A DNA stretch of 64,000 nt from Desulfonema magnum (GTDB lineage Bacteria; Desulfobacterota; Desulfobacteria; Desulfobacterales; 4be13). The stretch lies in the NCBI RefSeq assembly GCF_017377395.1, contig NZ_CP061800.1, positions 1,860,001 to 1,924,000 of the forward strand, in the 5' to 3' direction. Shown here piece by piece: positions 1 through 64,000 of the stretch; position 1 is the stretch's first letter; each line of letters opens with the position of its first letter. Both the position numbers and the translations under genes were made by a program. Below the pieces are notes generated by a model that worked only from the letters and a program-made list of their open reading frames with translations, was not told the DNA's origin and did not search any database.

Positions 1-165
1 GATTACAGAAGGGACTATTTGCTGGAACATATGCACAAACTGCCCCCGGAGGAGCGTCTGAAAGGGCTGTCCAATAAAGATTTGCTCAAATTTTTGAAAG
101 AGCGTCTGACGCTGGAGGAAATTGAGGCTTATCTGAAGGAGCTGAGGCAGCGGAGACAAGTCTGA
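1..165 (+). CDS. small LPPEERLKGLS-type repeat protein, 5' truncated by window
   Basis: The frame is open from base 1 to a TGA at 163-165. It begins DYRRDYLLEHMHKLPPEERL and ends KELRQRRQV. It is a paralogue of the complete gene at 254-484, with the same N-terminal block and the same EEIEA.LKELRQ ending, but only one middle repeat. The initiating codon lies before the window. Similar short tails built of (E)RLKGLS-like decapeptides are known from C-termini of PD-(D/E)XK transposase/nuclease-like proteins in cyanobacteria and Desulfobacterota (recollection, not checked). Function is unknown. Confidence 0.6.
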   Translation, partial: DYRRDYLLEHMHKLPPEERLKGLSNKDLLKFLKERLTLEEIEAYLKELRQRRQV

Positions 166-253
166 TAGTCAGACACAAGGAAGGGAAGATTTTTATGATC
201 GGATGTTGATAAATAAGGTCTTTATAAAGTATAACTTGGAAGGATTGGCCGTT

Positions 254-484
254 ATGCCTTACACAATGGAAGATTACAGAAGGGACTATTTGCTGGAACA
301 TATGCACAAACTGCCCCCGGAGGAGCGTCTGAAAGGGCTGTCCTCCGAGGATTTGCTGAAAAGGCTTTCCAAGAATGACTTGCTGAAAGGGCTTTCCAAG
401 AATGACTTGCTGAAATCTGTGAAAGAGCGTCTGACGCCTGAGGAAATTGAAGCTTGTCTGAAAGAGCTGAGGCAGCAGAAATAA
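254..484 (+). CDS. small helical repeat protein (76 aa)
   Basis: The product starts MPYTMEDYRRDYLLEHMHK and carries near-perfect decapeptide repeats of the form LSxxDLLKxL (residues ~35-56), then ends EEIEACLKELRQQK. I chose ATG 254 over the upstream ATG 203 because the paralogues at 1-165 and 1087-1173 share the MPYT.EDY.RD start, and because an AGGA stands about 9 bases before it. No signal peptide or membrane segment is seen. It is highly charged and predicted all-helical. Function is not recognised. Repeat-number differences between neighbours suggest unequal recombination. Confidence 0.6.
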   Translation: MPYTMEDYRRDYLLEHMHKLPPEERLKGLSSEDLLKRLSKNDLLKGLSKNDLLKSVKERLTPEEIEACLKELRQQK

Positions 485-603
485 ATCTGGCAGTCAGACA
501 TAAAAAGAAAACTGTTCTTATATGTTCAGATGGCGGAGCAGAAGGCTTTCAAATTTTTTAGGGAAAGGGAACTTGAAATAAACAATATACCCGATACAAA
601 AAA

Positions 604-1000
604 TCTGATTATAACGGATTCAGGGGAGGCCGGCCAATGCTGCAAATATGGGTGTGTCCCGCCTTTCACACATCCGAAAAAATCAGCCACAAAGGCACAA
701 AGACACAAAGGAGGCACAAAGAGACTTCGTGAGACTTCGCGCCTTCGTGCCTTCGTGGCAAAAAAACGGATGTGTCCCGCCTTTTATCCAAAAAAATCAG
801 CCACAAAGACACAAAGGAAGCACAAAGAGACTTTGTGAGACTTTGTGAGACTTTGCGCCTTCGTGCCTTCGTGGCAAAAAAACGGATGCGTCCCGCCTTT
901 TACACATAAAACCTGTTCCTGTGTAAAAGCCGGGGCACACCCGCAAATATGCCGCCCTTACAGGGCCTGGTCGGCCCTCCCCTAAATCCGTTATAATCAG
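604..1000. mobile_element. miniature inverted-repeat element related to the IS at 55792-57158
   Basis: The left end reads TCTGATTATAACGGATT and the right end CCGTTATAATCAG, the same ends as the complete insertion sequence at 55792-57158. The interior has no transposase. It contains direct and inverted copies of CACAAAGG/CCTTCGTGCC words (about 680-870) and a TGTCCCGCC motif seen three times. Open frames here (e.g. 530-838) are by-products of the repeats. This looks like a non-autonomous (MITE-like) relative of that IS. Confidence 0.6.
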
Positions 1001-1007
1001 CAAAAAA

Positions 1008-1039
1008 TGTAGGGTGGGTGGAGCGAAGCGGAACCCACC
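1008..1039. repeat. GGGTGGG/GCGAAGC interspersed palindrome, copy 1
   Basis: The core TGTAGGGTGGGTGGAGCGAA continues to GGAACCCACC, a REP-like hairpin with a GCGAAGC loop. Further copies lie at 2688-2724, 43769-43846 and 45266-45343, all intergenic. Confidence 0.7.
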
Positions 1040-1086
1040 ACACATTTCCGGGTATTTTATTTTTGGGGAAATCCCTAAGCGTAACT

Positions 1087-1173
1087 ATGCCTTACACTGT
1101 TGAAGACTATCAGAGAGATTCTGTTTTGGTGAAGCGGCATAAGCTGAGATTGAAAAAAGTCTTGGCACTGTAA
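1087..1173 (+). CDS. very short paralogue of the 254-484 protein (28 aa), possibly a decayed remnant
   Basis: It reads MPYTVEDYQRDSVLVKRHKL then RLKKVLAL and stops. The first 11 residues match the start of the proteins at 1-165 and 254-484, but the repeat block is missing. The stop codon is followed directly by the ribosome-binding site of the radical SAM gene. It could be a translated leader for that gene, or a truncated family member. Confidence 0.4.
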   Translation: MPYTVEDYQRDSVLVKRHKLRLKKVLAL

Positions 1174-1182
1174 GGAAGTATT

Positions 1183-2649
1183 ATGAATACACAGGCGTAT
1201 GAAAAAAAAATCCAAAATTACGAGGTTTGTTCAGAAAAACAGACAGGTTGCCTAACGCAATGTTCCGGGAATGAGAAAAACTGTATCAGGACACAGAGAG
1301 ACAGTGTAAAACACGATATTCCGAACATTCTCCTTGTAAACCCATGGATACACGATTTCGCGGCTTATGATTTCTGGGCAAAGCCCATGGGAATTTTAAC
1401 GCTCGCAGCAGTTCTCAGAGAACACGGGGTTTGCGTTACTTATATGGATTGTCTTGACCGGTTTCATCCCAGGGCCCATGACAGCAATCCTTATGCCAGA
1501 GGCGGACGGGGACCTTATCTTAAAACCCGGATTCCGAAACCTGACGGGCTTGAGGATGTCTCGCGAAATTTTTCCAGATATGGTATCAGAGAGGAATGGT
1601 TCAGGGAGGACCTTTTAAATATACCAAAGCCGAATCTCATTCTTGTGACCTCACTGATGACCTACTGGTATCCCGGGGTCCGGGAAACCATAAGAATTAT
1701 CAGAGAGGTTTTTCCTGACATACCAATTATTCTCGGGGGAATATATGCCACACTTTGCCGCGATCATGCGGTCAGGCATTCAGGCGCGGATGAAGTCGTC
1801 ACCGGAGCGGCTGAGGAGGATATTCTCAGGCTCGTGGAAGCTTATACAGGTTTTTCAGTAAATCTCAAATTTGATCCTGAGAATCTTGATGCCTATCCTT
1901 ATCCGGCACTTGATTTACAGCGAAAAATCGGGTATGTTCCCATACTCACTTCAAGGGGATGTCCCTTCTCCTGTGCATACTGCGCCTCGCATTTTCTGAA
2001 TCCTAAGAGAATGCGGCGTGATCCGTTGCAGGTGGTGGAGGAAATCATTTACTGGCACAAAAAATATGCGGTGAGCGATTTTGTGTTTTATGATGACGCG
2101 CTGTTAGTGAATGCGGAAGAACACGCGATTCCCATGTTTGAAAACATCATAAAATCGGATTTGAATATTCGGTTTCACACACCCAATGCGGTTCATATTC
2201 GCAACATTTCAAAACAAACCGCGGAGTTAATGTTTCAGGCGGGATTTGAAACATTGCGCCTGGGGCTTGAAACAACAGCGTTTGAGGAGAGAAACAAGTG
2301 GGACAGAAAAGTGACAGAAGAAGAATTCATTCAGGCAATTTCCTGTCTGAAACAAGCCGGGTTTACGCAAAATCAGATGGGAGCATATCTGCTTGCGGGG
2401 CTTCCGTATCAGTCCCCGGGTTCTGTTGAGGCATCTGTCAGAATTGTCAGACAAAGCGGTGTGACCCCGATAATCGCACATTATACACCCATTCCTCATA
2501 CAGCATTGTGGCAACAGGCTGTTGCTTCTTCCCGCTATGATATCGAATCCGACCCCGTATTTACCAATAATGCAATATTTCCCTGTTCTCATGAAAAGTT
2601 CTCATGGGAAAGGCTTTCGTATTTGAAAAATCTGATTGCAAAAGCGTAG
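1183..2649 (+). CDS. B12-binding-type radical SAM protein
   Basis: 488 aa. Residues ~45-200 look like the cobalamin-binding (Rossmann) N-domain of class B radical SAM enzymes (NILLVNPW, KPMGILTLAAVLREHG, ILGGIYATL). The radical SAM core follows, with the cluster motif CPFSCAYC at about residues 260-267 and a substrate-side RLGLET motif near 355. The family carries out methylations, ring contractions and other difficult C-C or C-S chemistry; the substrate cannot be told from the sequence. An AAGGAAG ribosome-binding site precedes the ATG. The first ~40 residues are cysteine-rich (C16, C23, C28, C35) and unusual for the family. It stands alone between repeat elements. Confidence 0.85.
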   Translation: MNTQAYEKKIQNYEVCSEKQTGCLTQCSGNEKNCIRTQRDSVKHDIPNILLVNPWIHDFAAYDFWAKPMGILTLAAVLREHGVCVTYMDCLDRFHPRAHDSNPYARGGRGPYLKTRIPKPDGLEDVSRNFSRYGIREEWFREDLLNIPKPNLILVTSLMTYWYPGVRETIRIIREVFPDIPIILGGIYATLCRDHAVRHSGADEVVTGAAEEDILRLVEAYTGFSVNLKFDPENLDAYPYPALDLQRKIGYVPILTSRGCPFSCAYCASHFLNPKRMRRDPLQVVEEIIYWHKKYAVSDFVFYDDALLVNAEEHAIPMFENIIKSDLNIRFHTPNAVHIRNISKQTAELMFQAGFETLRLGLETTAFEERNKWDRKVTEEEFIQAISCLKQAGFTQNQMGAYLLAGLPYQSPGSVEASVRIVRQSGVTPIIAHYTPIPHTALWQQAVASSRYDIESDPVFTNNAIFPCSHEKFSWERLSYLKNLIAKA

Positions 2650-2687
2650 CAGGCTGGGCAAAAAAATCGTCCGGAATAACTGAGACA

Positions 2688-2724
2688 TGTAGGGTGGGTT
2701 GCGCTTCGCTCCACCCACCCTACA
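2688..2724. repeat. GGGTGGG palindrome, copy 2
   Basis: A nearly perfect hairpin: TGTAGGGTGGGT, a loop containing GCGCTTCGCT, then CCACCCACCCTACA. It lies between the convergent ends of the radical SAM gene and alaS and may act as a bidirectional terminator. Confidence 0.7.
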
Positions 2725-2758
2725 TTCCTGCATTCCGGAATGACTATGAGGGTTGATC

Positions 2759-5380
2759 TCAGGCTACCAATTCATACACCTTTTCAAGGGCTTCATTTAA
2801 TTTCTCAGGCTTTGTTCCGCCTGCCTGTGCCATATCGGGCCGCCCGCCGCCGCCGCCGCCAACGACCGAGGCCACCTGTTTTACAATATTTCCCGCATGA
2901 AATTTTTTCGTAAGGTCCTTTGTCACCACGGCAATGAGAAGTACTTTATTCCCTGCGACGCTGCCTAGGACAACAACCCCCGAACTGATCTTATCTTTGA
3001 ATTTGTCCGCCAAATCCCTCAGTGCGCCCGGATTGTCAACAGACACTTTCTTCGCGACAACCTTTACACTGTTTATGGTTTTAATATCATCTTCAAACTG
3101 ATCCGCGGATGCAGATGCCATTTTTGCTTTGAGTTTCTCCACTTCTTTCTCAAGGGCCTTGTGAGCCGCCAGGGTTTTTTCAATCCGCTGCACAAGTATT
3201 TCCGGCTTTTCTTTAAGAAGATTGGCTGCCTCCTGGACAATACCCGAAGTCTTCTGGGTATGCGCCAGGGCAGCGTCACCGGTCAGGGCCTCAATTCTTC
3301 TCACTCCGGAAGCCACGCTGGATTCTCCCACGATCTTAAACAGACCGATATTCCCTGTGTTTTTTGTATGGGTTCCGCCGCACAGTTCCTTGCTGAAATC
3401 GGCCAGGGAAATCACCCGGACCCGATCACCGTATTTTTCCTCAAACAGCGCTGTGGCCCCTGATTTGAACGCCTCTTCTGCTCCCATTTCTTCTTTATGA
3501 ACCGGCACGTTTTTCCGTATATGTTCATTGACAAGGGTTTCGATTTTGTTCAGCGATTCCGTATCCACCAGGGAAAAATGCGTAAAGTCAAAGCGGAGCC
3601 TGTCCGCGGCAACGAGCGACCCCGCCTGTTTTACATGATCTCCCAAAACTTCGCGCAGGGCAGAATGGAGGATATGAGTGGCCGTGTGATTACAGGCAAT
3701 CGCGTCACGAGATACACTGTCAACAGTAAGTGTCACAGTGTCTTCCTTCTTAACACTGCCGGAAACGACTTTTCCCTTGTGGATAATCAGCCCCGTGGGG
3801 TCCTTTATGGTCTCTGAGACCGTCATTTCAAAATTTTCCGCGGTAATCTTCCCGGTATCTCCGGCCTGTCCTCCGGCTTCGCCATAAAAAGGCGTTTTTT
3901 CCGTGACCAGGGCAATCGCATTTCCGGCAGAAGCTTCCTGAACCTCTTTGTCGTCTGCCACCAGAACAAGCACTTTTGAATCACACGATATCCTGTCATA
4001 CCCCACGAATTCAGGTTTTATTCCCCGGGCCGAAAGGTTTTTGTAAGCATCACTGGTCTTGGAAAATGTTGCCACGGACCTGGACATCTCACGCTGCTTA
4101 TTCATGTTCTCGTCAAACCCGTTCATATCAAGGGTCATTTTTTCATCCCGGACCACGTCCCGAACAATATCCACCGGAAATCCGTAAGTGTCATACAACT
4201 TGAATATGACATCGCCCGGGACTTCTGTCTGGCCTTTTGCCTTCACATCCGAAAGGGTATCGTTTAAGAGTCTGAGACCGGTATCCAGGGTTTCTGAAAA
4301 ACGGTTTTCCTCATTTCTGATCACATTGGTGATAAATGCCTCTGCTTCTGACAGATCAGGATACGCGGATTTCATGATATCAAAGACAACGCCTGCGGTC
4401 TCAGACAGAAACGGCTTTGTCAGGCCGATGTTGCGGCCGTAGCGGATCGCCCTTCGCATGATACGGCGCAGCACATATCCCCGGCCTTCGTTAGACGGAA
4501 GCACACCATCCCCGATAAGAAACGCGGCCGACCGGCTGTGGTCCGCGATGACTTTCATGGCAATGTCGAGGTCTGAGGATTCTCCCAATTTTTTTTCAGA
4601 AAGATTCTCGACTTTATGAATGATCGGCATCATCAGATCCGTGTCATAATTTGTGGGCGCATTCTGAATAATCGAGACAATGCGCTCAAGCCCCATTCCG
4701 GTGTCAATGCTGGGTTTGGGAAGCGGCTCCATTTTTCCTGAAGCATCCCGGTTGTACTGCATGAAAACCAGATTCCATATCTCAAGATATCGGTCGCATT
4801 CACATCCGATTTTGCAGTCGGGCCTGCCGCATCCGAATTTTTCGCCCCGGTCAATATGTATCTCGGAACACGGCCCGCATGGCCCCGTGTCTCCCATGGA
4901 CCAGAAATTATCTTTTTCTCCGAAACGCACAATCCGATCTTCGGGAATACCGGTAACTTTGCGCCAGAGATCATATGCCTCGTCATCATCAAGATAGATG
5001 GATACCCAGAGTTTCTCCACTGGCAGAGCATATCCGTTTGTCAGCAGGTCCCAGGCAAATTCAATGGCTTTTTCTTTGAAGTAATCTCCAAAGGAAAAAT
5101 TGCCCAGCATCTCGAAAAAGGTATGATGTCTGGCCGTATAACCCACATTTTCCAAATCATTATGTTTTCCTCCGGCTCTTACACATTTCTGAGAAGTTGC
5201 GGCCCTGACATAGTTTCTCTTTTCCTCTCCTAAAAAGGTGCGTTTGAACTGAACCATTCCCGCATTGGTAAACAGCAGCGTGGGATCATCCTGGGGAACA
5301 AGGGATGAGCTTCTTACAATCTGATGGTCATATTTTTTAAAATATTTAAGGAATTTTTTGCGTATCTCGTTGCCTGTCAT
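2759..5380 (-). CDS. alaS: alanyl-tRNA synthetase
   Basis: 873 aa, the usual full length. It attaches alanine to tRNA-Ala in the cytoplasm and hydrolyses mischarged Ser/Gly-tRNA-Ala. Seen: class II catalytic start RKKFLKYFKKYDH, the HHTFFEMLGNFSFGDYFK signature, the editing-domain zinc ligands HTATH (near 565) and CGGTH (near 666), and the C-terminal C-Ala domain with a glycine run GGGGGGRPDMAQAGG. It is the last gene of a minus-strand thpR-recA-alaS run. The 65-base gap to recA contains short GTGTTCGGTGTTC-type repeats. Confidence 0.98.
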   Translation of the reverse strand: MTGNEIRKKFLKYFKKYDHQIVRSSSLVPQDDPTLLFTNAGMVQFKRTFLGEEKRNYVRAATSQKCVRAGGKHNDLENVGYTARHHTFFEMLGNFSFGDYFKEKAIEFAWDLLTNGYALPVEKLWVSIYLDDDEAYDLWRKVTGIPEDRIVRFGEKDNFWSMGDTGPCGPCSEIHIDRGEKFGCGRPDCKIGCECDRYLEIWNLVFMQYNRDASGKMEPLPKPSIDTGMGLERIVSIIQNAPTNYDTDLMMPIIHKVENLSEKKLGESSDLDIAMKVIADHSRSAAFLIGDGVLPSNEGRGYVLRRIMRRAIRYGRNIGLTKPFLSETAGVVFDIMKSAYPDLSEAEAFITNVIRNEENRFSETLDTGLRLLNDTLSDVKAKGQTEVPGDVIFKLYDTYGFPVDIVRDVVRDEKMTLDMNGFDENMNKQREMSRSVATFSKTSDAYKNLSARGIKPEFVGYDRISCDSKVLVLVADDKEVQEASAGNAIALVTEKTPFYGEAGGQAGDTGKITAENFEMTVSETIKDPTGLIIHKGKVVSGSVKKEDTVTLTVDSVSRDAIACNHTATHILHSALREVLGDHVKQAGSLVAADRLRFDFTHFSLVDTESLNKIETLVNEHIRKNVPVHKEEMGAEEAFKSGATALFEEKYGDRVRVISLADFSKELCGGTHTKNTGNIGLFKIVGESSVASGVRRIEALTGDAALAHTQKTSGIVQEAANLLKEKPEILVQRIEKTLAAHKALEKEVEKLKAKMASASADQFEDDIKTINSVKVVAKKVSVDNPGALRDLADKFKDKISSGVVVLGSVAGNKVLLIAVVTKDLTKKFHAGNIVKQVASVVGGGGGGRPDMAQAGGTKPEKLNEALEKVYELVA

Positions 5381-5445
5381 TGATTACTCCGTTTGGTGTT
5401 CGGTGTTCGGTGTTCAGCCAATACCAAACACCAAACACTTATTTT

Positions 5446-6531
5446 TTATGCTTCGGTTTCATCATCTGATGAATTGTCAAAATCCGTTTTTTGTTCTGTT
5501 GCTGACAGCGGTTTTTGTTCCGCTTTTTCTTCTGTCTTGGAGATATCCATTGTCTCTCTGACTTTGAGAAGGATGGCATCGTAAGTTTCAGGATGTTCCT
5601 GGAGGTACTTCTTTATATTTTCACGTCCCTGGCCGATGCGTTCCTTTTCATACGAGTACCAGGAACCGCTTTTGTCAATCACTCCCATTTCAACACCCAT
5701 GTCGAGAAGGTCGCCAGTTTTTGATATTCCTTCACCATAGGTAATATCGAATTCAGCTTCCTTAAAAGGCGGTGCCATCTTATTTTTAACCACTCGAACC
5801 TTTGTCCGGTTTCCGACAATTTCCTGCCCGTCTTTGATGGCGCCTTTTCCTCGGATCTCAAGCCTGACAGAAGAATAGAACTTGAGGGCATTTCCGCCGG
5901 TCGTGGTTTCGGGAGAGCCGAACACAATGCCGATCTTCATACGAATCTGGTTAATAAAGATCATGGCGGTCATGGTTTTGCCGATGGTTCCGGTCAGCTT
6001 TCTTAATGCCTGGGACATGAGTCTGGCCTGAAGGCCCATGTGCGCGTCTCCCATCTCCCCTTCGATTTCCGCCCTGGGAACGAGGGCCGCGACCGAATCT
6101 ACCACCAACACATCTATGGCACCGCTTCTTACCAGCATTTCCGCTATTTCAAGGGCCTGCTCTCCGGTATCCGGCTGGGAGATGAGCAGCTCATCGCAGT
6201 TCACCCCCAGTCTTTTAGCATATACTGTGTCCAGCGCGTGTTCGGCATCAATAAAAGCGGCTATGCCGCCTTGCTGCTGGGCCTGGGCAACCGCATGTAA
6301 CGCGAGGGTTGTCTTGCCGGATGCCTCAGGTCCGAAAATTTCCGTCACTCTCCCTCTGGGAATTCCGCCGATGCCCAGGGCCTTGTCAAGCGCAAGAGAG
6401 CCTGTGGGTATTATGGAAACTTCGACAATGGGTTTGCTTCCCAGTTTCATAATGGATCCCTTGCCGAATTGTCGTTCAATTTGCATCATGGCGGTTTCCA
6501 CCGCCTTGTTTTTGTCCGATGAAACGCTCAT
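5446..6531 (-). CDS. recA: recombinase RecA
   Basis: 361 aa. It forms ATP-dependent filaments on single-stranded DNA for strand exchange and stimulates LexA self-cleavage. Seen: Walker [10 protein letters not shown] near residue 66, Walker [11 protein letters not shown] near 140, the [17 protein letters not shown] stretch, and the L2 loop region with [14 protein letters not shown]. The tail after ~330 is long and rich in Lys/Glu/Thr/Asp ([18 protein letters not shown]), typical of the regulatory acidic C-terminus. It is flanked by thpR upstream and alaS downstream. No recX was found between recA and alaS, its frequent position. Confidence 0.98.
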
Positions 6532-6631
6532 TCCATCCTCCTGCGTGATTTAGTAATTTTTAATTTGTAATTTGTGGTTTGTGATTTGGCCATGTCCTCT
6601 ATTGAACAATGACTCGTATATCACCAAATAC

Positions 6632-7210
6632 CTACGGACTTGTCATAAAATCTGCGCTCATGAGTTTTGTGTAAACAGCTCCTGTGGGTTTCAGTTCGCT
6701 TTTAAACAGAATAACTTTATCTGCAAAAAATGTTTCCGACTCAGAATTCCCGATTTCATTTATTGCGTCAAGAAGTTTTTGGGGATCCATGTTTCCCTTT
6801 GCCCGGGCAAGGGTGAGATGTCCTTTAAAGGGCCGCTTTTCTTTGGGAAAACCGATTCCTTCCAAATTTCCTTCAAGGTTCTTTTGCAATTCAATGAGCG
6901 GATGAATATCACCTTTAAGCCCCGTCCATATGACCCGGGCGCGTTTAATGCCCGGAAACACGCCGATTCCTTTTGCGGCAAGAGATAAAGGCGTACATTC
7001 TTTTACGGCGTGAGTCATGGCATTCCCCACTTTTTCTATATCAGCTTTGTTAATATCACCTAAAAATTTAAGGGTCAGATGAATATTTTCAGGACGAACC
7101 CATCTCATTTTAAATCCGAAAGTTTTAAGGCGCTTCTGAACATCGCTGATATGAGCGGTGATGTCGGAGGGAAGCTCAATTGCTATGAATGTTCGTATGG
7201 TGTCAGGCAT
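6632..7210 (-). CDS. thpR: RNA 2',3'-cyclic phosphodiesterase (2H family)
   Basis: 192 aa, family length. Both catalytic 2H motifs are present: HLTLKFLGD (near residue 45) and HLTLARAKG (near 130). The fold start IRTFIAIELP is typical. The family opens 2',3'-cyclic phosphates on RNA ends. It lies directly upstream of recA with about 100 bases between, containing AATTTGTAATTTGTG-type short repeats. The ThpR-RecA neighbourhood is common (often with cinA). Confidence 0.92.
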   Translation of the reverse strand: MPDTIRTFIAIELPSDITAHISDVQKRLKTFGFKMRWVRPENIHLTLKFLGDINKADIEKVGNAMTHAVKECTPLSLAAKGIGVFPGIKRARVIWTGLKGDIHPLIELQKNLEGNLEGIGFPKEKRPFKGHLTLARAKGNMDPQKLLDAINEIGNSESETFFADKVILFKSELKPTGAVYTKLMSADFMTSP

Positions 7211-7312
7211 CTTAGCTGTTCCTTAAAAAAAAAGTTTTAATATGCTGAATTTATTGTTAATTGCTGTTTTAGCTGTTGCTGATTCTGACGGATTTTGTTG
7301 TTTCGTTATGCT

Positions 7313-7377
7313 TCCGAAAGTACAAGGAAAGAGGATAAGAAAAGGAAAAAAACACCTTCCCTTTCCTGTAGTTTCCG
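7313..7377. repeat. imperfect palindrome with CCGAAAGTAC/AAGGAAA ends
   Basis: An inverted repeat of the CCGAAAGTACAAGGAAAG and CTTTCCTGTAGTTTCCG type. The same element recurs at 29144-29220 and, in weaker form, at 50686-50762. The 7211-7486 gap holds nothing else recognisable; a 76-codon minus frame there is judged spurious. Confidence 0.5.
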
Positions 7378-7486
7378 CAGTGTCAGCGGCACGCGCTGTC
7401 ATTCGAGCCTGCCCCTGTCTGTGTTCAACTGATACCCGCTTATGCTGAAGCATGATTGGATCAATCTTTCGATTCTTGAAATATAA

Positions 7487-7816
7487 TCATTCATATTCAA
7501 AACTTATCTCTTTAAGCGATGTTAATTTCTTTTCCAGCCGCTTCAGTGTTTCAATATCTCCTTCCCATTCCAAAAGTTCCGAGGACATGGTTGTCAGTTT
7601 ATCTCCGCAATAGCCGCAACAGCCGTCTGACATTTCTGACAGTTGTTTTCTGATCCTTGATATTCCGTCCTCATCCTTACAGGTCGTATTCCAACGGGGA
7701 CGGATATCGCCGTATTTATCTTTCAGATTCTCATAGAACCTTATTTTTCTGTTCCTCGACGTTTTTATATCATTATCCAGGCAGTCAGGGGGAGATAGGC
7801 GTTCTATTTTTTTCAT
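7487..7816 (-). CDS. short HNH/PtuB-like protein, apparently lacking its C-terminal half
   Basis: 109 aa. It begins MKKIERLSPPDCL and has a C-C..CGYCGDKL knuckle at about residues 65-75. These are the start and zinc-binding block of the TIGR02646/PtuB HNH nucleases found beside PtuA-type ATPases. The family normally continues with an IEHF.PK-type motif and further Cys/His ligands; here the product ends in charged helix soon after the knuckle. Its ATG overlaps the TGA of the ATPase gene (ATGA), so the two are translationally coupled. It could be a truncated nuclease or a compact variant that binds metal without cutting. Role in phage defence is inferred from the pairing only. Confidence 0.6.
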   Translation of the reverse strand: MKKIERLSPPDCLDNDIKTSRNRKIRFYENLKDKYGDIRPRWNTTCKDEDGISRIRKQLSEMSDGCCGYCGDKLTTMSSELLEWEGDIETLKRLEKKLTSLKEISFEYE

Positions 7817-9111
7817 TTCACAAGACTCTTTAAAGAATCAAGAGACCGACGCCGGGGATCATCCGCTGCCAGACTCGGGAGAATCTTTTGATACAACTCT
7901 TCAATCTCCTGCTTCAGATTCTGCTCTTTGTTGATATGGTCTTTTACCATCACGCTGAAATCTTTCAGCATCTCAGTCAGACCCGGGATTCCCTCCTCCG
8001 GTTCTGCCTGAACAGCATCAAAATCCACATGAAAAGCCTGGGAGAACACATCAGCCAGATACCATTCCCTCGGATTCCCCAATTTTTCTGCGGTAACATT
8101 ATTCCCCTGTCTTTTTAATTCATACGCCTCTCCCTGCTCTGTTGCGGAAACAATGGCCGGAGAATGCGTGGCAATGTAAAAAGTCGTTTTTGGAAAAAAC
8201 GTTTTTAAAAGCGGAATAATTCTGTATTGCCATTTTAGGTGAAGATGTGAATCAATTTCATCAATAAAGACAAGCCCTTCGACATTGCTTAAATCGGCTG
8301 AAGGATCAATAAGACCTGTCCATCCGCCGTAACCAGCTATAATCTCTTGAAATATTTTAATAATGGCAACATAACCGGTTGCAAGTTTGTCTATCGGAAT
8401 TTTATTAAAAAGTAATTCTCCCTCGTTAAACAAAATATCAACATTTGTTTGGCCGTTCTTTTTCACAACCAAATTTTGTAAGGCAGGCTCCAGTTCCTGT
8501 ATCAGTATCAAAAGATTCACAATCTCAGACATTTTGTTCTGATGCTGGAGAACGAAATTCGGATTTATAATAAGTCTTGAACTGAACCAGTCCGCAATTT
8601 CTGTTTCTCCGACTGATTTGCCGGACATATAATTAAAACTTCTGTAAAAGGCTTCTAAAAAACGGTCGTATGAATTGCCCAGAATTCTGACATGCTCTCT
8701 GTCAATGTTGTTTGTGTAGCCCCTGTTTTTTGCGCCGATGAAGACAATTGGCTTGTCAATAACAAAACTTGTATTTTTAATATATTCAAAAATGGCAAAT
8801 CTGAATTTATCTTTGTCTCTGTCTTTTATTTTATTTTCATTCAGAGAAATATTCAGGGGCAAATCTAATTTAAAATCTTTTATTTTATCAATAATATAGG
8901 TTTCAAAAAAAAATGCTGCGTATTTCAGATGACCTTTTTTTTCATTAAACATTGAATGACAATAAATCAGCGTCCTTGCCAGGTTCTCAAGCAGATTTGT
9001 CTTGCCAGCTCCGTTTTCTCCGATAAAGCAGTACGTTCTCTTATTTTTATCAAGGCAAATGTCAAAATTCAAACCTGCGTCTGTCTGTTCTGCTTTGAAG
9101 CTGTAAATCAT
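7813..9111 (-). CDS. AAA/ABC-type ATPase, PtuA (Septu)-like
   Basis: 432 aa from ATG 9111, which has AGGAGG 10 bases upstream; the frame extends to 9174 but without a ribosome site. Seen: Walker A GENGAGKTNLLENLA (near residue 35), a long helical insert, Walker B VFIDEIDSHLHLKW (near 285), and the H-loop ATHSPAIVSA. The C-terminus has a coiled helix with ADDPRRRSLDSL. This is the overall plan of PtuA/SMC-like ATPases of Septu and of retron-associated ATPase-HNH pairs. It is followed by the HNH-like gene with a 4-base overlap. A defence role is inferred from architecture and pairing; other OLD-like ATPases are an alternative. Confidence 0.75.
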   Translation of the reverse strand: MIYSFKAEQTDAGLNFDICLDKNKRTYCFIGENGAGKTNLLENLARTLIYCHSMFNEKKGHLKYAAFFFETYIIDKIKDFKLDLPLNISLNENKIKDRDKDKFRFAIFEYIKNTSFVIDKPIVFIGAKNRGYTNNIDREHVRILGNSYDRFLEAFYRSFNYMSGKSVGETEIADWFSSRLIINPNFVLQHQNKMSEIVNLLILIQELEPALQNLVVKKNGQTNVDILFNEGELLFNKIPIDKLATGYVAIIKIFQEIIAGYGGWTGLIDPSADLSNVEGLVFIDEIDSHLHLKWQYRIIPLLKTFFPKTTFYIATHSPAIVSATEQGEAYELKRQGNNVTAEKLGNPREWYLADVFSQAFHVDFDAVQAEPEEGIPGLTEMLKDFSVMVKDHINKEQNLKQEIEELYQKILPSLAADDPRRRSLDSLKSLVK

Positions 9112-9137
9112 GCTTATATCCTCCTGTAAAATTTGGC

Positions 9138-9378
9138 CAGTGTTCCAAAACCGGATACAAACGCTGTAACACATTGAATCAATATCAGCAGATCGAAAAG
9201 TTTCCGGGCTGTGTGCGGAACAGCGGAAAAACCCAGCTTTTTTTCCCGGACGAAGTGTCTCCCCGGCCGGAAAAACCCGGATTTCCCCCCGTCCGTCATG
9301 TCTGCCCCGCTACAGTCCGAAAACTTTTCGATCTGCTGAATATGGCAACTATCGGATTATGCCCAATTTTGGAACACC
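9138..9378. repeat. nested palindromic element
   Basis: The outer arms are GTGTTCCAAAA (9138) and TTTTGGAACAC (9368). The inner arms CAGCAGATCGAAAAGTTT (9186) and AAACTTTTCGATCTGCTG (9321-9338) enclose GGAAAAACCC and GGAAAAACCCGG segments. The outer ends match the 23193-23272 element (GTGTTCTAAAAC, CATTGAATCAAT). The inner ends match elements at 15569, 32303 and 42717. Confidence 0.65.
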
Positions 9379-9400
9379 ATCTGAAAAATCATCAGACCAA

Positions 9401-10567
9401 TTAAACCGGAAGCGTAAACTGAGGTTCTCCCAGCAAAAATGTCCCTTCGGAAATCTGTTTTTTCAGTATATCAGCGATCTCACGGGCCTTTACCATGCTG
9501 GAAAGGGGAACCGTGGGCACATCTTCGCCATTGAGTTTTATCGAACCGCTTTTCAGTTCAGCATAACTGACCTGACCATAAGTTTTTGAAATGCCGTTTC
9601 CGTAATCATGACCGTAATCAATGATCTGTGTAAATATGTCCTCATCTGATACCGCGGTGTATTGGGCCATTTCCTCATTTAATATGGGAATGGGAACCCC
9701 CAGCCCCACGGCAAGTGAGCATCCGTATCCCTGAATACTCACGCCCACAAGCCATTCGGGGCGCATCTGTTTCAAATCGCCCATGACAAACAAAGTCCCC
9801 GCAGGCGTGACAGGAACGCCTTTTTCTGTTCGGTCTGCCGAGGGCTTGTGCTGGGTGCCGTGCCATGTCACATATCCGGTTCCGCCGCCCAGAAATATCC
9901 GTGTGCCCAGACCGATGGTTTTGTAATACGGATCATTAAACAAAGGGCTTAACTGCCCTGCTGAACAGTAATTGGCATTGCCGGCCCTGGGTTTTAATGC
10001 GCCCATGTAGGTATAAACTGTTTTTTTGTTCAGGTTGATGGCGCAGTTATAATTCTGATACCCGTTTCTCGGATTGCAGAGCGTGGCGCTGGGAAGTGTT
10101 TCCAGCGTGACTTTTTTTTCAATCATGCGGTTGGGATAACAGGTGGTTCCGTAAGCGGTTGCCTTTAAATGAATTTTTTTTCCAGCGAGCAGGTCCTGGA
10201 TGACATGCCCTCCGCCATAGTTAAATTCACCCGGATATACCTTGTTTAAGGGATCATCCTCACAAGGCTGGGTGGCGCCGAGATAACAATCCACAGCGGC
10301 AACGCCCCCATATGCGGGCACATTGTTCAGCCAGACTTCCGAGGCTTTTATCCCCGGAACAGAATGCCCGAAATTAATGAATGCCCCGGAAGAACACATG
10401 GGGGCAAAGGTCCCTGTTGTCACAACATCAACACGCCTCGCGGCCTCAACCGGGCCCTCGTCTTTTACAATATCAATCATTTCTTCGGCTGTCACCACAA
10501 CCACTTCACCAGATCTGATCTTTTCATTGATCTCCTGGTAGGTCTTGTTTATTTTATGTTCTTTCAT
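9401..10567 (-). CDS. DUF39 protein, probable L-aspartate semialdehyde sulfurtransferase (homocysteine biosynthesis)
   Basis: 388 aa. The sequence matches the DUF39 family (MA1821 / Mj0100 N-part), which makes homocysteine from aspartate semialdehyde and a sulfur donor in methanogens and many sulfate reducers. Seen: RVDVVTTGTFAPMCSSGAFINFGHS with the conserved Cys near residue 58, the second conserved Cys in TAYGTTCYPNR (near 140), and the glycine-rich IFLGGGTGYV. The partner ferredoxin/NIL-domain protein (MA1822 type) is not in the window. GGGAGAAT precedes the ATG. Cytoplasmic. The assignment rests on family resemblance and on the anaerobe context. Confidence 0.85.
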   Translation of the reverse strand: MKEHKINKTYQEINEKIRSGEVVVVTAEEMIDIVKDEGPVEAARRVDVVTTGTFAPMCSSGAFINFGHSVPGIKASEVWLNNVPAYGGVAAVDCYLGATQPCEDDPLNKVYPGEFNYGGGHVIQDLLAGKKIHLKATAYGTTCYPNRMIEKKVTLETLPSATLCNPRNGYQNYNCAINLNKKTVYTYMGALKPRAGNANYCSAGQLSPLFNDPYYKTIGLGTRIFLGGGTGYVTWHGTQHKPSADRTEKGVPVTPAGTLFVMGDLKQMRPEWLVGVSIQGYGCSLAVGLGVPIPILNEEMAQYTAVSDEDIFTQIIDYGHDYGNGISKTYGQVSYAELKSGSIKLNGEDVPTVPLSSMVKAREIADILKKQISEGTFLLGEPQFTLPV

Positions 10568-10735
10568 TCCATTCTCCCAAGGCGCGGGGTCAGATAAGCA
10601 TTTTCCCCCTGATCTTTTCCCCCTGATCTTAAACGACTGAGTTCAGAGGCAGCGGGGGATTTGCTGAAGCAATTTCGGCTGAGAACCCGTCCCCGCCGTC
10701 CATTTACAACAATTGGTTGGACGGCTTTAATTCTT

Positions 10736-11488
10736 TTAAGGTAAAAATTTATCTAAGTCGTAGTTTCCACTATTAAATTCAACAAGTTTTATCCAGTTGA
10801 TACTTCCATTTTCATCGCAGTATCGTTCAATGAATAATTTTGTAAATCTGTTTATTACTCTTGCCTTTTCAAGCAGAAAAGCTTTGTTATGCTCTTGTGC
10901 CTTATAGCCTATGGGTTCAATAATATCAGTATATAAATTTTCATTTTCACTGATCAGATACCAAAAATTCTGCCCGACAACTTTTAAATAACCTCTCACA
11001 TAGTTTGTTTTTGTTTTCCCATAGCATATACCCAGAACAGGTTGGACATTGACACCCCGACCAGCCTGTTTTACTCTGATGACAGCATTTTTTAAATCCT
11101 GCTCCAATCTGTTTTGCTGAGAACTGTTACCCCAGTTTGTTCCTGATTTGACAGAGACAACATAGTGGATATTTTTGTGAAAAAATTCCAAATCAACACC
11201 GGGAGCGGTTGATTTATGTCCGTTGCAAGTCTCTTGTGCGATAAAAATAGCCAAACCCTCAAGGAAGTCACCGAATAATTTTTCTTCGGATGATGATAGA
11301 AATGCTTCCAACAGGTTTGTTATAAATTCATTAGCTGTGATCACATTCTTTGCTTTGAAGAGATACGGATTTTTTTTTAATAACTTTTTGAGACTCAGTT
11401 CTTCAAGAGATTTTACTTTGCGCTGATGAAAATCAACAATATTTTCGTTCACATATTTATTAACTTCATCAAGGTTCATATTCATCAT
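10736..11488 (-). CDS. type II restriction endonuclease, PmeII-like family
   Basis: 250 aa. Seen: LKKNPYLFKAKNVITANEFI (residues ~35-55), LSSSEEKLFGDFLEGLAIFIA, then GVDLEF...YVVSVKSGTNWGNSSQ (about 103-128). That is a PD-(D/E)XK site with D in GVDLEF and E/K supplied by SVKSG-type spacing. This arrangement is characteristic of PmeII-type enzymes, which cut unmethylated target DNA. It lies 13 bases downstream of the methyltransferase gene, with GAGGAA before the start, so the methyltransferase is transcribed first. Recognition sequence cannot be told. Confidence 0.75.
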   Translation of the reverse strand: MMNMNLDEVNKYVNENIVDFHQRKVKSLEELSLKKLLKKNPYLFKAKNVITANEFITNLLEAFLSSSEEKLFGDFLEGLAIFIAQETCNGHKSTAPGVDLEFFHKNIHYVVSVKSGTNWGNSSQQNRLEQDLKNAVIRVKQAGRGVNVQPVLGICYGKTKTNYVRGYLKVVGQNFWYLISENENLYTDIIEPIGYKAQEHNKAFLLEKARVINRFTKLFIERYCDENGSINWIKLVEFNSGNYDLDKFLP

Positions 11489-11501
11489 AACAATTATTTC
11501 C

Positions 11502-12368
11502 TCAGTTTAAAATTGTTTCAAATTCAGTTTGACTTTCAGCTACATTGGGTAACCGAATCTGAATTTGAGAAGTTCGTTTCCTTGATATTTCTATATATTC
11601 CGCATTTATATCAATACCAATATAATTTCTGCCAAGCTCTATGGCAGCTACCGCTGTCGTACCTGAACCTACAAAAGGATCCAATACGACATCACCCTGT
11701 TCTGTAAAAAGTTTGATAAACCAGGCAGGCAATGTCACAGGAAACACTGCGCTATGCTTGCGATTCGCACACTCGGTTGCCATATGAAGCACATTTGTCG
11801 GATATACCATTTTACGATTCTTCCAGTTTGAAACATTCTTTCCGAATCCGCTTCCGACTTTGGATTCATCCCGTATCTTATCGGTTTCGCTCAGGTTTGC
11901 CAGACGATTTTTCGCCCAGTCACCTACCGGAACCATAACTGTTTCCTGAAACATCTTGAATTTTTTTTGTTTATTAAATTGAATAAGCCTCTCCCAGTTG
12001 TCTCTGAATCTGTTGGGCCACTTGCCGGGGTAAGAATTCTTTTTATGCCAGACATACTCTTCGGTCCACAGCCAGCCTTGTTGTCTCATTTTTAATATCA
12101 AATCAATAACATATGTGTGTCTTTCGCCATTTACCACTCTTTCTTTTATATTTAAAATAAATGACCCGCCAGGTTTAAGAACACGCTTGAATTGTTTGGC
12201 CTTCGGTAAAAACCATTCCACATATTTATCAGGTTTTATACCGCCATAAATACTTTTCCTTTGGTCGGCATAAGGAGGGGAAGTAAAAATCAGATCAACT
12301 GATTCATCAGGCAATCCTTCTAATACTTTTTCACAATCACCTAAAATAAATTTATTTAAAAATTCCAT
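11502..12368 (-). CDS. type II DNA methyltransferase (N4-cytosine or N6-adenine, beta class)
   Basis: 288 aa. The catalytic motif IV TSPPYADQR occurs near residue 30. The SAM-binding motif I DPFVGSGTTAVAAIELGRNYIGIDI is near 235, so the motif order (IV before I) is that of the beta class (pfam01555). TSPPY is most often seen in m4C enzymes but occurs in m6A ones. It precedes the PmeII-like endonuclease and should protect the host against it. Together they form a compact, self-contained restriction-modification module. Confidence 0.88.
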   Translation of the reverse strand: MEFLNKFILGDCEKVLEGLPDESVDLIFTSPPYADQRKSIYGGIKPDKYVEWFLPKAKQFKRVLKPGGSFILNIKERVVNGERHTYVIDLILKMRQQGWLWTEEYVWHKKNSYPGKWPNRFRDNWERLIQFNKQKKFKMFQETVMVPVGDWAKNRLANLSETDKIRDESKVGSGFGKNVSNWKNRKMVYPTNVLHMATECANRKHSAVFPVTLPAWFIKLFTEQGDVVLDPFVGSGTTAVAAIELGRNYIGIDINAEYIEISRKRTSQIQIRLPNVAESQTEFETILN

Positions 12369-12518
12369 TAGTTATACTCTCTTGTTTTAGATATTCAACG
12401 ATAAAAATTGGGGGAAAAGTACAAAGCGGACTTTGCATTCCTCCCCGAAATTTTTTTCTTAAACTCGATGATCAGTTTTTTTTCTGTCCGGACCCGGTCA
12501 GCAAACCTGATCATTGAG

Positions 12519-13931
12519 TTAAAAGCTATTGTTCAAATTTGATTTGGCTGTTTTGATTTTTCTTGAAATATTATCTCTTATCCAGTGGGAATCCCACCAT
12601 TCAATGGGATTTACAAAGGTGTTATGAACAATCATGCCAAAATGAAGATGATCACCAAAAGCAAATCCTGTTTTTCCTGTTTTTCCTACGGGGTCCCCTT
12701 TTGATATAATCTGATCTTTTTGCACCCGGATACTGCTTAAATGGGAATATGTGCTGAACAGCCCGAAACCGTGGTCAATGATTACTGTTTTGCCATAAAT
12801 TCCTATCTTTCCCACAAAAACGACCTTTCCGCTATTGGCTGCCGGAACCGGTGACATGGCAATTGAAGCCAAATCTATTCCCAGATGAACCTGATGATCA
12901 ATGATATCCTCTTTGTATTTGTATTCGCGATGATCAGCAAAGCCTGCTTTTCTTGCAGACTTGGGGAGCCTCAGAAACGTTCCTTTCCAATATTTCACCC
13001 CGCTGGTATTCCGCGTGATTTCTATCATTTTCGCTGCATTTGCCGCGCGAAGATTGTTGTTGATCATAAGGAATTCTTCAAGATCAGATATCTGAGGACT
13101 TTTGGCTATCCCGCTGTCAAATTTTGGCATTTCCCATGTAAGAAATCCGTCGGAAATATTAATGACATCTGTTTTGAAATTTTTCTTTTTTATATAATAA
13201 GGAAATCTTGTTTTAGCGATATTGCCTGCCTGGTCCGTGGCGCTGACAAAAATATTTGTGCCGGGATTCTGTTTATAATTCAGCCCGATAAAGGCCATAA
13301 AAACATCCGAAATATGGGGATTTCCAATGACCTGCCGGCCCGAATATCCCTGGAAAAAATTTTCCCCCACATAAACCCCGTTTTCAGGACAGGGTTCGGA
13401 CAGCCTGTAAATGACAAGACCTGATCCGCCCTGCGCGAAGTTATGCGTCTCGCTTAAAACATCTATGCGAGGGGGTCTTGTATCAATTGTCACCTTTTTT
13501 TCAATAAGTGTTTTATTGCCATTCCACCATCTGCGCCAGGAATGATCGGTCGCGCTTATAAGAAAAGTTGCTTTGCCATCGGTAATTCCCATTTTCCCCG
13601 GTTCAACCAGAATTTTGAAAGCGTCCTCAGTGACCTTTGTGATTCCGAAAATCCCCCCGGATGAAAAGTTTTTTTCAAGCAAAACAAATTCCTTGCCGTT
13701 TTTCAAAAGAACCATCTGTATTTGCCTCAGGCCGCTTTTGGCATCAGATATCGAAAAAGAAAGTTCCTGAGACACGCCGATTGCTGAAAACGTGAGGTCT
13801 GACTCAACAGACGGGTTTTCCCCTTCCAATTTTGTGTACAAAATAAAGATGGCCGGCAAAATAACGAAAATACATACCGCCATAACAAACCACAATTTAA
13901 AATTTCTCATAATTAGCTTTTTAATTTTCAA
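12519..13931 (-). CDS. M23 family metallopeptidase (LytM-type), membrane anchored
   Basis: 470 aa. The start is a TTG at 13931 with GAGAGGAT 6 bases before it; an internal ATG at 13910 lacks such a site. One N-terminal membrane segment (WFVMAVCIFVILPAIFILY, ~15-33) is followed by a long periplasmic region with Ig-like strands. The C-terminal M23 domain (~350-460) has intact zinc ligands: H in HLGIDLAS, and HLHFGM, plus GLFSTYSHLS. It is expected to cut peptidoglycan cross-links in the periplasm. The domain plan resembles M23 peptidases of sulfate reducers. Single gene, divergent from kdsA. Confidence 0.9.
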   Translation of the reverse strand: MKIKKLIMRNFKLWFVMAVCIFVILPAIFILYTKLEGENPSVESDLTFSAIGVSQELSFSISDAKSGLRQIQMVLLKNGKEFVLLEKNFSSGGIFGITKVTEDAFKILVEPGKMGITDGKATFLISATDHSWRRWWNGNKTLIEKKVTIDTRPPRIDVLSETHNFAQGGSGLVIYRLSEPCPENGVYVGENFFQGYSGRQVIGNPHISDVFMAFIGLNYKQNPGTNIFVSATDQAGNIAKTRFPYYIKKKNFKTDVINISDGFLTWEMPKFDSGIAKSPQISDLEEFLMINNNLRAANAAKMIEITRNTSGVKYWKGTFLRLPKSARKAGFADHREYKYKEDIIDHQVHLGIDLASIAMSPVPAANSGKVVFVGKIGIYGKTVIIDHGFGLFSTYSHLSSIRVQKDQIISKGDPVGKTGKTGFAFGDHLHFGMIVHNTFVNPIEWWDSHWIRDNISRKIKTAKSNLNNSF

Positions 13932-14016
13932 TAGGTTATCCTCTCATTTTTGCTGTCAGATTTTATAATGAATAATAGCAATTAAAAAAACGGTGATCAA
14001 GGCCTGTTTTCGTTTC

Positions 14017-14045
14017 TTGACTTTTAATTGCGTACACGATAAATA
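14017..14045 (+). promoter_or_regulatory. candidate sigma-70 promoter for the kdsA operon
   Basis: TTGACT at 14017-14022, a 17-base spacer, then TAAATA at 14040-14045. It lies about 140 bases before kdsA in the divergent gap to the M23 gene. No recognisable ribosome site stands immediately before the kdsA ATG. Confidence 0.4.
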
Positions 14046-14184
14046 ACGATTATTGTTTAAGCGTCTGAGAGATTAAGCAATCGGGATTATATTAAACCCG
14101 CGTTACGGGTCCGGCGCGCTTCATCTGTTTGGCCCGCTTTGTCGGACAAATCCAAAAAAAACAACAAAACCAAACTGTTAACCT

Positions 14185-15003
14185 ATGAGCAATATTGTTA
14201 AAATAGAAAACATTTCGATTGGGCATGGTTTTCCCCTTGTTCTGATATCAGGTCCGTGTGTGATAGAAGATTATGAAACGACCTATGAAATCGCCTCATT
14301 TCTCAAAGACCTTACCCAAAAACTGGAAATCCCCTTTATTTTCAAGGCATCCTATGACAAAGCCAATCGGACATCCATCCGCTCTTACAGGGGACCCGGG
14401 ACAGAGGCCGGGCTTGAAATTCTTTATCGTATCAGGACAGAACTTGATGTCAAGATACTTTCAGATGTTCACAGAATAAATGAGATTGACGCGGCCGCCA
14501 AAGTGCTGGACATCATCCAGATTCCTGCTTTTTTATGCCGGCAGACAGATTTTATTTTAGCTGTTGCAAAAACAGGGAAACCTGTTAATATTAAAAAAGG
14601 TCAGTTTCTCGCGCCGTGGGATATGATAAATGTGGTGGAAAAAGTGACTTCCACAGGAAACAAGCGGATTCTGGTCACGGACAGAGGAACAATGTTCGGA
14701 TACAATAATCTGATCGCAGATTTCCGCGGTATAAAAATCATGCAGGATGCAACAGAATACCCGGTCATATTTGACGCGACACACAGTGTCCAGCTTCCCG
14801 GAGGGTCCGGGACCCGTTCCGGCGGGCAGCGGGAATTTGCCCCGATTCTTGCCAGAGCGGCAGTTGCCTCAGGCGCGGACGGTATTTTTTTGGAAGTTCA
14901 CAAAGAACCTGACAAGGCCCTTTGTGACGGACCCAATTCATTAAGGCTGGATATGCTTCATGAATTATTTTCCCAGCTGAAAGCCATTAAAGAGGTGCTA
15001 TGA
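14185..15003 (+). CDS. kdsA: 3-deoxy-8-phosphooctulonate synthase (Kdo-8-P synthase)
   Basis: 272 aa. It condenses PEP with arabinose-5-phosphate to Kdo-8-phosphate, the precursor of the inner LPS sugar Kdo. Seen: LISGPCVIEDYETT, FKASYDKANRTS, RSYRGPG near residue 70, DVHRINE, and the KKGQFLAPWDM and DATHSVQLPGG blocks. It lacks the CxN signature of metal-dependent enzymes: the KASYDKANR motif carries asparagine, as in the metal-independent class. The last 4 bases overlap kdsC (ATGA). It is the first gene of the LPS block. Confidence 0.95.
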   Translation: MSNIVKIENISIGHGFPLVLISGPCVIEDYETTYEIASFLKDLTQKLEIPFIFKASYDKANRTSIRSYRGPGTEAGLEILYRIRTELDVKILSDVHRINEIDAAAKVLDIIQIPAFLCRQTDFILAVAKTGKPVNIKKGQFLAPWDMINVVEKVTSTGNKRILVTDRGTMFGYNNLIADFRGIKIMQDATEYPVIFDATHSVQLPGGSGTRSGGQREFAPILARAAVASGADGIFLEVHKEPDKALCDGPNSLRLDMLHELFSQLKAIKEVL

Positions 15004-15533
15004 CCTGTACAGCTTCCGAAATAACAACCAAAATGAAACAGATAAAATTGCTGCTTCTGGATGTTGACGGCGTGCTTACTGACGGCAGTATCACTTACAC
15101 TGATACCGGGGCTGAAATCAAGACGTTTAATGTCAGGGACGGTGCCGGCATCAGACTCCTTATGAAAGCAGGAATAACGGTCGGCATTGTAACCGGAAGA
15201 CGCTCAGAAGCCCTGCTTCATCGGTGCAAAAATCTCGGTATTGATCTTATTTTTGACGGGGTGGTTGACAAGGCCGATGTCTTGGATGCTGTTTTGGAAC
15301 AAACTGGCACACGCTCTTCCGAAGTCGCGTTTATGGGGGATGATCTGTTGGATATCTCCATGATGAGGCGCGTGGGACTTTCCATTGCTGTTTCCGATGC
15401 CCATGATACTGTACTCGAGGGCGCGGATATGGTCACGGAGCGTAAAGGCGGGGCCGGGGCTGTCAGGGAAGCGTCTGAAGCAATCCTGAAAGCCCGGGGG
15501 CTTTGGGAAAAAACAGTGGCACGTTTTTTATAG
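15000..15533 (+). CDS. kdsC: Kdo-8-phosphate phosphatase (HAD family)
   Basis: 177 aa. HAD motif I LLLDVDGVLTDGSITY (near residue 18), motif II in GIVTGRRS, motif III lysine region and motif IV FMGDDLLDISMM (near 113) are all present. It removes phosphate from Kdo-8-P to give Kdo. As in other KdsC proteins there is no cap domain, consistent with a tetramer. Translationally coupled to kdsA. Confidence 0.95.
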   Translation: MTCTASEITTKMKQIKLLLLDVDGVLTDGSITYTDTGAEIKTFNVRDGAGIRLLMKAGITVGIVTGRRSEALLHRCKNLGIDLIFDGVVDKADVLDAVLEQTGTRSSEVAFMGDDLLDISMMRRVGLSIAVSDAHDTVLEGADMVTERKGGAGAVREASEAILKARGLWEKTVARFL

Positions 15534-15542
15534 TACTGAATT

Positions 15543-15671
15543 AAGATTTCCAAGGTTTCTGGAACCTCAGCAGCTCGAAAATTTTCATAAATCCGGAGTG
15601 CAAAAACAGAGCGAAACGTTTTTTTGCACTCCGGAAGAGATTTTCGTTCTGCTGAATCTGGGAAATCTTCA
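15543..15671. repeat. solo palindromic element between kdsC and lptC
   Basis: Nested arms: AAGATTTCC and GGAAATCTT outside; CAGCAGCTCGAAAATTTT and GATTTTCGTTCTGCTG; and CCGGAGTGCAAAAA and TTTTTGCACTCCGG inside (15593-15634). This is a single, diverged unit of the 74-bp array at 32303-33096. It interrupts the otherwise tight operon and may cause partial termination or RNA processing. Confidence 0.7.
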
Positions 15672-15685
15672 ACGATTAAAGACCT

Positions 15686-16279
15686 GTGGCAAAAAAGAAC
15701 GCTGTGGCAGCTTTTTCAACCCCGAAATTTAAATTGTTTCTGGCGGTGCTTATTCTTGTTGTCTTAGGAGGCACAGCAGCAATTTTTGTAGGCTATCGCG
15801 GAATAATGAACAAATCCGACACATTTGTTTCAGGTATCCGGGACAGCGCAAACATAAGCATTGGCAATGTTCATCAGACCTCAACACGGAACGGGGTAAA
15901 GGAATGGATATTGGAGGCGGTTTCAGTACGCTATCTCAATGAAAAAAAACAGGCGGTTTTTGACAACCTGGCGGTGACATTCTTTCTTAAATCCGAAAAC
16001 AAAGTTCATCTTACGGGAAATAAGGGAATTTTAAAAACAGATTCAAATGATATTGAAGTGACAGGCAATGTTGTGATAAAGGATAAGGACTGCGAGCTTC
16101 AGACTGAAAAATTGTATTATAAACATCATCAGCGCACGCTTTCCTCCCAAGCACCGGTGAAAGTCACAGGAAGTGCATTTAATCTTTCGGCTGATTCCAT
16201 GGTTTTTGATTTAAAGACAAACAAAACTGTGTTTGAGGGCAATGTAAAGGGGACGCTTGGTGGGAATATCACGATGTAA
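15686..16279 (+). CDS. lptC: LPS export ABC transporter periplasmic protein LptC
   Basis: 197 aa from a GTG start. One N-terminal membrane segment (LFLAVLILVVLGGTAAIFVGY, ~16-36) anchors a periplasmic beta-jellyroll (GVKEWILEAVSVRYL; GNVVIKDKDCELQTEKLYY). It bridges LptBFG at the inner membrane to LptA. Position after kdsC and before lptA confirms the assignment. It overlaps the lptA start by 23 bases. Confidence 0.9.
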   Translation: MAKKNAVAAFSTPKFKLFLAVLILVVLGGTAAIFVGYRGIMNKSDTFVSGIRDSANISIGNVHQTSTRNGVKEWILEAVSVRYLNEKKQAVFDNLAVTFFLKSENKVHLTGNKGILKTDSNDIEVTGNVVIKDKDCELQTEKLYYKHHQRTLSSQAPVKVTGSAFNLSADSMVFDLKTNKTVFEGNVKGTLGGNITM

Positions 16280-16823
16280 ACAAACACTCAGCAGGTTTTT
16301 GTTTGTCTCGGCATTTATGTCATGGATTTTTTTGACGATATTCTTTACATATGCTGGTGAGACAGCAGCGGACCCGGGGAATGACAAAGGGAAAATTCGT
16401 ATTTCAGCAAAAACCCTGGTTTCTGACAGTGAGGCAAAATACGCTGAATTCACAGGAAATGTCAGAGCCATCCAGGGAAACACGGTGATCACATCTGACA
16501 GACTCAGGGTTTTTTATAAAGCAGTTTCAGGGAATAAACAGAAGCCGGTTTCAGGTGAGCAGGCCATTGAGAAAATCGTGGCAGAGGGGAATGTAAAAAT
16601 AAAGTTTGACAATAAGGTTGCAGAAACAGAGCATGCCGTATATACAACAAAGGATAAAGTTCTTGTGCTGTCAGGCCCCGGTTCAAAACTGATCAGCGGA
16701 AACAATTCAATTTCAGGATCAAAAATTACGCTTTACAGAGCAGAAGGTCGTATTAAATTTGAAAGCAACAGCGATAAACCGGTGGAAGCAGTGCTTTATC
16801 CTGGTGAAAATGGTATAAAGTAG
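16257..16823 (+). CDS. lptA: LPS transport periplasmic protein LptA
   Basis: 188 aa with a TTG (16257) or GTG (16260) start behind AAGGGGA. A signal peptide ends near residue 35 (FMSWIFLTIFFTYAGETAA). The OstA/LptA jellyroll shows the repeated pattern ISAKTLVSDSEAKYAEFTGNV and VITSDRLRVFY, then ISGSKITLY. LptA forms the periplasmic bridge for LPS. lptB would normally follow directly; here three unrelated genes intervene. Confidence 0.88.
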   Translation: MVGISRCKQTLSRFLFVSAFMSWIFLTIFFTYAGETAADPGNDKGKIRISAKTLVSDSEAKYAEFTGNVRAIQGNTVITSDRLRVFYKAVSGNKQKPVSGEQAIEKIVAEGNVKIKFDNKVAETEHAVYTTKDKVLVLSGPGSKLISGNNSISGSKITLYRAEGRIKFESNSDKPVEAVLYPGENGIK

Positions 16824-17311
16824 TAATTGGTGATTTTGGCGGAAATATATGCTGCATCTTTTAAAGGTCAAAAATTTGTTTAAGTGTCGTCACTACAGGG
16901 AAAGCTTGGGAGTTTGGCAAGTTTAAGAATAACATCTTTACTAAATGCCCTGCTCAGATATCTCAGCTACAGAATATTTAAAGAAAGTGCTTGGTGTATT
17001 GAATTGGTTATTCGACAAGGCACAGTGTAAAAAAATAGCCATGCAAAACCATAGACCACGCTATTATTACAAATATTTATGCCTAGTTTTTTTGTAAGGA
17101 CATGGTATAAGTGAGAAGTGCTTCCAAGCGATTACTTTACTTACTTATTACTTTTTTAACATGGCATAATCCTTAACGAAGCAGACGGGGGGCGGGCTGG
17201 TCTTTTACGAAGCTTTCCGTTAACTCCGCCCTGATGCTTATTTTGAGCGCTATGCCTCTGATCGGTAAAATATTTCTCATTTACAGTTAACCTTTAGCAT
17301 TGCTGTTTAGC
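16824..17311. other. intergenic gap with attC-like hairpin near its end
   Basis: No convincing frame lies in 16824-17170. Around 17175-17245 the sequence TTAACGAAGCAGACGGGG pairs imperfectly with CCGTTAACTCCGCCCTGATGC across a TTTTACGAAGCTTT loop. This resembles, loosely, the imperfect hairpin of integron attC sites. A similar hairpin lies after the three-gene cassette at 18715-18795. Confidence 0.35.
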
Positions 17312-17710
17312 ATGATATTGAAAAAAGAACTTAAAAAACTTGCCAAAGCTCGTTTAAAAGATTCAGAAATTTTGTTTAGGAATAGACGATATGATTCCGC
17401 TATATATCTATGTGGTTATGCTGTTGAATTAGCGTTAAAAGCAAGAATATGCAGAACATTAAAATGGATGGGATTTCCAAGTTCAAACAGTGAGTTCAGA
17501 GATTATAAATCATTAAAAACTCATAATTTAGATACGTTATTGGCTTTTTCAGGAGTTGAAGATAAAATAAAAAACAGATTTCTTTCAGAGTGGTCGGTAG
17601 TAACTCAATGGAAACCGGAAGATCGATACCGACCATTAGGCACAGCAAACAGAATCACCACTAATGATATGATTAATGCAACCGAAAAATTAATAGAGGC
17701 TTTAAGATGA
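17312..17710 (+). CDS. HEPN-domain protein
   Basis: 132 aa from ATG 17312. Seen: KLAKARLKDSEILFRNRRYDSAIYLCGYAVELALKARI, the helix pair of the HEPN fold (pfam05168), followed by KTHNLDTLL near residue 73. HEPN proteins are often RNases using an R-x4-6-H motif; here the nearest arginine (in FRDYKSLKTH) is 7 residues from the histidine, so activity is uncertain. It is A+T-rich compared with the Lpt genes around it. First of three same-strand genes set between lptA and lptB. Confidence 0.75.
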   Translation: MILKKELKKLAKARLKDSEILFRNRRYDSAIYLCGYAVELALKARICRTLKWMGFPSSNSEFRDYKSLKTHNLDTLLAFSGVEDKIKNRFLSEWSVVTQWKPEDRYRPLGTANRITTNDMINATEKLIEALR

Positions 17711-17717
17711 TAATATT

Positions 17718-18263
17718 ATGGATAAAATAATTGATAAATTTAAGTCGATAGAGAAGATTGTTTCCCAGAAAAAAGGCAATGTTAAACTGCTTGCACTTTT
17801 TGAATTGGAAGATAATATTCACGATAGGTGGGATGTAATTATTTCTTCCAAAAATTTGTTCCCTGAAGATATTGAGTCATTGAAATTTGTTGTAAATATA
17901 ATTCAACGTGTTTTAACTAAAAAAGAAATACTTAAAATTTCAAAAGTGGTTTTATTTGATCCAAACGACGAATTTATAACAAAAATACAAAAGTTTCTTA
18001 GCAATGGTAAAAATCCAAAAGAATTTAGCGAAGTGGAGATAAATGGTTTAATGATAAAGCGTGGCTTTGTTATAAAATCCCCTGTCACCGAAGACACGAC
18101 TTTAAAACATGCGGAAGACCTGATCAGATATCTTATCTATACCTCCAAGCCGAATAAAATAAAAGGTTCTATAGATACTCCGTCGCCAGAAGATGTTCAT
18201 CTGCCTTTTAGCGGCAATTTGGAAAAAAACGATATAGAATATACTTCTAAATACCTTAACTAA
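17718..18263 (+). CDS. unknown protein, probable partner of the HEPN gene
   Basis: 181 aa, no signal peptide. The N-terminal part has LFELEDNIHDRWDVIISSKNL (residues ~25-46), resembling the LF...D....WDLVVSAPWL segment of small uncharacterised proteins frequently encoded next to HEPN genes (recollection). It starts 8 bases after the HEPN stop. A two-gene toxin/antidote or defence module is possible but not shown. Function not recognised. Confidence 0.55.
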   Translation: MDKIIDKFKSIEKIVSQKKGNVKLLALFELEDNIHDRWDVIISSKNLFPEDIESLKFVVNIIQRVLTKKEILKISKVVLFDPNDEFITKIQKFLSNGKNPKEFSEVEINGLMIKRGFVIKSPVTEDTTLKHAEDLIRYLIYTSKPNKIKGSIDTPSPEDVHLPFSGNLEKNDIEYTSKYLN

Positions 18264-18275
18264 GATGAGGATGAA

Positions 18276-18701
18276 ATGGCTAAAGAGAAAAAAGAAGTGA
18301 TTAAAAAGGAAATCCATGTGGATGAAGCTGATGCTGAAAAACTACTGTCTGCATTATTACAGATAGCGCAGGAAAAATCAATTGATGACAAGGTTGATTA
18401 TAATGAAAATTATATCAACGATCTTAAGGTATTGCATAAAAAATTTTTAAAAAAAGATAATTTTGAAGTCGGACAAATTGTTAAATGGAAGAAGGGATTA
18501 AAAAACAGAAGGCTTCCCTTAGAGAATCAGCCTGTAATAATTTTAGAATTGCTTGATGAACCAGTTTTCGATTCTGAAGCACGTAGCGGGAGTCCTTATT
18601 TTTTGGAGCCGTTAGATGTTGTGTTAGGAATATTAGATTCAGATGGTGATTTTATTCGTTTTTATTATGACAGAAGAAGGTTTGAGCCATATAAAAAATA
18701 A
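18276..18701 (+). CDS. conserved hypothetical protein (141 aa)
   Basis: A lysine-rich N-terminal helix (EKKEVIKKEIHVDEADAEKLL) leads to a beta-rich C-terminal half: VGQIVKWKKGLKNRRLPLEN, then PYFLEPLDVVLGILDSDGDF and YDRRRFEPYK. The second half suggests a small SH3-like or HIRAN-like barrel, but no named family is recognised. The gene starts 13 bases after its neighbour and ends the cassette. Confidence 0.55.
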   Translation: MAKEKKEVIKKEIHVDEADAEKLLSALLQIAQEKSIDDKVDYNENYINDLKVLHKKFLKKDNFEVGQIVKWKKGLKNRRLPLENQPVIILELLDEPVFDSEARSGSPYFLEPLDVVLGILDSDGDFIRFYYDRRRFEPYKK

Positions 18702-18714
18702 ATATTCTAATCAG

Positions 18715-18795
18715 TCATTGCAACGGACGGCGGGGCGGCTTCTCAATCGAAGTTGCTCAGTAAAGCCCTCGTCGCCGCTTAATGTTAGCTGTAAA
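18715..18795. other. attC-like hairpin after the cassette
   Basis: GCAACGGACGGCGGGGCGGCTT pairs imperfectly with AAGCCCTCGTCGCCGCTTAAT around a loop containing CAATCGAAGTTGCTC, and is followed by GTTAGCT. The inverted GC-rich arms with an AAC...GTTA frame are attC-like, but the GTTRRRY core is imperfect (GTTAGCT) and no integrase is in the window. Confidence 0.4.
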
Positions 18796-18846
18796 ACAAA
18801 CACAAAGATTTCCAGAACGCTATAATAGCAGATCACAAATCACAAA

Positions 18847-19587
18847 ATGGCAACATTATCTCTCAGAAATCTGGTCAAAATTTATCATGGAAGGCAGGTG
18901 GTGAATTCTGTCAGTCTGAACGTTGAAAGCGGGGTTGTCGCAGGGCTTCTGGGGCCGAACGGGGCAGGTAAGACCACGACGTTTTATATGGCTGTGGGAA
19001 TGGTGAGACCGGACGGAGGTCAGGTTTTTCTTGACGATGAAGACACCACGAACTACCCTATGTATCTGAGGGCACGCAAAGGCGTGGGGTATCTTCCCCA
19101 GGAAACTTCGATTTTCAGAAAACTGACTGTGAAACAGAATATCATGGCGATTCTTGAAATTGTGAAACTGGGCGATGAAAGACACATTTCAAAATCAGAA
19201 CAGAAAGATCGCGCGGACAGGCTGCTGAATGAACTTGGTATCAGACATCTTGCGGATCAGAACGCCACTGTGCTTTCAGGGGGGGAACGCAGACGTCTGG
19301 AAATCGCCCGCGCACTTGCCACAGATCCGTGTTTTATTCTTCTGGACGAACCATTTGCAGGGGTGGACCCTCTTGCAGTCATTGACATTAAAAACATTAT
19401 CGCACATCTGAGACAGCGGGAGATCGGGGTTCTTATTTCCGACCATAATGTAAGAGAGACACTGGGAGTGTGTGATAACGCATACATACTAAGTGACGGA
19501 AAAATAATTGAATCCGGGTCCCCGGAAAAGATAGCGTCAAGCCAGACTGCCCGGCGTATTTATTTAGGGGATGAGTTCAGGTTGTAA
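18847..19587 (+). CDS. lptB: LPS export ABC transporter ATPase LptB
   Basis: 246 aa. Walker A GPNGAGKTTTFYM (near 38), Q-loop PQETSIFRKLTV, signature LSGGERRRLEIARAL (near 140), Walker B CFILLDEPFAGVDP and H-loop ISDHNVRET are all intact. It powers LPS extraction from the inner membrane with LptFG. No Shine-Dalgarno sequence is evident; the leader has CAGATCACAAATCACAAA repeats. The gene is separated from lptA by the HEPN cassette. Confidence 0.97.
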   Translation: MATLSLRNLVKIYHGRQVVNSVSLNVESGVVAGLLGPNGAGKTTTFYMAVGMVRPDGGQVFLDDEDTTNYPMYLRARKGVGYLPQETSIFRKLTVKQNIMAILEIVKLGDERHISKSEQKDRADRLLNELGIRHLADQNATVLSGGERRRLEIARALATDPCFILLDEPFAGVDPLAVIDIKNIIAHLRQREIGVLISDHNVRETLGVCDNAYILSDGKIIESGSPEKIASSQTARRIYLGDEFRL

Positions 19588-19641
19588 TGCCGCTCATTGG
19601 CCATTCGCTGTTTATAACAACTAAATGACAAATAACAAAAA

Positions 19642-21084
19642 ATGGCAATTGAATTAAAACAACAGCTTAAATTAAGCCAGCAACTGGTAATGACACCGCA
19701 GCTTCAGATGGCGATAAAGCTTCTGCAATTGTCCAGACTGGAACTGATGGATGCCATACACCAGGAACTGGAAGAAAATCCCGCATTGGAGATCAGCGAT
19801 GCGGAAGTTGAAGAAAATCAGACGGAACCATCTGAAATCATAGTTGAAAAGGCTCCTTCGGAAAAAGAGGTCACCATTGAAGAAAAAATAAACGATGATA
19901 TTGACTGGAGCAACTATATTGATGAATACAATTCTCCCGGAAAAGCCACTTTTGAAAGTGAAGGAAGAGATGCGCCGAAATTTGAGTCTTTTATTGCACA
20001 GAAGGACTCTCTGAGCGACCACCTCCTTTGGCAACTCCTGATGATATCTCCTACAGAAGAAGAAAAAAATATCGGAAGCCTTATTATCGGGAACCTCGAT
20101 AACAGGGGTTATCTGGATGTTCCTGTGGATGAACTTGCCAAAACGAGCGGCGCTTCATGTAAAAAAGTCGGACAGGTCTTATCTTTGTTGCAAACTTTCG
20201 ATCCCATCGGTGTCTGTGCCCATGATCTTGCAGAATGCCTTATGATACAGGCCCGGCATCTGGGGTTTGGCGATTCCGTTGTGACCGATATTATAAAAAA
20301 CCATCTTGGCCATATAGAAAACAAAAATTACAACGCCATATGCAAAGCCTTAAAAACAGATATGACATCTGTCATTTTTGCCGTGAATATCATCAAAGGA
20401 CTGGAACCTATGCCCGGACGTGTGTTCAGCGATGAGGAACCCCAATATATTGTGCCTGATATTTATGTTTATCGAATGGAAGATGATTTTGTGATCACGT
20501 TGAATGAGGACGGAATGCCCAAGCTTTGCATCAGTTCTTTTTATCAGAAAGCAATCACCAAGGACGGAAAACTTACGGAAAACGCAAAGGATTATATGCA
20601 TGAGAAGCTGAATTCCGCGGCATGGCTGATTAAAAGTATTCATCAGCGTCAGAAGACGATTTACAGGGTGATGGAAAGCATACTGAAGTTTCAGCGGGAG
20701 TTTTTTGAAAAAGGGATCGCCTATCTGAAGCCCATGGTACTCAGAGATGTTTCAGAAGATATTGACATGCACGAATCAACCGTCAGCAGAGTGACAACAA
20801 ACAAATATGCTTATACGCCCCAGGGGATTTTTGAACTGAAATATTTTTTTAACAGTTCGATCAACTGTATTTCAGGCGGCGGGGCCTTAGCGGCTGTCAG
20901 TGTTCAGGAAAGGATAAGGCAGATCATTGACAGTGAGGATCCTCAGAAACCTTACAGTGATGAGAAACTCTCAAAGATATTGGAAAAGGCAAATATAAAC
21001 ATCGCACGCAGAACAGTAGCCAAGTATCGTGAAATGCTGAAGATACTTCCATCCAACAAACGAAAAAAAAGCAGGGAGGTTTAA
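19642..21084 (+). CDS. rpoN: RNA polymerase sigma-54 factor
   Basis: 480 aa. Region I is a typical glutamine-rich start (LKQQLKLSQQLVMTPQLQMAIKLLQLS), then an acidic region II (~50-115), a core-binding domain, the HTH (LRDVSEDIDMHESTVSRVT) and the C-terminal RpoN box ARRTVAKYREMLKI. It directs transcription from -24/-12 promoters with enhancer-binding proteins. The lptB-rpoN-hpf-ptsN-rapZ order is the classical one. Confidence 0.97.
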   Translation: MAIELKQQLKLSQQLVMTPQLQMAIKLLQLSRLELMDAIHQELEENPALEISDAEVEENQTEPSEIIVEKAPSEKEVTIEEKINDDIDWSNYIDEYNSPGKATFESEGRDAPKFESFIAQKDSLSDHLLWQLLMISPTEEEKNIGSLIIGNLDNRGYLDVPVDELAKTSGASCKKVGQVLSLLQTFDPIGVCAHDLAECLMIQARHLGFGDSVVTDIIKNHLGHIENKNYNAICKALKTDMTSVIFAVNIIKGLEPMPGRVFSDEEPQYIVPDIYVYRMEDDFVITLNEDGMPKLCISSFYQKAITKDGKLTENAKDYMHEKLNSAAWLIKSIHQRQKTIYRVMESILKFQREFFEKGIAYLKPMVLRDVSEDIDMHESTVSRVTTNKYAYTPQGIFELKYFFNSSINCISGGGALAAVSVQERIRQIIDSEDPQKPYSDEKLSKILEKANINIARRTVAKYREMLKILPSNKRKKSREV

Positions 21085-21087
21085 AAC

Positions 21088-21624
21088 ATGCAGACATCTG
21101 TGACTTTTAAAAATCTTGATCCCTCGGAAACGTTGAAATCTTATGTCAGCGGCAAGCTTGACCGGTTTGACAAGTTCCTTGACAATCCTGCGGAAGCAAG
21201 CGTGGTTCTTTCGGTTGAAAAATTTCGTCATATTGCCGAAATTAAAATAAGCGGTGACAGGCTGACCATAAATGGCAAAGAAGAAACGGATGACATGTAT
21301 TCATCCATTGACATGGTTCTGGACAAGCTTGGAAAGCAGATAAAGAAAAACAAGCAGAAAACCAGGGACCGCAGGGGAGGAAAAACTAAGTTGGCGGATG
21401 TTATGGCTGTTGAAGACATTGTGCCTCAGCAGGATGAGGCCGGAACAACGCAGCTAAAGGTTAAAAACATCGAATACAAACCCATGGATGTTGAAGAGGC
21501 TGTTATGCAGATGGACCTCGGAGACGACAATTTTTTGGTATTTACAAATGCCAAAACAGACCGGGTGAATGTCCTTTATCATCGTAATGATGGGCATTAC
21601 GGACTGATTCAGCCCAGCAACTGA
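21088..21624 (+). CDS. hpf: ribosome hibernation promoting factor, long form
   Basis: 178 aa. N-terminal HPF domain (VTFKNLDPSETLKSYVSGKLDRF, ~5-100) binds the 30S decoding region. A basic linker (KKNKQKTRDRRGG) leads to the C-terminal dimerisation domain (FLVFTNAKTDRVNVLYHRNDGHYGLIQP, ~145-178), as in long HPF that makes 100S dimers alone. It starts 3 bases after rpoN. Confidence 0.95.
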   Translation: MQTSVTFKNLDPSETLKSYVSGKLDRFDKFLDNPAEASVVLSVEKFRHIAEIKISGDRLTINGKEETDDMYSSIDMVLDKLGKQIKKNKQKTRDRRGGKTKLADVMAVEDIVPQQDEAGTTQLKVKNIEYKPMDVEEAVMQMDLGDDNFLVFTNAKTDRVNVLYHRNDGHYGLIQPSN

Positions 21625-21693
21625 AAAGCTGTCAGTTATCAGCGGACTGCGAGCGGCTCGCGGATAACTGACAACGAATAACTGACAACTGAT

Positions 21694-22152
21694 ATGAAGA
21701 TTCTTGATGTTTTGCAAAAAGAGGCAGTTCTTGTCAATTTAAAGTCCCGGGACAAGAAAAGCGTTATTGAGGAACTTGCAATGCCGGTGGCCCGTATTGC
21801 CAACATAAATCATGATGACCTTGTACGGGTACTCATGGAAAGAGAGCGGCTCGGGAGTACCGGTATCGGCGGCGGAATTGCGATTCCCCACGGTAAAATT
21901 AAGGAACTTGAGTCACTGGCAATGGGGTTTGGTTTAAGCCGAAAAGGTGTTGACTTTGAATCCATGGATGGGCGTCCTGCCCATATTTTTTTTCTTATGA
22001 TCACACCGGAGAATTCAACTGGCCTTCATCTGAACCTCCTTGCCCGGATTGCAAGAATCCTGAAAAATGAACCTTTTAAGGACAGATTGTCCAATGCTGT
22101 TGACAGTGATGAGATTTTCAACATTATCAGGGAAGAAGACGAAACATTTTAA
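21694..22152 (+). CDS. ptsN: PTS IIA-like nitrogen regulatory protein
   Basis: 152 aa. EIIA domain of the fructose/Ntr type, with the phosphorylatable histidine in GGGIAIPHGK (near residue 67). It takes phosphate from NPr and regulates rather than transports. The gap from hpf carries short GATAACTGACAAC-type repeats (21628-21690). Confidence 0.93.
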   Translation: MKILDVLQKEAVLVNLKSRDKKSVIEELAMPVARIANINHDDLVRVLMERERLGSTGIGGGIAIPHGKIKELESLAMGFGLSRKGVDFESMDGRPAHIFFLMITPENSTGLHLNLLARIARILKNEPFKDRLSNAVDSDEIFNIIREEDETF

Positions 22153-22209
22153 CAGGGTTCAGTGGTCAGTGACGGGTAAATCAAAACAAAAGGCAAGCTG
22201 ATAACTGAT

Positions 22210-23073
22210 ATGAACGACTTAAAAATATTTATTATTACAGGACTTTCAGGTTCCGGTAAGAGTACGGCAATCGCCGCGTTTCAGGACGCGGGGTTTTATT
22301 GTGTGGATAATATGCCCGTGGCCCTTCTCCCCAAGTTTCTGGAATTACCGATTCAGGGCGATTCTGAAATCACAGGGCTTGCGTTTGTGATGGATCTGCG
22401 GGAAAAGGGTTTTCTTTCCGGATATGAAGCCATATTTGAATCTCTCAGGCAAAAAGGATGTAATTTTGAAATTCTGTTCCTTGAAGCAGATGAAAAGATT
22501 CTGGTCCAGCGATACAGCCAGACGCGACGATATCATCCGCTGTCACATGGGAAAAGTGTCACAGACGGCATCCGAATTGAACGGGACCAGCTAAGGCATC
22601 TCAGGGAATCCGCGGATCAGATTATTGACACATCCTGCTATAATGTTCACAAACTGAAATCGCTTATTCTTGATATTGCGCAAAAAATTAAAAAATTTGC
22701 GCTGATGAAAATAAATATTTTGTCGTTTGGTTTCCGGTACGGTATTCCGCATGATGCTGATCTGATCATAGATGTCCGTTTTGTTTCAAACCCTTATTTT
22801 GTGCCTGAATTAAAAGAACTGGACGGAGAAAAAGAGGAGGTTAGGCGGTATGTTCTGAGTCGTAACACGACTCGTATCTTTCTACAGAAGTATCTGGACT
22901 TGCTGGATTATTTAATCCCTTTGTATGAAAAAGAGGGAAAGGCTTATCTGACCATCGGAGTGGGCTGTACCGGAGGACGTCATCGTTCTGTTGCCATTGC
23001 ACGTGCTGTGTTTGAGCATACAGACAAACCAAACAGAAGGGTTGAGATTACGCACCGGGATATTGAGAAATGA
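22210..23073 (+). CDS. rapZ: RNase adapter protein RapZ
   Basis: 287 aa. Walker A ITGLSGSGKSTA (near residue 12), Walker B FLEADEKILVQRY, and the C-terminal domain ending GVGCTGGRHRSVAIARAV. In enterics it binds small RNAs or glucosamine-6-P and steers RNase E; in other bacteria it is a nucleotide-binding protein of less certain role. The same gene order, following ptsN, is widely conserved. Confidence 0.94.
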   Translation: MNDLKIFIITGLSGSGKSTAIAAFQDAGFYCVDNMPVALLPKFLELPIQGDSEITGLAFVMDLREKGFLSGYEAIFESLRQKGCNFEILFLEADEKILVQRYSQTRRYHPLSHGKSVTDGIRIERDQLRHLRESADQIIDTSCYNVHKLKSLILDIAQKIKKFALMKINILSFGFRYGIPHDADLIIDVRFVSNPYFVPELKELDGEKEEVRRYVLSRNTTRIFLQKYLDLLDYLIPLYEKEGKAYLTIGVGCTGGRHRSVAIARAVFEHTDKPNRRVEITHRDIEK

Positions 23074-23192
23074 CTACAAGGATTTTACCATGAAAATGCA
23101 TTCTGAAAAAATTCGATTTTTTATTTTTATAACCTTTTCATGGTCGAGGAAAAAATCCGATTTTTCATGACCATTTATATAAGAAGAGGGTA

Positions 23193-23272
23193 GTGTTCTA
23201 AAACTGGACTTAATTTTTTTAAGGCATTGAATCAATTTAGCAAATATCGGATCAAGTCCAGTTTTAGAACAC
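23193..23272. repeat. 19-bp perfect inverted repeat, element ends
   Basis: GTGTTCTAAAACTGGACTT at 23193-23211 is inverted at 23254-23272 with 42 bases between, including CATTGAATCAAT. The gap from rapZ (23074-23440) also contains GAAAAAATTCGATTTTTT/AAAAAATCCGATTTTTC arms (about 23103-23170). No gene is present. The same ends are found at 9138-9378 in a larger element. Confidence 0.75.
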
Positions 23273-23440
23273 CACCTAAGAAGAGGATGATAAAAAAGAT
23301 TTTTTTAATCCTTTTCTTATCTGAAATCCTCGTAGTTCTGATCCGAATTTTATAAATTTCCATATATAAAAAATTGAAAAAAATTATACATACTTCGATC
23401 CGGTATATGCAGCTTATTCTATTAAAACTAAGGATTTAAA

Positions 23441-23857
23441 GTGATAGGTATAGTAATTGTTACACATGCTCAACTTGGTGATGCGCTGATTGACGCTTCC
23501 GAATTCATACTTGGCAAACGGCCTGAAGCCATCATTTCTGTTTCGATAAATATAAATGAAAACGCGGATCAGTTGCGTGAAAAAATTGCCCAAGGAATCA
23601 AAAAGGTCAGGCAGAAAAAAGGCATACTGATTCTGACGGATATGTTCGGAGGAACTCCTTCCAATTTAAGTTATTCATTTCTTCAAGAAGGGCGTGTGGA
23701 AGTCATCTCCGGGGTAAACCTTCCTATGCTGGTCAAGGCTGTCAATTCTCGAAAAAACATGGACCTTGTCAGACTTTCCGAATGTCTGGAGGTTTACGGC
23801 AAAAAAAGCATTTCTCTGGCAAGCGGAATTTTAAAGGGAAACAAACGAAGCGAATAA
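23441..23857 (+). CDS. PTS mannose-type EIIA domain protein
   Basis: 138 aa from a GTG start behind AAGGA. The EIIA-Man fold start GIVIVTHAQLGDALIDA has the active histidine near residue 9. ILILTDMFGGTPSNLS is the family's second signature. Such single-domain proteins follow rapZ in many proteobacteria that lack sugar-transporting EIIBC, and are thought to act as regulators. HPr and EI genes, expected next, are replaced here by GAPDH. Confidence 0.92.
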   Translation: MIGIVIVTHAQLGDALIDASEFILGKRPEAIISVSININENADQLREKIAQGIKKVRQKKGILILTDMFGGTPSNLSYSFLQEGRVEVISGVNLPMLVKAVNSRKNMDLVRLSECLEVYGKKSISLASGILKGNKRSE

Positions 23858-23947
23858 TTTTCGATTTTTGACTGAGGATTTTCGCTTCGACAGGAGTTCA
23901 GCCGAAGGATTGAGACTTGAAAATCAAATCAGATGAGGAGATAAATT

Positions 23948-24952
23948 ATGAGCGTAAAAATAGGTATAAATGGTTTCGGAAGGATCGGACGGCTGGTATT
24001 CAGGGCCGCACTCGGTCATCCCGAGGTTGAGGTTGTGGCAATCAATGATCTCATGGACTCAGCCACCATGGCCTATCTTCTGAGTTATGATTCAGTTCAT
24101 GGCAGACTGAATGCGGAGGTCACTGCAAAGGAAGATGCCATTGAAGCAGATGGCAAGGCCGTTGCCGTTACTTCAGTCAAAGATCCCGGAGAAATCGGAT
24201 GGAAAGATTTGGGAGTTGACATTGTCGCAGAATGTACCGGTCTTTTCAGGGATGCTGAAAGCGCGTCAAAGCATCTGGCTGCCGGCGCTCGTAAGGTGAT
24301 AATATCCGCACCTGCCAAAGACCCGGATATTACCATTGTCATGGGTGTCAACTCCAATCAGTATGACCCCGGACACCACCATATCATTTCCAATGCCTCG
24401 TGTACCACAAACTGCCTTGCGCCTGTTGCCAAAGTTCTTCTTGAAAATTTCGGCATACGATGCGGGTTGATGACCACGGTACATGCTTATACAGGGGACC
24501 AGCGTCTCCTTGATTTTCCCCACAAAGACCTTCGCAGGGCAAGGGCTGCGGCCCTGTCCATGATTCCCACGACCACAGGGGCGGCCCGGGCGGTTTCCCT
24601 GGTGCTTCCGGAATTATCCGGGAAGCTTAATGGTCTTGCCATTCGTGTTCCCACCCCTAATGTGTCTATTGTTGATTTTGTCGCGACCGTGGAAAAATCA
24701 GGTATTACGGTTTCTGATGTCAATGAGGCGCTTAAAAATGCTTCGGAAGGGCCTCTTTCAGGCATACTCGGATACAATGAACTTCCGCTGGTGTCTTGCG
24801 ACTTTAACGGTTCCGCATTATCTTCAATCGTTGACGGCCCCACAACATATGTTGTTGACAACATGGTAAAGGTCCTTTCATGGTATGACAATGAATCCGG
24901 ATATTCAAACCGGATGGTTGATCTTGCTGCCATGATCGGATCCCAGCTTTAA
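23948..24952 (+). CDS. gap: glyceraldehyde-3-phosphate dehydrogenase, type I
   Basis: 334 aa. NAD-binding NGFGRIGRLVFRAAL at the N-terminus, catalytic cysteine in SNASCTTNCLAP (near 153), MTTVHAYTGDQ, the RRARAAALSMIPTTTGAA block, and WYDNESGYSNR at the end. It interconverts GAP and 1,3-bisphosphoglycerate in glycolysis and gluconeogenesis. GAGGAG lies upstream. Confidence 0.98.
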   Translation: MSVKIGINGFGRIGRLVFRAALGHPEVEVVAINDLMDSATMAYLLSYDSVHGRLNAEVTAKEDAIEADGKAVAVTSVKDPGEIGWKDLGVDIVAECTGLFRDAESASKHLAAGARKVIISAPAKDPDITIVMGVNSNQYDPGHHHIISNASCTTNCLAPVAKVLLENFGIRCGLMTTVHAYTGDQRLLDFPHKDLRRARAAALSMIPTTTGAARAVSLVLPELSGKLNGLAIRVPTPNVSIVDFVATVEKSGITVSDVNEALKNASEGPLSGILGYNELPLVSCDFNGSALSSIVDGPTTYVVDNMVKVLSWYDNESGYSNRMVDLAAMIGSQL

Positions 24953-24990
24953 TCAGTTTACAGTTGTCAGCAGTCTGTTTTCAGTCAGAA

Positions 24991-25024
24991 AGACCTCCGA
25001 GATTTTTGAAAACCTCGGAGGTCT
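24991..25024 (+). terminator. stem-loop after gap
   Basis: AGACCTCCGAG pairs with CTCGGAGGTCT around a 12-base loop (ATTTTTGAAAAC). The T-tract after it is weak (TATGACG). It lies 38 bases after the stop and is the likely end of the operon transcript. Confidence 0.6.
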
Positions 25025-25099
25025 TATGACGTTGCCCGTCAGAATGGCCCCTTTCCCTCATAATATCTGCCAAACAGGTGTATATCATTTCTTCTGCTT

Positions 25100-25290
25100 G
25101 TCCTATTCTGCGGCTATAAATATGCCGCACCTACAGGGTGTTGGTCGGCCTCCCCTAAGTCCGTTATAATCAGTAAATTTTCATGGTAAGAAACGCTCAG
25201 GAAAAACCCGGGTTTTTCACCTCCGATCATGAAAATATGCGGTGAGAACAGACCAAAAGCCCGGGTTTTTCAAATGGATTTTCATGGTAA
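25100..25290. repeat. element end (GGGGAGG family) plus second palindrome
   Basis: 25112-25173 reads GCGGCTATAAATATGCCGC, then GGTCGGCC, CTCCCCTAAGTCCG and TTATAATCAG. This is the right end of the 604-1000 element family, without a matching left end. 25175-25290 has direct TTTTCATGGTAA copies flanking CCCGGGTTTTTC twice. No gene is seen in 25025-25315. Confidence 0.55.
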
Positions 25291-25315
25291 AGGCTGTCAA
25301 CCAGAGTATCAATTC

Positions 25316-25963
25316 TCAATTAAAATGTTCCAAGCCGGTAACCACTCCGTGACAGCGGCAGGCCGTACTCACCAGTACCCTGCCTTTGGCGTTTATCACC
25401 TGATTCAGCAGTGTAAAAAGCTGTTCAGGGCGATATCCCCCGACACCCGGCCCCAGTTGGTGACTTCGAATAACCAGCGATTCAAAAGAAGGCAGGTCTG
25501 TATTTTCAAGAAGTTCAAACATATTCTGTTTCCTGGGGGCCCGGGTCACGGTGCAGATATTACGGGGTTCGGCGCAATCGTCAGGGCATCTGAATGTGGC
25601 ATGACTCACATAAATATCCCCTGAGTCCCCTTGGATGGGATTCGGAAGAAGCGGGAGGATTTCATGCGGCAGGGAGACACGGCAGAGTTGATTCGCCCCC
25701 AGCCGAAGCAGACACCACTCCGCGGCCAGATGGACAGGCAATGCGGGAATGATCCAGTCCGGAGCATTTTCAGAACGGAGATGCTGATTTAAAAAGTCTG
25801 CCCCGTCCGACTGTTCAAGGGTGCGATTGGGGCCTCTTCCCTGGTGAAGGTTCTCTCTGAGCGGATCCACCAGAACAAAATGTTTTTTCTCATGATTATT
25901 TGACAATTTTCGGAGCGCATGTAATCCGAAATGACCTGTACCGATAATCCAAATTTCTTTCAT
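25316..25963 (-). CDS. Rossmann-fold protein of unknown function
   Basis: 215 aa. The N-terminus EIWIIGTGHFGLHAL is a GxGxxG dinucleotide-binding start, followed by FVLVDP. The middle has PDWIIPALPVHLAAEWCLLRL, and two cysteine pairs occur (FRCPDDCAEPRNIC, TACRCHG). The C-terminus is VLVSTACRCHGVVTGL. It looks like a NAD(P)-binding protein with a possible metal or Fe-S site. No named family is recognised. Monocistronic. Confidence 0.6.
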   Translation of the reverse strand: MKEIWIIGTGHFGLHALRKLSNNHEKKHFVLVDPLRENLHQGRGPNRTLEQSDGADFLNQHLRSENAPDWIIPALPVHLAAEWCLLRLGANQLCRVSLPHEILPLLPNPIQGDSGDIYVSHATFRCPDDCAEPRNICTVTRAPRKQNMFELLENTDLPSFESLVIRSHQLGPGVGGYRPEQLFTLLNQVINAKGRVLVSTACRCHGVVTGLEHFN

Positions 25964-26027
25964 GATGTCCTCTTATCCGGTAATATTCTATTTTAATGCT
26001 CAGGCGTAAGCGACGGCGGAACAAGCT

Positions 26028-26412
26028 TTAACTCCTAGCGTTTGTAATCTCTTTTCCGACAAAATAATACCTCACAAGCGCACGCTGTACCCGCCATGCA
26101 AGATCATCCCCAAAGGGTTTGATAAGCATTAAGTAGCCGGATTCAATAATGAATTTATAAAATCGTGTCGGCTGTTTTGTGCGTCCATGTAAGGGACGCA
26201 CAAAGTTTGGGACCATTCATCATATGGAACATTAAAGAAATCCTCATGTTCAATGAACTGATCTATGTGACGGTGAAAAGCCTTTCTGGCCGTGCTTTCA
26301 GGTCTTCCGTGGAGTTCGTCTGTCATTTTGAATGTAAGAACACAGGCTGTCCCCTGTATTCGATCCGTTCAATTGTTTTCCCCTCAATATGAACAATGAT
26401 TCTGTTTTCCAT
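26028..26412 (-). pseudogene. ORF6N-domain protein, frameshifted
   Basis: Read from ATG 26412 (GGAGG just upstream), the first 24 or so codons give MENRIIVHIEGKTIERIEYRG, then the frame is lost near 26337. A second frame gives DELHGRPESTARKAFHRHIDQF and EHEDFFNVPYDEWSQ. A third, after ~26215, gives FYKFIIESGYLMLIKPFGDDLAWRVQRALVRYYF. Together these are the whole ORF6N domain (phage/antirepressor-type) split by at least two frameshifts. It lies just downstream of the structured region at 26440-26620. No other phage gene surrounds it. Confidence 0.75.
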
Positions 26413-26439
26413 TATCAACCTCCTGTGATCTGAGTCTGA

Positions 26440-26620
26440 GAATCTGAGGCGGGCTTAAAAACAAAAAACAGCCCGACTGGTACTCACGTCCACAGGTGTA
26501 CGCCCCGGGCTTCGCGCTATCCGGACCAGTTAGAGCCGTATTCATTCAATATTGTTTCAGTCGCCTCCCTGTTTTGTAACCTTTGTATGGGTCACAGGGC
26601 CGGAAGCCAAACCTGAGATT
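26440..26620 (-). ncRNA. candidate structured RNA upstream of the ORF6N pseudogene
   Basis: On the minus strand: CCCTGTGACCCATACAAAGG and TTACAAAACAGGG form a long hairpin (GTGACC with GGTTAC inside CCCTGT with ACAGGG). Then come CCGG-type arms around GATAGCGCGAAG and GTAC arms around ACCTGTGGACGTGA. CTGG/CCAG closes, followed by CGGGCTGTTTTTTGTTTTTAAGCCCG, a terminator-like hairpin. G+C content is higher than in nearby intergenic DNA. I cannot name a known RNA class. Confidence 0.4.
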
Positions 26621-26892
26621 TGAGTAATCTCTTATATCTCTCGTTAAATTTGATGTCAAGAAAGGTTTTCTGATCATTTACGGAGTATCTGTGAAAATCT
26701 GTGGTTCGGACCTCGGAGCGTGTTCGGTCGAATGATCTCAGATGAATTGTCAATGAAAAGACTTGACGATTGTGTTGTAATAAAATAAAATTTTAATTTA
26801 ATTCAGAGAGAAGATAAAAACACAGAAAGGCTCTTAGCCCGAAAAAATTTAAAAAAACTAACCGGAATCAAAGATTTTTTTTTGAGGAAGAA

Positions 26893-29043
26893 ATGAAAAA
26901 AAGACCATTAAGCAGTTTAGCCGTTATTTTGATTTTGTTATTGGGAACAAGTTTTGTCACCCCGGCTCAGGCGCTTGTGGTCGGCAGCAACCTGAAGGTG
27001 ACGGAAGTCACCGGGACGACCGCGACTTTCAGCGCAAATTACGCCAACATGATGGGCTTCAGCGAAAAAGGGGCCTGCTGGAATATGGCCGACAATCCGA
27101 ACCCGCCGACGCTGGATAATTGTCTTGGCTCTGTCCAAATTCCGCTCACCAAGAACGGAGGCACGATTGAGGGACTGTCTCCCAATACCACCTATAATCT
27201 TATTATTTATGCGATAAAACTCAGCACCGATGAGGTGGGATACTCAAGGTCGAAGGACATGGTGTCTTTTAGCACCACTGCCTTTGAGACGACCACGACA
27301 ACCACAACCACGATTCCGGAAACAACGACGACAACTGTATTAGAAACAACAACGACCACTTCAACCTCCACCTCAACGTCCACGACTGTGCCCGTAACCA
27401 CAACCACCACAACGCTTCCGGTGACGACAACCACGGTTCCTCCGGAAACAACTACGAGTACGACTGTTTTGGAAACAACGACAACATCAACAACATCAAC
27501 ATCAACATCAACAACGACCACGACAACAACGACCACAACGACCACAACTTTCCCCGGGTATGCCTGTAATGACATTCTCCTGAGCTATGCCACCGTAACC
27601 GAGGATCAGCCAGTCGGGGACCCGGTCGGTGTGTTCTCCGCCGCAGATCCTGATATCGGGGATACTCACATTTTTTACCTAGTTGCGGGAGAAGGCAGCG
27701 CGGATAACCCCGCTTTCACCATTGAGGAGGACATGCTTAAAACTGCGGAGGAATTTGACTACGAGACAAAAAGCAGCTACACCATTCGTGTGAGAGCCTC
27801 GGACAGCAATGCCCTTACATGCGAAAAGCAGTTCACTGTCACCGTGGCAGACCCCAGGCTCGCACCGAGCGATATCCTCCTGAGCAACACCCAAATAGAT
27901 GAAAACATGCCGGAAGGCACAAAGATCGGTGTTTTTTCCACGGTTATTCCTAATCCCGGAGACACCCATGGCTATACTTTGGTTCCCGGGGAAGGCGATA
28001 CTGACAATGATTCATTTTACATCAGCGGCGATACGCTCAAGGCAAAGATATCTTTTGATTATGAGACTCAGAATACCTATGGCATCCGCGTCCAGACCGA
28101 TGAGGGAAAAGGCGGCACATTCCAAAAACACTTCACCATCACTGTGAATGATCTTGAAGGGCCGCCGGTCATCTCTGAAATTGAAGATCAGATCACAGAT
28201 GATGAAATTCCCGCGGGACCAATTCCCTTTACTGTGAGCGCTCCGGAAACACCTGCTGAGGAACTTGTTCTTGTGGGCGAGTCCCTGAATCCCATGCGGA
28301 TATCCAGCGAAAATATTGTCTTTGGCGGTTCCGGGAGAGACCGCAGTGTGACCCTTACGCCGTCACCGGGCGCTGGCACAGCCGTTATCCTCATCGCCGT
28401 AGGTGACGGGAATCAGGCCGTGACCGAGAGGTTCACCCTGACAGTGAACACGGGACCGATTTTTGACGCAATCAACATCCAGGTGGTGGACGCAGATATT
28501 GATAACACCGCGTCTGTCGGGGATACGTTGTGCTATACAGCGGTCATTCCCAACACCGGGGACCGGGATGCCGATGATGTTCTTTTTATTAATCCTGTTC
28601 CTGAAAACACCACATATCTGGCTGACAGCCTGGAATCGCCTTTTGGCGTATCTGTTTATAACAGCGATGAAAATCAGATTGAGTGGCGCGGTGACATTGT
28701 CGCTGGTCATGATATGCAGATTATTTTTAATGTCACAGCAGACCCCGGTGTTGAAGTGGAAGACCTTCTCCTGGACCAGTGGACCATTTTTTATGATTCA
28801 ACTGGTGACGGTATCAGAAACGCCATTGTGCAGCCAGATGAAGACAGCCTGATTCCGGAACGTGGCTGTTCAAAAGGCGACATTGACGCCAACGAAATCA
28901 TTGATCTGCGTGACGCCATACGGATTCTGAAACTATTATCAGGAAAATATGCTGTTATCTGCATGGATGCGGATGTAAACGATGACGGCAAAATTGGGAT
29001 TGAAGAACTGATTTACATCTTTAAAAATATCAGCGTAAAATAA
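26893..29043 (+). CDS. secreted modular protein: Thr-rich linker, cadherin-like repeats, DUF11, C-terminal dockerin
   Basis: 716 aa. A signal peptide (KKRPLSSLAVILILLLGTSFVTPAQA, cut near 27) is followed by a fibronectin III-like domain (~28-125). Next is a threonine linker of about 95 residues (~128-222) with TTTTT and STST runs. Two cadherin-like domains follow (ILLSYATVTEDQPVGDPVG and ILLSNTQIDENMPEGTKIG). After an Ig-like part, a DUF11 domain (DADDVLFINPVPENTTYL) begins near 555. The last 60 residues carry a type I dockerin pair: KGDIDANEIIDLRDAIRIL and DADVNDDGKIGIEELIYIF. It is probably cell surface or matrix, binding calcium and a cohesin partner not seen here. Confidence 0.88.
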   Translation: MKKRPLSSLAVILILLLGTSFVTPAQALVVGSNLKVTEVTGTTATFSANYANMMGFSEKGACWNMADNPNPPTLDNCLGSVQIPLTKNGGTIEGLSPNTTYNLIIYAIKLSTDEVGYSRSKDMVSFSTTAFETTTTTTTTIPETTTTTVLETTTTTSTSTSTSTTVPVTTTTTTLPVTTTTVPPETTTSTTVLETTTTSTTSTSTSTTTTTTTTTTTTTFPGYACNDILLSYATVTEDQPVGDPVGVFSAADPDIGDTHIFYLVAGEGSADNPAFTIEEDMLKTAEEFDYETKSSYTIRVRASDSNALTCEKQFTVTVADPRLAPSDILLSNTQIDENMPEGTKIGVFSTVIPNPGDTHGYTLVPGEGDTDNDSFYISGDTLKAKISFDYETQNTYGIRVQTDEGKGGTFQKHFTITVNDLEGPPVISEIEDQITDDEIPAGPIPFTVSAPETPAEELVLVGESLNPMRISSENIVFGGSGRDRSVTLTPSPGAGTAVILIAVGDGNQAVTERFTLTVNTGPIFDAINIQVVDADIDNTASVGDTLCYTAVIPNTGDRDADDVLFINPVPENTTYLADSLESPFGVSVYNSDENQIEWRGDIVAGHDMQIIFNVTADPGVEVEDLLLDQWTIFYDSTGDGIRNAIVQPDEDSLIPERGCSKGDIDANEIIDLRDAIRILKLLSGKYAVICMDADVNDDGKIGIEELIYIFKNISVK

Positions 29044-29450
29044 GCTGATTATAACGGATTCAGGGGAGACTGGCCAAGCCCTGTGGGGGCGGCATATTTG
29101 CAGCTATTTCTGTTTCTGACAGATTTTGCTGATCCGTCATATTTCCGAAAGTACAGGGAAAGAAGATAAGAAAAGGAAAATGCGCCTTCCCCTTCTTATC
29201 CTTTTTCCCTGTACTTTCGGCCGGACTCAATTCCCAATTATCAATTATCAATTATCAATTATCAATTCCCAATTATCAATTCCCAATTATCAATTCCCAA
29301 TTATCAATTCCCAATTATCAATTATCAATTATCAATTATCAATTAAGTACCCGGACATATATTGTCAGGCAGGAGTATCAGCAAAATTCCCCGAACCGGC
29401 TTAAATGAGACTCGGATAAAAATACCGGAAAACTTTTGTCCAGGTACTTA
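29044..29450. repeat. gap filled with element end, palindrome, tandem words and a second palindrome
   Basis: 29044-29105 is a left end of the GGGGAGG family (CTGATTATAACGGATTCAGG). 29144-29220 is a palindrome with CCGAAAGTACAGGG arms. 29228-29345 is a tandem array of AATTATC and AATTCCC words. 29344-29450 has AAGTACCCGGACA and TGTCCAGGTACTT ends. No gene. Confidence 0.75.
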
Positions 29451-29834
29451 TCAATTCTGTTTTATTTCAAATAAGTTGCAGTCATAATCTGTGACAAATG
29501 TGAGAAACGAGCCGTCTTCCCTGGGGATTTGGCGAATTTCCACTTCCATTGTCCGGCATCTGCTGAGAAAATCTTCAACATCACCGAGTTCAAGACAAAC
29601 ATGCTCAATTCTTTGATTATCAAAGCGTTTCTGATGATCAATAAAAATTTCAAAATGAATTTTGTCGTCAGCATAATTGACGATTTTATATTCTGAATCC
29701 AAATTGAAAATTTGTTTTGAAAGCTGACTCGGAACCATTCTCGTATTTTTCTTTTCCAAACCTAAAAGCGTTTCATAAAATTTGTCGCTGTTTTCTTCAG
29801 AACTGCAAACAAGCGCAATGTGTTTCAGTACCAT
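29451..29834 (-). CDS. VOC (glyoxalase/dioxygenase) superfamily protein
   Basis: 127 aa, one VOC unit. Seen: LKHIALVCSSEENSDKFYETLLGLEKK at the start, IEHVCLELGDVEDFL near 80, and FVTDYDCNLFEIKQ at the end. Potential metal ligands are H5, H78 and E122. The small, cysteine-poor fold binds a divalent metal; the substrate cannot be told. GGAG precedes the ATG. Alone between repeats. Confidence 0.85.
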   Translation of the reverse strand: MVLKHIALVCSSEENSDKFYETLLGLEKKNTRMVPSQLSKQIFNLDSEYKIVNYADDKIHFEIFIDHQKRFDNQRIEHVCLELGDVEDFLSRCRTMEVEIRQIPREDGSFLTFVTDYDCNLFEIKQN

Positions 29835-29939
29835 TTATTATTCTCCTGTCTTAGAAAATCACTATATGGAAAATTCAAACTTATCCTCGTTCCCATAGTT
29901 CATGCGGAAATGCCTTTCGGACGTTTAGCATCCTGTGCA

Positions 29940-30099
29940 GCGGACGGATTCGGGACGCGAAGCGTCCGCGCTGCATTCCCACGCGAAGCGTGGGAACGAG
30001 ATCAAACACTCTTAACACCTAACACCCTTAACACCTAACACTCTTAACACCTAACACCTAACACTCTTAACACCTAACACTCTTAACACCTAACACCTT
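29940..30099. repeat. GCGAAGCGT palindromes and CTTAACACC tandem repeats
   Basis: CGGGACGCGAAGCGTCCGCG and CCCACGCGAAGCGTGGG are two hairpins with the same GCGAAGC loop. From 30005 to 30099, units of CTTAACACCTAACACT repeat roughly seven times. The stop codon of the aldolase gene sits in the last unit. Confidence 0.7.
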
Positions 30100-32206
30100 A
30101 TCTGGGAAAAGCCGCAGCATTTCCGCCGTCCACGGGCAGGGCCGCCCCTGTGGTCGGCGTTAAATCGCTGGCGAAAAAAACAACTGCATTACCGACATGC
30201 TCCGCCAGTACCCGTTGTTTCAGCAGGCTTCTTTGGCAATAATACTCCTGCAGGCCTTCCGGATCAAGTCCCCGGGATTTCATTCGGTCAGGCCCCACAA
30301 GTTCCCACAGTCCAGAACATACGTTTTCATCACCAAAGACCGCGTCCGGATTGACCATATTGACCCGAACCCCCATTTCTGCCAATTCCAACGCTGCGAT
30401 TTTGGCAAGCTGATGCGCTCCTGCTTTGGAGGCACTGTACGCGCCAAAAGCAGCACCCGGATCAAAAACATTTTTTGTACTGATCACCACGATATTCCCA
30501 CCGGTTCCCTGTCTTCTGAAAATAGGAACAGCGGCTTTGATGACAGTAAATGTCCCCTTGAGATTGACAGCAATGACCTGATCCAGTTTTTCAGGTTCAA
30601 GGTCCTCGATCTTTGCAACATGGGCGATTCCCGCATTTGGTACGACAATATCAATGCCGCCAAATTTACAGGCAACAGCTTCAAACGCGTTTTCCACAGA
30701 TTTATAATCCGTGACATCAAACGCCATCGGCTCCACCAGGCTGGTGTCATAGGTCTCGGTCAGAATGGAATAAGCTGTTTCCAGGCGGATTTCGTCAATA
30801 TCGGATATCACCACTGCTGCTCCGGCAGCGAGCAACTGTTTTGCAATACCAAACCCGATTGCGCCGCCGCCGCCGGTGATGATGGCTACCTGCCCCTGAA
30901 GCGGCCGCGGAGGAGAACTGCTCAGTTTTTTCTGCTGAAGGCTCCAGTATTCCATATCAAAGATGTGATCCTCGGAAATGGGAACATATGCGCCCAATGT
31001 GTTTGCACGGTGTTTGGCATGTATGGTATGTTCACCAATATCCGCGGCAATACGCGCCGCATTTCGGGTGGTTCCCAGGGCAATAAGTCCCAGACCCCCG
31101 ACCAAAAAGAGCAGGGGAAAAGGATCCGAATCGCTCTGATCTGTTTTGTTCGTCGCGGCATGATCACGGAAATAACGCTGATAATCCTCTTTAAAGGTAT
31201 TCACCGCATGATCTGCGATGCGTTTAAGGTCATTGTCATCTTCAGGAACAGATTCAATATATGCTATGGTGTTCTTTGTACGGATGGCGTGGTCAGGGGT
31301 AAGCACACCGGAACGGCATATTTCCAAAGCTTCTTTGGAAAGAGATGTATTTATGAGATCAGAATCGCTCCGGGTCTCCGCATAAAACCGGCGCAATTTT
31401 CCGTCAGCATCCAAATGAGCGCAGGCTCCCCGGATCACCTGAACGCATCGTGCCAATGCGGACTCGGCGTTTGCAGGACGTGACAGATCATTGCGACGCG
31501 TTATTAATGGTCTGCCTTGTATCTGCTCTTTGATATATGTTTCTGCCCGGGTCACATAAGTGATCATTTTCTCATATGATGCTCTGGCATCCTCGGCAAA
31601 GGTGAATATCCCGTGGTTTATAATGACAATTCCGTCAATATCTGAATTTTTCTCGTAGCTGTCAATGACTGCTTTTGCCAGGGGAAGACCGGACATGATA
31701 TAGGGCAGGACCGCAATTTTTTTCCCCAGGGCCTCTTTCAGAATATCTTCAGCGTGTTTCTGATGCGTCAGCACGAGGATGCTGTCCGCGTGGGTGTGAT
31801 CAATGTATTTATGCGGAAGAAAAGCATGTAGCAGCGATTCAACAGACGGATCCGGAGCGTAAGCAATGGCCTGATGGATTTTTAACTGATTATCCATTTC
31901 TTCGGCTGAGAGAGATTCAAGACCTCTGAGTTTTCGAAGGGGTTCCAAATTCAGAGCGGCAAAGCCCTCCGGCTCAATGACTGACATATCCCGGCCGCTG
32001 CCTTTGACAAAAATCACATGTTTTTTTTCGCCCATAATGTTTTTAACGGGCATTTTTACGGAGGTGTTACCGCCGCCATGAAGAACCAGTCTGCTGTCAG
32101 CACCGAGGAGGCGGGAGGTATAGACCCGCAGGACAAAGTCTGTTGGATAATCAGCGTATTTTTTGACAAATGTCTGCAACGCGTTTTCATTAAAAAGATT
32201 TTCCAT
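30098..32206 (-). CDS. bifunctional class II aldolase / short-chain dehydrogenase (RhaD-SDR type)
   Basis: 702 aa. Residues ~20-420 are a class II aldolase/epimerase domain (LVLHGGGNTSVK, IDHTHADSIL with the metal histidines, INHGIFTFAE). Residues ~425-700 are an SDR domain with GQVAIITGGGGAIGFGIAKQL, NAGIAHV and the YSASK catalytic pair. In known members the aldolase splits a sugar-1-phosphate such as rhamnulose-1-P and the dehydrogenase oxidises lactaldehyde. The substrate here is inferred from the family. GAGAGGA precedes the ATG. No other sugar-use genes are adjacent. Confidence 0.88.
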   Translation of the reverse strand: MENLFNENALQTFVKKYADYPTDFVLRVYTSRLLGADSRLVLHGGGNTSVKMPVKNIMGEKKHVIFVKGSGRDMSVIEPEGFAALNLEPLRKLRGLESLSAEEMDNQLKIHQAIAYAPDPSVESLLHAFLPHKYIDHTHADSILVLTHQKHAEDILKEALGKKIAVLPYIMSGLPLAKAVIDSYEKNSDIDGIVIINHGIFTFAEDARASYEKMITYVTRAETYIKEQIQGRPLITRRNDLSRPANAESALARCVQVIRGACAHLDADGKLRRFYAETRSDSDLINTSLSKEALEICRSGVLTPDHAIRTKNTIAYIESVPEDDNDLKRIADHAVNTFKEDYQRYFRDHAATNKTDQSDSDPFPLLFLVGGLGLIALGTTRNAARIAADIGEHTIHAKHRANTLGAYVPISEDHIFDMEYWSLQQKKLSSSPPRPLQGQVAIITGGGGAIGFGIAKQLLAAGAAVVISDIDEIRLETAYSILTETYDTSLVEPMAFDVTDYKSVENAFEAVACKFGGIDIVVPNAGIAHVAKIEDLEPEKLDQVIAVNLKGTFTVIKAAVPIFRRQGTGGNIVVISTKNVFDPGAAFGAYSASKAGAHQLAKIAALELAEMGVRVNMVNPDAVFGDENVCSGLWELVGPDRMKSRGLDPEGLQEYYCQRSLLKQRVLAEHVGNAVVFFASDLTPTTGAALPVDGGNAAAFPR

Positions 32207-32302
32207 GTATTCCTCTCTTTTTTTATGTTCTCAACCGTGTTTCCGGGGATAATATACTGAATTCGGGGATATCATTCCGGAATGCCAGGCTTACAGTTTC
32301 AG

Positions 32303-33130
32303 CAGATCGAAAATTTTTTCCGGACATCGAAAATTTTTTCCGGAGTGCAAAAATTAAGCGAAGCGGTTTTTTGCATCAGATCGAAAATTTTTTCCGGACA
32401 TCAAAACTTTTTTCCGGAGTGCAAAAATAGAGCGAAGCGGTTTTTTGCATCAGATCGAAAGTCTTTTCCGGACATCGAAAATTTTTTCCGGAGTGCAAAA
32501 ATTAAGCGAAGCGGTTTTTTGCATCAGATCGAAAGTCTTTTCCGGACATCGAAAATTTTTTCCGGAGTGCAAAAATTAAGCGAAGCGGTTTTTTGCATCA
32601 GATCGAAAATTTTTTCCGGAGTGCAAAAATTAAGCGAAGCGGTTTTTTGCATCAGATCGAAAGTCTTTTCCGGACATCGAAAATTTTTTCCGGAGTGCAA
32701 AAATTAAGCGAAGCGGTTTTTTGCATCAGATCGAAAATTTTTTCCGGACATCAAAACTTTTTTCCGGAGTGCAAAAATAGAGCGAAGCGGTTTTTTGCAT
32801 CAGATCGAAAATTTTTTCCGGACATCAAAACTTTTTTCCGGAGTGCAAAAATAGAGCGAAGCGGTTTTTTGCATCAGATCGAAAGTCTTTTCCGGACATC
32901 GAAAATTTTTTCCGGAGTGCAAAAATTAAGCGAAGCGGTTTTTTGCATCAGATCGAAAGTCTTTTCCGGACATCGAAAATTTTTTCCGGAGTGCAAAAAT
33001 TAAGCGAAGCGGTTTTTTGCATCAGATCGAAACTTTTTTCCGGACATCAAAACTTTTTTCCGGAGTGCAAAAAACCGCTTCGCTCTATTTTTGCACTCCT
33101 TTTGTGCCGAAGATTTTTCGATCTGCTGAG
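32303..33130. repeat. 74-bp tandem array, eleven units
   Basis: Units start at CAGATCGAAA at 32303, 32377, 32451, 32525, 32599, 32653, 32727, 32801, 32875, 32949 and 33023; spacing is 74 except one of 54. Each unit has two CGAAAAT/CTTTTTTCCGG segments, then GGAGTGCAAAAAT, AGCGAAGCGG and TTTTTTGCAT, a small hairpin. The last unit closes with an inverted hairpin (GGAGTGCAAAAAACCGC and TTTTTGCACTCC) and CGATCTGCTG, the inverse of CAGCAGATCG at the start. Long frames over it (e.g. 32282-32707) are not genes. Confidence 0.95.
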
Positions 33131-33469
33131 TTTGGCAATATTTCCGATGTCCGGAAATCGGTATATCTTGCCAAACTGAAAGTTTGGCACTCCGAATAAT
33201 TTACATAACCCGGTTATCAGAAAATGTCCAGCTTCAGAACACCGCCGTATTTTTGTTTACCCTGTTTTTTAATACTATCAGGCTGATTTTAAGCTAAAAT
33301 ATAAAAATTAAGAAAAAAAACTGTCCTGTATGTCAAACATTTTCTTAATGCAGCTAAAACTTATTGAACTTATTTGTTCATTTTGTTATGCTCAATTTGT
33401 CAGACAGACCATGACAAAAAAGATTTCTGAACTTTTTATAATTTTTTAAAAAAGATACTTGCCTGAGCA
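33131..33469. other. intergenic leader before the ECF sigma gene
   Basis: No gene is seen. AAAATGTCCAGCTTCAGAACACC (33222-33244) resembles one arm of the GTGTTCTAAAAC element. The rest is A+T-rich and includes runs such as TTATAATTTTTTAAAAAAG just before the start, which may hold the promoter. Confidence 0.5.
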
Positions 33470-34045
33470 ATGGATAAGAATATAAATGAAACTGCTTCAT
33501 CCGATCAGGATGCCGCACAGGTCAGGGCCTTTCAGAAAGGGGACAAATCCGGATTTGACAAGCTTGTCCTCAAATATAAAGACAACGTGTTTAATATGTG
33601 TTATTATCTGTTCGGAGATTATTCCGAAGCAGAAAACTGCGCCCGGGAAACATTTCTGAATCTGTATGAGGATATAAAAGATTTCAGATTCAAAACAAAA
33701 TGTTATATACTTATTTATCAAATTGCGGTCAGCGTGTGCAACAGCAAACTCAAAAGACTCAGCACGCGGAAAATGAATCTGCTGAATGATATTGAAGCAT
33801 CAGAAGCATCTGATGACAATTCTTTAAGCGATTCTGAAACAAAAGACCGGTCCGAGGCTATCCGGCAACAAATCAGCTCATTGCCCTCGGATACAAGGCT
33901 TCTGCTTGTCCTGCGTGACATCCAGGGACTCTCGAGCGAGGATATCGCGGAAATTACCGCTTTAAAAGTCATTGCTGTAAAGTCGGGGCTTTTCAGGGCA
34001 AGGGATATGCTCAGAGAAAAATTAAAAAGAAAGAATGTGATATAA
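33470..34045 (+). CDS. ECF-type RNA polymerase sigma factor
   Basis: 191 aa. Sigma region 2: AFQKGDKSGFDKLVLKYKDNVFNMCYYLFGDYSEAENCARETFLNLYE (residues ~20-68). Region 4 with HTH: LPSDTRLLLVLRDIQGLSSEDIAEITALKVIAVKSGLFRARDML (~143-185). A 40-residue acidic serine linker (EASEASDDNSLSDSETK) separates the two. No region 3, as for ECF factors. The anti-sigma-Wzz gene starts 1 base after its stop, so the pair is coupled. Confidence 0.92.
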   Translation: MDKNINETASSDQDAAQVRAFQKGDKSGFDKLVLKYKDNVFNMCYYLFGDYSEAENCARETFLNLYEDIKDFRFKTKCYILIYQIAVSVCNSKLKRLSTRKMNLLNDIEASEASDDNSLSDSETKDRSEAIRQQISSLPSDTRLLLVLRDIQGLSSEDIAEITALKVIAVKSGLFRARDMLREKLKRKNVI

Positions 34046-34046
34046 A

Positions 34047-35891
34047 ATGGAATGCGCCAAGGCCAGAACACTGATGTCCGAATATATTGACGGGTCCGCG
34101 GATACGCAAACAACAAAAGCGTTAAAAGCCCATCTTGCGGAGTGCGAAAAATGTAAGAAAACATTTTTCTCATTAAGAACATTAGTTAAGGAACTTGGCT
34201 CCCTGGAAGCTGCCAAAGCCCCGGAAAATTTTCTCGACAGGCTTCATGAAGAAATGGTCCCGAAATTCGAGTTCGGAGAATTCATACGAAACCTGTTTTT
34301 TCCTCCGCATGTCCGTCTCCCTTTTTTAACGTGGCAGCGCCGCTGGTTTCTCATTCTTCCGTTTTGTCTCTGCATGATCGCGGGGATGTATATTTCAATG
34401 GCAACACCGAAAATTTACAGCGTAAGCACATTAATTCTGGCTGACCCTAAGACCATATCTGACGAATATATTCAACCGATTACAGAACTGCTTGTCCGAC
34501 AACGATTAACCACCATCACACAGGAGATAAAAAGCCCCAAGTATATTAAACAGGTGGTAAAAGAAGCAGGACTCTTTTCAGCCCCGGAATACAGACAGAT
34601 GCGCCCTCATGAGAAAATTACCGAGGTGCGTAAGAACCTGTCTGTGAGCATGACAAAATTCCAAGGCGGAACAGATTCTTTCAGAATCTCACTCAAAGGA
34701 AAATATCCTGAAAAAATTACACAGGCGGTGAACCTTCTGGCAACTTATTTTATTCGTGAAAGCATCAGAATCATGGAGGAGCAGGTTGCCGAAGCCAGTC
34801 ATTTTTTTCAGGAGGAAATTAAGGAAAAAGAGAAGCAGCTCACAGGGTTCGGAAACATCATCGGGGAATACCGTAAAAAGCATTTGAAAAGCCTTCCTGA
34901 ACAACTTGGTTCCAATCTGAACATGCTTGCAGGATTTCGGAGACAACTGAATGCAAAGCAGGAAAGCCTTAAAGATGAAAAAATCAGACAGATCCGGCTT
35001 GAGGGCCAGATGGAGGAAATCCAATGGGAACTGGAAAATTATGTGCCTGAGACGCAGCCTCCCGAGGCGGTGCCCGACCCCCCGCGGGAATCAGCAGATA
35101 TGTCAGCATTAAAGCGGCTCAGGAAGCAGTATGAAGTGCTTATGAGCCGATATACACAGCAACATCCGGATATGATCAGACTGAAAGAAAAAATTGCTGA
35201 ACTTGAGGCAAAAATTGTAAATGAATCACAAAAAAAGGTCGAAGTTCCGGTTCCTGAAAATCCAGAAAACAAAACCGATCTGGCTGCTGCCAAATATAAA
35301 TTTACAAAAGAAAATCAGCTTAAAGAAATAAGGCTGCAATATGAGTCTGTCCGAAAAACGATCCCGCGGCTTGAGACTGACATCTCAGGGCTGCATAATA
35401 AAATAAGTGAATACGAGAAGCGGATAGATGAGACACCCATAAGGAAACAGGAAATTGCAGTGCTGGAGAAAGAATATAAGGATATTCAGGAGTCCTATGA
35501 TTCGCTGTTAAAAAGAAAACAGGACACAGATATTGCCATTCTCAGGGAAAGAAAATCAAGGGCCAGACGTTTCCGTATTCTGGATACGGCCGACGTTCCT
35601 CAGCATCCTGTGTGGCCGAACGTAAAGCGGTTATTTATTTTCTCTGTGAGCGCGGGTCTGCTGGTGGGGTTCGGACTGATTTTTTTACTGGAAATTTATC
35701 GAAGATTTTATAATGTCGTCGTATTCCGGCCCCAAAGCGGGGCAGGGAAAATACTCAGTCAGACCGTGACTTTTGTTTCAGTCCTGACAGCGTTTATCCT
35801 GTTTTTCGGGTTCTCCGTACTGGCTTTGAAGGAGACAGCGTATAATATGGGAGCTGTGGGAGAAGTTGTTGAAAAATTTTTAAGGTTCTGA
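34047..35891 (+). CDS. anti-sigma zinc finger fused to a Wzz/GNVR polysaccharide co-polymerase
   Basis: 614 aa. Residues 1-40 form a ZAS zinc finger with ligands C3, H29, C33 and C36 (HLAECEKC). After ~60 residues, two membrane segments (about 105-125, RWFLILPFCLCMIAGMYIS, and about 530-553, LFIFSVSAGLLVGFGLIFLL) enclose a long periplasmic region. That region is a Wzz fold start (YSVSTLILADPKTISDEY), a coiled coil (~235-490) and a GNVR-like stretch (EKEYKDIQESYDSLLKRKQDTDIA) ending DVPQHPVWPN. A third hydrophobic segment lies near the C-terminus. This is the plan of chain-length regulators, with a cytoplasmic anti-sigma head added. Inferred: polymer length or flux is read by the co-polymerase and passed to the sigma factor. 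Confidence 0.85.
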   Translation: MECAKARTLMSEYIDGSADTQTTKALKAHLAECEKCKKTFFSLRTLVKELGSLEAAKAPENFLDRLHEEMVPKFEFGEFIRNLFFPPHVRLPFLTWQRRWFLILPFCLCMIAGMYISMATPKIYSVSTLILADPKTISDEYIQPITELLVRQRLTTITQEIKSPKYIKQVVKEAGLFSAPEYRQMRPHEKITEVRKNLSVSMTKFQGGTDSFRISLKGKYPEKITQAVNLLATYFIRESIRIMEEQVAEASHFFQEEIKEKEKQLTGFGNIIGEYRKKHLKSLPEQLGSNLNMLAGFRRQLNAKQESLKDEKIRQIRLEGQMEEIQWELENYVPETQPPEAVPDPPRESADMSALKRLRKQYEVLMSRYTQQHPDMIRLKEKIAELEAKIVNESQKKVEVPVPENPENKTDLAAAKYKFTKENQLKEIRLQYESVRKTIPRLETDISGLHNKISEYEKRIDETPIRKQEIAVLEKEYKDIQESYDSLLKRKQDTDIAILRERKSRARRFRILDTADVPQHPVWPNVKRLFIFSVSAGLLVGFGLIFLLEIYRRFYNVVVFRPQSGAGKILSQTVTFVSVLTAFILFFGFSVLALKETAYNMGAVGEVVEKFLRF

Positions 35892-35933
35892 GTCTTCTGT
35901 CATCAGCAGATCAAAACTTTTCAGAGGACATAT

Positions 35934-36165
35934 TTAAGTACCTGATCAAATGTTTTGCAATGCCACGAAGGCACGAAGGCGCGAAGTCTCACGAAGGCGC
36001 TTTGGGTCTGTAACAAAATAAGCTTTCCGGTTTCCGCATTTCTCATTTATCCTGTTATTAAATGCGGAACTGATAATTTGCTCAGGTTATTTTGTTACAA
36101 GCCCTTTGTGTTTCTTTGTGTCTTCGTGTCTTTTCAGACGACGGCTTAGGTTAAGTACTTATGAT
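35934..36165. repeat. AAGTACC-ended palindromic element
   Basis: Ends TTAAGTACCTGATCAAA and TTAAGTACTTATGATC. Inside are CACGAAGGCACGAAGG (35966-) and CTTTGTGTCTTCGTGTC (36112-) arms, and a smaller hairpin with GTAACAAAATAA and TTATTTTGTTAC. It fills most of the gap to the Uma2 gene. Confidence 0.65.
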
Positions 36166-36280
36166 CCGGGAGAGTGAGCCTCGGACGCGTGCTGAAATGA
36201 AATTTTAGCACGCCCTTGAATTGTTAACCGAAAAATAAAGAATGCTGTATTTTTTGCTGAAGCCCGCATTCGGTCGCTCA

Positions 36281-36853
36281 TTAAAATCTGACCCGATAAT
36301 AAATAGCTTCCAAGGACAATTCAACACTGACAGACCAAATCTTAAATGAATCATTCGGATTTTCAAATTCATCCAGTTCCCACCGGCCGGCCTTGTTTTT
36401 GAAAAAATATTCAATATGACAGGCATACTGATCCACCAAAATATAATCCCGTAAGGACCTGATTTTCCGATATGCGTTAAACTTATCCCCTCTGTCATAG
36501 CTTTTTGTTGATTCGGACAGAATCTCAATGATAACAAAAGGATTTGCAATAATGTCATCCCGGTTTCCGACAAATTCGATGTCTCCGCATACTACGCTTA
36601 TGTCCGGATAGGTGTAATGGCTGTCCGCCTCAATCTGTATTTTCATATCGCCGATAAAGGCAACACAGTCGGAATTACGGAGAGAACTGTGCAAACTGGC
36701 GAAAATATTACCGGCGATAAGGTTGTGATGAAAAGATGCGCCAGTCATAGCGAAAATTTCACCATGATAATATTCGTTTTTATATTCAGCAAGTTGCTCT
36801 GTTTTAAAATATTCTTCAGGGGAAATGAGCTTTTTTTCTTCCGGCTGTGGCAT
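36281..36853 (-). CDS. Uma2-family (DUF820) putative endonuclease
   Basis: 190 aa. Start MPQPEEKKLISPEEYF, then EYYHGEIFAMTGASFHHNLIAGNI. The PD-(D/E)XK-like site is YTYPDISVVCGD (near 92) with VIIEILSEST (near 117) and KFNAYRKI. Uma2 proteins are widespread in cyanobacteria and filamentous bacteria, often in many copies; their in vivo role is not established. AAAGGAG lies before the ATG. Confidence 0.88.
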   Translation of the reverse strand: MPQPEEKKLISPEEYFKTEQLAEYKNEYYHGEIFAMTGASFHHNLIAGNIFASLHSSLRNSDCVAFIGDMKIQIEADSHYTYPDISVVCGDIEFVGNRDDIIANPFVIIEILSESTKSYDRGDKFNAYRKIRSLRDYILVDQYACHIEYFFKNKAGRWELDEFENPNDSFKIWSVSVELSLEAIYYRVRF

Positions 36854-37114
36854 GATAATATCTCCTTTGAAAATATGTTTTCAAATCGGGGAGTAAGGCA
36901 ATCTTGTCAAGAATGAACAGAGAAAAAAACTCATTCTCCGAGCGGCATCCTTCATATTAATATAAAAGTAGTTGACACTTTTTAAAAGCTTGTTTTCGGG
37001 CACACTTCCGGTGTCAGAAGGCTGGCGGACGAACCTTCAGTTATGGTGATATGATATTACGATTTTGTGAATTGGCGGCCGGAAACGGATTTTTCTGAAA
37101 AAACCGGTTCCTTT
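36854..37114. other. gap before the transposase; tentative IS end
   Basis: No gene. A TTGACA-containing stretch lies at 36970. 37040-37070 (ATGGTGATATGA...ACGATTTTG) loosely matches, in inverted sense, 38750-38785 on the other side of the transposase (ATGGTATATGA...ACGATTTTG). These may be the terminal repeats, but the boundaries are not sharp. Confidence 0.4.
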
Positions 37115-38716
37115 TTACGAATTCACAGTGACCGCAAAAGACGGATCCGTTTTTTCCACAGTATCAAACAGAAGTTCGATCCAGTCTTTTTCCTGTTTCC
37201 TTCCGGTCAGAAGTTCATAGGGAGTCCTGCCTTTTCTCTTACCAGCCCTGTAACGGCGGTGATTATGGTAAAACATGATCAGGTTCAGAGTCTCCTGATT
37301 TATATTGTTTTTTGAACTGTTCAGGTAGGGACGGATTATCGAATTTATGCATTCGACCAGAGACGAACTCCGAACTATTCGGTCCAGTTCGTTGTAAACC
37401 TGCTCTCTGACATATTCATAATCGGCCTGAAGATGACCTGTCGCGGTTTCGAGACAGAATTCCTCGTTCATTTCACAGTGCTTCCGTGCTTCGGGGGTTT
37501 TCGCCTTAATCATCTCTTTTCTCCATTGCCATGCCAGACAAAGCGCCCGCAATGCCTCCTGACTGACCGGCAGTCCCCTGAGTTCTGAGACAATCGGAGC
37601 TGCCACATCGAAATACCCGAGCAGGTCAGGCAGAGTGCGGCGGACCTTTCCGACAGCTTTGGCAATGTCGGGTTTTCCCAGTGATTCCAGAAGATTCAGC
37701 CCCTCTCCGATATTGGCTTCCGCCTCCTCACGTTCCCTGAGATTGCCGTTATTGTCGAACAGTCTGAGTTCATTTATGACAGAAAGATAAAGATAACTGA
37801 AGTTGTCGTACAGTTCGATTTTTTCATCGGCAATCCTTTTTGCCTCCTCGTATTCTTTGATTCTCCGCGAAATGACAGCGTCACTTCTGGCGGAATCGAG
37901 CTTACGCCAGCGTTCCTCCTCTTTCCCAATGGCTTTGTATGCGGCATTTTCAAGGATTCCGACCCGTCTGCCAAGCCGGTGTGCCACAGCGTGATAAGTG
38001 TCCGGCTGCCTGAAAATATGGGCCAGGGATTCTTTCTGAGCTTTGCACAGACCTCTGCCTTCGTCACTGACCACATAAACTGCCATATATCCGTTATTTT
38101 CCAGGCAGTTCCAGTGATTCTTCCAGTCTTCGGCCTTCCGCGTGTCGTTCAGCCCGATTTTCAGTATTGCCGAACTGACCGGGTCAGCCGTGACCAGTAT
38201 CGGCACCCTTTTGGAAAATATCTCATCACTCAGATAAACGAGCAGCCGTATCTCGCCATTGTCAGTTTTAAGAGTGTCAGGCAGCAGGGAACCGAAATAT
38301 TTCAGAGTCTGACTGATGAAACCGACAGATGCGTTGTCAATACCGAAACGCCTCATAATCGTTGATACGGCTTCCAGAGAACACCGGCCTTCAAGTCTCA
38401 GAGACAGTATGTGGCTGAATACCGATCTCTGTCCGGTCACAGACGGCTCACAGGAATCATATCCGAAAGCGGCCTCACCCGTCTCTTTCAATGTCGCTGC
38501 CAGCATATAAACAAAGGTGCGGGAAATCATAAACTGCTTTGAAAGAGCCGTCACTGTTCCCCACGCTCCGGTAACCATTGCCGTGAGAGCAGCACATGCA
38601 ATATGCAGCCTTGTAACAGGAGACAGATCACCGCGCCGTACGAATTTTTTCGGAGTCAGTTTTATATTTCCCCGCTCTGACAGACTTTCATTTTTTATGA
38701 CAACAGGTGCGCACAT
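37115..38716 (-). CDS. DDE-type transposase
   Basis: 533 aa. An N-terminal HTH-like part (GTVTALSKQFMISRTFVYMLAATL) is followed by a core with LVYLSDEIF, YVVSDEGRGL and, near the end, SSLVECINSIIRPYLN and NLIMFYHNHRRYRAGKRKGRTPYELL. These suit a DDE transposase (integrase-core-like C-terminus). The exact IS family is not recognised. The frame is intact, so it may be active. Its downstream and upstream flanks show only weak inverted ends. Confidence 0.8.
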   Translation of the reverse strand: MCAPVVIKNESLSERGNIKLTPKKFVRRGDLSPVTRLHIACAALTAMVTGAWGTVTALSKQFMISRTFVYMLAATLKETGEAAFGYDSCEPSVTGQRSVFSHILSLRLEGRCSLEAVSTIMRRFGIDNASVGFISQTLKYFGSLLPDTLKTDNGEIRLLVYLSDEIFSKRVPILVTADPVSSAILKIGLNDTRKAEDWKNHWNCLENNGYMAVYVVSDEGRGLCKAQKESLAHIFRQPDTYHAVAHRLGRRVGILENAAYKAIGKEEERWRKLDSARSDAVISRRIKEYEEAKRIADEKIELYDNFSYLYLSVINELRLFDNNGNLREREEAEANIGEGLNLLESLGKPDIAKAVGKVRRTLPDLLGYFDVAAPIVSELRGLPVSQEALRALCLAWQWRKEMIKAKTPEARKHCEMNEEFCLETATGHLQADYEYVREQVYNELDRIVRSSSLVECINSIIRPYLNSSKNNINQETLNLIMFYHNHRRYRAGKRKGRTPYELLTGRKQEKDWIELLFDTVEKTDPSFAVTVNS

Positions 38717-38795
38717 AATTCCTCCTTTCCGTTATAAAGATTTTCGTTTGCAAAATCGTTTTCCCTGTGTCATATACCATGTTAAAAAAATTATG

Positions 38796-39206
38796 TCACC
38801 CCCTGACATCCGATTCATATCCGACTTTTGTTTTTATAAAGTGTAAACTGATAAATGAAGGATGCCCTCCGAGCTTTTTCATCAGTTCAGCTTTTTTCTC
38901 TTCCAGGGATTTAATCCGCGTTTTCAGCTTTTTCAATTCGCTTTTTGTCTGTGCCAATTCTTTTTTGAGTTTCTTTTTCTCAAGATAACTGTCGCCATAT
39001 TTTTCATTTACAAGCGCTTCCACCTCACTGCGGATCAGCCTGAAATAAGGATTGCCGAATATGAAATTCATGCGATGCTGTATTTTGCAGCTGTTGATTG
39101 CTTCGAGAATTTCCTCCTGCGTAAGTCCGAATTCCTTGCGGGCGGATTTGTCACTGAGGGTTCCGCCTTTTTGGGTCCAAGGTGAGGTCTTTCTTTTCAA
39201 ATACAT
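38796..39206 (-). CDS. conserved hypothetical protein with coiled coil; C-tail possibly altered by the transposon
   Basis: 136 aa from the second methionine (MYLKRKTSPWTQ at 39206), chosen because this start is the conserved one in a small family of unknown function. Seen: GGTLSDKSARKEFGLTQEEILEAI, FIFGNPYFRLIRSEVEALVNEKYG, then a Lys/Glu coiled coil (~75-115). The N-terminal part looks like an HTH or excisionase-like fold. The last ~25 residues (after KKLGGHPS) are not typical and run toward the transposase's upstream end. Confidence 0.65.
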   Translation of the reverse strand: MYLKRKTSPWTQKGGTLSDKSARKEFGLTQEEILEAINSCKIQHRMNFIFGNPYFRLIRSEVEALVNEKYGDSYLEKKKLKKELAQTKSELKKLKTRIKSLEEKKAELMKKLGGHPSFISLHFIKTKVGYESDVRG

Positions 39207-39262
39207 ATGATTTGCTCCTCTTCTGTTTTGTAACAACAAGAGATTTCATAAATTTTATGCGG

Positions 39263-40552
39263 CTAAATCGCCTGGTTCACCACCGCGTGCATGATTTGTT
39301 CATACAAAAGTTCTCGCTCTTTTGTTTTTTTCTCCAGCTCATCGCACCATGACATCAGCTGATTTACTTTTTCCAGGATGGTCTTTTGTTCTTCTTCTGA
39401 TGGATATGCTAAAACAAAATTATTGATTTGTTCGGTACTTAAATTATCTATAATACTGCCATTGGATATTGTCAGCAACGTGTCCCTGTTTAATTCGATA
39501 TACCTAAAAATATATTCCCGGTTTACTGACGGGGGAAAGATAAATTTACCCACACGCTGATTTAACGCGTATTGTTTTTTATTTTTATTCTGTCCGATTT
39601 TGCCGGCCGTGGCACCGGACATTGCTATGACAATATCCCCCTTGTTTATAATATATTCAGGTCTGATCTCCGAAGCCAGGGCTTGTGATATTAATTTCAT
39701 CTTTGTTTCAACAATTTCACCATTCTGAATATCACCAATTCTTACAATGCCAAGATCATTACCTCTCATTTCATCACTTTTAAAATAACAGCCATTTTGA
39801 AAACCTGTCAGATTCCCCAGCCGAACCCACTCCCACCCCTTTGGCAGATCAAGAGCCTTTTCATCCTCCGTAATTTCCGGCAATGCTTTTTTTTGCCTGG
39901 TTTTCCCTTTTTTTATTAGTTGCTCTTTCTCAGTTCGTATGCGTTTTATCAACACTTTCGCAGGTGCTGCATCAGGATGTTGTCTGCGCCACTTGGCCGT
40001 GAGTCTGCCCTGCATTGCCTGTTGTAAAATGCTTTGGCGGAGTTGTTTCACACGCTCTTTCTGAACTGTTGCTTTAACAGACAGTTTGTTATTAAGCCTT
40101 GAGGCAGAAGAAAATATTTTGGCAAGTTTCTTCTGATGATCTAATGACGGCAGATGAATTTCAGCCTCCTTAATCCGGTTTATGGGCAATGAGACATTTG
40201 CCATTCCTCTCATCAGGGGGACAAAAATATTTTCTTTATTACTGTCAAGGATATAATACAAATACTCCGGATCATATACATTATCTTGTTTTGGAACTAA
40301 TGCGCATAAAATTGAACCTAATGCAAATTTCCCCTCCTGATAATGAATTCTTTTCATGCTTGCATGGCCATGACCTGTTGATGAAACCAGAGGAATAATT
40401 ACCGCCTTTGTATCAAACTGATATTCATTATGTGATTTTCTTTGTTCTGCTAATGTTACCATGGGAAAATCACCCGGAACGGCCTTTGTTATTCCTGTCT
40501 TACCTTTAATTATATCGCAAATGTCCCTTAATTTTACTTTGTTATAATTCAC
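39263..40552 (-). CDS. hsdS: type I restriction-modification specificity subunit
   Basis: 429 aa. Two target-recognition domains: the first (~5-165) includes KLRDICDIIKGKTGI and ends with INRIKEAEIHLPSLDHQKKLA. The second (~245-400) starts GWEWVRLGNLTGFQNG and ends TEQINNFVLAYPSEEEQKTI. Each is followed by a conserved helix; between them lies LRQSILQQAMQGRLTAKWR. HsdS sets the bipartite target of the enzyme. Its start overlaps the hsdM end by 11 bases. Confidence 0.93.
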   Translation of the reverse strand: MNYNKVKLRDICDIIKGKTGITKAVPGDFPMVTLAEQRKSHNEYQFDTKAVIIPLVSSTGHGHASMKRIHYQEGKFALGSILCALVPKQDNVYDPEYLYYILDSNKENIFVPLMRGMANVSLPINRIKEAEIHLPSLDHQKKLAKIFSSASRLNNKLSVKATVQKERVKQLRQSILQQAMQGRLTAKWRRQHPDAAPAKVLIKRIRTEKEQLIKKGKTRQKKALPEITEDEKALDLPKGWEWVRLGNLTGFQNGCYFKSDEMRGNDLGIVRIGDIQNGEIVETKMKLISQALASEIRPEYIINKGDIVIAMSGATAGKIGQNKNKKQYALNQRVGKFIFPPSVNREYIFRYIELNRDTLLTISNGSIIDNLSTEQINNFVLAYPSEEEQKTILEKVNQLMSWCDELEKKTKERELLYEQIMHAVVNQAI

Positions 40553-42248
40553 CGCAATCTTTTATCGTATCCTTAATTTGTTGTAAAATTTCAGAACTTT
40601 CTTTAAAAGACTGTCCCAATGCCTCCAACAGATCATTTATATCAGCCACTTCTTCATTTGCTCTGTTTGAATTGGGGTTTTTAAAATCCAAATCAAACGC
40701 AGCATAATAAATGCGGTCACCGGTCTTTTTTTCAGCGCGGGCCTTTGTCTCGGTTTCCTGCAACTGCTTTTCCAATTTATCAACATCTGCCTGCCCGCGC
40801 TTTATTTTCACCGCATCTTTCTTTTTATCAAGCTTTTTCAGATCAGCCTTTTGCCTGGTGATTTTTGTTTTAATGTTACGAGCCTGTTTTTTCAGTTCTG
40901 TTTCTTTCTGAAAATGCGGGGCAGCATTTTCACAGGCTCTGACGATAATCGCCTCAATACTGACCTTCCACGCTTTTTCGCTCTCCGTGCGATGGTTCCA
41001 CCACTCCCGTTCCCCGTCAAACTCCGACAATCTTATGGGTTTGGTTTTGGAGTAGTATTTCATCCCCTCCGGCAAAGAATGCTCATAAAACCATATCGCT
41101 TTGGTGGAAAACTCGTCAGGCTCCCGGGCCGGGCTGCTTTTCCGTTCAAAAAACAGCAGATTTGCAGCCACCGTGGCATAAGGTCTGAACACAGAATTGG
41201 GCAGACGGACAATGGTATGCAAGTCACAGTGTCTCAGCAACATCTCACGCACACGGGCTTTGACACCGTTGCCGGTCAGCGAGCCGTCCGGCAGAACAAT
41301 GGCGGCCCGTCCCCCGGGTTTCAGATAATTCACCATCATCACCAGAAACAGGTCCGCGGATTCCCTGGTGCGAAATGACAAAGGAAATGTATCTGCTGTT
41401 TCCTCATCCACATTCCCCCCAAACGGCGGATTGGCAAGAATCACCTCGGCCCTGTCTTTATCTGTGACAGACTTGTTTCGCAGCAACGCATCTTCATAAG
41501 AAATATCAGGCAGTTCAATATCATGAAGAATCAGATTTGTCACTGCAAGCAGATGGGGCAGCGGTTTTAATTCCATCCCGCACACCGAATTTTGGAGCAT
41601 TTCTCTTTGCTTCAGATTATCCGCACTGCTTTTGCGGATATGTTCAATGGCAGCCGTTAAAAACCCGCCGGTTCCGCAAGCCGGGTCAAGCACTTTTTCG
41701 CCCGGCCGGGGATTCACCATTTCGGTCAGAAATTCGGTGATTGCCCGGGGCGTGTAAAACTCGCCAGAACTCCCCGCGGACTGCAATTCCCTGAGAATGC
41801 TTTCATACACCTGCCCGAACACCTGGCGATCTTTTGCAGCATGAAAATCAATCTTGTTCATCTCATTGACCACCTGCCGAAAAAGATGACCGTTTTTCAT
41901 GTAATTGTTGTTGCCGCGAAACACATCCCGAACCAGCCCCGTTCTTTTGTCATTGGCAACAGTCAGTTCGCGTAACCCCGGGAACAATTCACGGTCAATA
42001 AAATGAATCAGCTCATCGCCCGTGATGCCTTTGTCATTGGCCGCCCAGTTTCGCCATTGGAATTTCTCCGGTATGGGAGAAACAAAATCCCCGGTTTCAT
42101 CCATATCCTCAGAAGCTTCGTCTTTGGCATCAGATATTTTTAAAAACAGCATCCATCCCATCTGCTCCAAACGCTGGGCATCGCCATTCACGCCTTTGTC
42201 CTGCCGCATAACATTGCGGATATTTTTAATCACCGGTGAAACATTCAT
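40542..42248 (-). CDS. hsdM: type I restriction-modification methyltransferase subunit
   Basis: 568 aa. N-terminal helical HsdM_N domain (RNVMRQDKGVNGDAQRLEQMGWMLFLKI), SAM motif I VLDPACGTGGFLTAAI (near residue 186) and m6A motif IV ILANPPFGG (near 273). A Lys-rich coiled coil near 445-505 is typical of this subgroup. It methylates adenine with HsdS. No hsdR is found on either side: upstream is the 48-bp array and pcm, downstream the coiled-coil gene. Confidence 0.95.
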   Translation of the reverse strand: MNVSPVIKNIRNVMRQDKGVNGDAQRLEQMGWMLFLKISDAKDEASEDMDETGDFVSPIPEKFQWRNWAANDKGITGDELIHFIDRELFPGLRELTVANDKRTGLVRDVFRGNNNYMKNGHLFRQVVNEMNKIDFHAAKDRQVFGQVYESILRELQSAGSSGEFYTPRAITEFLTEMVNPRPGEKVLDPACGTGGFLTAAIEHIRKSSADNLKQREMLQNSVCGMELKPLPHLLAVTNLILHDIELPDISYEDALLRNKSVTDKDRAEVILANPPFGGNVDEETADTFPLSFRTRESADLFLVMMVNYLKPGGRAAIVLPDGSLTGNGVKARVREMLLRHCDLHTIVRLPNSVFRPYATVAANLLFFERKSSPAREPDEFSTKAIWFYEHSLPEGMKYYSKTKPIRLSEFDGEREWWNHRTESEKAWKVSIEAIIVRACENAAPHFQKETELKKQARNIKTKITRQKADLKKLDKKKDAVKIKRGQADVDKLEKQLQETETKARAEKKTGDRIYYAAFDLDFKNPNSNRANEEVADINDLLEALGQSFKESSEILQQIKDTIKDCGEL

Positions 42249-42302
42249 TTTTCAATCACGCCGTTTTAAAGATATCGCATAAATCCGCAAAACCGCAAAA
42301 AT

Positions 42303-42690
42303 CCGGAGTGCGAAAATAGAGCGAAGCGGTTTTTCGCATAAAACCGCAAATCCGGAGTGCGAAAATAGAGCGAAGCGGTTTTTCGCATAAAACCGCAAAT
42401 CCGGAGAGCGAAAATAAAGCGAAGCGGTTTTTCGCAAAAATCAAAAATCCGGAGTGCGAAAATAGAGCGAAGCGTTTTTTCGCAAAAATCAAAAATCCGG
42501 AGAGCGAAAATAAAGCGAAGCGGTTTTTCGCAAAAATCAAAAATCCGGAGAGCGAAAATAAAGCGAAGCGGTTTTTCGCAAAAATCAAAAATCCGGAGAG
42601 CGAAAATAAAGCGAAGCGGTTTTTCGCAAAAATCAAAAATCCGGAGTGCGAAAATAGAGCGAAGCGGTTTTTCGCATTCCGGAAAATATT
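42303..42690. repeat. 48/49-bp tandem array, eight units
   Basis: CCGGAG units start at 42303, 42352, 42401, 42449, 42497, 42545, 42593 and 42641. The first two spacings are 49, the rest 48. Each is a hairpin: GTGCGAAAA or GAGCGAAAA, TA(G/A)AGCGAAGCGG, then TTTTTCGCA. 48 is a multiple of three, so the frame at 42256-42873 shows a spurious 16-residue protein repeat (KNRFALFSLSGFLIFA). It lies just upstream of hsdM. Confidence 0.93.
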
Positions 42691-42716
42691 TCCAATCTGC
42701 CGAGTATAACATCCAC

Positions 42717-42856
42717 CAGATCGAAAACTTTCCGAGCTGTGCGCGGGGCAGCGGAGAAACCCGGCTTTTTTCCCCGGACAAAGCATACTCCCGCCGGAAA
42801 AGCCGGGTTTCTTCCCCCTCCGCCCCGCGAGGGCCTGAAAACTTTTCGATCTGCTG
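42717..42856. repeat. palindromic element of the CAGATCGAAAA family
   Basis: Arms CAGATCGAAAACTTT and AAACTTTTCGATCTGCTG. In the interior GGAGAAACCCGGCTTTTTTCC is inverted as CCGGAAAAGCCGGGTTTCTT. It is closely related to 9186-9338 and to 47731-47880 and 48183-48333. Confidence 0.7.
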
Positions 42857-42912
42857 ATTCTTAGTAGTTGCAAAGCGGGAATCTGTCCTGCTAATTTCAG
42901 ATGAAAATCGTG

Positions 42913-43650
42913 TCAGTATTCTTTTCCGTCGTGTCTCATCATAGGAACAAATCTCACAGGGATAATATTCTCCTCCACTATTTTCCCCTGTTTTTTGGCC
43001 AGCAGCACCAATTTCTGATTAAAGGTTTCTCCCACAGGAATCACCATTTTCCCCCCTTCCGCGAGCTGGTCTTTTAAGGGCCGGGGAATATGAGACGGCG
43101 CGCATGTCACAATAATTGCATCAAACGGGCTGTATTCTTTCCATCCTTTGTATCCGTCCCCCACTCTGACCCTGATGTTTTCATAGCCTAAATCTGCCAA
43201 CAGTTTTTCAGCTCTTTTCCCAAGAACTTCAATAAGTTCAATAGTATAAACCTGATGACATATTTCAGCGAGAACCGCGGCCTGATAACCGGAACCCGTG
43301 CCGATCTCAAGCACTTTCTTAGTGCTGTCCAAATCCAGAACTTCCGTCATGAGCGCGACAATATAGGGCTGGGATATGGTCTGTCCCTCTCCGATGGGCA
43401 GGGGATGATCTTCATATGCCTGTCGCTGATATGTCTGAGGAACAAATTTGTGCCGTTCCACTTTTCGCAGCGCATCCAGAACAATTTTGCTTTTAACGCC
43501 CCTTGCCTCAATCTGAGTCTTTACCATCTGTTCACATAGTTTGGCAAATTTTTCAGACGCTCCGGGAGCTTCAGCCTCACAACGGGCACCAAAAATCATA
43601 ACACCAATCATACAGACAATAAAACTGAACCATTTTTTATTTTTCATCAT
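42913..43650 (-). CDS. pcm: protein-L-isoaspartate O-methyltransferase, exported form
   Basis: 245 aa from ATG 43650, chosen because AGGAGGG stands 5 bases before it. A signal peptide (KNKKWFSFIVCMIGVMIFGARCEA) precedes the enzyme. Seen: RHKFVPQTYQRQAYEDHPLPIGEGQTISQPYIVALM and the SAM motif VLEIGTGSGYQAAVLAEI (near 97), then VGDGYKGW. It repairs isoaspartyl residues in aged proteins. The signal peptide points to a periplasmic form, seen in some Gram-negatives, although SAM would not normally be available there. Confidence 0.9.
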   Translation of the reverse strand: MMKNKKWFSFIVCMIGVMIFGARCEAEAPGASEKFAKLCEQMVKTQIEARGVKSKIVLDALRKVERHKFVPQTYQRQAYEDHPLPIGEGQTISQPYIVALMTEVLDLDSTKKVLEIGTGSGYQAAVLAEICHQVYTIELIEVLGKRAEKLLADLGYENIRVRVGDGYKGWKEYSPFDAIIVTCAPSHIPRPLKDQLAEGGKMVIPVGETFNQKLVLLAKKQGKIVEENIIPVRFVPMMRHDGKEY

Positions 43651-43768
43651 CAGGCCCTCCTTTTGTGGCTTTTTATGGCACGGGTCACAACTGATCAAAA
43701 CCGCGGATGAACACGGATCACACTGAGTTCGCTGATTGAAAAAAGTCTGATTATAACAGGTTTAGACA

Positions 43769-43846
43769 TGTAGGGTGGGTGGAGCGAAGCGCAACCCACC
43801 GTTTGTCATATGTCGGTGGGTTGCGCTTCGCTCCACCCACCCTACA
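43769..43846. repeat. GGGTGGG palindrome, double copy (copy 3)
   Basis: TGTAGGGTGGGTGGAGCGAA begins at 43769 and its perfect inverse ends at 43846, around GTTTGTCATATGTC. It is preceded by TCTGATTATAACAGG (43745), the left end of the 604-1000 element family. The gap 43651-43932 has no gene. Confidence 0.85.
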
Positions 43847-43932
43847 TTTTCTACATTTTCTACATTTTTGGGTATTTTATTTTTTGGAAAATCCCTAAGT
43901 TAAAAAACTTGAATTTTCGCTGAGAAAAGATT

Positions 43933-45015
43933 ATGAATGTGACAAGATTCAATAAACTCAGGATATATTTTCCAATGTCTGAACCGTACCCCCTCATATT
44001 ATTCACCATCGCCGCCATCATCATACTTGGCTGCCCCAGGCCCGCAAACCATCTGCCGTCAGAAGAATCCTTACTGGATCCGTTGAGAAACAGTCTGACT
44101 TTACAGAAAAATAGTCACAAACCCAAAGTGGGTCCCCATTCCGGTCATTCAAATCAAAAATCAGACAAAACAGTTTGTAAAATACATCTGAAACCGTTAA
44201 TCATCATCAGCAGCCAAAGAAGCCATGACAAAACAACGGTCCGAAAACATGATCATCTCCCCATCCGGAGATACACACTCGGAGCATCTAATGAGAAACA
44301 GCCCATTGAGGCGATTGTCATTGGTCACGGCAAAGACGCAATTCTTATTTTAGCGTCCTTCCACGGCAATGAAAAATCCGGTACGCCGCTGGTTCGGCAG
44401 CTCACTGATTATCTTTACAAAAATCCGAGACTGCTTCAGGGGCGAAAGGTTATGATTTTACCTGTAGTGAATCCGGACGGGGGAAAGCGCAACAGTCGTT
44501 ACAATGCACGGGGAGTTGACTTGAACCGGAATTTCTCGACAGCCAACCGTATTAACAACACGCGGCACGGGCTTAAAGCCCTGTCTGAGCCGGAAACCCG
44601 CGCTGTCATTCGGGCAATCAGGCAATGCCATCCGAATCGCATTATCAGCCTTCATCAGCCACTGGCCTGTATTGATTATGACGGACCCGGAAGAAAACTG
44701 GCTGATCATATCGCAAAATACTGTGATCTGCCTGTCCGGAAGCTGGGCGCTATGCCAGGGTCTTTGGGAAGCTATGCGGGTGTGACTTTGGGAATTCCCA
44801 CAATAACATTGGAACTGCCCGGAGGCATTGAAAAATTCAGTCCGGAACATCTGTGGAAACGATACGGGGCAGCGCTTGTTGCTTCGATTCTGTATCCGGA
44901 TGACTTCCAAGTTTCAAGTTTCAAGTCTCAAGTTTCAAGTTTCTCATTCGGCCCAGTTCAGACAGCCTTTGGTTTCGCACATTCCGCGGCTGCAACCGTC
45001 ATAAGAGGATATTGA
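43933..45015 (+). CDS. M14-type zinc carboxypeptidase (MpaA-like) lipoprotein with repeat-derived C-tail
   Basis: 360 aa. The signal (PYPLILFTIAAIIILGC, Cys near residue 33) fits a lipoprotein. The M14/succinylglutamate-desuccinylase-like domain (~100-320) has zinc ligands H and E in SFHGNEKSG, H in ISLHQP, the substrate block VVNPDGG and RGVDLNRNF, and catalytic E in ITLELPGG. It resembles MpaA, which removes the meso-DAP end of murein peptides. After residue ~325 the tail QVSSFKSQVSSFSFG comes from tandem CAAGTTT words (44907-44943). It is probably an extension after loss of the normal stop. Confidence 0.8.
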   Translation: MNVTRFNKLRIYFPMSEPYPLILFTIAAIIILGCPRPANHLPSEESLLDPLRNSLTLQKNSHKPKVGPHSGHSNQKSDKTVCKIHLKPLIIISSQRSHDKTTVRKHDHLPIRRYTLGASNEKQPIEAIVIGHGKDAILILASFHGNEKSGTPLVRQLTDYLYKNPRLLQGRKVMILPVVNPDGGKRNSRYNARGVDLNRNFSTANRINNTRHGLKALSEPETRAVIRAIRQCHPNRIISLHQPLACIDYDGPGRKLADHIAKYCDLPVRKLGAMPGSLGSYAGVTLGIPTITLELPGGIEKFSPEHLWKRYGAALVASILYPDDFQVSSFKSQVSSFSFGPVQTAFGFAHSAAATVIRGY

Positions 45016-45210
45016 ATAGTGTAATGTCCCTCCGCAGCGGGGACATTTCATTGTCTCAGATATGTCATCCCGGGGAATGTTGCTATATCCCAGACAGAAA
45101 CGTTTCCCCAAGTCGTGCCTTACGCTTATTTCATCTATGGCTTTGGCTGTGAATTTGCCACGGTTCTCCATTCTTTTTATTATTTCATTCAATTGCTTTC
45201 CCTGATTCAT
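44944..45210 (-). CDS. small zinc-ribbon protein
   Basis: 88 aa from ATG 45210 (MNQGKQLNEIIKRMENRGKF). The frame runs up to 45333, but that part is the palindrome at 45266-45343. Seen: MKCPRCGGTLHYSISSYDGC and CETKGCLNW, two cysteine pairs for one zinc. The N-half is helical. Function unknown. It overlaps the last 72 bases of the M14 gene in convergent orientation. Confidence 0.55.
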   Translation of the reverse strand: MNQGKQLNEIIKRMENRGKFTAKAIDEISVRHDLGKRFCLGYSNIPRDDISETMKCPRCGGTLHYSISSYDGCSRGMCETKGCLNWAE

Positions 45211-45244
45211 CTTCTGATGGTGTGTGCTGATATGCTCCTGCCGG

Positions 45245-45365
45245 ATTGACAAATCCGGCAGAAAACGTAGGGTGGGTGGAGCGAAGCGGAACCCACCGGA
45301 CATCCGCATAAGGTGGGTTCCGCTTCGCTCCACCCACCCTACATTATTGACAAATCCGGCAGAAA
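45245..45365. repeat. GGGTGGG palindrome (copy 4) between 20-bp direct repeats
   Basis: ATTGACAAATCCGGCAGAAA occurs at 45245-45264 and again at 45346-45365. Between them lies a palindrome of CGTAGGGTGGGTGGAGCGAA (from 45266) with its inverse ending at 45343. The direct repeats look like a target duplication or a misalignment scar. Confidence 0.8.
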
Positions 45366-45440
45366 CGGTTCGGATGTGTCAATCCAAACTGAGCAGGATC
45401 AGTTTTCAGGCGGCTCAGACTTCAATTCGCACGGTGATCC

Positions 45441-46439
45441 TTATAATAATTTTCTGATTCTCTTCCAGCCTGCTTCGGGTATGTTGGCTCCCATAACCCG
45501 GCAGACTTCATAACCGCACATTGACCCCAGTTCGCCGCATTTGTCAATGGGATAGTCATTTGCAAGTCCGAACAAAAATCCGGATGCCCACAGGTCTCCT
45601 GCCCCGGTTGTGTCAACAACGTCCGCGGTTTCACCCCCTTTTGGTTCCACCGCCGTAACATTTCCTTCCCGGGAGATAAAGCTTCCCCGTTCTCCGACTT
45701 TGAGAACAGCAATCTCTGCTTTCTCCGAAAGCGCCCCGAGCGCATCTGTTTCGTCGGCATATCCTGTAAAGGCACGGGCCTCATCCTCATTTGCAATAAG
45801 AATATCAACAAAATCATCCACCAGGGTCTCAAGGAAATCCTTTGAGGATTCAACAACCGTAAAGCTGGCAAGGTCCAGAGAGACACGCGTGCCCGCACGT
45901 TTTGCAGCATTTAAAGCCGCGAGCATCACATCTTTGTTAAAGAGCAGATATCCTTCAATATGGACAATGGCTGTGTTCTGAAAACATTTTTCTGTTATTT
46001 CATTCACATGAGTTTCTGCTGACGCGCCAAGATAGGTCAGCATGGAGCGTTGCGCATCAGGCGTAATAATGGAAAGCACCCTTCCTGTGGGAGAAGATGA
46101 CGTGAACAGCATGGGTTCAACATTGTTGTTTCTCAGGTCTTTTTCAAAGAGCTTCCCCATTTTGTCTTCCCCGAGCTTGCCGACAAATCTTGCAGCGCCC
46201 CCGAGTTTTCCCACGCCGATAATTGTATTACAGGCGGATCCCCCCGGAACAACATGGAGTTTTCCGTTTGCCTGTGTCATTACCTGCTCGATGAATTCAT
46301 CTTCAACATAAGTCATTCCTCCTTTTAAAGCCGTTGCTTTTTCCAAAAATTCATCATCTTCATGAACAAGTATATCAACAAGGGCTGACCCGATACCGAC
46401 TATTCGCCTGCTTTCATCACCTTTTTCAGTTGTAAGCAT
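45441..46439 (-). CDS. adenosine-kinase-like sugar kinase (PfkB family)
   Basis: 332 aa. Seen: RIVGIGSALVDILV at the start, VPGGSACNTIIGVGKLGGAARFVGKLG (residues ~52-85), and the anion-hole DTTGAGDLWASGFLFGLA (near 270), with catalytic Asp in DLWASG. The substrate may be adenosine or another nucleoside or sugar; the IGSALVDI and GSACNT features are of the adenosine-kinase branch. AAGGA precedes the ATG. Confidence 0.88.
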   Translation of the reverse strand: MLTTEKGDESRRIVGIGSALVDILVHEDDEFLEKATALKGGMTYVEDEFIEQVMTQANGKLHVVPGGSACNTIIGVGKLGGAARFVGKLGEDKMGKLFEKDLRNNNVEPMLFTSSSPTGRVLSIITPDAQRSMLTYLGASAETHVNEITEKCFQNTAIVHIEGYLLFNKDVMLAALNAAKRAGTRVSLDLASFTVVESSKDFLETLVDDFVDILIANEDEARAFTGYADETDALGALSEKAEIAVLKVGERGSFISREGNVTAVEPKGGETADVVDTTGAGDLWASGFLFGLANDYPIDKCGELGSMCGYEVCRVMGANIPEAGWKRIRKLL

Positions 46440-46503
46440 TTATTTTCCTTTTTTCATTCTGATATGTCTGCGGATTGAAGATTCTTTGCTCTCCCATCCT
46501 CTG

Positions 46504-46935
46504 TTACCAAACCAATGCTTTGTGTATCCACCCTTTTTCACCATCTGAGTGCCGGATACGGACCCACTCTCCTTTACGCTCTGTCTCTTTAAAAGGAACA
46601 CCTTTTTCAACGGTCATTACAATTTTGTTTCCGACTCCGGGGCCTGATCTCACGTTGCACTTATTTTTTATGACAATCACTGAAGCAAAATTTCTGACAA
46701 GGTCTTTGGATATCCATCCTTTATCTCCTTCAAAATCACGAAACTGATACCAGGAGCCGGACTTTTTGATCACATGAATGGGATGGTATTTTTCCACTTT
46801 CCACAGAACATCGTAATTCGTTCCCGGGCCGGAACGAATATTGGCCATGGAAACATTTACTGTCATACGCTGGGCAGAAGCAACGCCTGCAAACATTATC
46901 ACCAGGATGGCTATGATAAATGAATATGATTTCAC
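46504..46935 (-). CDS. secreted protein with two bacterial SH3 domains
   Basis: 143 aa from a GTG at 46935. I prefer this over the ATG at 46959 because AAAAGGAG stands 8 bases before the GTG and the peptide then starts as a clean signal sequence (KSYSFIIAILVIMFAGVASAQ). Two SH3b repeats follow: VSMANIRSGPGTNYDVLWKV...GDKGWISKDLV and KNKCNVRSGPGVGNKIVMTV...GEKGWIHKALVW. SH3b domains bind peptidoglycan peptides or proteins; no catalytic domain is attached. Confidence 0.88.
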   Translation of the reverse strand: MKSYSFIIAILVIMFAGVASAQRMTVNVSMANIRSGPGTNYDVLWKVEKYHPIHVIKKSGSWYQFRDFEGDKGWISKDLVRNFASVIVIKNKCNVRSGPGVGNKIVMTVEKGVPFKETERKGEWVRIRHSDGEKGWIHKALVW

Positions 46936-47032
46936 TTGAAAGCTCCTTTTCTTAAACATTCATGACCCTGCGGTCACAACGAAATATGAAAGTTTCAAAA
47001 TTTTTTCCTGACACTTAACACTTAACACAAGA

Positions 47033-47671
47033 TTATACACTATAAAATTCAAGGGCAGGCAATTTGACACAGGTAAGATCATTTCCATACACAGCGCCTG
47101 TGTCAATTCCTATTTTGGTTGGCGTGACAAAGGGTTCGGCAAAAGGAGTATGCCCGAAGATAACCCGTTTTCCAAAATCGTAATCTGACTGGATAAACTC
47201 AGTGCGTATCCAGAGCATATCATCAGGACTCTGCATCTGAAGGGGGAGATTTTCTCTCAGTCCGGCATGTACAAATATGTAATCATCTGTTTCATAAAAA
47301 AGAACAAGCGATCCGAAAAAATCAAGATGATCACTCGGAATCGGAGGGGCACCGGGTTTGCTTTGTTCCAAATAACTTTCCAGCGTCTGTTGCCCCCCGT
47401 TGACCAGATAGGTATATTTATCAGGCCCTGAAAGATATTTTTCAAGCATATCTTCATGATTGCCTTTTAAAAATATGATATTCTGACATTGTTTTTTTAA
47501 ATTGATCAGATACTCCACAACTTCAAAAGAGCGCGGGCCTCTGTCAATATAATCGCCCATGAAAACAAGGAGGTCATTATCGAAATCAATTTGGACTTCG
47601 ATTTTTTCCATAAGAGCGACAAGTTTGTCAAATGTCCCGTGAATATCACCGATGGCAAAAATATTTTTCAT
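47033..47671 (-). CDS. calcineurin-like serine/threonine protein phosphatase
   Basis: 212 aa. Metal and phosphate motifs are intact: GDIHGTFDKL (residue ~8), GDYIDRGPRS (~41), KGNHEDMLEK (~71), then HAGL (~137) and IFGHTPF (~172). It is close to bacterial PrpA/PP2A-like phosphatases, or to the ApaH group. It is cytoplasmic, with no signal peptide. Physiological substrate unknown. Confidence 0.9.
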   Translation of the reverse strand: MKNIFAIGDIHGTFDKLVALMEKIEVQIDFDNDLLVFMGDYIDRGPRSFEVVEYLINLKKQCQNIIFLKGNHEDMLEKYLSGPDKYTYLVNGGQQTLESYLEQSKPGAPPIPSDHLDFFGSLVLFYETDDYIFVHAGLRENLPLQMQSPDDMLWIRTEFIQSDYDFGKRVIFGHTPFAEPFVTPTKIGIDTGAVYGNDLTCVKLPALEFYSV

Positions 47672-47730
47672 TATTTTAATACAAAGCGTGTTCGGTTTGA
47701 GTGTATCAGACTTTTTGGGTCTGCTGATAA

Positions 47731-48333
47731 TAAGTACCTAACCATAAGTTTTCAATATCTGCCCGGGGAAGAAACCCGGCTTTTTTCCCGGAATGACCCG
47801 TCGCCCGTGACGGAAAAAGCCGGGTTTCTCCGCTGTTCGCGGAAAAAAGATGTATGAAAAATTTTTGCTCAAGTACTTACAAATAAACATTTTTCAGCAG
47901 CCGTCAGAACAGCCTGTCATATGATATCTATATAATAAAATACGTTAAAATATTCAAGTGGTTTTTTATAATTTTGTGGTAAAATGCCGTAAGAAGTACC
48001 CGGACATAAGTTTTTTCGCATCCGCATCTGACAGAAAATATGCAAAAATTTATGTCCGGGTAATTATCTGGTATGGTTTTTGCATGTAAAAATACACGAA
48101 TTTATATTGTCTGAAACAATTTTCAGATGTTTATATTTGAAAACTTATAGCGGTCATATGCAAAATTCATATTGGATATGACATAAGTACCTGATCAAAA
48201 TTTTTTATACATCTTTTTTTCTGTGAGCGGCAGAGAAACCCGGCTTTTTCCTTTGTCGGAGAAGCATCATTCCGGAAAAAAAGCCGGGTTTCTTCCCCGG
48301 GCAGATATTAAAAACTTATGGTTAGGTACTTAT
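47731..48333. repeat. two opposed copies of an AAGTACC element flanking a third palindrome
   Basis: 47731-47880 and 48183-48333 are inverted copies of each other (ends AAGTACCT and AGGTACTTA; inner GAAACCCGGCTTTTT and AAAAGCCGGGTTTCT). The 300 bases between contain another hairpin at 47994-48065 with AGTACCCGGACATAAGTTTT and its inverse TTATGTCCGGGTAATT. The gap 47672-48348 holds no gene. Confidence 0.8.
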
Positions 48334-48348
48334 TCCTGACATCTGATG

Positions 48349-49140
48349 TCATTTTCTTCGCAGCAAAAGTGTCGCAGCGATCAAAATCACTGCTGTAATG
48401 ATGGTGATAATGAGCCACAGGGAGAGTGACAACCCGGATGACAGGGCCTTGATACGCACAATGGCTGAACCTGCTGTGCTGTGATATTTTTCATTGTCCT
48501 TGTATCGGGCAACAAGGAAGACTGCGTAGCTGCTGTTTTCAAGGCCGGAAAAGTTTTCCACCGTAAATGTGACTGTCTTCTCCGTTTTCGGGCCGATGTC
48601 TATTTTTTTTATCTCATCATTGACAGCAAGTTCCTTGGGCACATTTAATTCAAGTTCGAGGGTCTGGCGGGTGTTGCCGCTGTTTCTCAGGGTAAAGTCC
48701 AGCCTGCGCCTGCTGTTTCCGGGAATATCAATCCCCTTCGCTTTGATAAAGATGTCTGAAATGGCAGGAGTCTGATAATCATAAAACCCCACGGTAATCG
48801 AAGAAAAAGGGTAGCTGTTCGCATCCTGATAATGAGTTCTGATAATGACAGGATAGTGCCCCGGAAGCGTGAACGCGTCTGTGATGTGAAAGTCAGAGCT
48901 TGTTTCCTCATTCACACTGAGTTGGGGAATCGTCTGACCCGTGACCTGAGCCTTGCCCACGGATGCTTCAAACTGTACCGCATATGCAGGCTCATCGCCC
49001 TTGTTCTGAGTTCTCAGCTTCAGAAACACGCCTTTGTCGCTGTCTGTGACACTGAAGCTTGTTTCCATGCTGATGTAGGAGGCCCGGGTGTTTGTTACAA
49101 TAGCCAGAGATATTAACATAAAAAAAATGAATTGTCTCAT
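48349..49140 (-). CDS. exported, C-terminally anchored protein with CARDB/Ig-like domains
   Basis: 263 aa from MRQFIFFMLISLAIVTNTRAS (ATG 49140), the clean signal-peptide start; upstream frames up to 49233 are less likely. Two beta-sandwich units follow: KLRTQNKGDEPAYAVQFEASVG and FTLRNSGNTRQTLELELNVPKELAV (the alternating pattern of CARDB/NEW3 domains). A C-terminal membrane helix (LSLWLIITIITAVILIAATLLL) ends in RRK. It is likely held in the inner membrane with the sandwich outside. Function unknown. Confidence 0.65.
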   Translation of the reverse strand: MRQFIFFMLISLAIVTNTRASYISMETSFSVTDSDKGVFLKLRTQNKGDEPAYAVQFEASVGKAQVTGQTIPQLSVNEETSSDFHITDAFTLPGHYPVIIRTHYQDANSYPFSSITVGFYDYQTPAISDIFIKAKGIDIPGNSRRRLDFTLRNSGNTRQTLELELNVPKELAVNDEIKKIDIGPKTEKTVTFTVENFSGLENSSYAVFLVARYKDNEKYHSTAGSAIVRIKALSSGLSLSLWLIITIITAVILIAATLLLRRK

Positions 49141-49230
49141 AAGATGATTTTTGATTTTCGGAGTATGGGCTTTCATTGGTTTTATTGAGAGTTCAGGGGG
49201 AATTAGAAAAATCGGTAGTAAGTGTCTAAG

Positions 49231-49496
49231 CATAAGTTTTTCTAAATTTATTTATAAACTGGACAGTAGAAAGTTCTGTTAGCAATTCGGGAGTAAAATC
49301 GATTTAACAATCTGAAATTCCAAACTCCTTTTTGCACATCTCTAAGGTGCGGATCAGAGGAGTGCGGAAATGGAGCCGCTAGGCGGAATTTTCGCATTTC
49401 GGCAGTGTGCGAAAATTCCGCCTAGCGGCTCCATTTCCGCACTCCTTTTACGGCCTCTGATATCTGATCATAAGTTTTTCAATATTTATTTATAAA
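49231..49496. repeat. direct repeats around an IS end and a perfect 38-bp palindrome
   Basis: CATAAGTTTTTCTAAATTTA at 49231 recurs, slightly changed, at 49469. Between them: CTGGACAGTAGAAAGTTCTG (49259-49278), an end of the 53866-55473 IS without the rest; and a 38-bp perfect inverted repeat (49359-49396 and 49408-49445) with an 11-base loop, containing GGAGTGCGGAAATGGAGCCG. Outer arms ATCAGAGG and CCTCTGAT extend it. No gene lies in 49141-49563. Confidence 0.85.
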
Positions 49497-49563
49497 AAAT
49501 GTACAAAAACCTCTGCGCAGGCGAGGTTTTAAAGTCTCATGTCAGAGGAAGAGAATAATCTAT

Positions 49564-50598
49564 CTACTTCGCCATATAATTAATGGTGCTGTAAATTTTA
49601 CAAATTCGCCGCTGAGGATCATTCACGGAACCTGACGGGGAGATGCCTGGTGGTATGGCCTCGCCTTTTCCTAGACTTTCCGGATCAACTTTGACTTTTG
49701 AGCCTCTTCTCTCTGTCCTCAGAATACGTCGCTTGATATACTCGCTGATCGCTCTGGCTCGAAATTTTGAAAGCCGTCTGTTTAAAAACCGCCTGCGTTC
49801 TTCTGGCTCATATTTAGGAGGAAGTTCATTTTCAATACCTGCTGAGAGTTCCCTGAATAAGGGTTTTTTTTCGTCAAAACCGACTTGGTCAGTGTAGCCC
49901 ACCACTTTGATTTTTAAGGTAATGATGCTGTCAGGATACTGGCCTTTATATTTTTCTTTGTCTGCAATAATCTTGCTAAGAAAATTTTGTTCAAGCGTGC
50001 GGATACCTTTGGCAGACAGATCATAACTGCCGATATCAAAAGATACATCTGATTCCAGCCTGTCACTTGTATAAGATATGCTCACATCCTGAACCTTTAT
50101 ACAAACATCAAGACTTGCAAGCACCTTATCTAAGGAGGCAATTTGCTGGCCGGTTTCCAATTCCTCGGCATAATTCAGAACCTCATCCAGTTCCGGGAGA
50201 TAATCTTTCAGGGGACTGTCATAATCATCTCCGACTTTTTCTATAATGGTTTGTTTGAGTTTGGCTGCCTTGTTGGCAATTCCGTCAAGATAGTATCTTT
50301 TCAGAATAATTTTGGATGCGCTCAGACTGTTTTCAGCGGCCGGGAGGGCTTTTTTCGCCATCCACTTTTCTTCCAGAAATTTTTTTGCCTCATAAAGATT
50401 GTCTCTTGCTGTCACAAAATTATCAGGATATGTTCTTTCCGCGTTCAGGGTCTGCACCGTTTCAAAGTGCTTCTCAGCTTCTTCAACAGCATTTTGAACC
50501 TGCATCATCCCCTGTTTGCTCATACAGCCCGACAGAATGACCCCCAGGATAATCGTGTAACATAATAATTTGGAAAATTGTTTTTTCCCATCCCTCAT
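49564..50598 (-). CDS. OmpA-like lipoprotein with helical N-terminal half
   Basis: 344 aa. AAGGAGG precedes the ATG. The signal ends in the lipobox LSGC (Cys near 25). Residues ~30-170 are helical and Lys/Glu-rich, with a DUF4398-like start (VQNAVEEAEKHFETVQTLNAERTYPDNFVTARDNLYEAKKFL). The C-terminal part has VSFDIGSYDLSAKGIRTLEQNFLSKI, VGYTDQVG and LSKFRARAISEYIKRRI, the pattern of an OmpA/MotB peptidoglycan-binding domain. It should link the outer membrane to the cell wall. Confidence 0.85.
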   Translation of the reverse strand: MRDGKKQFSKLLCYTIILGVILSGCMSKQGMMQVQNAVEEAEKHFETVQTLNAERTYPDNFVTARDNLYEAKKFLEEKWMAKKALPAAENSLSASKIILKRYYLDGIANKAAKLKQTIIEKVGDDYDSPLKDYLPELDEVLNYAEELETGQQIASLDKVLASLDVCIKVQDVSISYTSDRLESDVSFDIGSYDLSAKGIRTLEQNFLSKIIADKEKYKGQYPDSIITLKIKVVGYTDQVGFDEKKPLFRELSAGIENELPPKYEPEERRRFLNRRLSKFRARAISEYIKRRILRTERRGSKVKVDPESLGKGEAIPPGISPSGSVNDPQRRICKIYSTINYMAK

Positions 50599-50966
50599 AG
50601 CTGTTTCCTCCTTTTAATTTTAAAAATTCTGATTATAACGCGTTTTGAGGAGCGTGAAGTGTTCCGGGAGTGACCAGGTCAGCTTTTTTTCCTTTTCTTA
50701 TCCCTTTTCCCTGTAATTTTTTCTCCAGGCGGCCGCAGGAAAAAAGGATAAGCAAAGGAAGAACATCGCGTTTCGGGAACACGAATATTTTCTTTTTCGT
50801 TCATATGAGGGCCTCCTCAAAAGGCGTTAAATCAGAAAAAAAATTATCTTTCTATGAAAGCGTCAGGTGTAATGTGGCAGGAAAAACTCTGAAGCTTTCA
50901 TATCTTTGTTGTAGCTCTGGTGCGTGATTATTATGAAAAAATATGGCAAAAAATTTTTCCTTATCG
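50599..50966. other. gap with two element fragments
   Basis: TCTGATTATAACGCG at 50629 resembles the left end of the 604-1000 family. 50686-50762 is a third, weaker copy of the palindrome seen at 29144-29220 (CTTTTCTTATCCCTTTTCCC and GGAAAAAAGGATAAGCAAAG). The rest, 50770-50966, shows no convincing gene. Confidence 0.5.
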
Positions 50967-51362
50967 CTATCCACCCGAAAGTTGCTGATAATAAGAAAGC
51001 TTTTTCTCATATATTTGAATCAGTCGTCTGATTTTTTTGACTCTGTTTTCATCTCCTTTTTGTTTTTCATGAATTTTCTGAATCTCTCTGAGATGATCAA
51101 CAATATTGGCTAACAGCGGAACAACCTCTGTTCTGACATCTTTGCCCTCAGCTTCATCCTGACGAAGCTGGGCATATCTTTTAAGACTCAGTTTAAGCAG
51201 ATTGCTTAATAATTTAATTCGTTCAATATCATAAGAAGACGCCCTGCCTGTTTCTGTCTGTGCATTACCCGTAACACCTGTGCCGGATATAATTATCACG
51301 CTGATAAGAAAGAATACGGAACAAGTCCATTTTCTATCTCCGTTTTTCTTGAAAAGTGTCAT
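50967..51362 (-). CDS. small exported helical protein, paralogue of the C-terminus of its neighbour
   Basis: 131 aa. A signal peptide (TCSVFFLISVIIISGTGVTGNAQ) is followed by an all-helical domain: YAQLRQDEAEGKDVRTEVVPLLANIVDHLREI. This matches the last ~75 residues of the 51378-53789 protein (YVELKDREKRGENVDRHLIAVVKNIIEDLRAM) in spacing and character. It starts 15 bases after that gene's stop and is presumably co-transcribed. Function unknown. Confidence 0.6.
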   Translation of the reverse strand: MTLFKKNGDRKWTCSVFFLISVIIISGTGVTGNAQTETGRASSYDIERIKLLSNLLKLSLKRYAQLRQDEAEGKDVRTEVVPLLANIVDHLREIQKIHEKQKGDENRVKKIRRLIQIYEKKLSYYQQLSGG

Positions 51363-51377
51363 GTCATACGCAAGTTT

Positions 51378-53789
51378 TTATTGAGTCAGTTCACGAAGTT
51401 CTCTTTCCTTTGTTTTAAGAGCGCTTCGGGTTGTGCGAATTCCCTCTTTTATCTGGGGAGTCGGGGGAAATTTTTTATAAGTGGCATCCATTGCTCTCAG
51501 ATCTTCGATAATATTTTTAACCACTGCGATGAGGTGTCTATCAACATTCTCGCCCCGCTTTTCCCGATCTTTGAGTTCCACATATTTATTATAATTTCCT
51601 GAAAATCTCTGTTTCAGTTTTTTCAGTAAATCAAGGGGCAGCAACTGTCTTTCCGTGATCACAAAACTTCCTTTGTATTCCTGGGAATTATTCGCCTTAT
51701 CTGCTAAGGAAAGAGAATAATGATACGTTCCCGGTCTCCAGCGTTTGGTTGAAAAAGAAGATTTGTGAGTTGCAGAGGAGCCGCTGACATCCCATGATTT
51801 TTTCACAGATGAATTCTTTACCGCAAAGGTCATTTTTTTCAACGACTTGTTATCTTTTCCCTGAACAGTATAATATACTGTATCTCCTTCTTCATAACTT
51901 CTTCTGATCTTACTGATTCCGCCGGTTGGCCGGGTAACATCACGAGAGGTCTTCCTGATTTCAGTTCGCTGTTCAGTTGGCCGGGTAACGCTATGTTTTG
52001 CTTTTCCCTTTCCCTTTAAAACAAATTTTCCCTGATATTTTTCAGAATTGCCGGCCATGTCTTCCACCAAAAGAGAATAAGAATGCGTGCCCGGTTTCCA
52101 TCCGCTGGTTGAAAAAAAAGACATGCGGGTGGCAGATTTCCCGCTGACATCCCATGGTTCCTTTATGTTATTCACCTTAAATGTCATTCTTCTGAGAGAT
52201 TTGTTGTCTTTTCCCTGAACCGTATAATGTACTACGTCTCCTTTTTTATAACTTCTCTCTATGCCGATGATGTTTCCTGTCGGACGAACTGTATCCACTG
52301 ATTTTGGTGCTGTCAGAGCAAAACTTCCTCTGTATCTCTTGGTATTACCGGCGTTATCTTCTATGAGAAAAGAATAAGCGTAAGTTCCCGGTCTCCAGCC
52401 CCGGGTTGAAAAAAAGGAGGCACGGTTAATATGCTGACCGCTGATATCCCACGACTCTTTCACATATGAATTATCCACTTTAAAACTCATCTTTCTGAGG
52501 GAGTTGTCATCATTTGCATCAAGAGTGTAATCTATGGTATCTCCTGCCGTATATCTGCTCCTGATTCCGGTCATGGTTCCTGTGGGCGGTGTCGTGTCCG
52601 TTATCTGTTTTTTTGCTTTTTTCGCTAAAACAAACTTTCCTGTGTATTCCTTAGAATTGTCCGCATTGTCTTCTATCAGAAGAGAATAATAATATTTTCC
52701 TGGTTTCCAGCCATCTGTTGAGAAGGAGGATTTGTAACTGACGGACTTTCCCTTAGCTTTCCATATTTTTTTGGCTGATGACTTGTTCTTTACTTTAAAG
52801 GTCATCTTCCTAACAGACTTGTCATCTTTTGCTTCAACTGTATAATAGACAGTGTCGCCTTGAGTATAGCTCTTTTTTATCCTGCTGATTTTTCCTCTTG
52901 GCGGCGAATCAGGTTTTTTCTTTAAAAGCTCTTTCTTTTTTTCCTCTGCAAAATATCTCACCTTAATTTTTGATGGCAGTCTATTCGCTTTTTTTATTGC
53001 TTCATCATATTTTCTTATAGCTTCGTCAATGCGTTCCCTCCTGGTTAACTCATCGCCATCATCAATGTATTTAAAAAATTCAATCAAGTTATCCACATCT
53101 TCTTGCTGCCCTCTTTCCAAATAAACCGTCAGAGTTTCTAAGTTCTCAGATAAGATAGTTGAAACTTTACGCCACTTAGCAGTTTGGAGAAGTTCGATTA
53201 TTTCGTTGTATTTTTTAATCGCAAAGAGCTTGTTTTGCTCATCTGGCGTTTGCTGAGGAGGTTCTACACCGGATTCTTCTGCTTTTATGATTTTCTGTTT
53301 TAACTCATCAGATACTTTAATCTCTATAACCGCACGGATTTTAAGTTTAAAAGAATCGCCAGCCCAGTCATCATCCCAAAACTTGGGAGGTACGATCATG
53401 GTTCCTGTTAAATATTGGCGTATATTGCTTTTTGTTAATTTTAGTTTTTTTATACTGTCTTTTGTCAAAGAGTCAATAAATTTATCAACAGCATTTTCTA
53501 TAGCAAGTTCCTTTGCCTCTTCATAAGCCAAATTTGAGCACTTATTAAGAAGGGTGTTTGCGCAGTCTTTTTCATACAACAGATCGTCTGTTTTTATAGG
53601 CTGTTTCTCTAAAGTATCCAATACTTTTATCAGACTTTGCTTTGTAGAGCCGGATGGTGAAATATTCTGTGCGTACACGGAGGCTAAAGATGTAAGGTCA
53701 ACGATCATAAAAAGTAAGACTGTTTTTATTATCAGATTCAATGTAATAAAAGTTCTGCTTAAATTGTTTTTTTTGATAAGTGATTTCAT
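51378..53789 (-). CDS. exported protein: shared N-domain, helical part, four Ig-like repeats, helical C-domain
   Basis: 803 aa from ATG 53789; the frame starts at a TTG (53810), but GGAGAGG lies 12 bases before the ATG. A signal peptide ends ASVYAQ. The N-domain (~35-170) has CSNLAYEEAKELAIENAVDKFIDSL, LKLTKSNIRQYLTGTMIVPP and DDDWAGDSFKLKIRAVIEIKVSDELKQ. The same domain occurs at 59035-60045 and 60644-63382. A helical stretch (~195-300) precedes four Ig-like repeats (motif SY..GDTVYYTV..KD..S.RKMTF, then FST.GW.PG.Y.YSL.IED). The ~75-residue C-domain resembles 50967-51362. Envelope or matrix role is inferred. Confidence 0.7.
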   Translation of the reverse strand: MKSLIKKNNLSRTFITLNLIIKTVLLFMIVDLTSLASVYAQNISPSGSTKQSLIKVLDTLEKQPIKTDDLLYEKDCANTLLNKCSNLAYEEAKELAIENAVDKFIDSLTKDSIKKLKLTKSNIRQYLTGTMIVPPKFWDDDWAGDSFKLKIRAVIEIKVSDELKQKIIKAEESGVEPPQQTPDEQNKLFAIKKYNEIIELLQTAKWRKVSTILSENLETLTVYLERGQQEDVDNLIEFFKYIDDGDELTRRERIDEAIRKYDEAIKKANRLPSKIKVRYFAEEKKKELLKKKPDSPPRGKISRIKKSYTQGDTVYYTVEAKDDKSVRKMTFKVKNKSSAKKIWKAKGKSVSYKSSFSTDGWKPGKYYYSLLIEDNADNSKEYTGKFVLAKKAKKQITDTTPPTGTMTGIRSRYTAGDTIDYTLDANDDNSLRKMSFKVDNSYVKESWDISGQHINRASFFSTRGWRPGTYAYSFLIEDNAGNTKRYRGSFALTAPKSVDTVRPTGNIIGIERSYKKGDVVHYTVQGKDNKSLRRMTFKVNNIKEPWDVSGKSATRMSFFSTSGWKPGTHSYSLLVEDMAGNSEKYQGKFVLKGKGKAKHSVTRPTEQRTEIRKTSRDVTRPTGGISKIRRSYEEGDTVYYTVQGKDNKSLKKMTFAVKNSSVKKSWDVSGSSATHKSSFSTKRWRPGTYHYSLSLADKANNSQEYKGSFVITERQLLPLDLLKKLKQRFSGNYNKYVELKDREKRGENVDRHLIAVVKNIIEDLRAMDATYKKFPPTPQIKEGIRTTRSALKTKERELRELTQ

Positions 53790-53865
53790 ATAAATTTTTT
53801 GCCTCTCCAAAATTATTAGGCTTCTACTGCTCCAAGCATAATTTTTTTCAACATGCTGTACATAT

Positions 53866-55473
53866 CTGGACAGTAGAAAGTTCTGCCTAGCAAACTAAGT
53901 AATTCGTAACCGGACAGTAATATGTTCATACCTATATATATGGCGTCATGCGGCAAGGTCGGACGAAGTCTCACGACCTCTTCCCCGTATCATCCGCAAA
54001 GTTCCGTCAGCCGGAACTTTGCCGAGGGAGGACAGAAACTCCGCCTGAATGACACTTCGTACAACGCCCTCCGAGGGACAGTCGGAGGAGGCTGTTCTCA
54101 GCCATCCGTCATATTTTTCCAAAACCTCGGAACCCCGGGTCAGGGAAAGATACTGAAGAAGTCCGAGGGCTATTCCGGAAAGATTGACAAAACGTTCAAT
54201 GGCTTCGAGAGTGAGATCAAATCTCTTCCTTTCAGTTTCAGTGAGACGACAAAGATAAATCTCCTTCCCCCTGCCCACGTCGGGAAAAGCTTTCGTCCAA
54301 AAATGATAGCAGAATCCTCCGATGAGATGCTTCAGCGTCCGAAACATGCTTTCCACTTTGGGACGATGACAATAAATCGTGACAATCTGTTCCGCGGGGA
54401 GTGTCAGATCGGAACACATAAGTATGTAACGGTCATCTCCGTCGGTGATGAAAACAAAACGGATGATGTCTCCGACCGGTTTCCACAAAAGATCCCATGT
54501 AAAATATCTGACAGTTCTGAGGTTTCCGGAGATCATCACTTCTGTTTCTCCGAACCGCTCGGAGAAATCGAAAACTTTTATGAGGCTCACCTTGTCTTTT
54601 TCCCGGAATGTCTTCTCCGAACTGTCTTCGGGAACAAGGTATCCCACATAATTGTTCTTCGCACGGGTGACAAGATGAACAGACTGTTCGCCGTTGTCGT
54701 TGACGGCTTCCCCGAAGGTCAGAAAAGCGGGTCCTGTGGAAAAGTAGGCGTCGAGAGTCACATAACACGGAAATCCCGTCTGTTCCGCTGTCCGGATGAC
54801 AAGATTCGCCATCCGGGTCACCATGGTCGGTTCTCCTCCGATTTTTATGTCATGGCGTCTCGCACCGACCCCCTCATGAATCTGTCCGCAGAGCGGAAGA
54901 CAGAAGGATTTTTCGGGGCCTCCGACAAGGAGGCCGACATATCCGAAGTGATGCCCGTTTATATGTTCGCCCCTGCCGCTGTTCTCCGAATCCTGGCGCA
55001 GAGATTTCACACCGGGCGTCTTCGACGATTCCTTAGCTATTTTTATGCCGTCTCCTATGAGAAGGGGGCGTCCGTTGAATGTGATGAGAGGATGCCGGCT
55101 GACGGATGTTTTTATCCAATAATTCAGGAGTTCCTCCAAGTCCCACGAGGAAGCCCGGAAAAAGCGCGGCATCGGGTCATAACATGCCGGATCGAGCATA
55201 AGCCAACGGATTATACTGCTTATTCCGTGATGGTCAAATCGGATTATGAGACCGAAAATAACAATGGAAAACCAGGAAAAGGCGGCCTCACGGGAAAAGC
55301 AGCTACGGAATTCCGATATGACGGATTCAATAATACTGATCATAATAAAGACTCCTTTTATAATTGAATTTATTTTGCTATTATGATCACATCGTATAAT
55401 ATAGTTTCACAAAAAAATCCACCGATTTTTTTTGAATTACTCAATTTACTAGGCAGAACTTTCTACTGTCCAG
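53866..55473 (-). mobile_element. IS4-type insertion sequence, complete
   Basis: Perfect 25-bp terminal inverted repeats: CTGGACAGTAGAAAGTTCTG... at 53866-53890 and the inverse at 55449-55473. Weaker matching runs 16 bases further in (CAAACTAAGTAATTC against TAAATTGAGTAATTC). Length 1608 bp. It carries one transposase. A solo end of the same type is at 49259-49283. Confidence 0.9.
53946..55343 (-). CDS. IS4-family transposase
   Basis: 465 aa. DDE residues fit LLIGDGIKIAKES (first Asp, near 98), YVTLDAYFSTGP (second, near 195) and the YREK box YCHRPKVESMFRTLKHLIGG (near 325). The frame is complete and lies inside perfect terminal repeats, so it may be active. A long plus-strand frame at 53922-55367 is its shadow. 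Confidence 0.88.
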   Translation of the reverse strand: MISIIESVISEFRSCFSREAAFSWFSIVIFGLIIRFDHHGISSIIRWLMLDPACYDPMPRFFRASSWDLEELLNYWIKTSVSRHPLITFNGRPLLIGDGIKIAKESSKTPGVKSLRQDSENSGRGEHINGHHFGYVGLLVGGPEKSFCLPLCGQIHEGVGARRHDIKIGGEPTMVTRMANLVIRTAEQTGFPCYVTLDAYFSTGPAFLTFGEAVNDNGEQSVHLVTRAKNNYVGYLVPEDSSEKTFREKDKVSLIKVFDFSERFGETEVMISGNLRTVRYFTWDLLWKPVGDIIRFVFITDGDDRYILMCSDLTLPAEQIVTIYCHRPKVESMFRTLKHLIGGFCYHFWTKAFPDVGRGKEIYLCRLTETERKRFDLTLEAIERFVNLSGIALGLLQYLSLTRGSEVLEKYDGWLRTASSDCPSEGVVRSVIQAEFLSSLGKVPADGTLRMIRGRGRETSSDLAA

Positions 55474-55550
55474 TTTCACTACCGTACACTTTTGTAAGTA
55501 ATTAAATTTAATCTTTATTATATATTAGAGATTCATTTATAATTAATGAC

Positions 55551-55791
55551 TTATTCTGTCGGGTTAAAAATTTGAAAAGCTACAGGAATGAGGATATCGT
55601 GATCTGAAAAATGATTCAGAAGTTTCAGTCCCAACTGAAACAGACTTAAATCGCATCGGTCGGTGCGATGGATAATTTTGTCCCATCCCTGTCTTATGGC
55701 CAGTGTTCCCAGAAACACAATCCAGATATAGGCCAGACAGGCGGCAATCATAAGACGGTTCAGGCGTTCGGGGTCGGAAAGGTGACTTTTA
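55551..55791 (-). pseudogene. C-terminal part of the transposase interrupted by IS 55792-57158
   Basis: From about 55790 the minus strand encodes KSHLSDPERLNRLMIAACLA, then WIVFLGTLAIRQGWDKI and, at the end, VAFQIFNPTE. This is the C-terminal domain of the protein whose first 284 residues are at 57162-58016. CTTTTA at 55786-55791 is the target duplication. Confidence 0.8.
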
Positions 55792-57158
55792 TCTGATTAT
55801 AACGGATTTGGGGGAGGGTTGTGATACCCGCCCAGAGAGGCTGAAATTAACAGATTTTGCAGCCAGTTCTCATGGTATCGAAATTTGTTGAGTCGTTCGG
55901 CCGGACTCTGAAATCCGTCGTCATATTTTTTCTGAGTGACCGGATTGGACGGAGCAAAATTTTGAACAAGCGCCCACCCGCGAATACTCAGTTCGGCAGA
56001 AAATAAAGAACCGTGAAAATACTGTGTGTTAAAAAGATGCCTGTCCATTTTCCGCATCATCCGGTCAAGCATATTGCTTGTTCTGAAAGCGCCCGGAAAA
56101 TCATATGCGACTGAAAAGGAAGCGAGATTCTTATGCATCTTCTCAATTTTCTCATATATTACGGAAGGTACCGAAGTCCTGCGGGCCCATTCGCAAAGCC
56201 GTCTCACTCTCTGGGAAAAAGATGCTTTGCTCCGAGCTTCATAACAGTTCCGCAATTTGGAGGACACTTCCTGAAAAACATCACCGAATTTTTTGCGGGC
56301 CCGGTTTCGGATACCGATAAGGACGTGAAGAAAACACAGAATCAGAGTGATCATCGGGAAAATATTCAGAAGAGCCTTCCGGGTGGCTTTCCACCCGTCA
56401 GTGGTGGCGGTCTTCGGGCTGTATTCGGGATCAACATCCCGGGCTTCTTCCCCGAAGACGCCGTAAGCTTCTTCCAAAGACTCCTCTCCCGCGTTGTTCG
56501 CAACGGAAACACCCAGAACACATTCTTCGGCCACTGTGGTGGCAATGTAACATTTGTCGCCCCGAACCGAGCTGTGTTTTTCGTCCGCCCCGATATGCTC
56601 AGGAAGATTTTCAGAATCTCTGACAGTGGTGCCGACAATGCTGTTACGGCCAGGCGACCGCTCCGTTCTCTGCCAGTGCATATGATCTTTTCCGAAAACA
56701 CGGGCAAGCGCCCGGAAGGGAATGTCGAATTTTCGGAGAAACAGCACCGGTTCGGCGTCGTCAGTCATGGCTGTCATACAGGGCATTACAAAGGACGGGT
56801 GAATGGTATAACTGTGGTTTCCGATTTTTATCCGGCGTACGGTTATCAGGAGTTTGCTCGAAAAACGACGGTCTTTCATCTGATATCCTTCGAAGATTTC
56901 AGGGGGAAACAGTTCAGGCGCCTTTGCCACCATTTCATCAACAAACAGCCTGAACTGAAAAGCATCTTCCACAATTCCGTTGTAAGAATCCTGTTCAAAA
57001 GGAAGAGAAATTGTGCGGTTCGGGCGGGAGCGTTCCGATTTTAAATTTTTTTGCATAATAACCTCCTATGAAAGTTGAAATTGTGATATATACTTACATA
57101 AAATCGGCATGCTGTAAATGTATTAATTGCAGCCTCCCCCAAATCCGTTATAATCAGA
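55792..57158 (-). mobile_element. insertion sequence with TCTGATTATAACGG ends
   Basis: Ends TCTGATTATAACGGATTTGG (55792) and the inverse ending at 57158, flanked by CTTTTA on both sides (55786-55791 and 57159-57164). Length 1367 bp, one transposase. Its ends match those of the miniature element at 604-1000 and the solo ends at 25150, 29044, 43745 and 50629, so it is the probable source of their mobility. Confidence 0.9.
55797..57056 (-). CDS. transposase of the 55792-57158 element
   Basis: 419 aa. Seen: HIGADEKHSSVRGDKCYIATT (near residue 155, first Asp), KTATTDGWKATRKALLNIFP (second Asp, near 218) and LILCFLHVLIGIRNRARKKFG. These fit a DDE core; the final Glu is not certain. The last residues NPPPNPL and the stop codon are encoded by the terminal repeat itself. 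The IS family name is not recognised. Confidence 0.8.
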   Translation of the reverse strand: MQKNLKSERSRPNRTISLPFEQDSYNGIVEDAFQFRLFVDEMVAKAPELFPPEIFEGYQMKDRRFSSKLLITVRRIKIGNHSYTIHPSFVMPCMTAMTDDAEPVLFLRKFDIPFRALARVFGKDHMHWQRTERSPGRNSIVGTTVRDSENLPEHIGADEKHSSVRGDKCYIATTVAEECVLGVSVANNAGEESLEEAYGVFGEEARDVDPEYSPKTATTDGWKATRKALLNIFPMITLILCFLHVLIGIRNRARKKFGDVFQEVSSKLRNCYEARSKASFSQRVRRLCEWARRTSVPSVIYEKIEKMHKNLASFSVAYDFPGAFRTSNMLDRMMRKMDRHLFNTQYFHGSLFSAELSIRGWALVQNFAPSNPVTQKKYDDGFQSPAERLNKFRYHENWLQNLLISASLGGYHNPPPNPL

Positions 57159-57161
57159 CTT

Positions 57162-58016
57162 TTAATGTATGTTGAATCCGCGACTTTTCTGGTCGGAAAA
57201 AAATGTTTCTATCCGGAACCTTTTGGAATAATATTCACAGGCGTCTCCTGCCGATTTCATGTTTGTCACCAGAAAAATCGGTTCTTTTTTCTCCCACCAC
57301 CTGACTATTGTCACGGGTCCGTATTTTTTGCCTGTGAACAGAACATTTTTCACAGACGAATAAAATCCGGGAGGCATGAAGCATCCGACCATATCAACCT
57401 GATATTTATTATCATCCTGATAATAAGTCACATTCGGGGCGGTTCGGCATACATAGCACCATCCCCAGTTGCTGAGAGTTTCCTGCAGACCGGTTCCGTC
57501 GAACTCGCCGTCTCCCAGAAAAACGACATGTCTTCCGGATTCCGGTATCATATCATGAACCTGCCGAATCAGACAAATATGGTCTTCCTCCTTAAAATGG
57601 CCCTTGCCGCCTTCGGTCACAATCCAGGCAAGAGGCAGAGCCCGCTTTTTATAAATCACACTCACTATAAGTATGGCACATCCGCGCCCCGCAGCGCTTC
57701 CGTCCATTGCCAGGACAATCTCCGGAAGCCCCAGACTCAGCAGCAGCTGAACGGCAAAAGGCAGGAAATATGCGGATATTCCGATTTCATCATTCATAAT
57801 CCAACGTTTAAATTTTTTTTCCCGGCTTGCCTCTTTGGTTCCATCCGGAACCTTTTCCGCAATTTTAGGGAGCTGTGTGCTTTTGCTGCCTACGATACCG
57901 CTGATCATTCCGGCCAGAGTGTTCAGGTGCCGGGCCAGATTCCCCTGCGGCTGTGTCGGATAAAGTTTTTCCAGAGATTTTCTGATCTCCCGGTATCTTA
58001 TTTTGTTGTCACTCAT
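57162..58016 (-). pseudogene. IS4-like transposase, N-terminal 284 residues, interrupted by IS 55792-57158
   Basis: MSDNKIRYREIRKSLEKLYP at the start, then LPEIVLAMDGSAAGRGCAIL (first Asp), HVVFLGDGEFDGTGLQETL (second Asp) and YYSKRFRIETFFSDQKSRGF (YREK-type box) before a stop at the insertion point. The remainder is at 55551-55791. Joining the halves across the CTTTTA duplication leaves a 1-base frame difference, so it may already have been damaged. Confidence 0.85.
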
Positions 58017-58311
58017 AACACTCTCCTTGTATTACAGGTTGTTTTTTATAAGATACAATATCATCATCAAATTATTTCGTCGATGATTTTTTATTGTCAA
58101 TTTCAATTACTAATGTTACTCAGAAAAGTGTACGACAGTGAAATGTTTACTTACAAAAAACATTTTTTATCTGATTTTAATTACTTCTGTAGAAATATAT
58201 TAAAGTTAAATACTTATGCTGATTTTTATTTTTGCTCAGATTGTTTTAAAATATAAAATCAAATAGTTAAAAAAGTGTACGGTAGTGAACTGTCCAGTAC
58301 ATATATAAAAG

Positions 58312-58953
58312 TCATTTCTTAGCAGATCGTGACTCCAAGATCATCTTTGTACATTTGATATTATTATTCACCTCTTTGTAATTGGGATCAACACGTTGGA
58401 CAAGTTCCCATTCTCTGAGAGCTTGGGAAAATTTTTCTTTTTCAAAATAATTACGTCCCTTTCTATAGTGGATATCTTTATATAATCTTTCGCTTTTTCT
58501 TATATATTTCCAACATTTTCGACAGTCCTTTTTGTATCGAAGGGATGCTTTGAATTCCCTTTTGGCTTCCAGATAATCCTTTTTTTTAAAAAAGGCAAGA
58601 CCGCGTTGAAAATGGGATCTGTATGACGCTATGGATTTGTCAGCCCAGCTTTTTGGAATTTTGATTTTTTGCCCGAGTTCCAATCTGTCAGCATTCTTAA
58701 TTCCATTGATTTTTATGACGGTTCTTATATATCTTTTGTAAGCATTACAATATGATGTAATTATCTCCGAAAGTGTTTCTCCTTTTTTGACAGTATGTAT
58801 GATATACTTCTCAGGTGGTTCGTATTTTATTAATGGTGTGTATTTTTTCCTCCATGTCTTTTGTTGTGTGCCAGCACATCCGATACAGATCACTGTCAGA
58901 AAAACAATGCAAATCAGTATTATATTTTTACTCACCGACATTGTATTTCTCAT
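58312..58953 (-). CDS. LysM-domain lipoprotein with TPR-like helices
   Basis: 213 aa from ATG 58953 (MRNTMSVSKNIILICIVFLT). The lipobox is VICIGC (Cys near 26). A LysM domain (~53-103, HTVKKGETLSEIITSYC...LELGQKIKIP) binds peptidoglycan glycan chains. Two TPR-like units follow (HFQRGLAFFKKKDYLEAKREF and KGRNYFEKEKFSQALREWELV). It is the gene next after the 59035-60045 protein and probably part of the same operon; the IS composite begins just downstream. Confidence 0.85.
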   Translation of the reverse strand: MRNTMSVSKNIILICIVFLTVICIGCAGTQQKTWRKKYTPLIKYEPPEKYIIHTVKKGETLSEIITSYCNAYKRYIRTVIKINGIKNADRLELGQKIKIPKSWADKSIASYRSHFQRGLAFFKKKDYLEAKREFKASLRYKKDCRKCWKYIRKSERLYKDIHYRKGRNYFEKEKFSQALREWELVQRVDPNYKEVNNNIKCTKMILESRSAKK

Positions 58954-59034
58954 ACATTTTTGTCTTGGAGGGTGTTTGAAAAGTCCCGTGGGGACGGCAT
59001 ATTTATAACAGCTTTTTATCACAGCGAGTCATGT

Positions 59035-60045
59035 TCAATCGTTAATTTGTACTGTTTTATTCCCAATTACAATCAACTGAGTGGTCTGATTCATCTTTAT
59101 ATCAACCTCTGCTTCCCGGGTTCGATATTCAGGATTACCAGAGGCTACGAGTTTAATTTGATACTTTCCACAGGTAAGTTTAATACCCTCAGCAGGTGTT
59201 GTTTTTCCTGTATCAGTCCCGTCTATAAATATGCGGGCAGGAGGGTCACAATGAATATTCAATGTTCCTTGCAGAGTCCCTTTCACATTTCGGACTAAGG
59301 TAAAATTTCCATTGCACGCTTTTAAATTGCCAGCCCCGTCTTCTATTAAAAGGGAATAAGCATAACTCCCTAGTTTCCAGTTTTTAGTTGAAAAAGACGC
59401 GTTGTGAGTTACAGATTTGCCATTGATATCCCATGTCCTTTTTACAGACGAATCTTTTACCATAAATGTCATCTTTTTTAAAGCGCTGTTATCATCTGCC
59501 CGGATGGTATAGGCTATGGTATCTCCCTGGATATAACTGTCCCTGATCTTGGTAATCTCTCCGGTCGGGGGAATGGTGTCATGTCCTTCCGGTTCTGTGA
59601 TTTTACAGACTTCCTGTATTAAATCATCAGACATTCTGACTTCCACAACAGCACGGATTTCGAGTTTGAAAGAATCTGCCTCCCAGTCGTCATCCGAAAA
59701 CGCAGGCTCTCCCACTATGGTTCCTGTAAGATAAGGACGTATCTTGTCTTTGGTCAGTTTTAATTTTAGAGGATTATCTTTGCTCAGGAAATCATCTGCA
59801 AACTTGTCTGTTCCTTTTTTTACTGCTGCCCGTATCGCCTCCTCATAAGCTGCCTTTGAACATTCGCTAAGGAGATTATCCTCGCAGTTTTTTTCATACT
59901 TCAGTTTTACCTTTATCTGCTTTTGCTTTGGTATGTCTTTAAAATCAGAGGGCAAAGTATCCTGGGCATAAACAGAACAGAAAAACGCAAAAAAGAAGAT
60001 TAGAAAAAAGAGATTTATTTTTGGTATTGGTATCACAGTCCGCAC
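59035..60045 (-). CDS. exported protein: shared N-domain, one Ig-like domain, PEGA domain
   Basis: 336 aa from a GTG at 60045 with GAGGAG upstream. Signal peptide INLFFLIFFFAFFCSVYAQ. The N-domain (~45-160) has CSKAAYEEAIRAAVKKGTDKFADDF, LKLTKDKIRPYLTGTIVGEP and DDDWEADSFKLEIRAVVEVRMSDDL. One Ig-like repeat follows (DSYIQGDTIAYTIRADDNSALKKMTF). The PEGA domain (~255-330) is LNIHCDPPARIFIDGTDTGKTTPAEGIKL. It is the shortest of the three paralogues. PEGA domains are common in surface-layer or signalling proteins. Confidence 0.75.
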   Translation of the reverse strand: MRTVIPIPKINLFFLIFFFAFFCSVYAQDTLPSDFKDIPKQKQIKVKLKYEKNCEDNLLSECSKAAYEEAIRAAVKKGTDKFADDFLSKDNPLKLKLTKDKIRPYLTGTIVGEPAFSDDDWEADSFKLEIRAVVEVRMSDDLIQEVCKITEPEGHDTIPPTGEITKIRDSYIQGDTIAYTIRADDNSALKKMTFMVKDSSVKRTWDINGKSVTHNASFSTKNWKLGSYAYSLLIEDGAGNLKACNGNFTLVRNVKGTLQGTLNIHCDPPARIFIDGTDTGKTTPAEGIKLTCGKYQIKLVASGNPEYRTREAEVDIKMNQTTQLIVIGNKTVQIND

Positions 60046-60081
60046 AAGCTTTTTATCTCCTCGGAGGTCAGCATCCGGTTG

Positions 60082-60630
60082 TTATTCTATTTTTTCCACA
60101 TCCTCCGGGCATACAATCCATTTTCTGCCAGATGGCAATGTCACCTTGAGGTATTTATCTCTGAACCCAGCCTCAATTACAGTATATATTTCTGCTGGTT
60201 TTGCTTCTCCCCAGCCCTGACATGGTTTTGTCACACTTTTTTTTACCCGTACACGCTCCCCAATCTGAAATTTATCAGGGGACTCTGTAACAACCTCCTG
60301 GATTTTATCATTTTCTTTTCCAAAAATGGGCTGCGTATGAGGAACAGGTTTCGGATCAGGCTCATTTTCCTTTCCAAAAAATTGACGGGGATCAAATCCA
60401 AAATGCTGGAAAGCGACAAATGCTGCCACTGCAACAAAGACAACTGTCAGTGCAGATACGACGATAATTTTTGATGACTTTTTTTTCAGAGGCTTACCCG
60501 TGTTGGGACAGAACTCAGTTCCCACGGGATGAGATCCCTCAGAACAGTGCGGGCAGCGGATACCAGATGTTTGTTTTGAGCTCATTTGTTTTTTCAGTTC
60601 TCCGATTTGGTTATTTTTTGAGTCTGACAT
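60082..60630 (-). CDS. membrane protein: zinc ribbon, membrane helix, SH3-like C-domain
   Basis: 182 aa from ATG 60630 (MSDSKNNQIGELKK); the frame extends to 60663 but overlaps the upstream gene. A zinc ribbon (GIRCPHCSEGSHPVGTEFCPNTGKPL, ~25-48) has three Cys, with Asn-Thr where a fourth Cys (CPxCG) would normally lie, so the zinc site may be incomplete. A membrane helix follows (IIVVSALTVVFVAVAAFVAF). The C-terminal ~70 residues (IGERVRVKKSVTKPCQGWGEA) look like an SH3/KOW-type barrel. It lies between the transglycosylase and PEGA genes. Confidence 0.65.
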   Translation of the reverse strand: MSDSKNNQIGELKKQMSSKQTSGIRCPHCSEGSHPVGTEFCPNTGKPLKKKSSKIIVVSALTVVFVAVAAFVAFQHFGFDPRQFFGKENEPDPKPVPHTQPIFGKENDKIQEVVTESPDKFQIGERVRVKKSVTKPCQGWGEAKPAEIYTVIEAGFRDKYLKVTLPSGRKWIVCPEDVEKIE

Positions 60631-60643
60631 TTCTCTGTCAGGG

Positions 60644-63382
60644 TTAAAACATGCCGGAAGCATTAACGATTACCATATTCCGCATCACTTTTCGTACAAA
60701 AATACGCGTGGAAAGATACCTTACAGTTTCGGCCATATATTCCACATCATCCTCACGATTAAAGGCTTTCCATCCCTCAAGCCAGCTCATTACTGCACCT
60801 CTGCCAGCGTGATGCTCCATGATGCTGAAGAGGATATTCCCCTGATGGTTTCCCTTTAGCTCTTTGCCGAACCAGAATCCTCCCAAATCAAGCGAAAATT
60901 CAGGAGTGAGCAGAAAAGCCTCTTTGGAAGGGGAACCCCGTAAGCTGAGTTCCTTGTGGCTTTGCAGCAGACCGCCAAACGTGGAAGGGAGAAACTGAAA
61001 AAGTCCCATTGCGCCTGCTGAGGAAATTGCCGCTGGAAAGAAACGACTCTCCTCCCTAACCACGCTGTAAAGGAGTTCCGGTTTTACAGAATTGGCTGTG
61101 CCTGCCTTTTTAAAAGCATCTGTGTAAGCCATGGGATAGGCTGTTGCCAGAAATCGCCCATCCTTCTGGGCAGTCGGTTTATAGCCCGCCAGAAACAGCG
61201 TCAGGGGCCAGTCTCCGGCTTTTTTTCCCACGGCTCCTGCAATTTGAAGCTTGCTGTTCAGTCTTTTGTCCAGAGCATTAGCAGAACGGGCATCCAGACG
61301 TAAGGCCATGATAAGACCTGTGTAAGCGATGAGGCCCGATGCGTCTATGTCTGACAATGACACATTCTGTAGGCGGCGGGAGGGGAATGCTTTGCGAAGT
61401 AAGGAGTCTGCCGATAAAGCTGCGGTGTATAGTCCGCTTTCAAGGGCGATTTGTAAGCGTTGGTAATAAACGGAATCCATGTTCAAAGTGGTTTCCATCC
61501 GGCTTTTCTGATAAGCTGATCGAAGCTGTCGTCTGGTTCCCGCATCAGGCCAAATCTTTCCTGCGGCACTGCGTCCGACATTCAGGTGCATACGGGCACG
61601 CACTGCATAATAATCATAAGGCGCTTCGATGATAATGGTTTCAAACATCTGGCGGGCATCTTCTTTTCTGCGTGCGTCTTCATATATCCGGCCAAGCCAG
61701 AACATTGATGCCAATCGCAGGGGGCCGTTGGGACGTTCAGACAGCAAATCCTCCAGGAAAATTTCGCTTTGGTGCAGGCTCTCCGAATCTCCCTGGGCGT
61801 AAAGGATGAGCGCAGGCTGAAACCGGGAGAAATTAAACCAGTTGGTACGTCCTCCGAGATCACACAGTTGGCGATAGTAGTCCATGGCCTCGTCCGGCTG
61901 GTTTGTCTGCTGATAATGCCGTGCCATATAGTAAAGCGCATCGTCAGTCATTTTGCCAGTGGGATATTGTTGTATCATGGTGGAAATATCCTGCCTGGCC
62001 CGGGATAAGTTCCTGCCGGGGCCTTCACGAAACAGGGTTTTAAAGCGTAAATAGAGAGCTTTTTGTGTCAGGCCAGGATCAGGGCTTTCCCTGATGGCCT
62101 TGTCCAAAATATCCACCACCACTCCCCTTGTTTTGGTTTTGTTGGACTTACGTCTGATTTTTGCCTGTTCAAAAAGCGCTTTGGCCCGGGTCAGGGATGA
62201 GGCATCGGTTTGTAATCCATCAAGGATTTGACAGGCTTCCTCGTCTTTGCCCAGGGAACTGAATCGGCTGGCACGGAGGAAAGCCAGTCTTTGGTGTGAG
62301 ATATGCCCTGAATCTGTGAGTTTTTTCAGGATGCGCTTTTCTGAGAGGGTGAAGTCGTGATCTCTGGCAATTTTGAGATAACCCAGGAACAACTGACCTG
62401 CTTGATCTTCCAGGCCCGCAGACCAAGCCATATTGCTGGCGATCCGCAGTAAATCTTCCTCAAGCTGGGGCAGTTCTGTGAAAGAGGGGGACTTGAATAC
62501 GTTTTTGACAAGTATGGCCTTTCTGAGCTTTTCCATCACGTTTAAAAATTCGTGAACTTGATTTGAGTCTGCTCCTGTTTCATCCATAAGTTTCAGCCAG
62601 CGCCACAAAGCCAATGCTGCCAGACTGGATCCTCCCCGTCCGTCATTATATGGATTTTCCGATGCCCATATTGCCAGTTTGCGGTATGTCTGAGCAGCAT
62701 GGGCGGTCTCGCCTCGCAGGCGAAGACACTCGGCTATAAGAAACTGATACACAGGCCACATGGCATCAGCAGGGTTCCAGGCTTTTTCCTGGAATATGTT
62801 AATGTTTATGCGCCGAGCCTTTTCAATGTTTCGGGTGGCTTCCAGCAGAAGGATTATGTCTGTTTTTTGAGGAACTGGGGGAATAGTTTCAGCTTCTGTG
62901 ATTCTGAGGAGTTTTTGCTTTAAATCATCAGATACGTTAACTTCGACAACTGCGATGATTTTTAGTCTGAAAGAATCCCCCACCCAGTCGTCATCCAGAA
63001 ACTCAGGGGTTCCGATTATCGTTCCTGTGAGATACGGGCGTATTTCCTCTTTGGTCAGTTTGAATTTTTTCAGATTATCTTCAGGCAGGGAATCAATGAA
63101 TTTATCAATTCCTTGTGTTATGGCTGACTGCCTGGCCTCTTCATGGGCTAATCTTGAACACTCATTTAGGAGGATGCCTCCGCAGTTTTTTTTATGCGAT
63201 ATTTCTGTTTTTATCAGCTTTTGCTTTAACATATTCCTTAAAACGGATGGAAATAAAGCATCCTGAGCATAGACGGAATATAAAGAAATAAGATTGAAAA
63301 TCAAAAAAAGGAAAAGTATTTTTTTTATTGGTCTTGGAACAAATTGATTTTCGTTTTTGATAAGCGGTTTTATATTAATCAT
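60644..63382 (-). CDS. exported protein: shared N-domain, TPR region, C-terminal lytic transglycosylase (SLT) domain
   Basis: 912 aa. Signal peptide IKKILFLFLIFNLISLYSVYAQ. The N-domain (~55-165) has CSRLAHEEARQSAITQGIDKFIDSL, KKFKLTKEEIRPYLTGTIIGTPEF and DDDWVGDSFRLKIIAVVEVNVSDDLKQ. A long helical TPR region follows (~180-640). The SLT domain (~745-890) has catalytic Glu in VVREESRFFPAAISSAGAMGLFQFLPST and a later EHHAGRG. It resembles Slt70-like enzymes with an extra N-domain. It should cut murein glycan strands and is the only enzyme among the three paralogues. Confidence 0.85.
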   Translation of the reverse strand: MINIKPLIKNENQFVPRPIKKILFLFLIFNLISLYSVYAQDALFPSVLRNMLKQKLIKTEISHKKNCGGILLNECSRLAHEEARQSAITQGIDKFIDSLPEDNLKKFKLTKEEIRPYLTGTIIGTPEFLDDDWVGDSFRLKIIAVVEVNVSDDLKQKLLRITEAETIPPVPQKTDIILLLEATRNIEKARRININIFQEKAWNPADAMWPVYQFLIAECLRLRGETAHAAQTYRKLAIWASENPYNDGRGGSSLAALALWRWLKLMDETGADSNQVHEFLNVMEKLRKAILVKNVFKSPSFTELPQLEEDLLRIASNMAWSAGLEDQAGQLFLGYLKIARDHDFTLSEKRILKKLTDSGHISHQRLAFLRASRFSSLGKDEEACQILDGLQTDASSLTRAKALFEQAKIRRKSNKTKTRGVVVDILDKAIRESPDPGLTQKALYLRFKTLFREGPGRNLSRARQDISTMIQQYPTGKMTDDALYYMARHYQQTNQPDEAMDYYRQLCDLGGRTNWFNFSRFQPALILYAQGDSESLHQSEIFLEDLLSERPNGPLRLASMFWLGRIYEDARRKEDARQMFETIIIEAPYDYYAVRARMHLNVGRSAAGKIWPDAGTRRQLRSAYQKSRMETTLNMDSVYYQRLQIALESGLYTAALSADSLLRKAFPSRRLQNVSLSDIDASGLIAYTGLIMALRLDARSANALDKRLNSKLQIAGAVGKKAGDWPLTLFLAGYKPTAQKDGRFLATAYPMAYTDAFKKAGTANSVKPELLYSVVREESRFFPAAISSAGAMGLFQFLPSTFGGLLQSHKELSLRGSPSKEAFLLTPEFSLDLGGFWFGKELKGNHQGNILFSIMEHHAGRGAVMSWLEGWKAFNREDDVEYMAETVRYLSTRIFVRKVMRNMVIVNASGMF

Positions 63383-63527
63383 TTTTTCTGCCTTTCTGAA
63401 GGGCTATTTTCTCCGTATCCTCACTTTCTCCCTTGTTAATGAGACGACTGGCATTTTGCAGGAGGGACAGTTGTTGAAGGATTTGGACAGGTTTGTGATT
63501 TTGACGATAGGCTCTGAAGTCATAGAT
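63383..63527. other. gap between CHAT gene and transglycosylase
   Basis: No gene is recognised. AAGGCAGAAAAA before ATG 63382 may serve as ribosome site. No clear promoter or terminator is visible, so co-transcription with the CHAT gene is possible. Confidence 0.5.
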
Positions 63528-64000
63528 TTATTTGAATTCGTCACGAATAGCTAATATGGGAATAGGTGAGGTCCATACATTATGATTCTCACACTTTTTA
63601 CGCATATTATCCTGTAAAATCTTCTTTCTTGTGTCAAAAAGCGCATGTCTCAATGTTCTTCCTTTAGATTTTTCCTCATTGTGAAATAAATTTTTATAAA
63701 ACTCCTTAGCAAATTCGGCACATATCCCATCTTTTATCTTCCATCTGTAGCCCAATACGCTTGGAACCCCGCAGTCAATCAAAGTCTTCATAACCCCTAA
63801 TTTTGATTCATTAGAAGATAAAAAGTCATAATAAATTTTTTCTGAATAGGTTGTAGCTCCCTCACAACAACTCAGATACACAAATTTAAGTGTATTATGT
63901 GTTTTTTCAATTAAGGAAGGAAGATCATTAGCATATATGGCATCCGCTTCTTTATATTCACCCTCTTTATGAATAATTATTCCACATCTGGTCTCGCATA
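63528..64000 (-). CDS. CHAT-domain protein, C-terminal part (5' end outside window)
   Basis: The minus frame is open from the window edge: CETRCGIIIHKEGEYKEADA, then NDLPSLIEKTHNTLKFVYLSCCEGATTY and GVMKTLIDCGVPSVLGYRW. These are the last strands of a CHAT (caspase-HetF-TPR) peptidase: histidine in IIIHKEG and catalytic Cys in YLSCCEG. The C-terminal helices end ILAIRDEFK. CHAT proteases are activated by partner proteins in several defence and signalling systems. The window-internal start at a GTG (63881) is not the true start. Confidence 0.8.
   Translation of the reverse strand, partial: CETRCGIIIHKEGEYKEADAIYANDLPSLIEKTHNTLKFVYLSCCEGATTYSEKIYYDFLSSNESKLGVMKTLIDCGVPSVLGYRWKIKDGICAEFAKEFYKNLFHNEEKSKGRTLRHALFDTRKKILQDNMRKKCENHNVWTSPIPILAIRDEFK

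Follow-up and report, generated by a model that had tools for sequence, protein, structure and literature searches.

The gene pair described here has, on sequence evidence, about an even chance of encoding an ECF sigma factor together with a predicted membrane anti-sigma factor in which a polysaccharide co-polymerase (PCP) has taken the place of the original sensor and likely acts as the sensor itself. The pair lies on the forward strand of a window (the whole stretch of Desulfonema magnum DNA that was analysed, 64,000 nucleotides) forming part of one 8.03-Mb contig, with the operon at C1:1.894 Mb. A 191-aa sigma factor gene (33470..34045, + strand) is followed by a 614-aa gene (34047..35891, + strand) encoding a fusion of a ZAS anti-sigma domain and a PCP, recognised by zf-HC2, GNVR, TIGR03007 and the homologue P0003. 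Neither reading frame is interrupted, and the ATG of the fusion gene at 34047 is 1 base past the sigma stop codon, so that the pairing and spacing given in a preliminary description of this DNA are confirmed from the sequence. The same description had no polysaccharide genes adjoining the operon, which holds true for the immediate neighbours scanned, a scan by models that covered part of the window's frames: one flank consists of a tandem-repeat stretch and an aldolase/short-chain dehydrogenase gene, the other of a Uma2 gene and a transposase-like frame. The closest surface-polysaccharide genes identified in the window, KdsA (14185-15003) and LptB (18847-19587), are located 14-19 kb upstream.

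The first protein is an RpoE/SigW-like sigma factor with a diverged region 2.3. It contains regions 2 and 4 only, both above their family cut-offs, as is the criterion for ECF (group IV) factors: Sigma70_r4_2 scores 46.5 bits against a cut-off of 25.7 and TIGR02937 61.6 bits against 42.9, while Sigma70_r2 barely passes with 25.5 bits against 24 (41.3 in L047 and 64.2 in L039). In the PDB, it is closest to sigma-H, SigW and sigma-E. Region 2.3 reads ILIYQIAVS where sigma-E has TWLYRIAVN, with five of nine residues different, and region 4.2 retains the FRAR of sigma-E; we take the TWLYRIAVN and FRAR stretches to read the -10 and -35 elements, respectively. In the sigma tree, the end branch of the window's protein measures 1.6, compared with 1.06 for L047 and a median of 0.22, and the pairing of these two sequences is flagged as a possible long-branch effect. 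A structure model of the sigma factor computed without an alignment was poor (pLDDT 57).

The second protein begins with a ZAS core (residues 1-44; 34047..34178, + strand) carrying C3, H29, C33 and C36, that is, the H-x3-C-x2-C motif and an upstream fourth zinc ligand, all of which are also present in P0003. The Pfam model zf-HC2 matches residues 3-36 with 33.8 bits against a cut-off of 22.2, and the ZAS domain of RsiW (5wuq) is retrieved from the PDB at residues 8-66 (E 0.0021). A cytoplasmic linker and membrane-proximal stretch comes next (residues 45-93; 34179..34325, + strand), where homology to non-fused anti-sigma proteins mostly stops, followed by the PCP module (residues 94-614; 34326..35888, + strand), which is defined by TIGR03007, the PCP tree and Foldseek. 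Hydropathy gives the fusion three hydrophobic helices: TM1 (residues 101-119; 34347..34403, + strand), TM2 (residues 529-547), which is preceded by a proline-rich stretch and belongs to the GNVR domain (35445..35687, + strand; Pfam GNVR at residues 467-547, 31.2 bits against a cut-off of 27.7), and TM3 (residues 576-594; 35772..35828, + strand). TM1 and TM2 flank the alpha-helical periplasmic domain of the PCP fold, and the segment RRPEDIE...IPVLATIP is absent between TM2 and TM3. TIGR03007 extends over residues 95-555 with 196.7 bits, under its equivalog cut-off of 278.85, Pfam Wzz reaches 21.4 bits under a cut-off of 25.5, and Wzc is matched in the PDB by residues 442-552 (E 1.3e-6). The preliminary description had proposed an intact ZAS finger ahead of a complete PCP module, and this architecture stands: the four ligands are in place, the N-terminus fits ZAS models both by zf-HC2 above its cut-off and by RsiW in the PDB, and TIGR03007 accounts for a full-length PCP.

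The N-terminus also matches TIGR03988, the model for RsrA, with 30.2 bits under a cut-off of 62.5. RsrA is a redox-sensing ZAS protein, and this similarity would suit a signal, redox or metal, that enters at the zinc site, the PCP being only a membrane anchor or an oligomerisation platform. We regard such an arrangement as improbable: a 520-residue PCP with the full fold, maintained at 37-48% identity between two fusions, exceeds the needs of an anchor.

An AlphaFold model of the fusion (22 sequences; mean pLDDT 79.8, pTM 0.47) displays a confident helical ZAS domain (pLDDT blocks of 83-92 over residues 1-50) and a PCP-like periplasmic part; given the pTM of 0.47, the placement of the ZAS domain relative to the PCP is uninformative. 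When this model was submitted to Foldseek, ranks 1-39 of the best 50 matches were PCPs or their complexes (Wzc, WzzE, FepE, KpsE, Wzz), with Wzc at rank 1, 21 matches at E <= 0.001 and low TM-scores throughout; rank 40 was a coiled-coil Rad50 complex.

A second full-length fusion, P0003, was obtained from protein searches that scored the best 7,999 candidates by shared words. It is also 614 aa long, is 46% identical to the window's protein over 98% of its length and keeps four of four zinc ligands. Identity between the two varies along the chain, from 29 of 44 residues in the ZAS core (66%) through 10 of 36 in the linker (residues 45-80) and 15 of 20 at the junction (residues 81-100) to 44-48% in three PCP segments of residues 94-547 and 23 of 63 (37%) over residues 548-614. 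With the four ligands present and the ZAS core more conserved than the PCP, the join is genuine and has a second instance, and the fusion is not restricted to the window's genome, a point on which the preliminary description depended. One could suspect an error of assembly or gene calling that joined two genes, in view of another record, P0001, which is identical for about 345 residues, then shifts out of frame at a run of C (window 35078-35083) and stops after 354 aa. Such an error is, however, ruled out by the independent P0003, barring the same mistake in both records, and the location of the window inside a single contig of 8.03 Mb also speaks against it, so that we assign it next to no probability.

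Judged from sequence searches, the fusion is rare, with two examples known. It was found in one of 389 genomes sampled in the order, and within the five genomes of the family the search with the fusion alignment detected it only in the window's own, the other four being 53-94% complete. A full-length query matched 51 of 96 relatives, among which only the window's gene spans residues 1 to 614. A class-level search of 389 genomes returned the same leading matches as the order-level search and thus added nothing independent. In a contig profile search with the fusion alignment (two ZAS patterns), one of 45 matching stretches encodes a relative, namely a short ZAS-like stretch (residues 12-38) on an Ignavibacteria contig.

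The non-fused relatives of the ZAS half define where the joint lies. With residues 1-110 as the query, 30 of the 389 order genomes and 41 of the 395 phylum genomes gave a match, the two samples overlapping. Of the 31 matches in the order search, 25 stop at residues 93-96, five stop at 65-71 and the remaining one is the window's own gene; in both searches only that gene is matched past residue 96. Using the full-length query, some non-fused relatives align on to residues 97-111, and G007 to 181, so how sharply the joint shows depends on the search. Three kinds of longer match were followed and set aside: the anti-sigma protein of G007 (L045; matched to residues 1-181 or 1-262), which had suggested another fusion, has Pfam zf-HC2 and no Wzz or GNVR; a few other non-fused proteins that align to residues 97-136 by full-length query or BLASTP have no PCP domain where scanned; and a match in G004 (L048) that runs upstream of the start codon through a stop codon has no ZAS or sigma remnant upstream.

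All ten ZAS relatives scanned with Pfam contain zf-HC2, one of them just under the cut-off, and, at E <= 0.5, neither Wzz nor GNVR turns up in any of them; several resemble DUF4349 or DUF2275 below threshold, and the anti-sigma protein of L047 (genome G003) has DUF3426 above its cut-off. Among the matches listed with loci, 43 ZAS loci were examined, of which 39 have an adjacent sigma gene directly upstream on the same strand; the exceptions are L066, whose contig reaches only 158 bases further upstream, and three loci of the window's family, L038, L083 and L086. Hydropathy assigns one helix each to the five non-fused ZAS proteins analysed (far from the N-terminus in L038 and L047), and the usual single-helix periplasmic sensor has apparently been replaced by a PCP in the window's protein. 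Site-1/site-2 proteases typically act on single-pass anti-sigma proteins, and the one-helix form of these relatives would favour a regulated proteolysis in which the PCP senses the envelope or polymer state, is cut and frees the sigma factor together with a ZAS fragment. These proteases usually need the single-pass form, however, and the three hydrophobic helices of the fusion depart from it; we consider this route doubtful, if slightly less so than a signal entering at the zinc site.

Turning to the PCP half, a tree was built from 48 rows (47 different), these being BLASTP matches, among the loci and proteins collected in this analysis, with at least 380 aligned positions, shorter ones having been dropped; its bootstrap is not fully settled. 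The two fusions cluster (96/94) within a 7-row clade (100/99) that also holds L048, L050 and L099-L101, and this clade is sister to 11 XrtA-type PCPs. RRPEDIE follows TM2 in 11 of the 11 XrtA-type rows (10 different) and in none of the seven rows of the fusion clade; a near form of this strict pattern occurs in one of the 30 other rows, many of which show variants. As far as the aligned rows go, the PCP clade of the fusion is without the kinase-linking segment of its XrtA-type sisters. PCPs of this clade that lack a ZAS domain occur in the window's family. Ten frames scanned around the five non-fused clade members, which are mostly away from polysaccharide genes, include one Glycos_transf_4 gene, about 3.6 kb from the L101 PCP, the rest being unrelated or unnamed.

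The window's genome possesses a separate XrtA/EPS cluster (C1:1.15-1.18 Mb) with its own PCP, kinases, a sugar transferase, an export protein, EpsI and an exosortase; in that cluster the XrtA and TIGR03013 models score above cut-off and the export protein below. The cluster's PCP is 51% identical to the fusion over residues 94-550 and scores 276.0 bits on TIGR03007 against the cut-off of 278.85. The fused PCP has neither of the two marks of an XrtA-system PCP, the TIGR03007 score and a location in the XrtA/EPS cluster. These results do not support, as worded there, the view of the preliminary description that the polymer-export machine signals its own state to transcription. The fused PCP differs from that of the XrtA/EPS cluster, it belongs to a clade without the kinase-linking segment, and its non-fused clade members sit mostly apart from polysaccharide genes, L101 with its Glycos_transf_4 excepted. 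A circuit from polymer to transcription is what we infer from the architecture.

The regulon was approached through promoter motifs. Between 150 bases upstream and 60 bases downstream of the sigma start, the strict motif GGAAC-N14-18-TGTC[TC] is found in 29 of 39 sigma-ZAS operons and a relaxed form in five more; it is missing in the remaining five, those of the window, L047, L075, L085 and L095. We take this motif to resemble RpoE promoters; it characterises these relatives and is no defining feature of all ECF factors. The pattern GGAACNTT-N9-14-TGTCTAA gave 13 matches in 8 of the 12 genomes tested, as against 8 for the backwards control, so that the positions of the matches are informative and their number is not. 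Six of the 13, in six genomes, lie 36-53 bases before a VIT-VWA-like frame, five are sigma promoters already counted among the sigma-ZAS operons, and two lie 3' of a ZAS gene with no called frame of 60 aa within 200 bases. One of the six VIT-VWA frames was scanned with models, showing VIT and VWA above cut-off and TIGR03788 at 317 bits, under its cut-off; two more are 68-73% identical to it and the other three were assigned by eye.

Among the genomes of the window's family, the other four have no match to GGAACNTT-N9-14-TGTCTAA. In the window's own genome, the relatives' motif has one match compared with 15 for the backwards control; it lies about 21 kb from a VIT-VWA gene and in front of neither a VIT-VWA nor a sigma gene. 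VIT-VWA genes are still present in G000, G001, G002 and G004, with no motif in the upstream bases inspected (72 bases for G004). As the motif that most relatives share with their VIT-VWA target is missing here, the regulon of the window's sigma factor has likely been rewired. Upstream of the operon, a TGAACTT -35-like element with no TGTCTAA -10 (33428..33458, + strand) is a possible, diverged ECF promoter; the window-specific guess derived from it, TGAACTTTTT-N14-19-GATAC, has one other match in the genome, which falls inside a coding gene, and an ECF promoter at the operon is thus unproven. Genome searches with the relatives' motif and with this guess revealed no promoter shared with EPS genes and no regulon; a scan for sigma-70-type sites found 7 where 6.1 were expected.

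A rival reading is that the relatives' VIT-VWA regulon has left only decaying remnants in the window, namely the sigma factor and the ZAS arm, and that the protein's sole remaining role is that of a PCP. Fast sigma evolution and the lack of the promoter motif make it the strongest of the rivals. In its favour are an end branch (1.6) far beyond the median (0.22), a Sigma70_r2 score barely above its cut-off, the absence of the motif upstream of the operon with a single genome-wide match against 15 for the control, and the same-clade PCPs without ZAS in the family. Decay is nonetheless at odds with two fully open genes, with a region 4.2 that retains the FRAR of sigma-E, and with a ZAS core that keeps its four ligands and is 66% identical between the fusions, against 37-48% for the PCP, albeit in a comparison of two sequences; we judge it unlikely, at perhaps one chance in several. 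As for the preferred reading, of an anti-sigma factor with a PCP as its sensor, observations that weigh against it are the empty regulon search, a fast-evolving sigma factor with a weak region 2, and the existence of only two fusions; the absence of the fusion from four other family genomes and the lack of a polysaccharide gene among the scanned neighbours count in the same direction.

Several described systems share part of this architecture. RsiW, RskA and ChrR/RsrA belong to the ZAS-type class of anti-sigma factors. As in ECF systems with such a membrane anti-sigma factor, a sigma gene precedes a zf-HC2/ZAS protein with a transmembrane helix, but the extracytoplasmic part of the window's protein, instead of being a single-pass sensor, consists of a PCP and brings two more hydrophobic helices. 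The homologous sigma-ZAS/VIT-VWA (TIGR03788-like) module of relatives in the same order and phylum is 27-54% identical over the aligning part of residues 1-93; it differs from the fusion by its single helix, its weak DUF4349/DUF2275 similarity, its GGAAC...TGTCTAA promoter and its VIT-VWA target. With the XrtA/PEP-CTERM chain-length determinant (TIGR03007), a PCP with a separate tyrosine kinase, the fusion shares the PCP fold, GNVR and the proline-rich stretch before TM2; unlike it, the fusion scores below the TIGR03007 cut-off, lies outside the EPS cluster, is without RRPEDIE...IPVLATIP and carries an N-terminal ZAS domain. Wzc and other BY-kinases likewise combine a PCP and a cytoplasmic output module in one chain, although the output there is a C-terminal kinase and that predicted for the fusion is an N-terminal sigma-binding finger. 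A further comparison is RsgI, an anti-sigma protein whose outer domain likewise deals with polysaccharide. The SigI/RsgI systems of cellulolytic clostridia (PMC6056542) use different sigma and anti-sigma families, however, and the polysaccharide sensed is external; a PCP, in contrast, takes part in assembling polymer made by the cell itself. No such fusion is described in the portions available of the topical literature on anti-sigma or ECF factors with Wzz or PCP, a scope that leaves the large ECF reclassification outside, and a term search found no mention of Wzz in PMC8103513 and PMC8999054.

How the fusion protein might work can be outlined, at a confidence that is more tentative than for the preferred reading as such, though clearly ahead of the rival explanations: a PCP ring would have turned into a transcriptional sensor in which zinc fingers replace the kinase and the assembly state sets the sigma factor, the gene pair having left the VIT-VWA regulon and exchanged its sensor. 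The ZAS domain would bind the adjacent sigma factor in the cytoplasm, and, as there are three helices instead of one and the kinase-linking segment is missing, it likely stands in for the tyrosine kinase as the cytoplasmic output. Wzz and Wzc proteins assemble into rings, and a ring formed by the PCP part would bring several ZAS domains beneath one periplasmic cage. Polymer, or an export partner such as Wzy or Wza, would change the PCP assembly by engaging or leaving, and an altered assembly would rearrange the ZAS domains so that the sigma factor is freed; this release mechanism draws on the ring assembly of Wzz/Wzc and on the shift from a single-helix to a three-helix protein.

To our knowledge, it is mostly an open matter how bacteria monitor the assembly of surface polysaccharide as it proceeds and adjust gene expression in return. 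If the proposed reading is true, a single protein connecting a chain-length cage to a sigma factor would make such feedback directly testable. The pair would also provide a traceable example of possible ECF rewiring, in which the sensor has been exchanged, the shared promoter motif is gone and the sigma factor is diverging.

Upstream of the sigma operon of the window (ECF sigma gene and ZAS-PCP fusion gene, 33470-35891) lies a tandem array with a period of about 74 bases (ATCGAAAATTTTTTCCGGAGTGC...; 32303-33073), through which open frames run. Within the fusion gene, P0001, another record of the fusion protein, leaves the frame of the window at a C-run (35078-35083) and stops at 354 aa; this is either a sequencing difference or a variable tract.

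Elsewhere in the same genome, a further PCP, extended at its N-terminus by about 150 residues, is encoded at G000:C1:5406.1-5407.6 kb (L054:8058-9614); it is a close relative of the PCP of the XrtA/EPS cluster, the central part of which it lacks. Adjoining that cluster on the opposite strand, L053:13083-16784 (G000:C1:1182-1186 kb) encodes three proteins: one that is sigma-70-like (198 aa), one with zf-HC2 (209 aa) and one with a CHAT domain (665 aa). A second ZAS architecture occurs in the window's family, at loci L038 (G000:C1:2287.8-2289.8 kb), L047, L083 and L086; in L038 and L047, the ZAS is followed by a long acidic stretch and then one helix, and the L047 protein contains DUF3426. A sigma gene adjoins L047, and none adjoins the other three.

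In relatives (L108-L120; G069, G052, G018, G019, G024, G213, G201, G414), a VIT-VWA gene (marine sortase target-like) carries the same motif, GGAAC...TTGTCTAA, as the sigma-ZAS operon. The VIT-VWA gene of the window's own genome (G000:C1:6593623-6595076; L129, L130) occupies two frames, with a TGA within the match, and has no GGAAC...-type motif upstream. From the common promoter motif, the sigma-ZAS operon and VIT-VWA gene of the relatives are predicted to constitute a small regulon, of which the sigma-ZAS transcript may be leaderless, since the sigma start codon lies just a few bases downstream of the -10.
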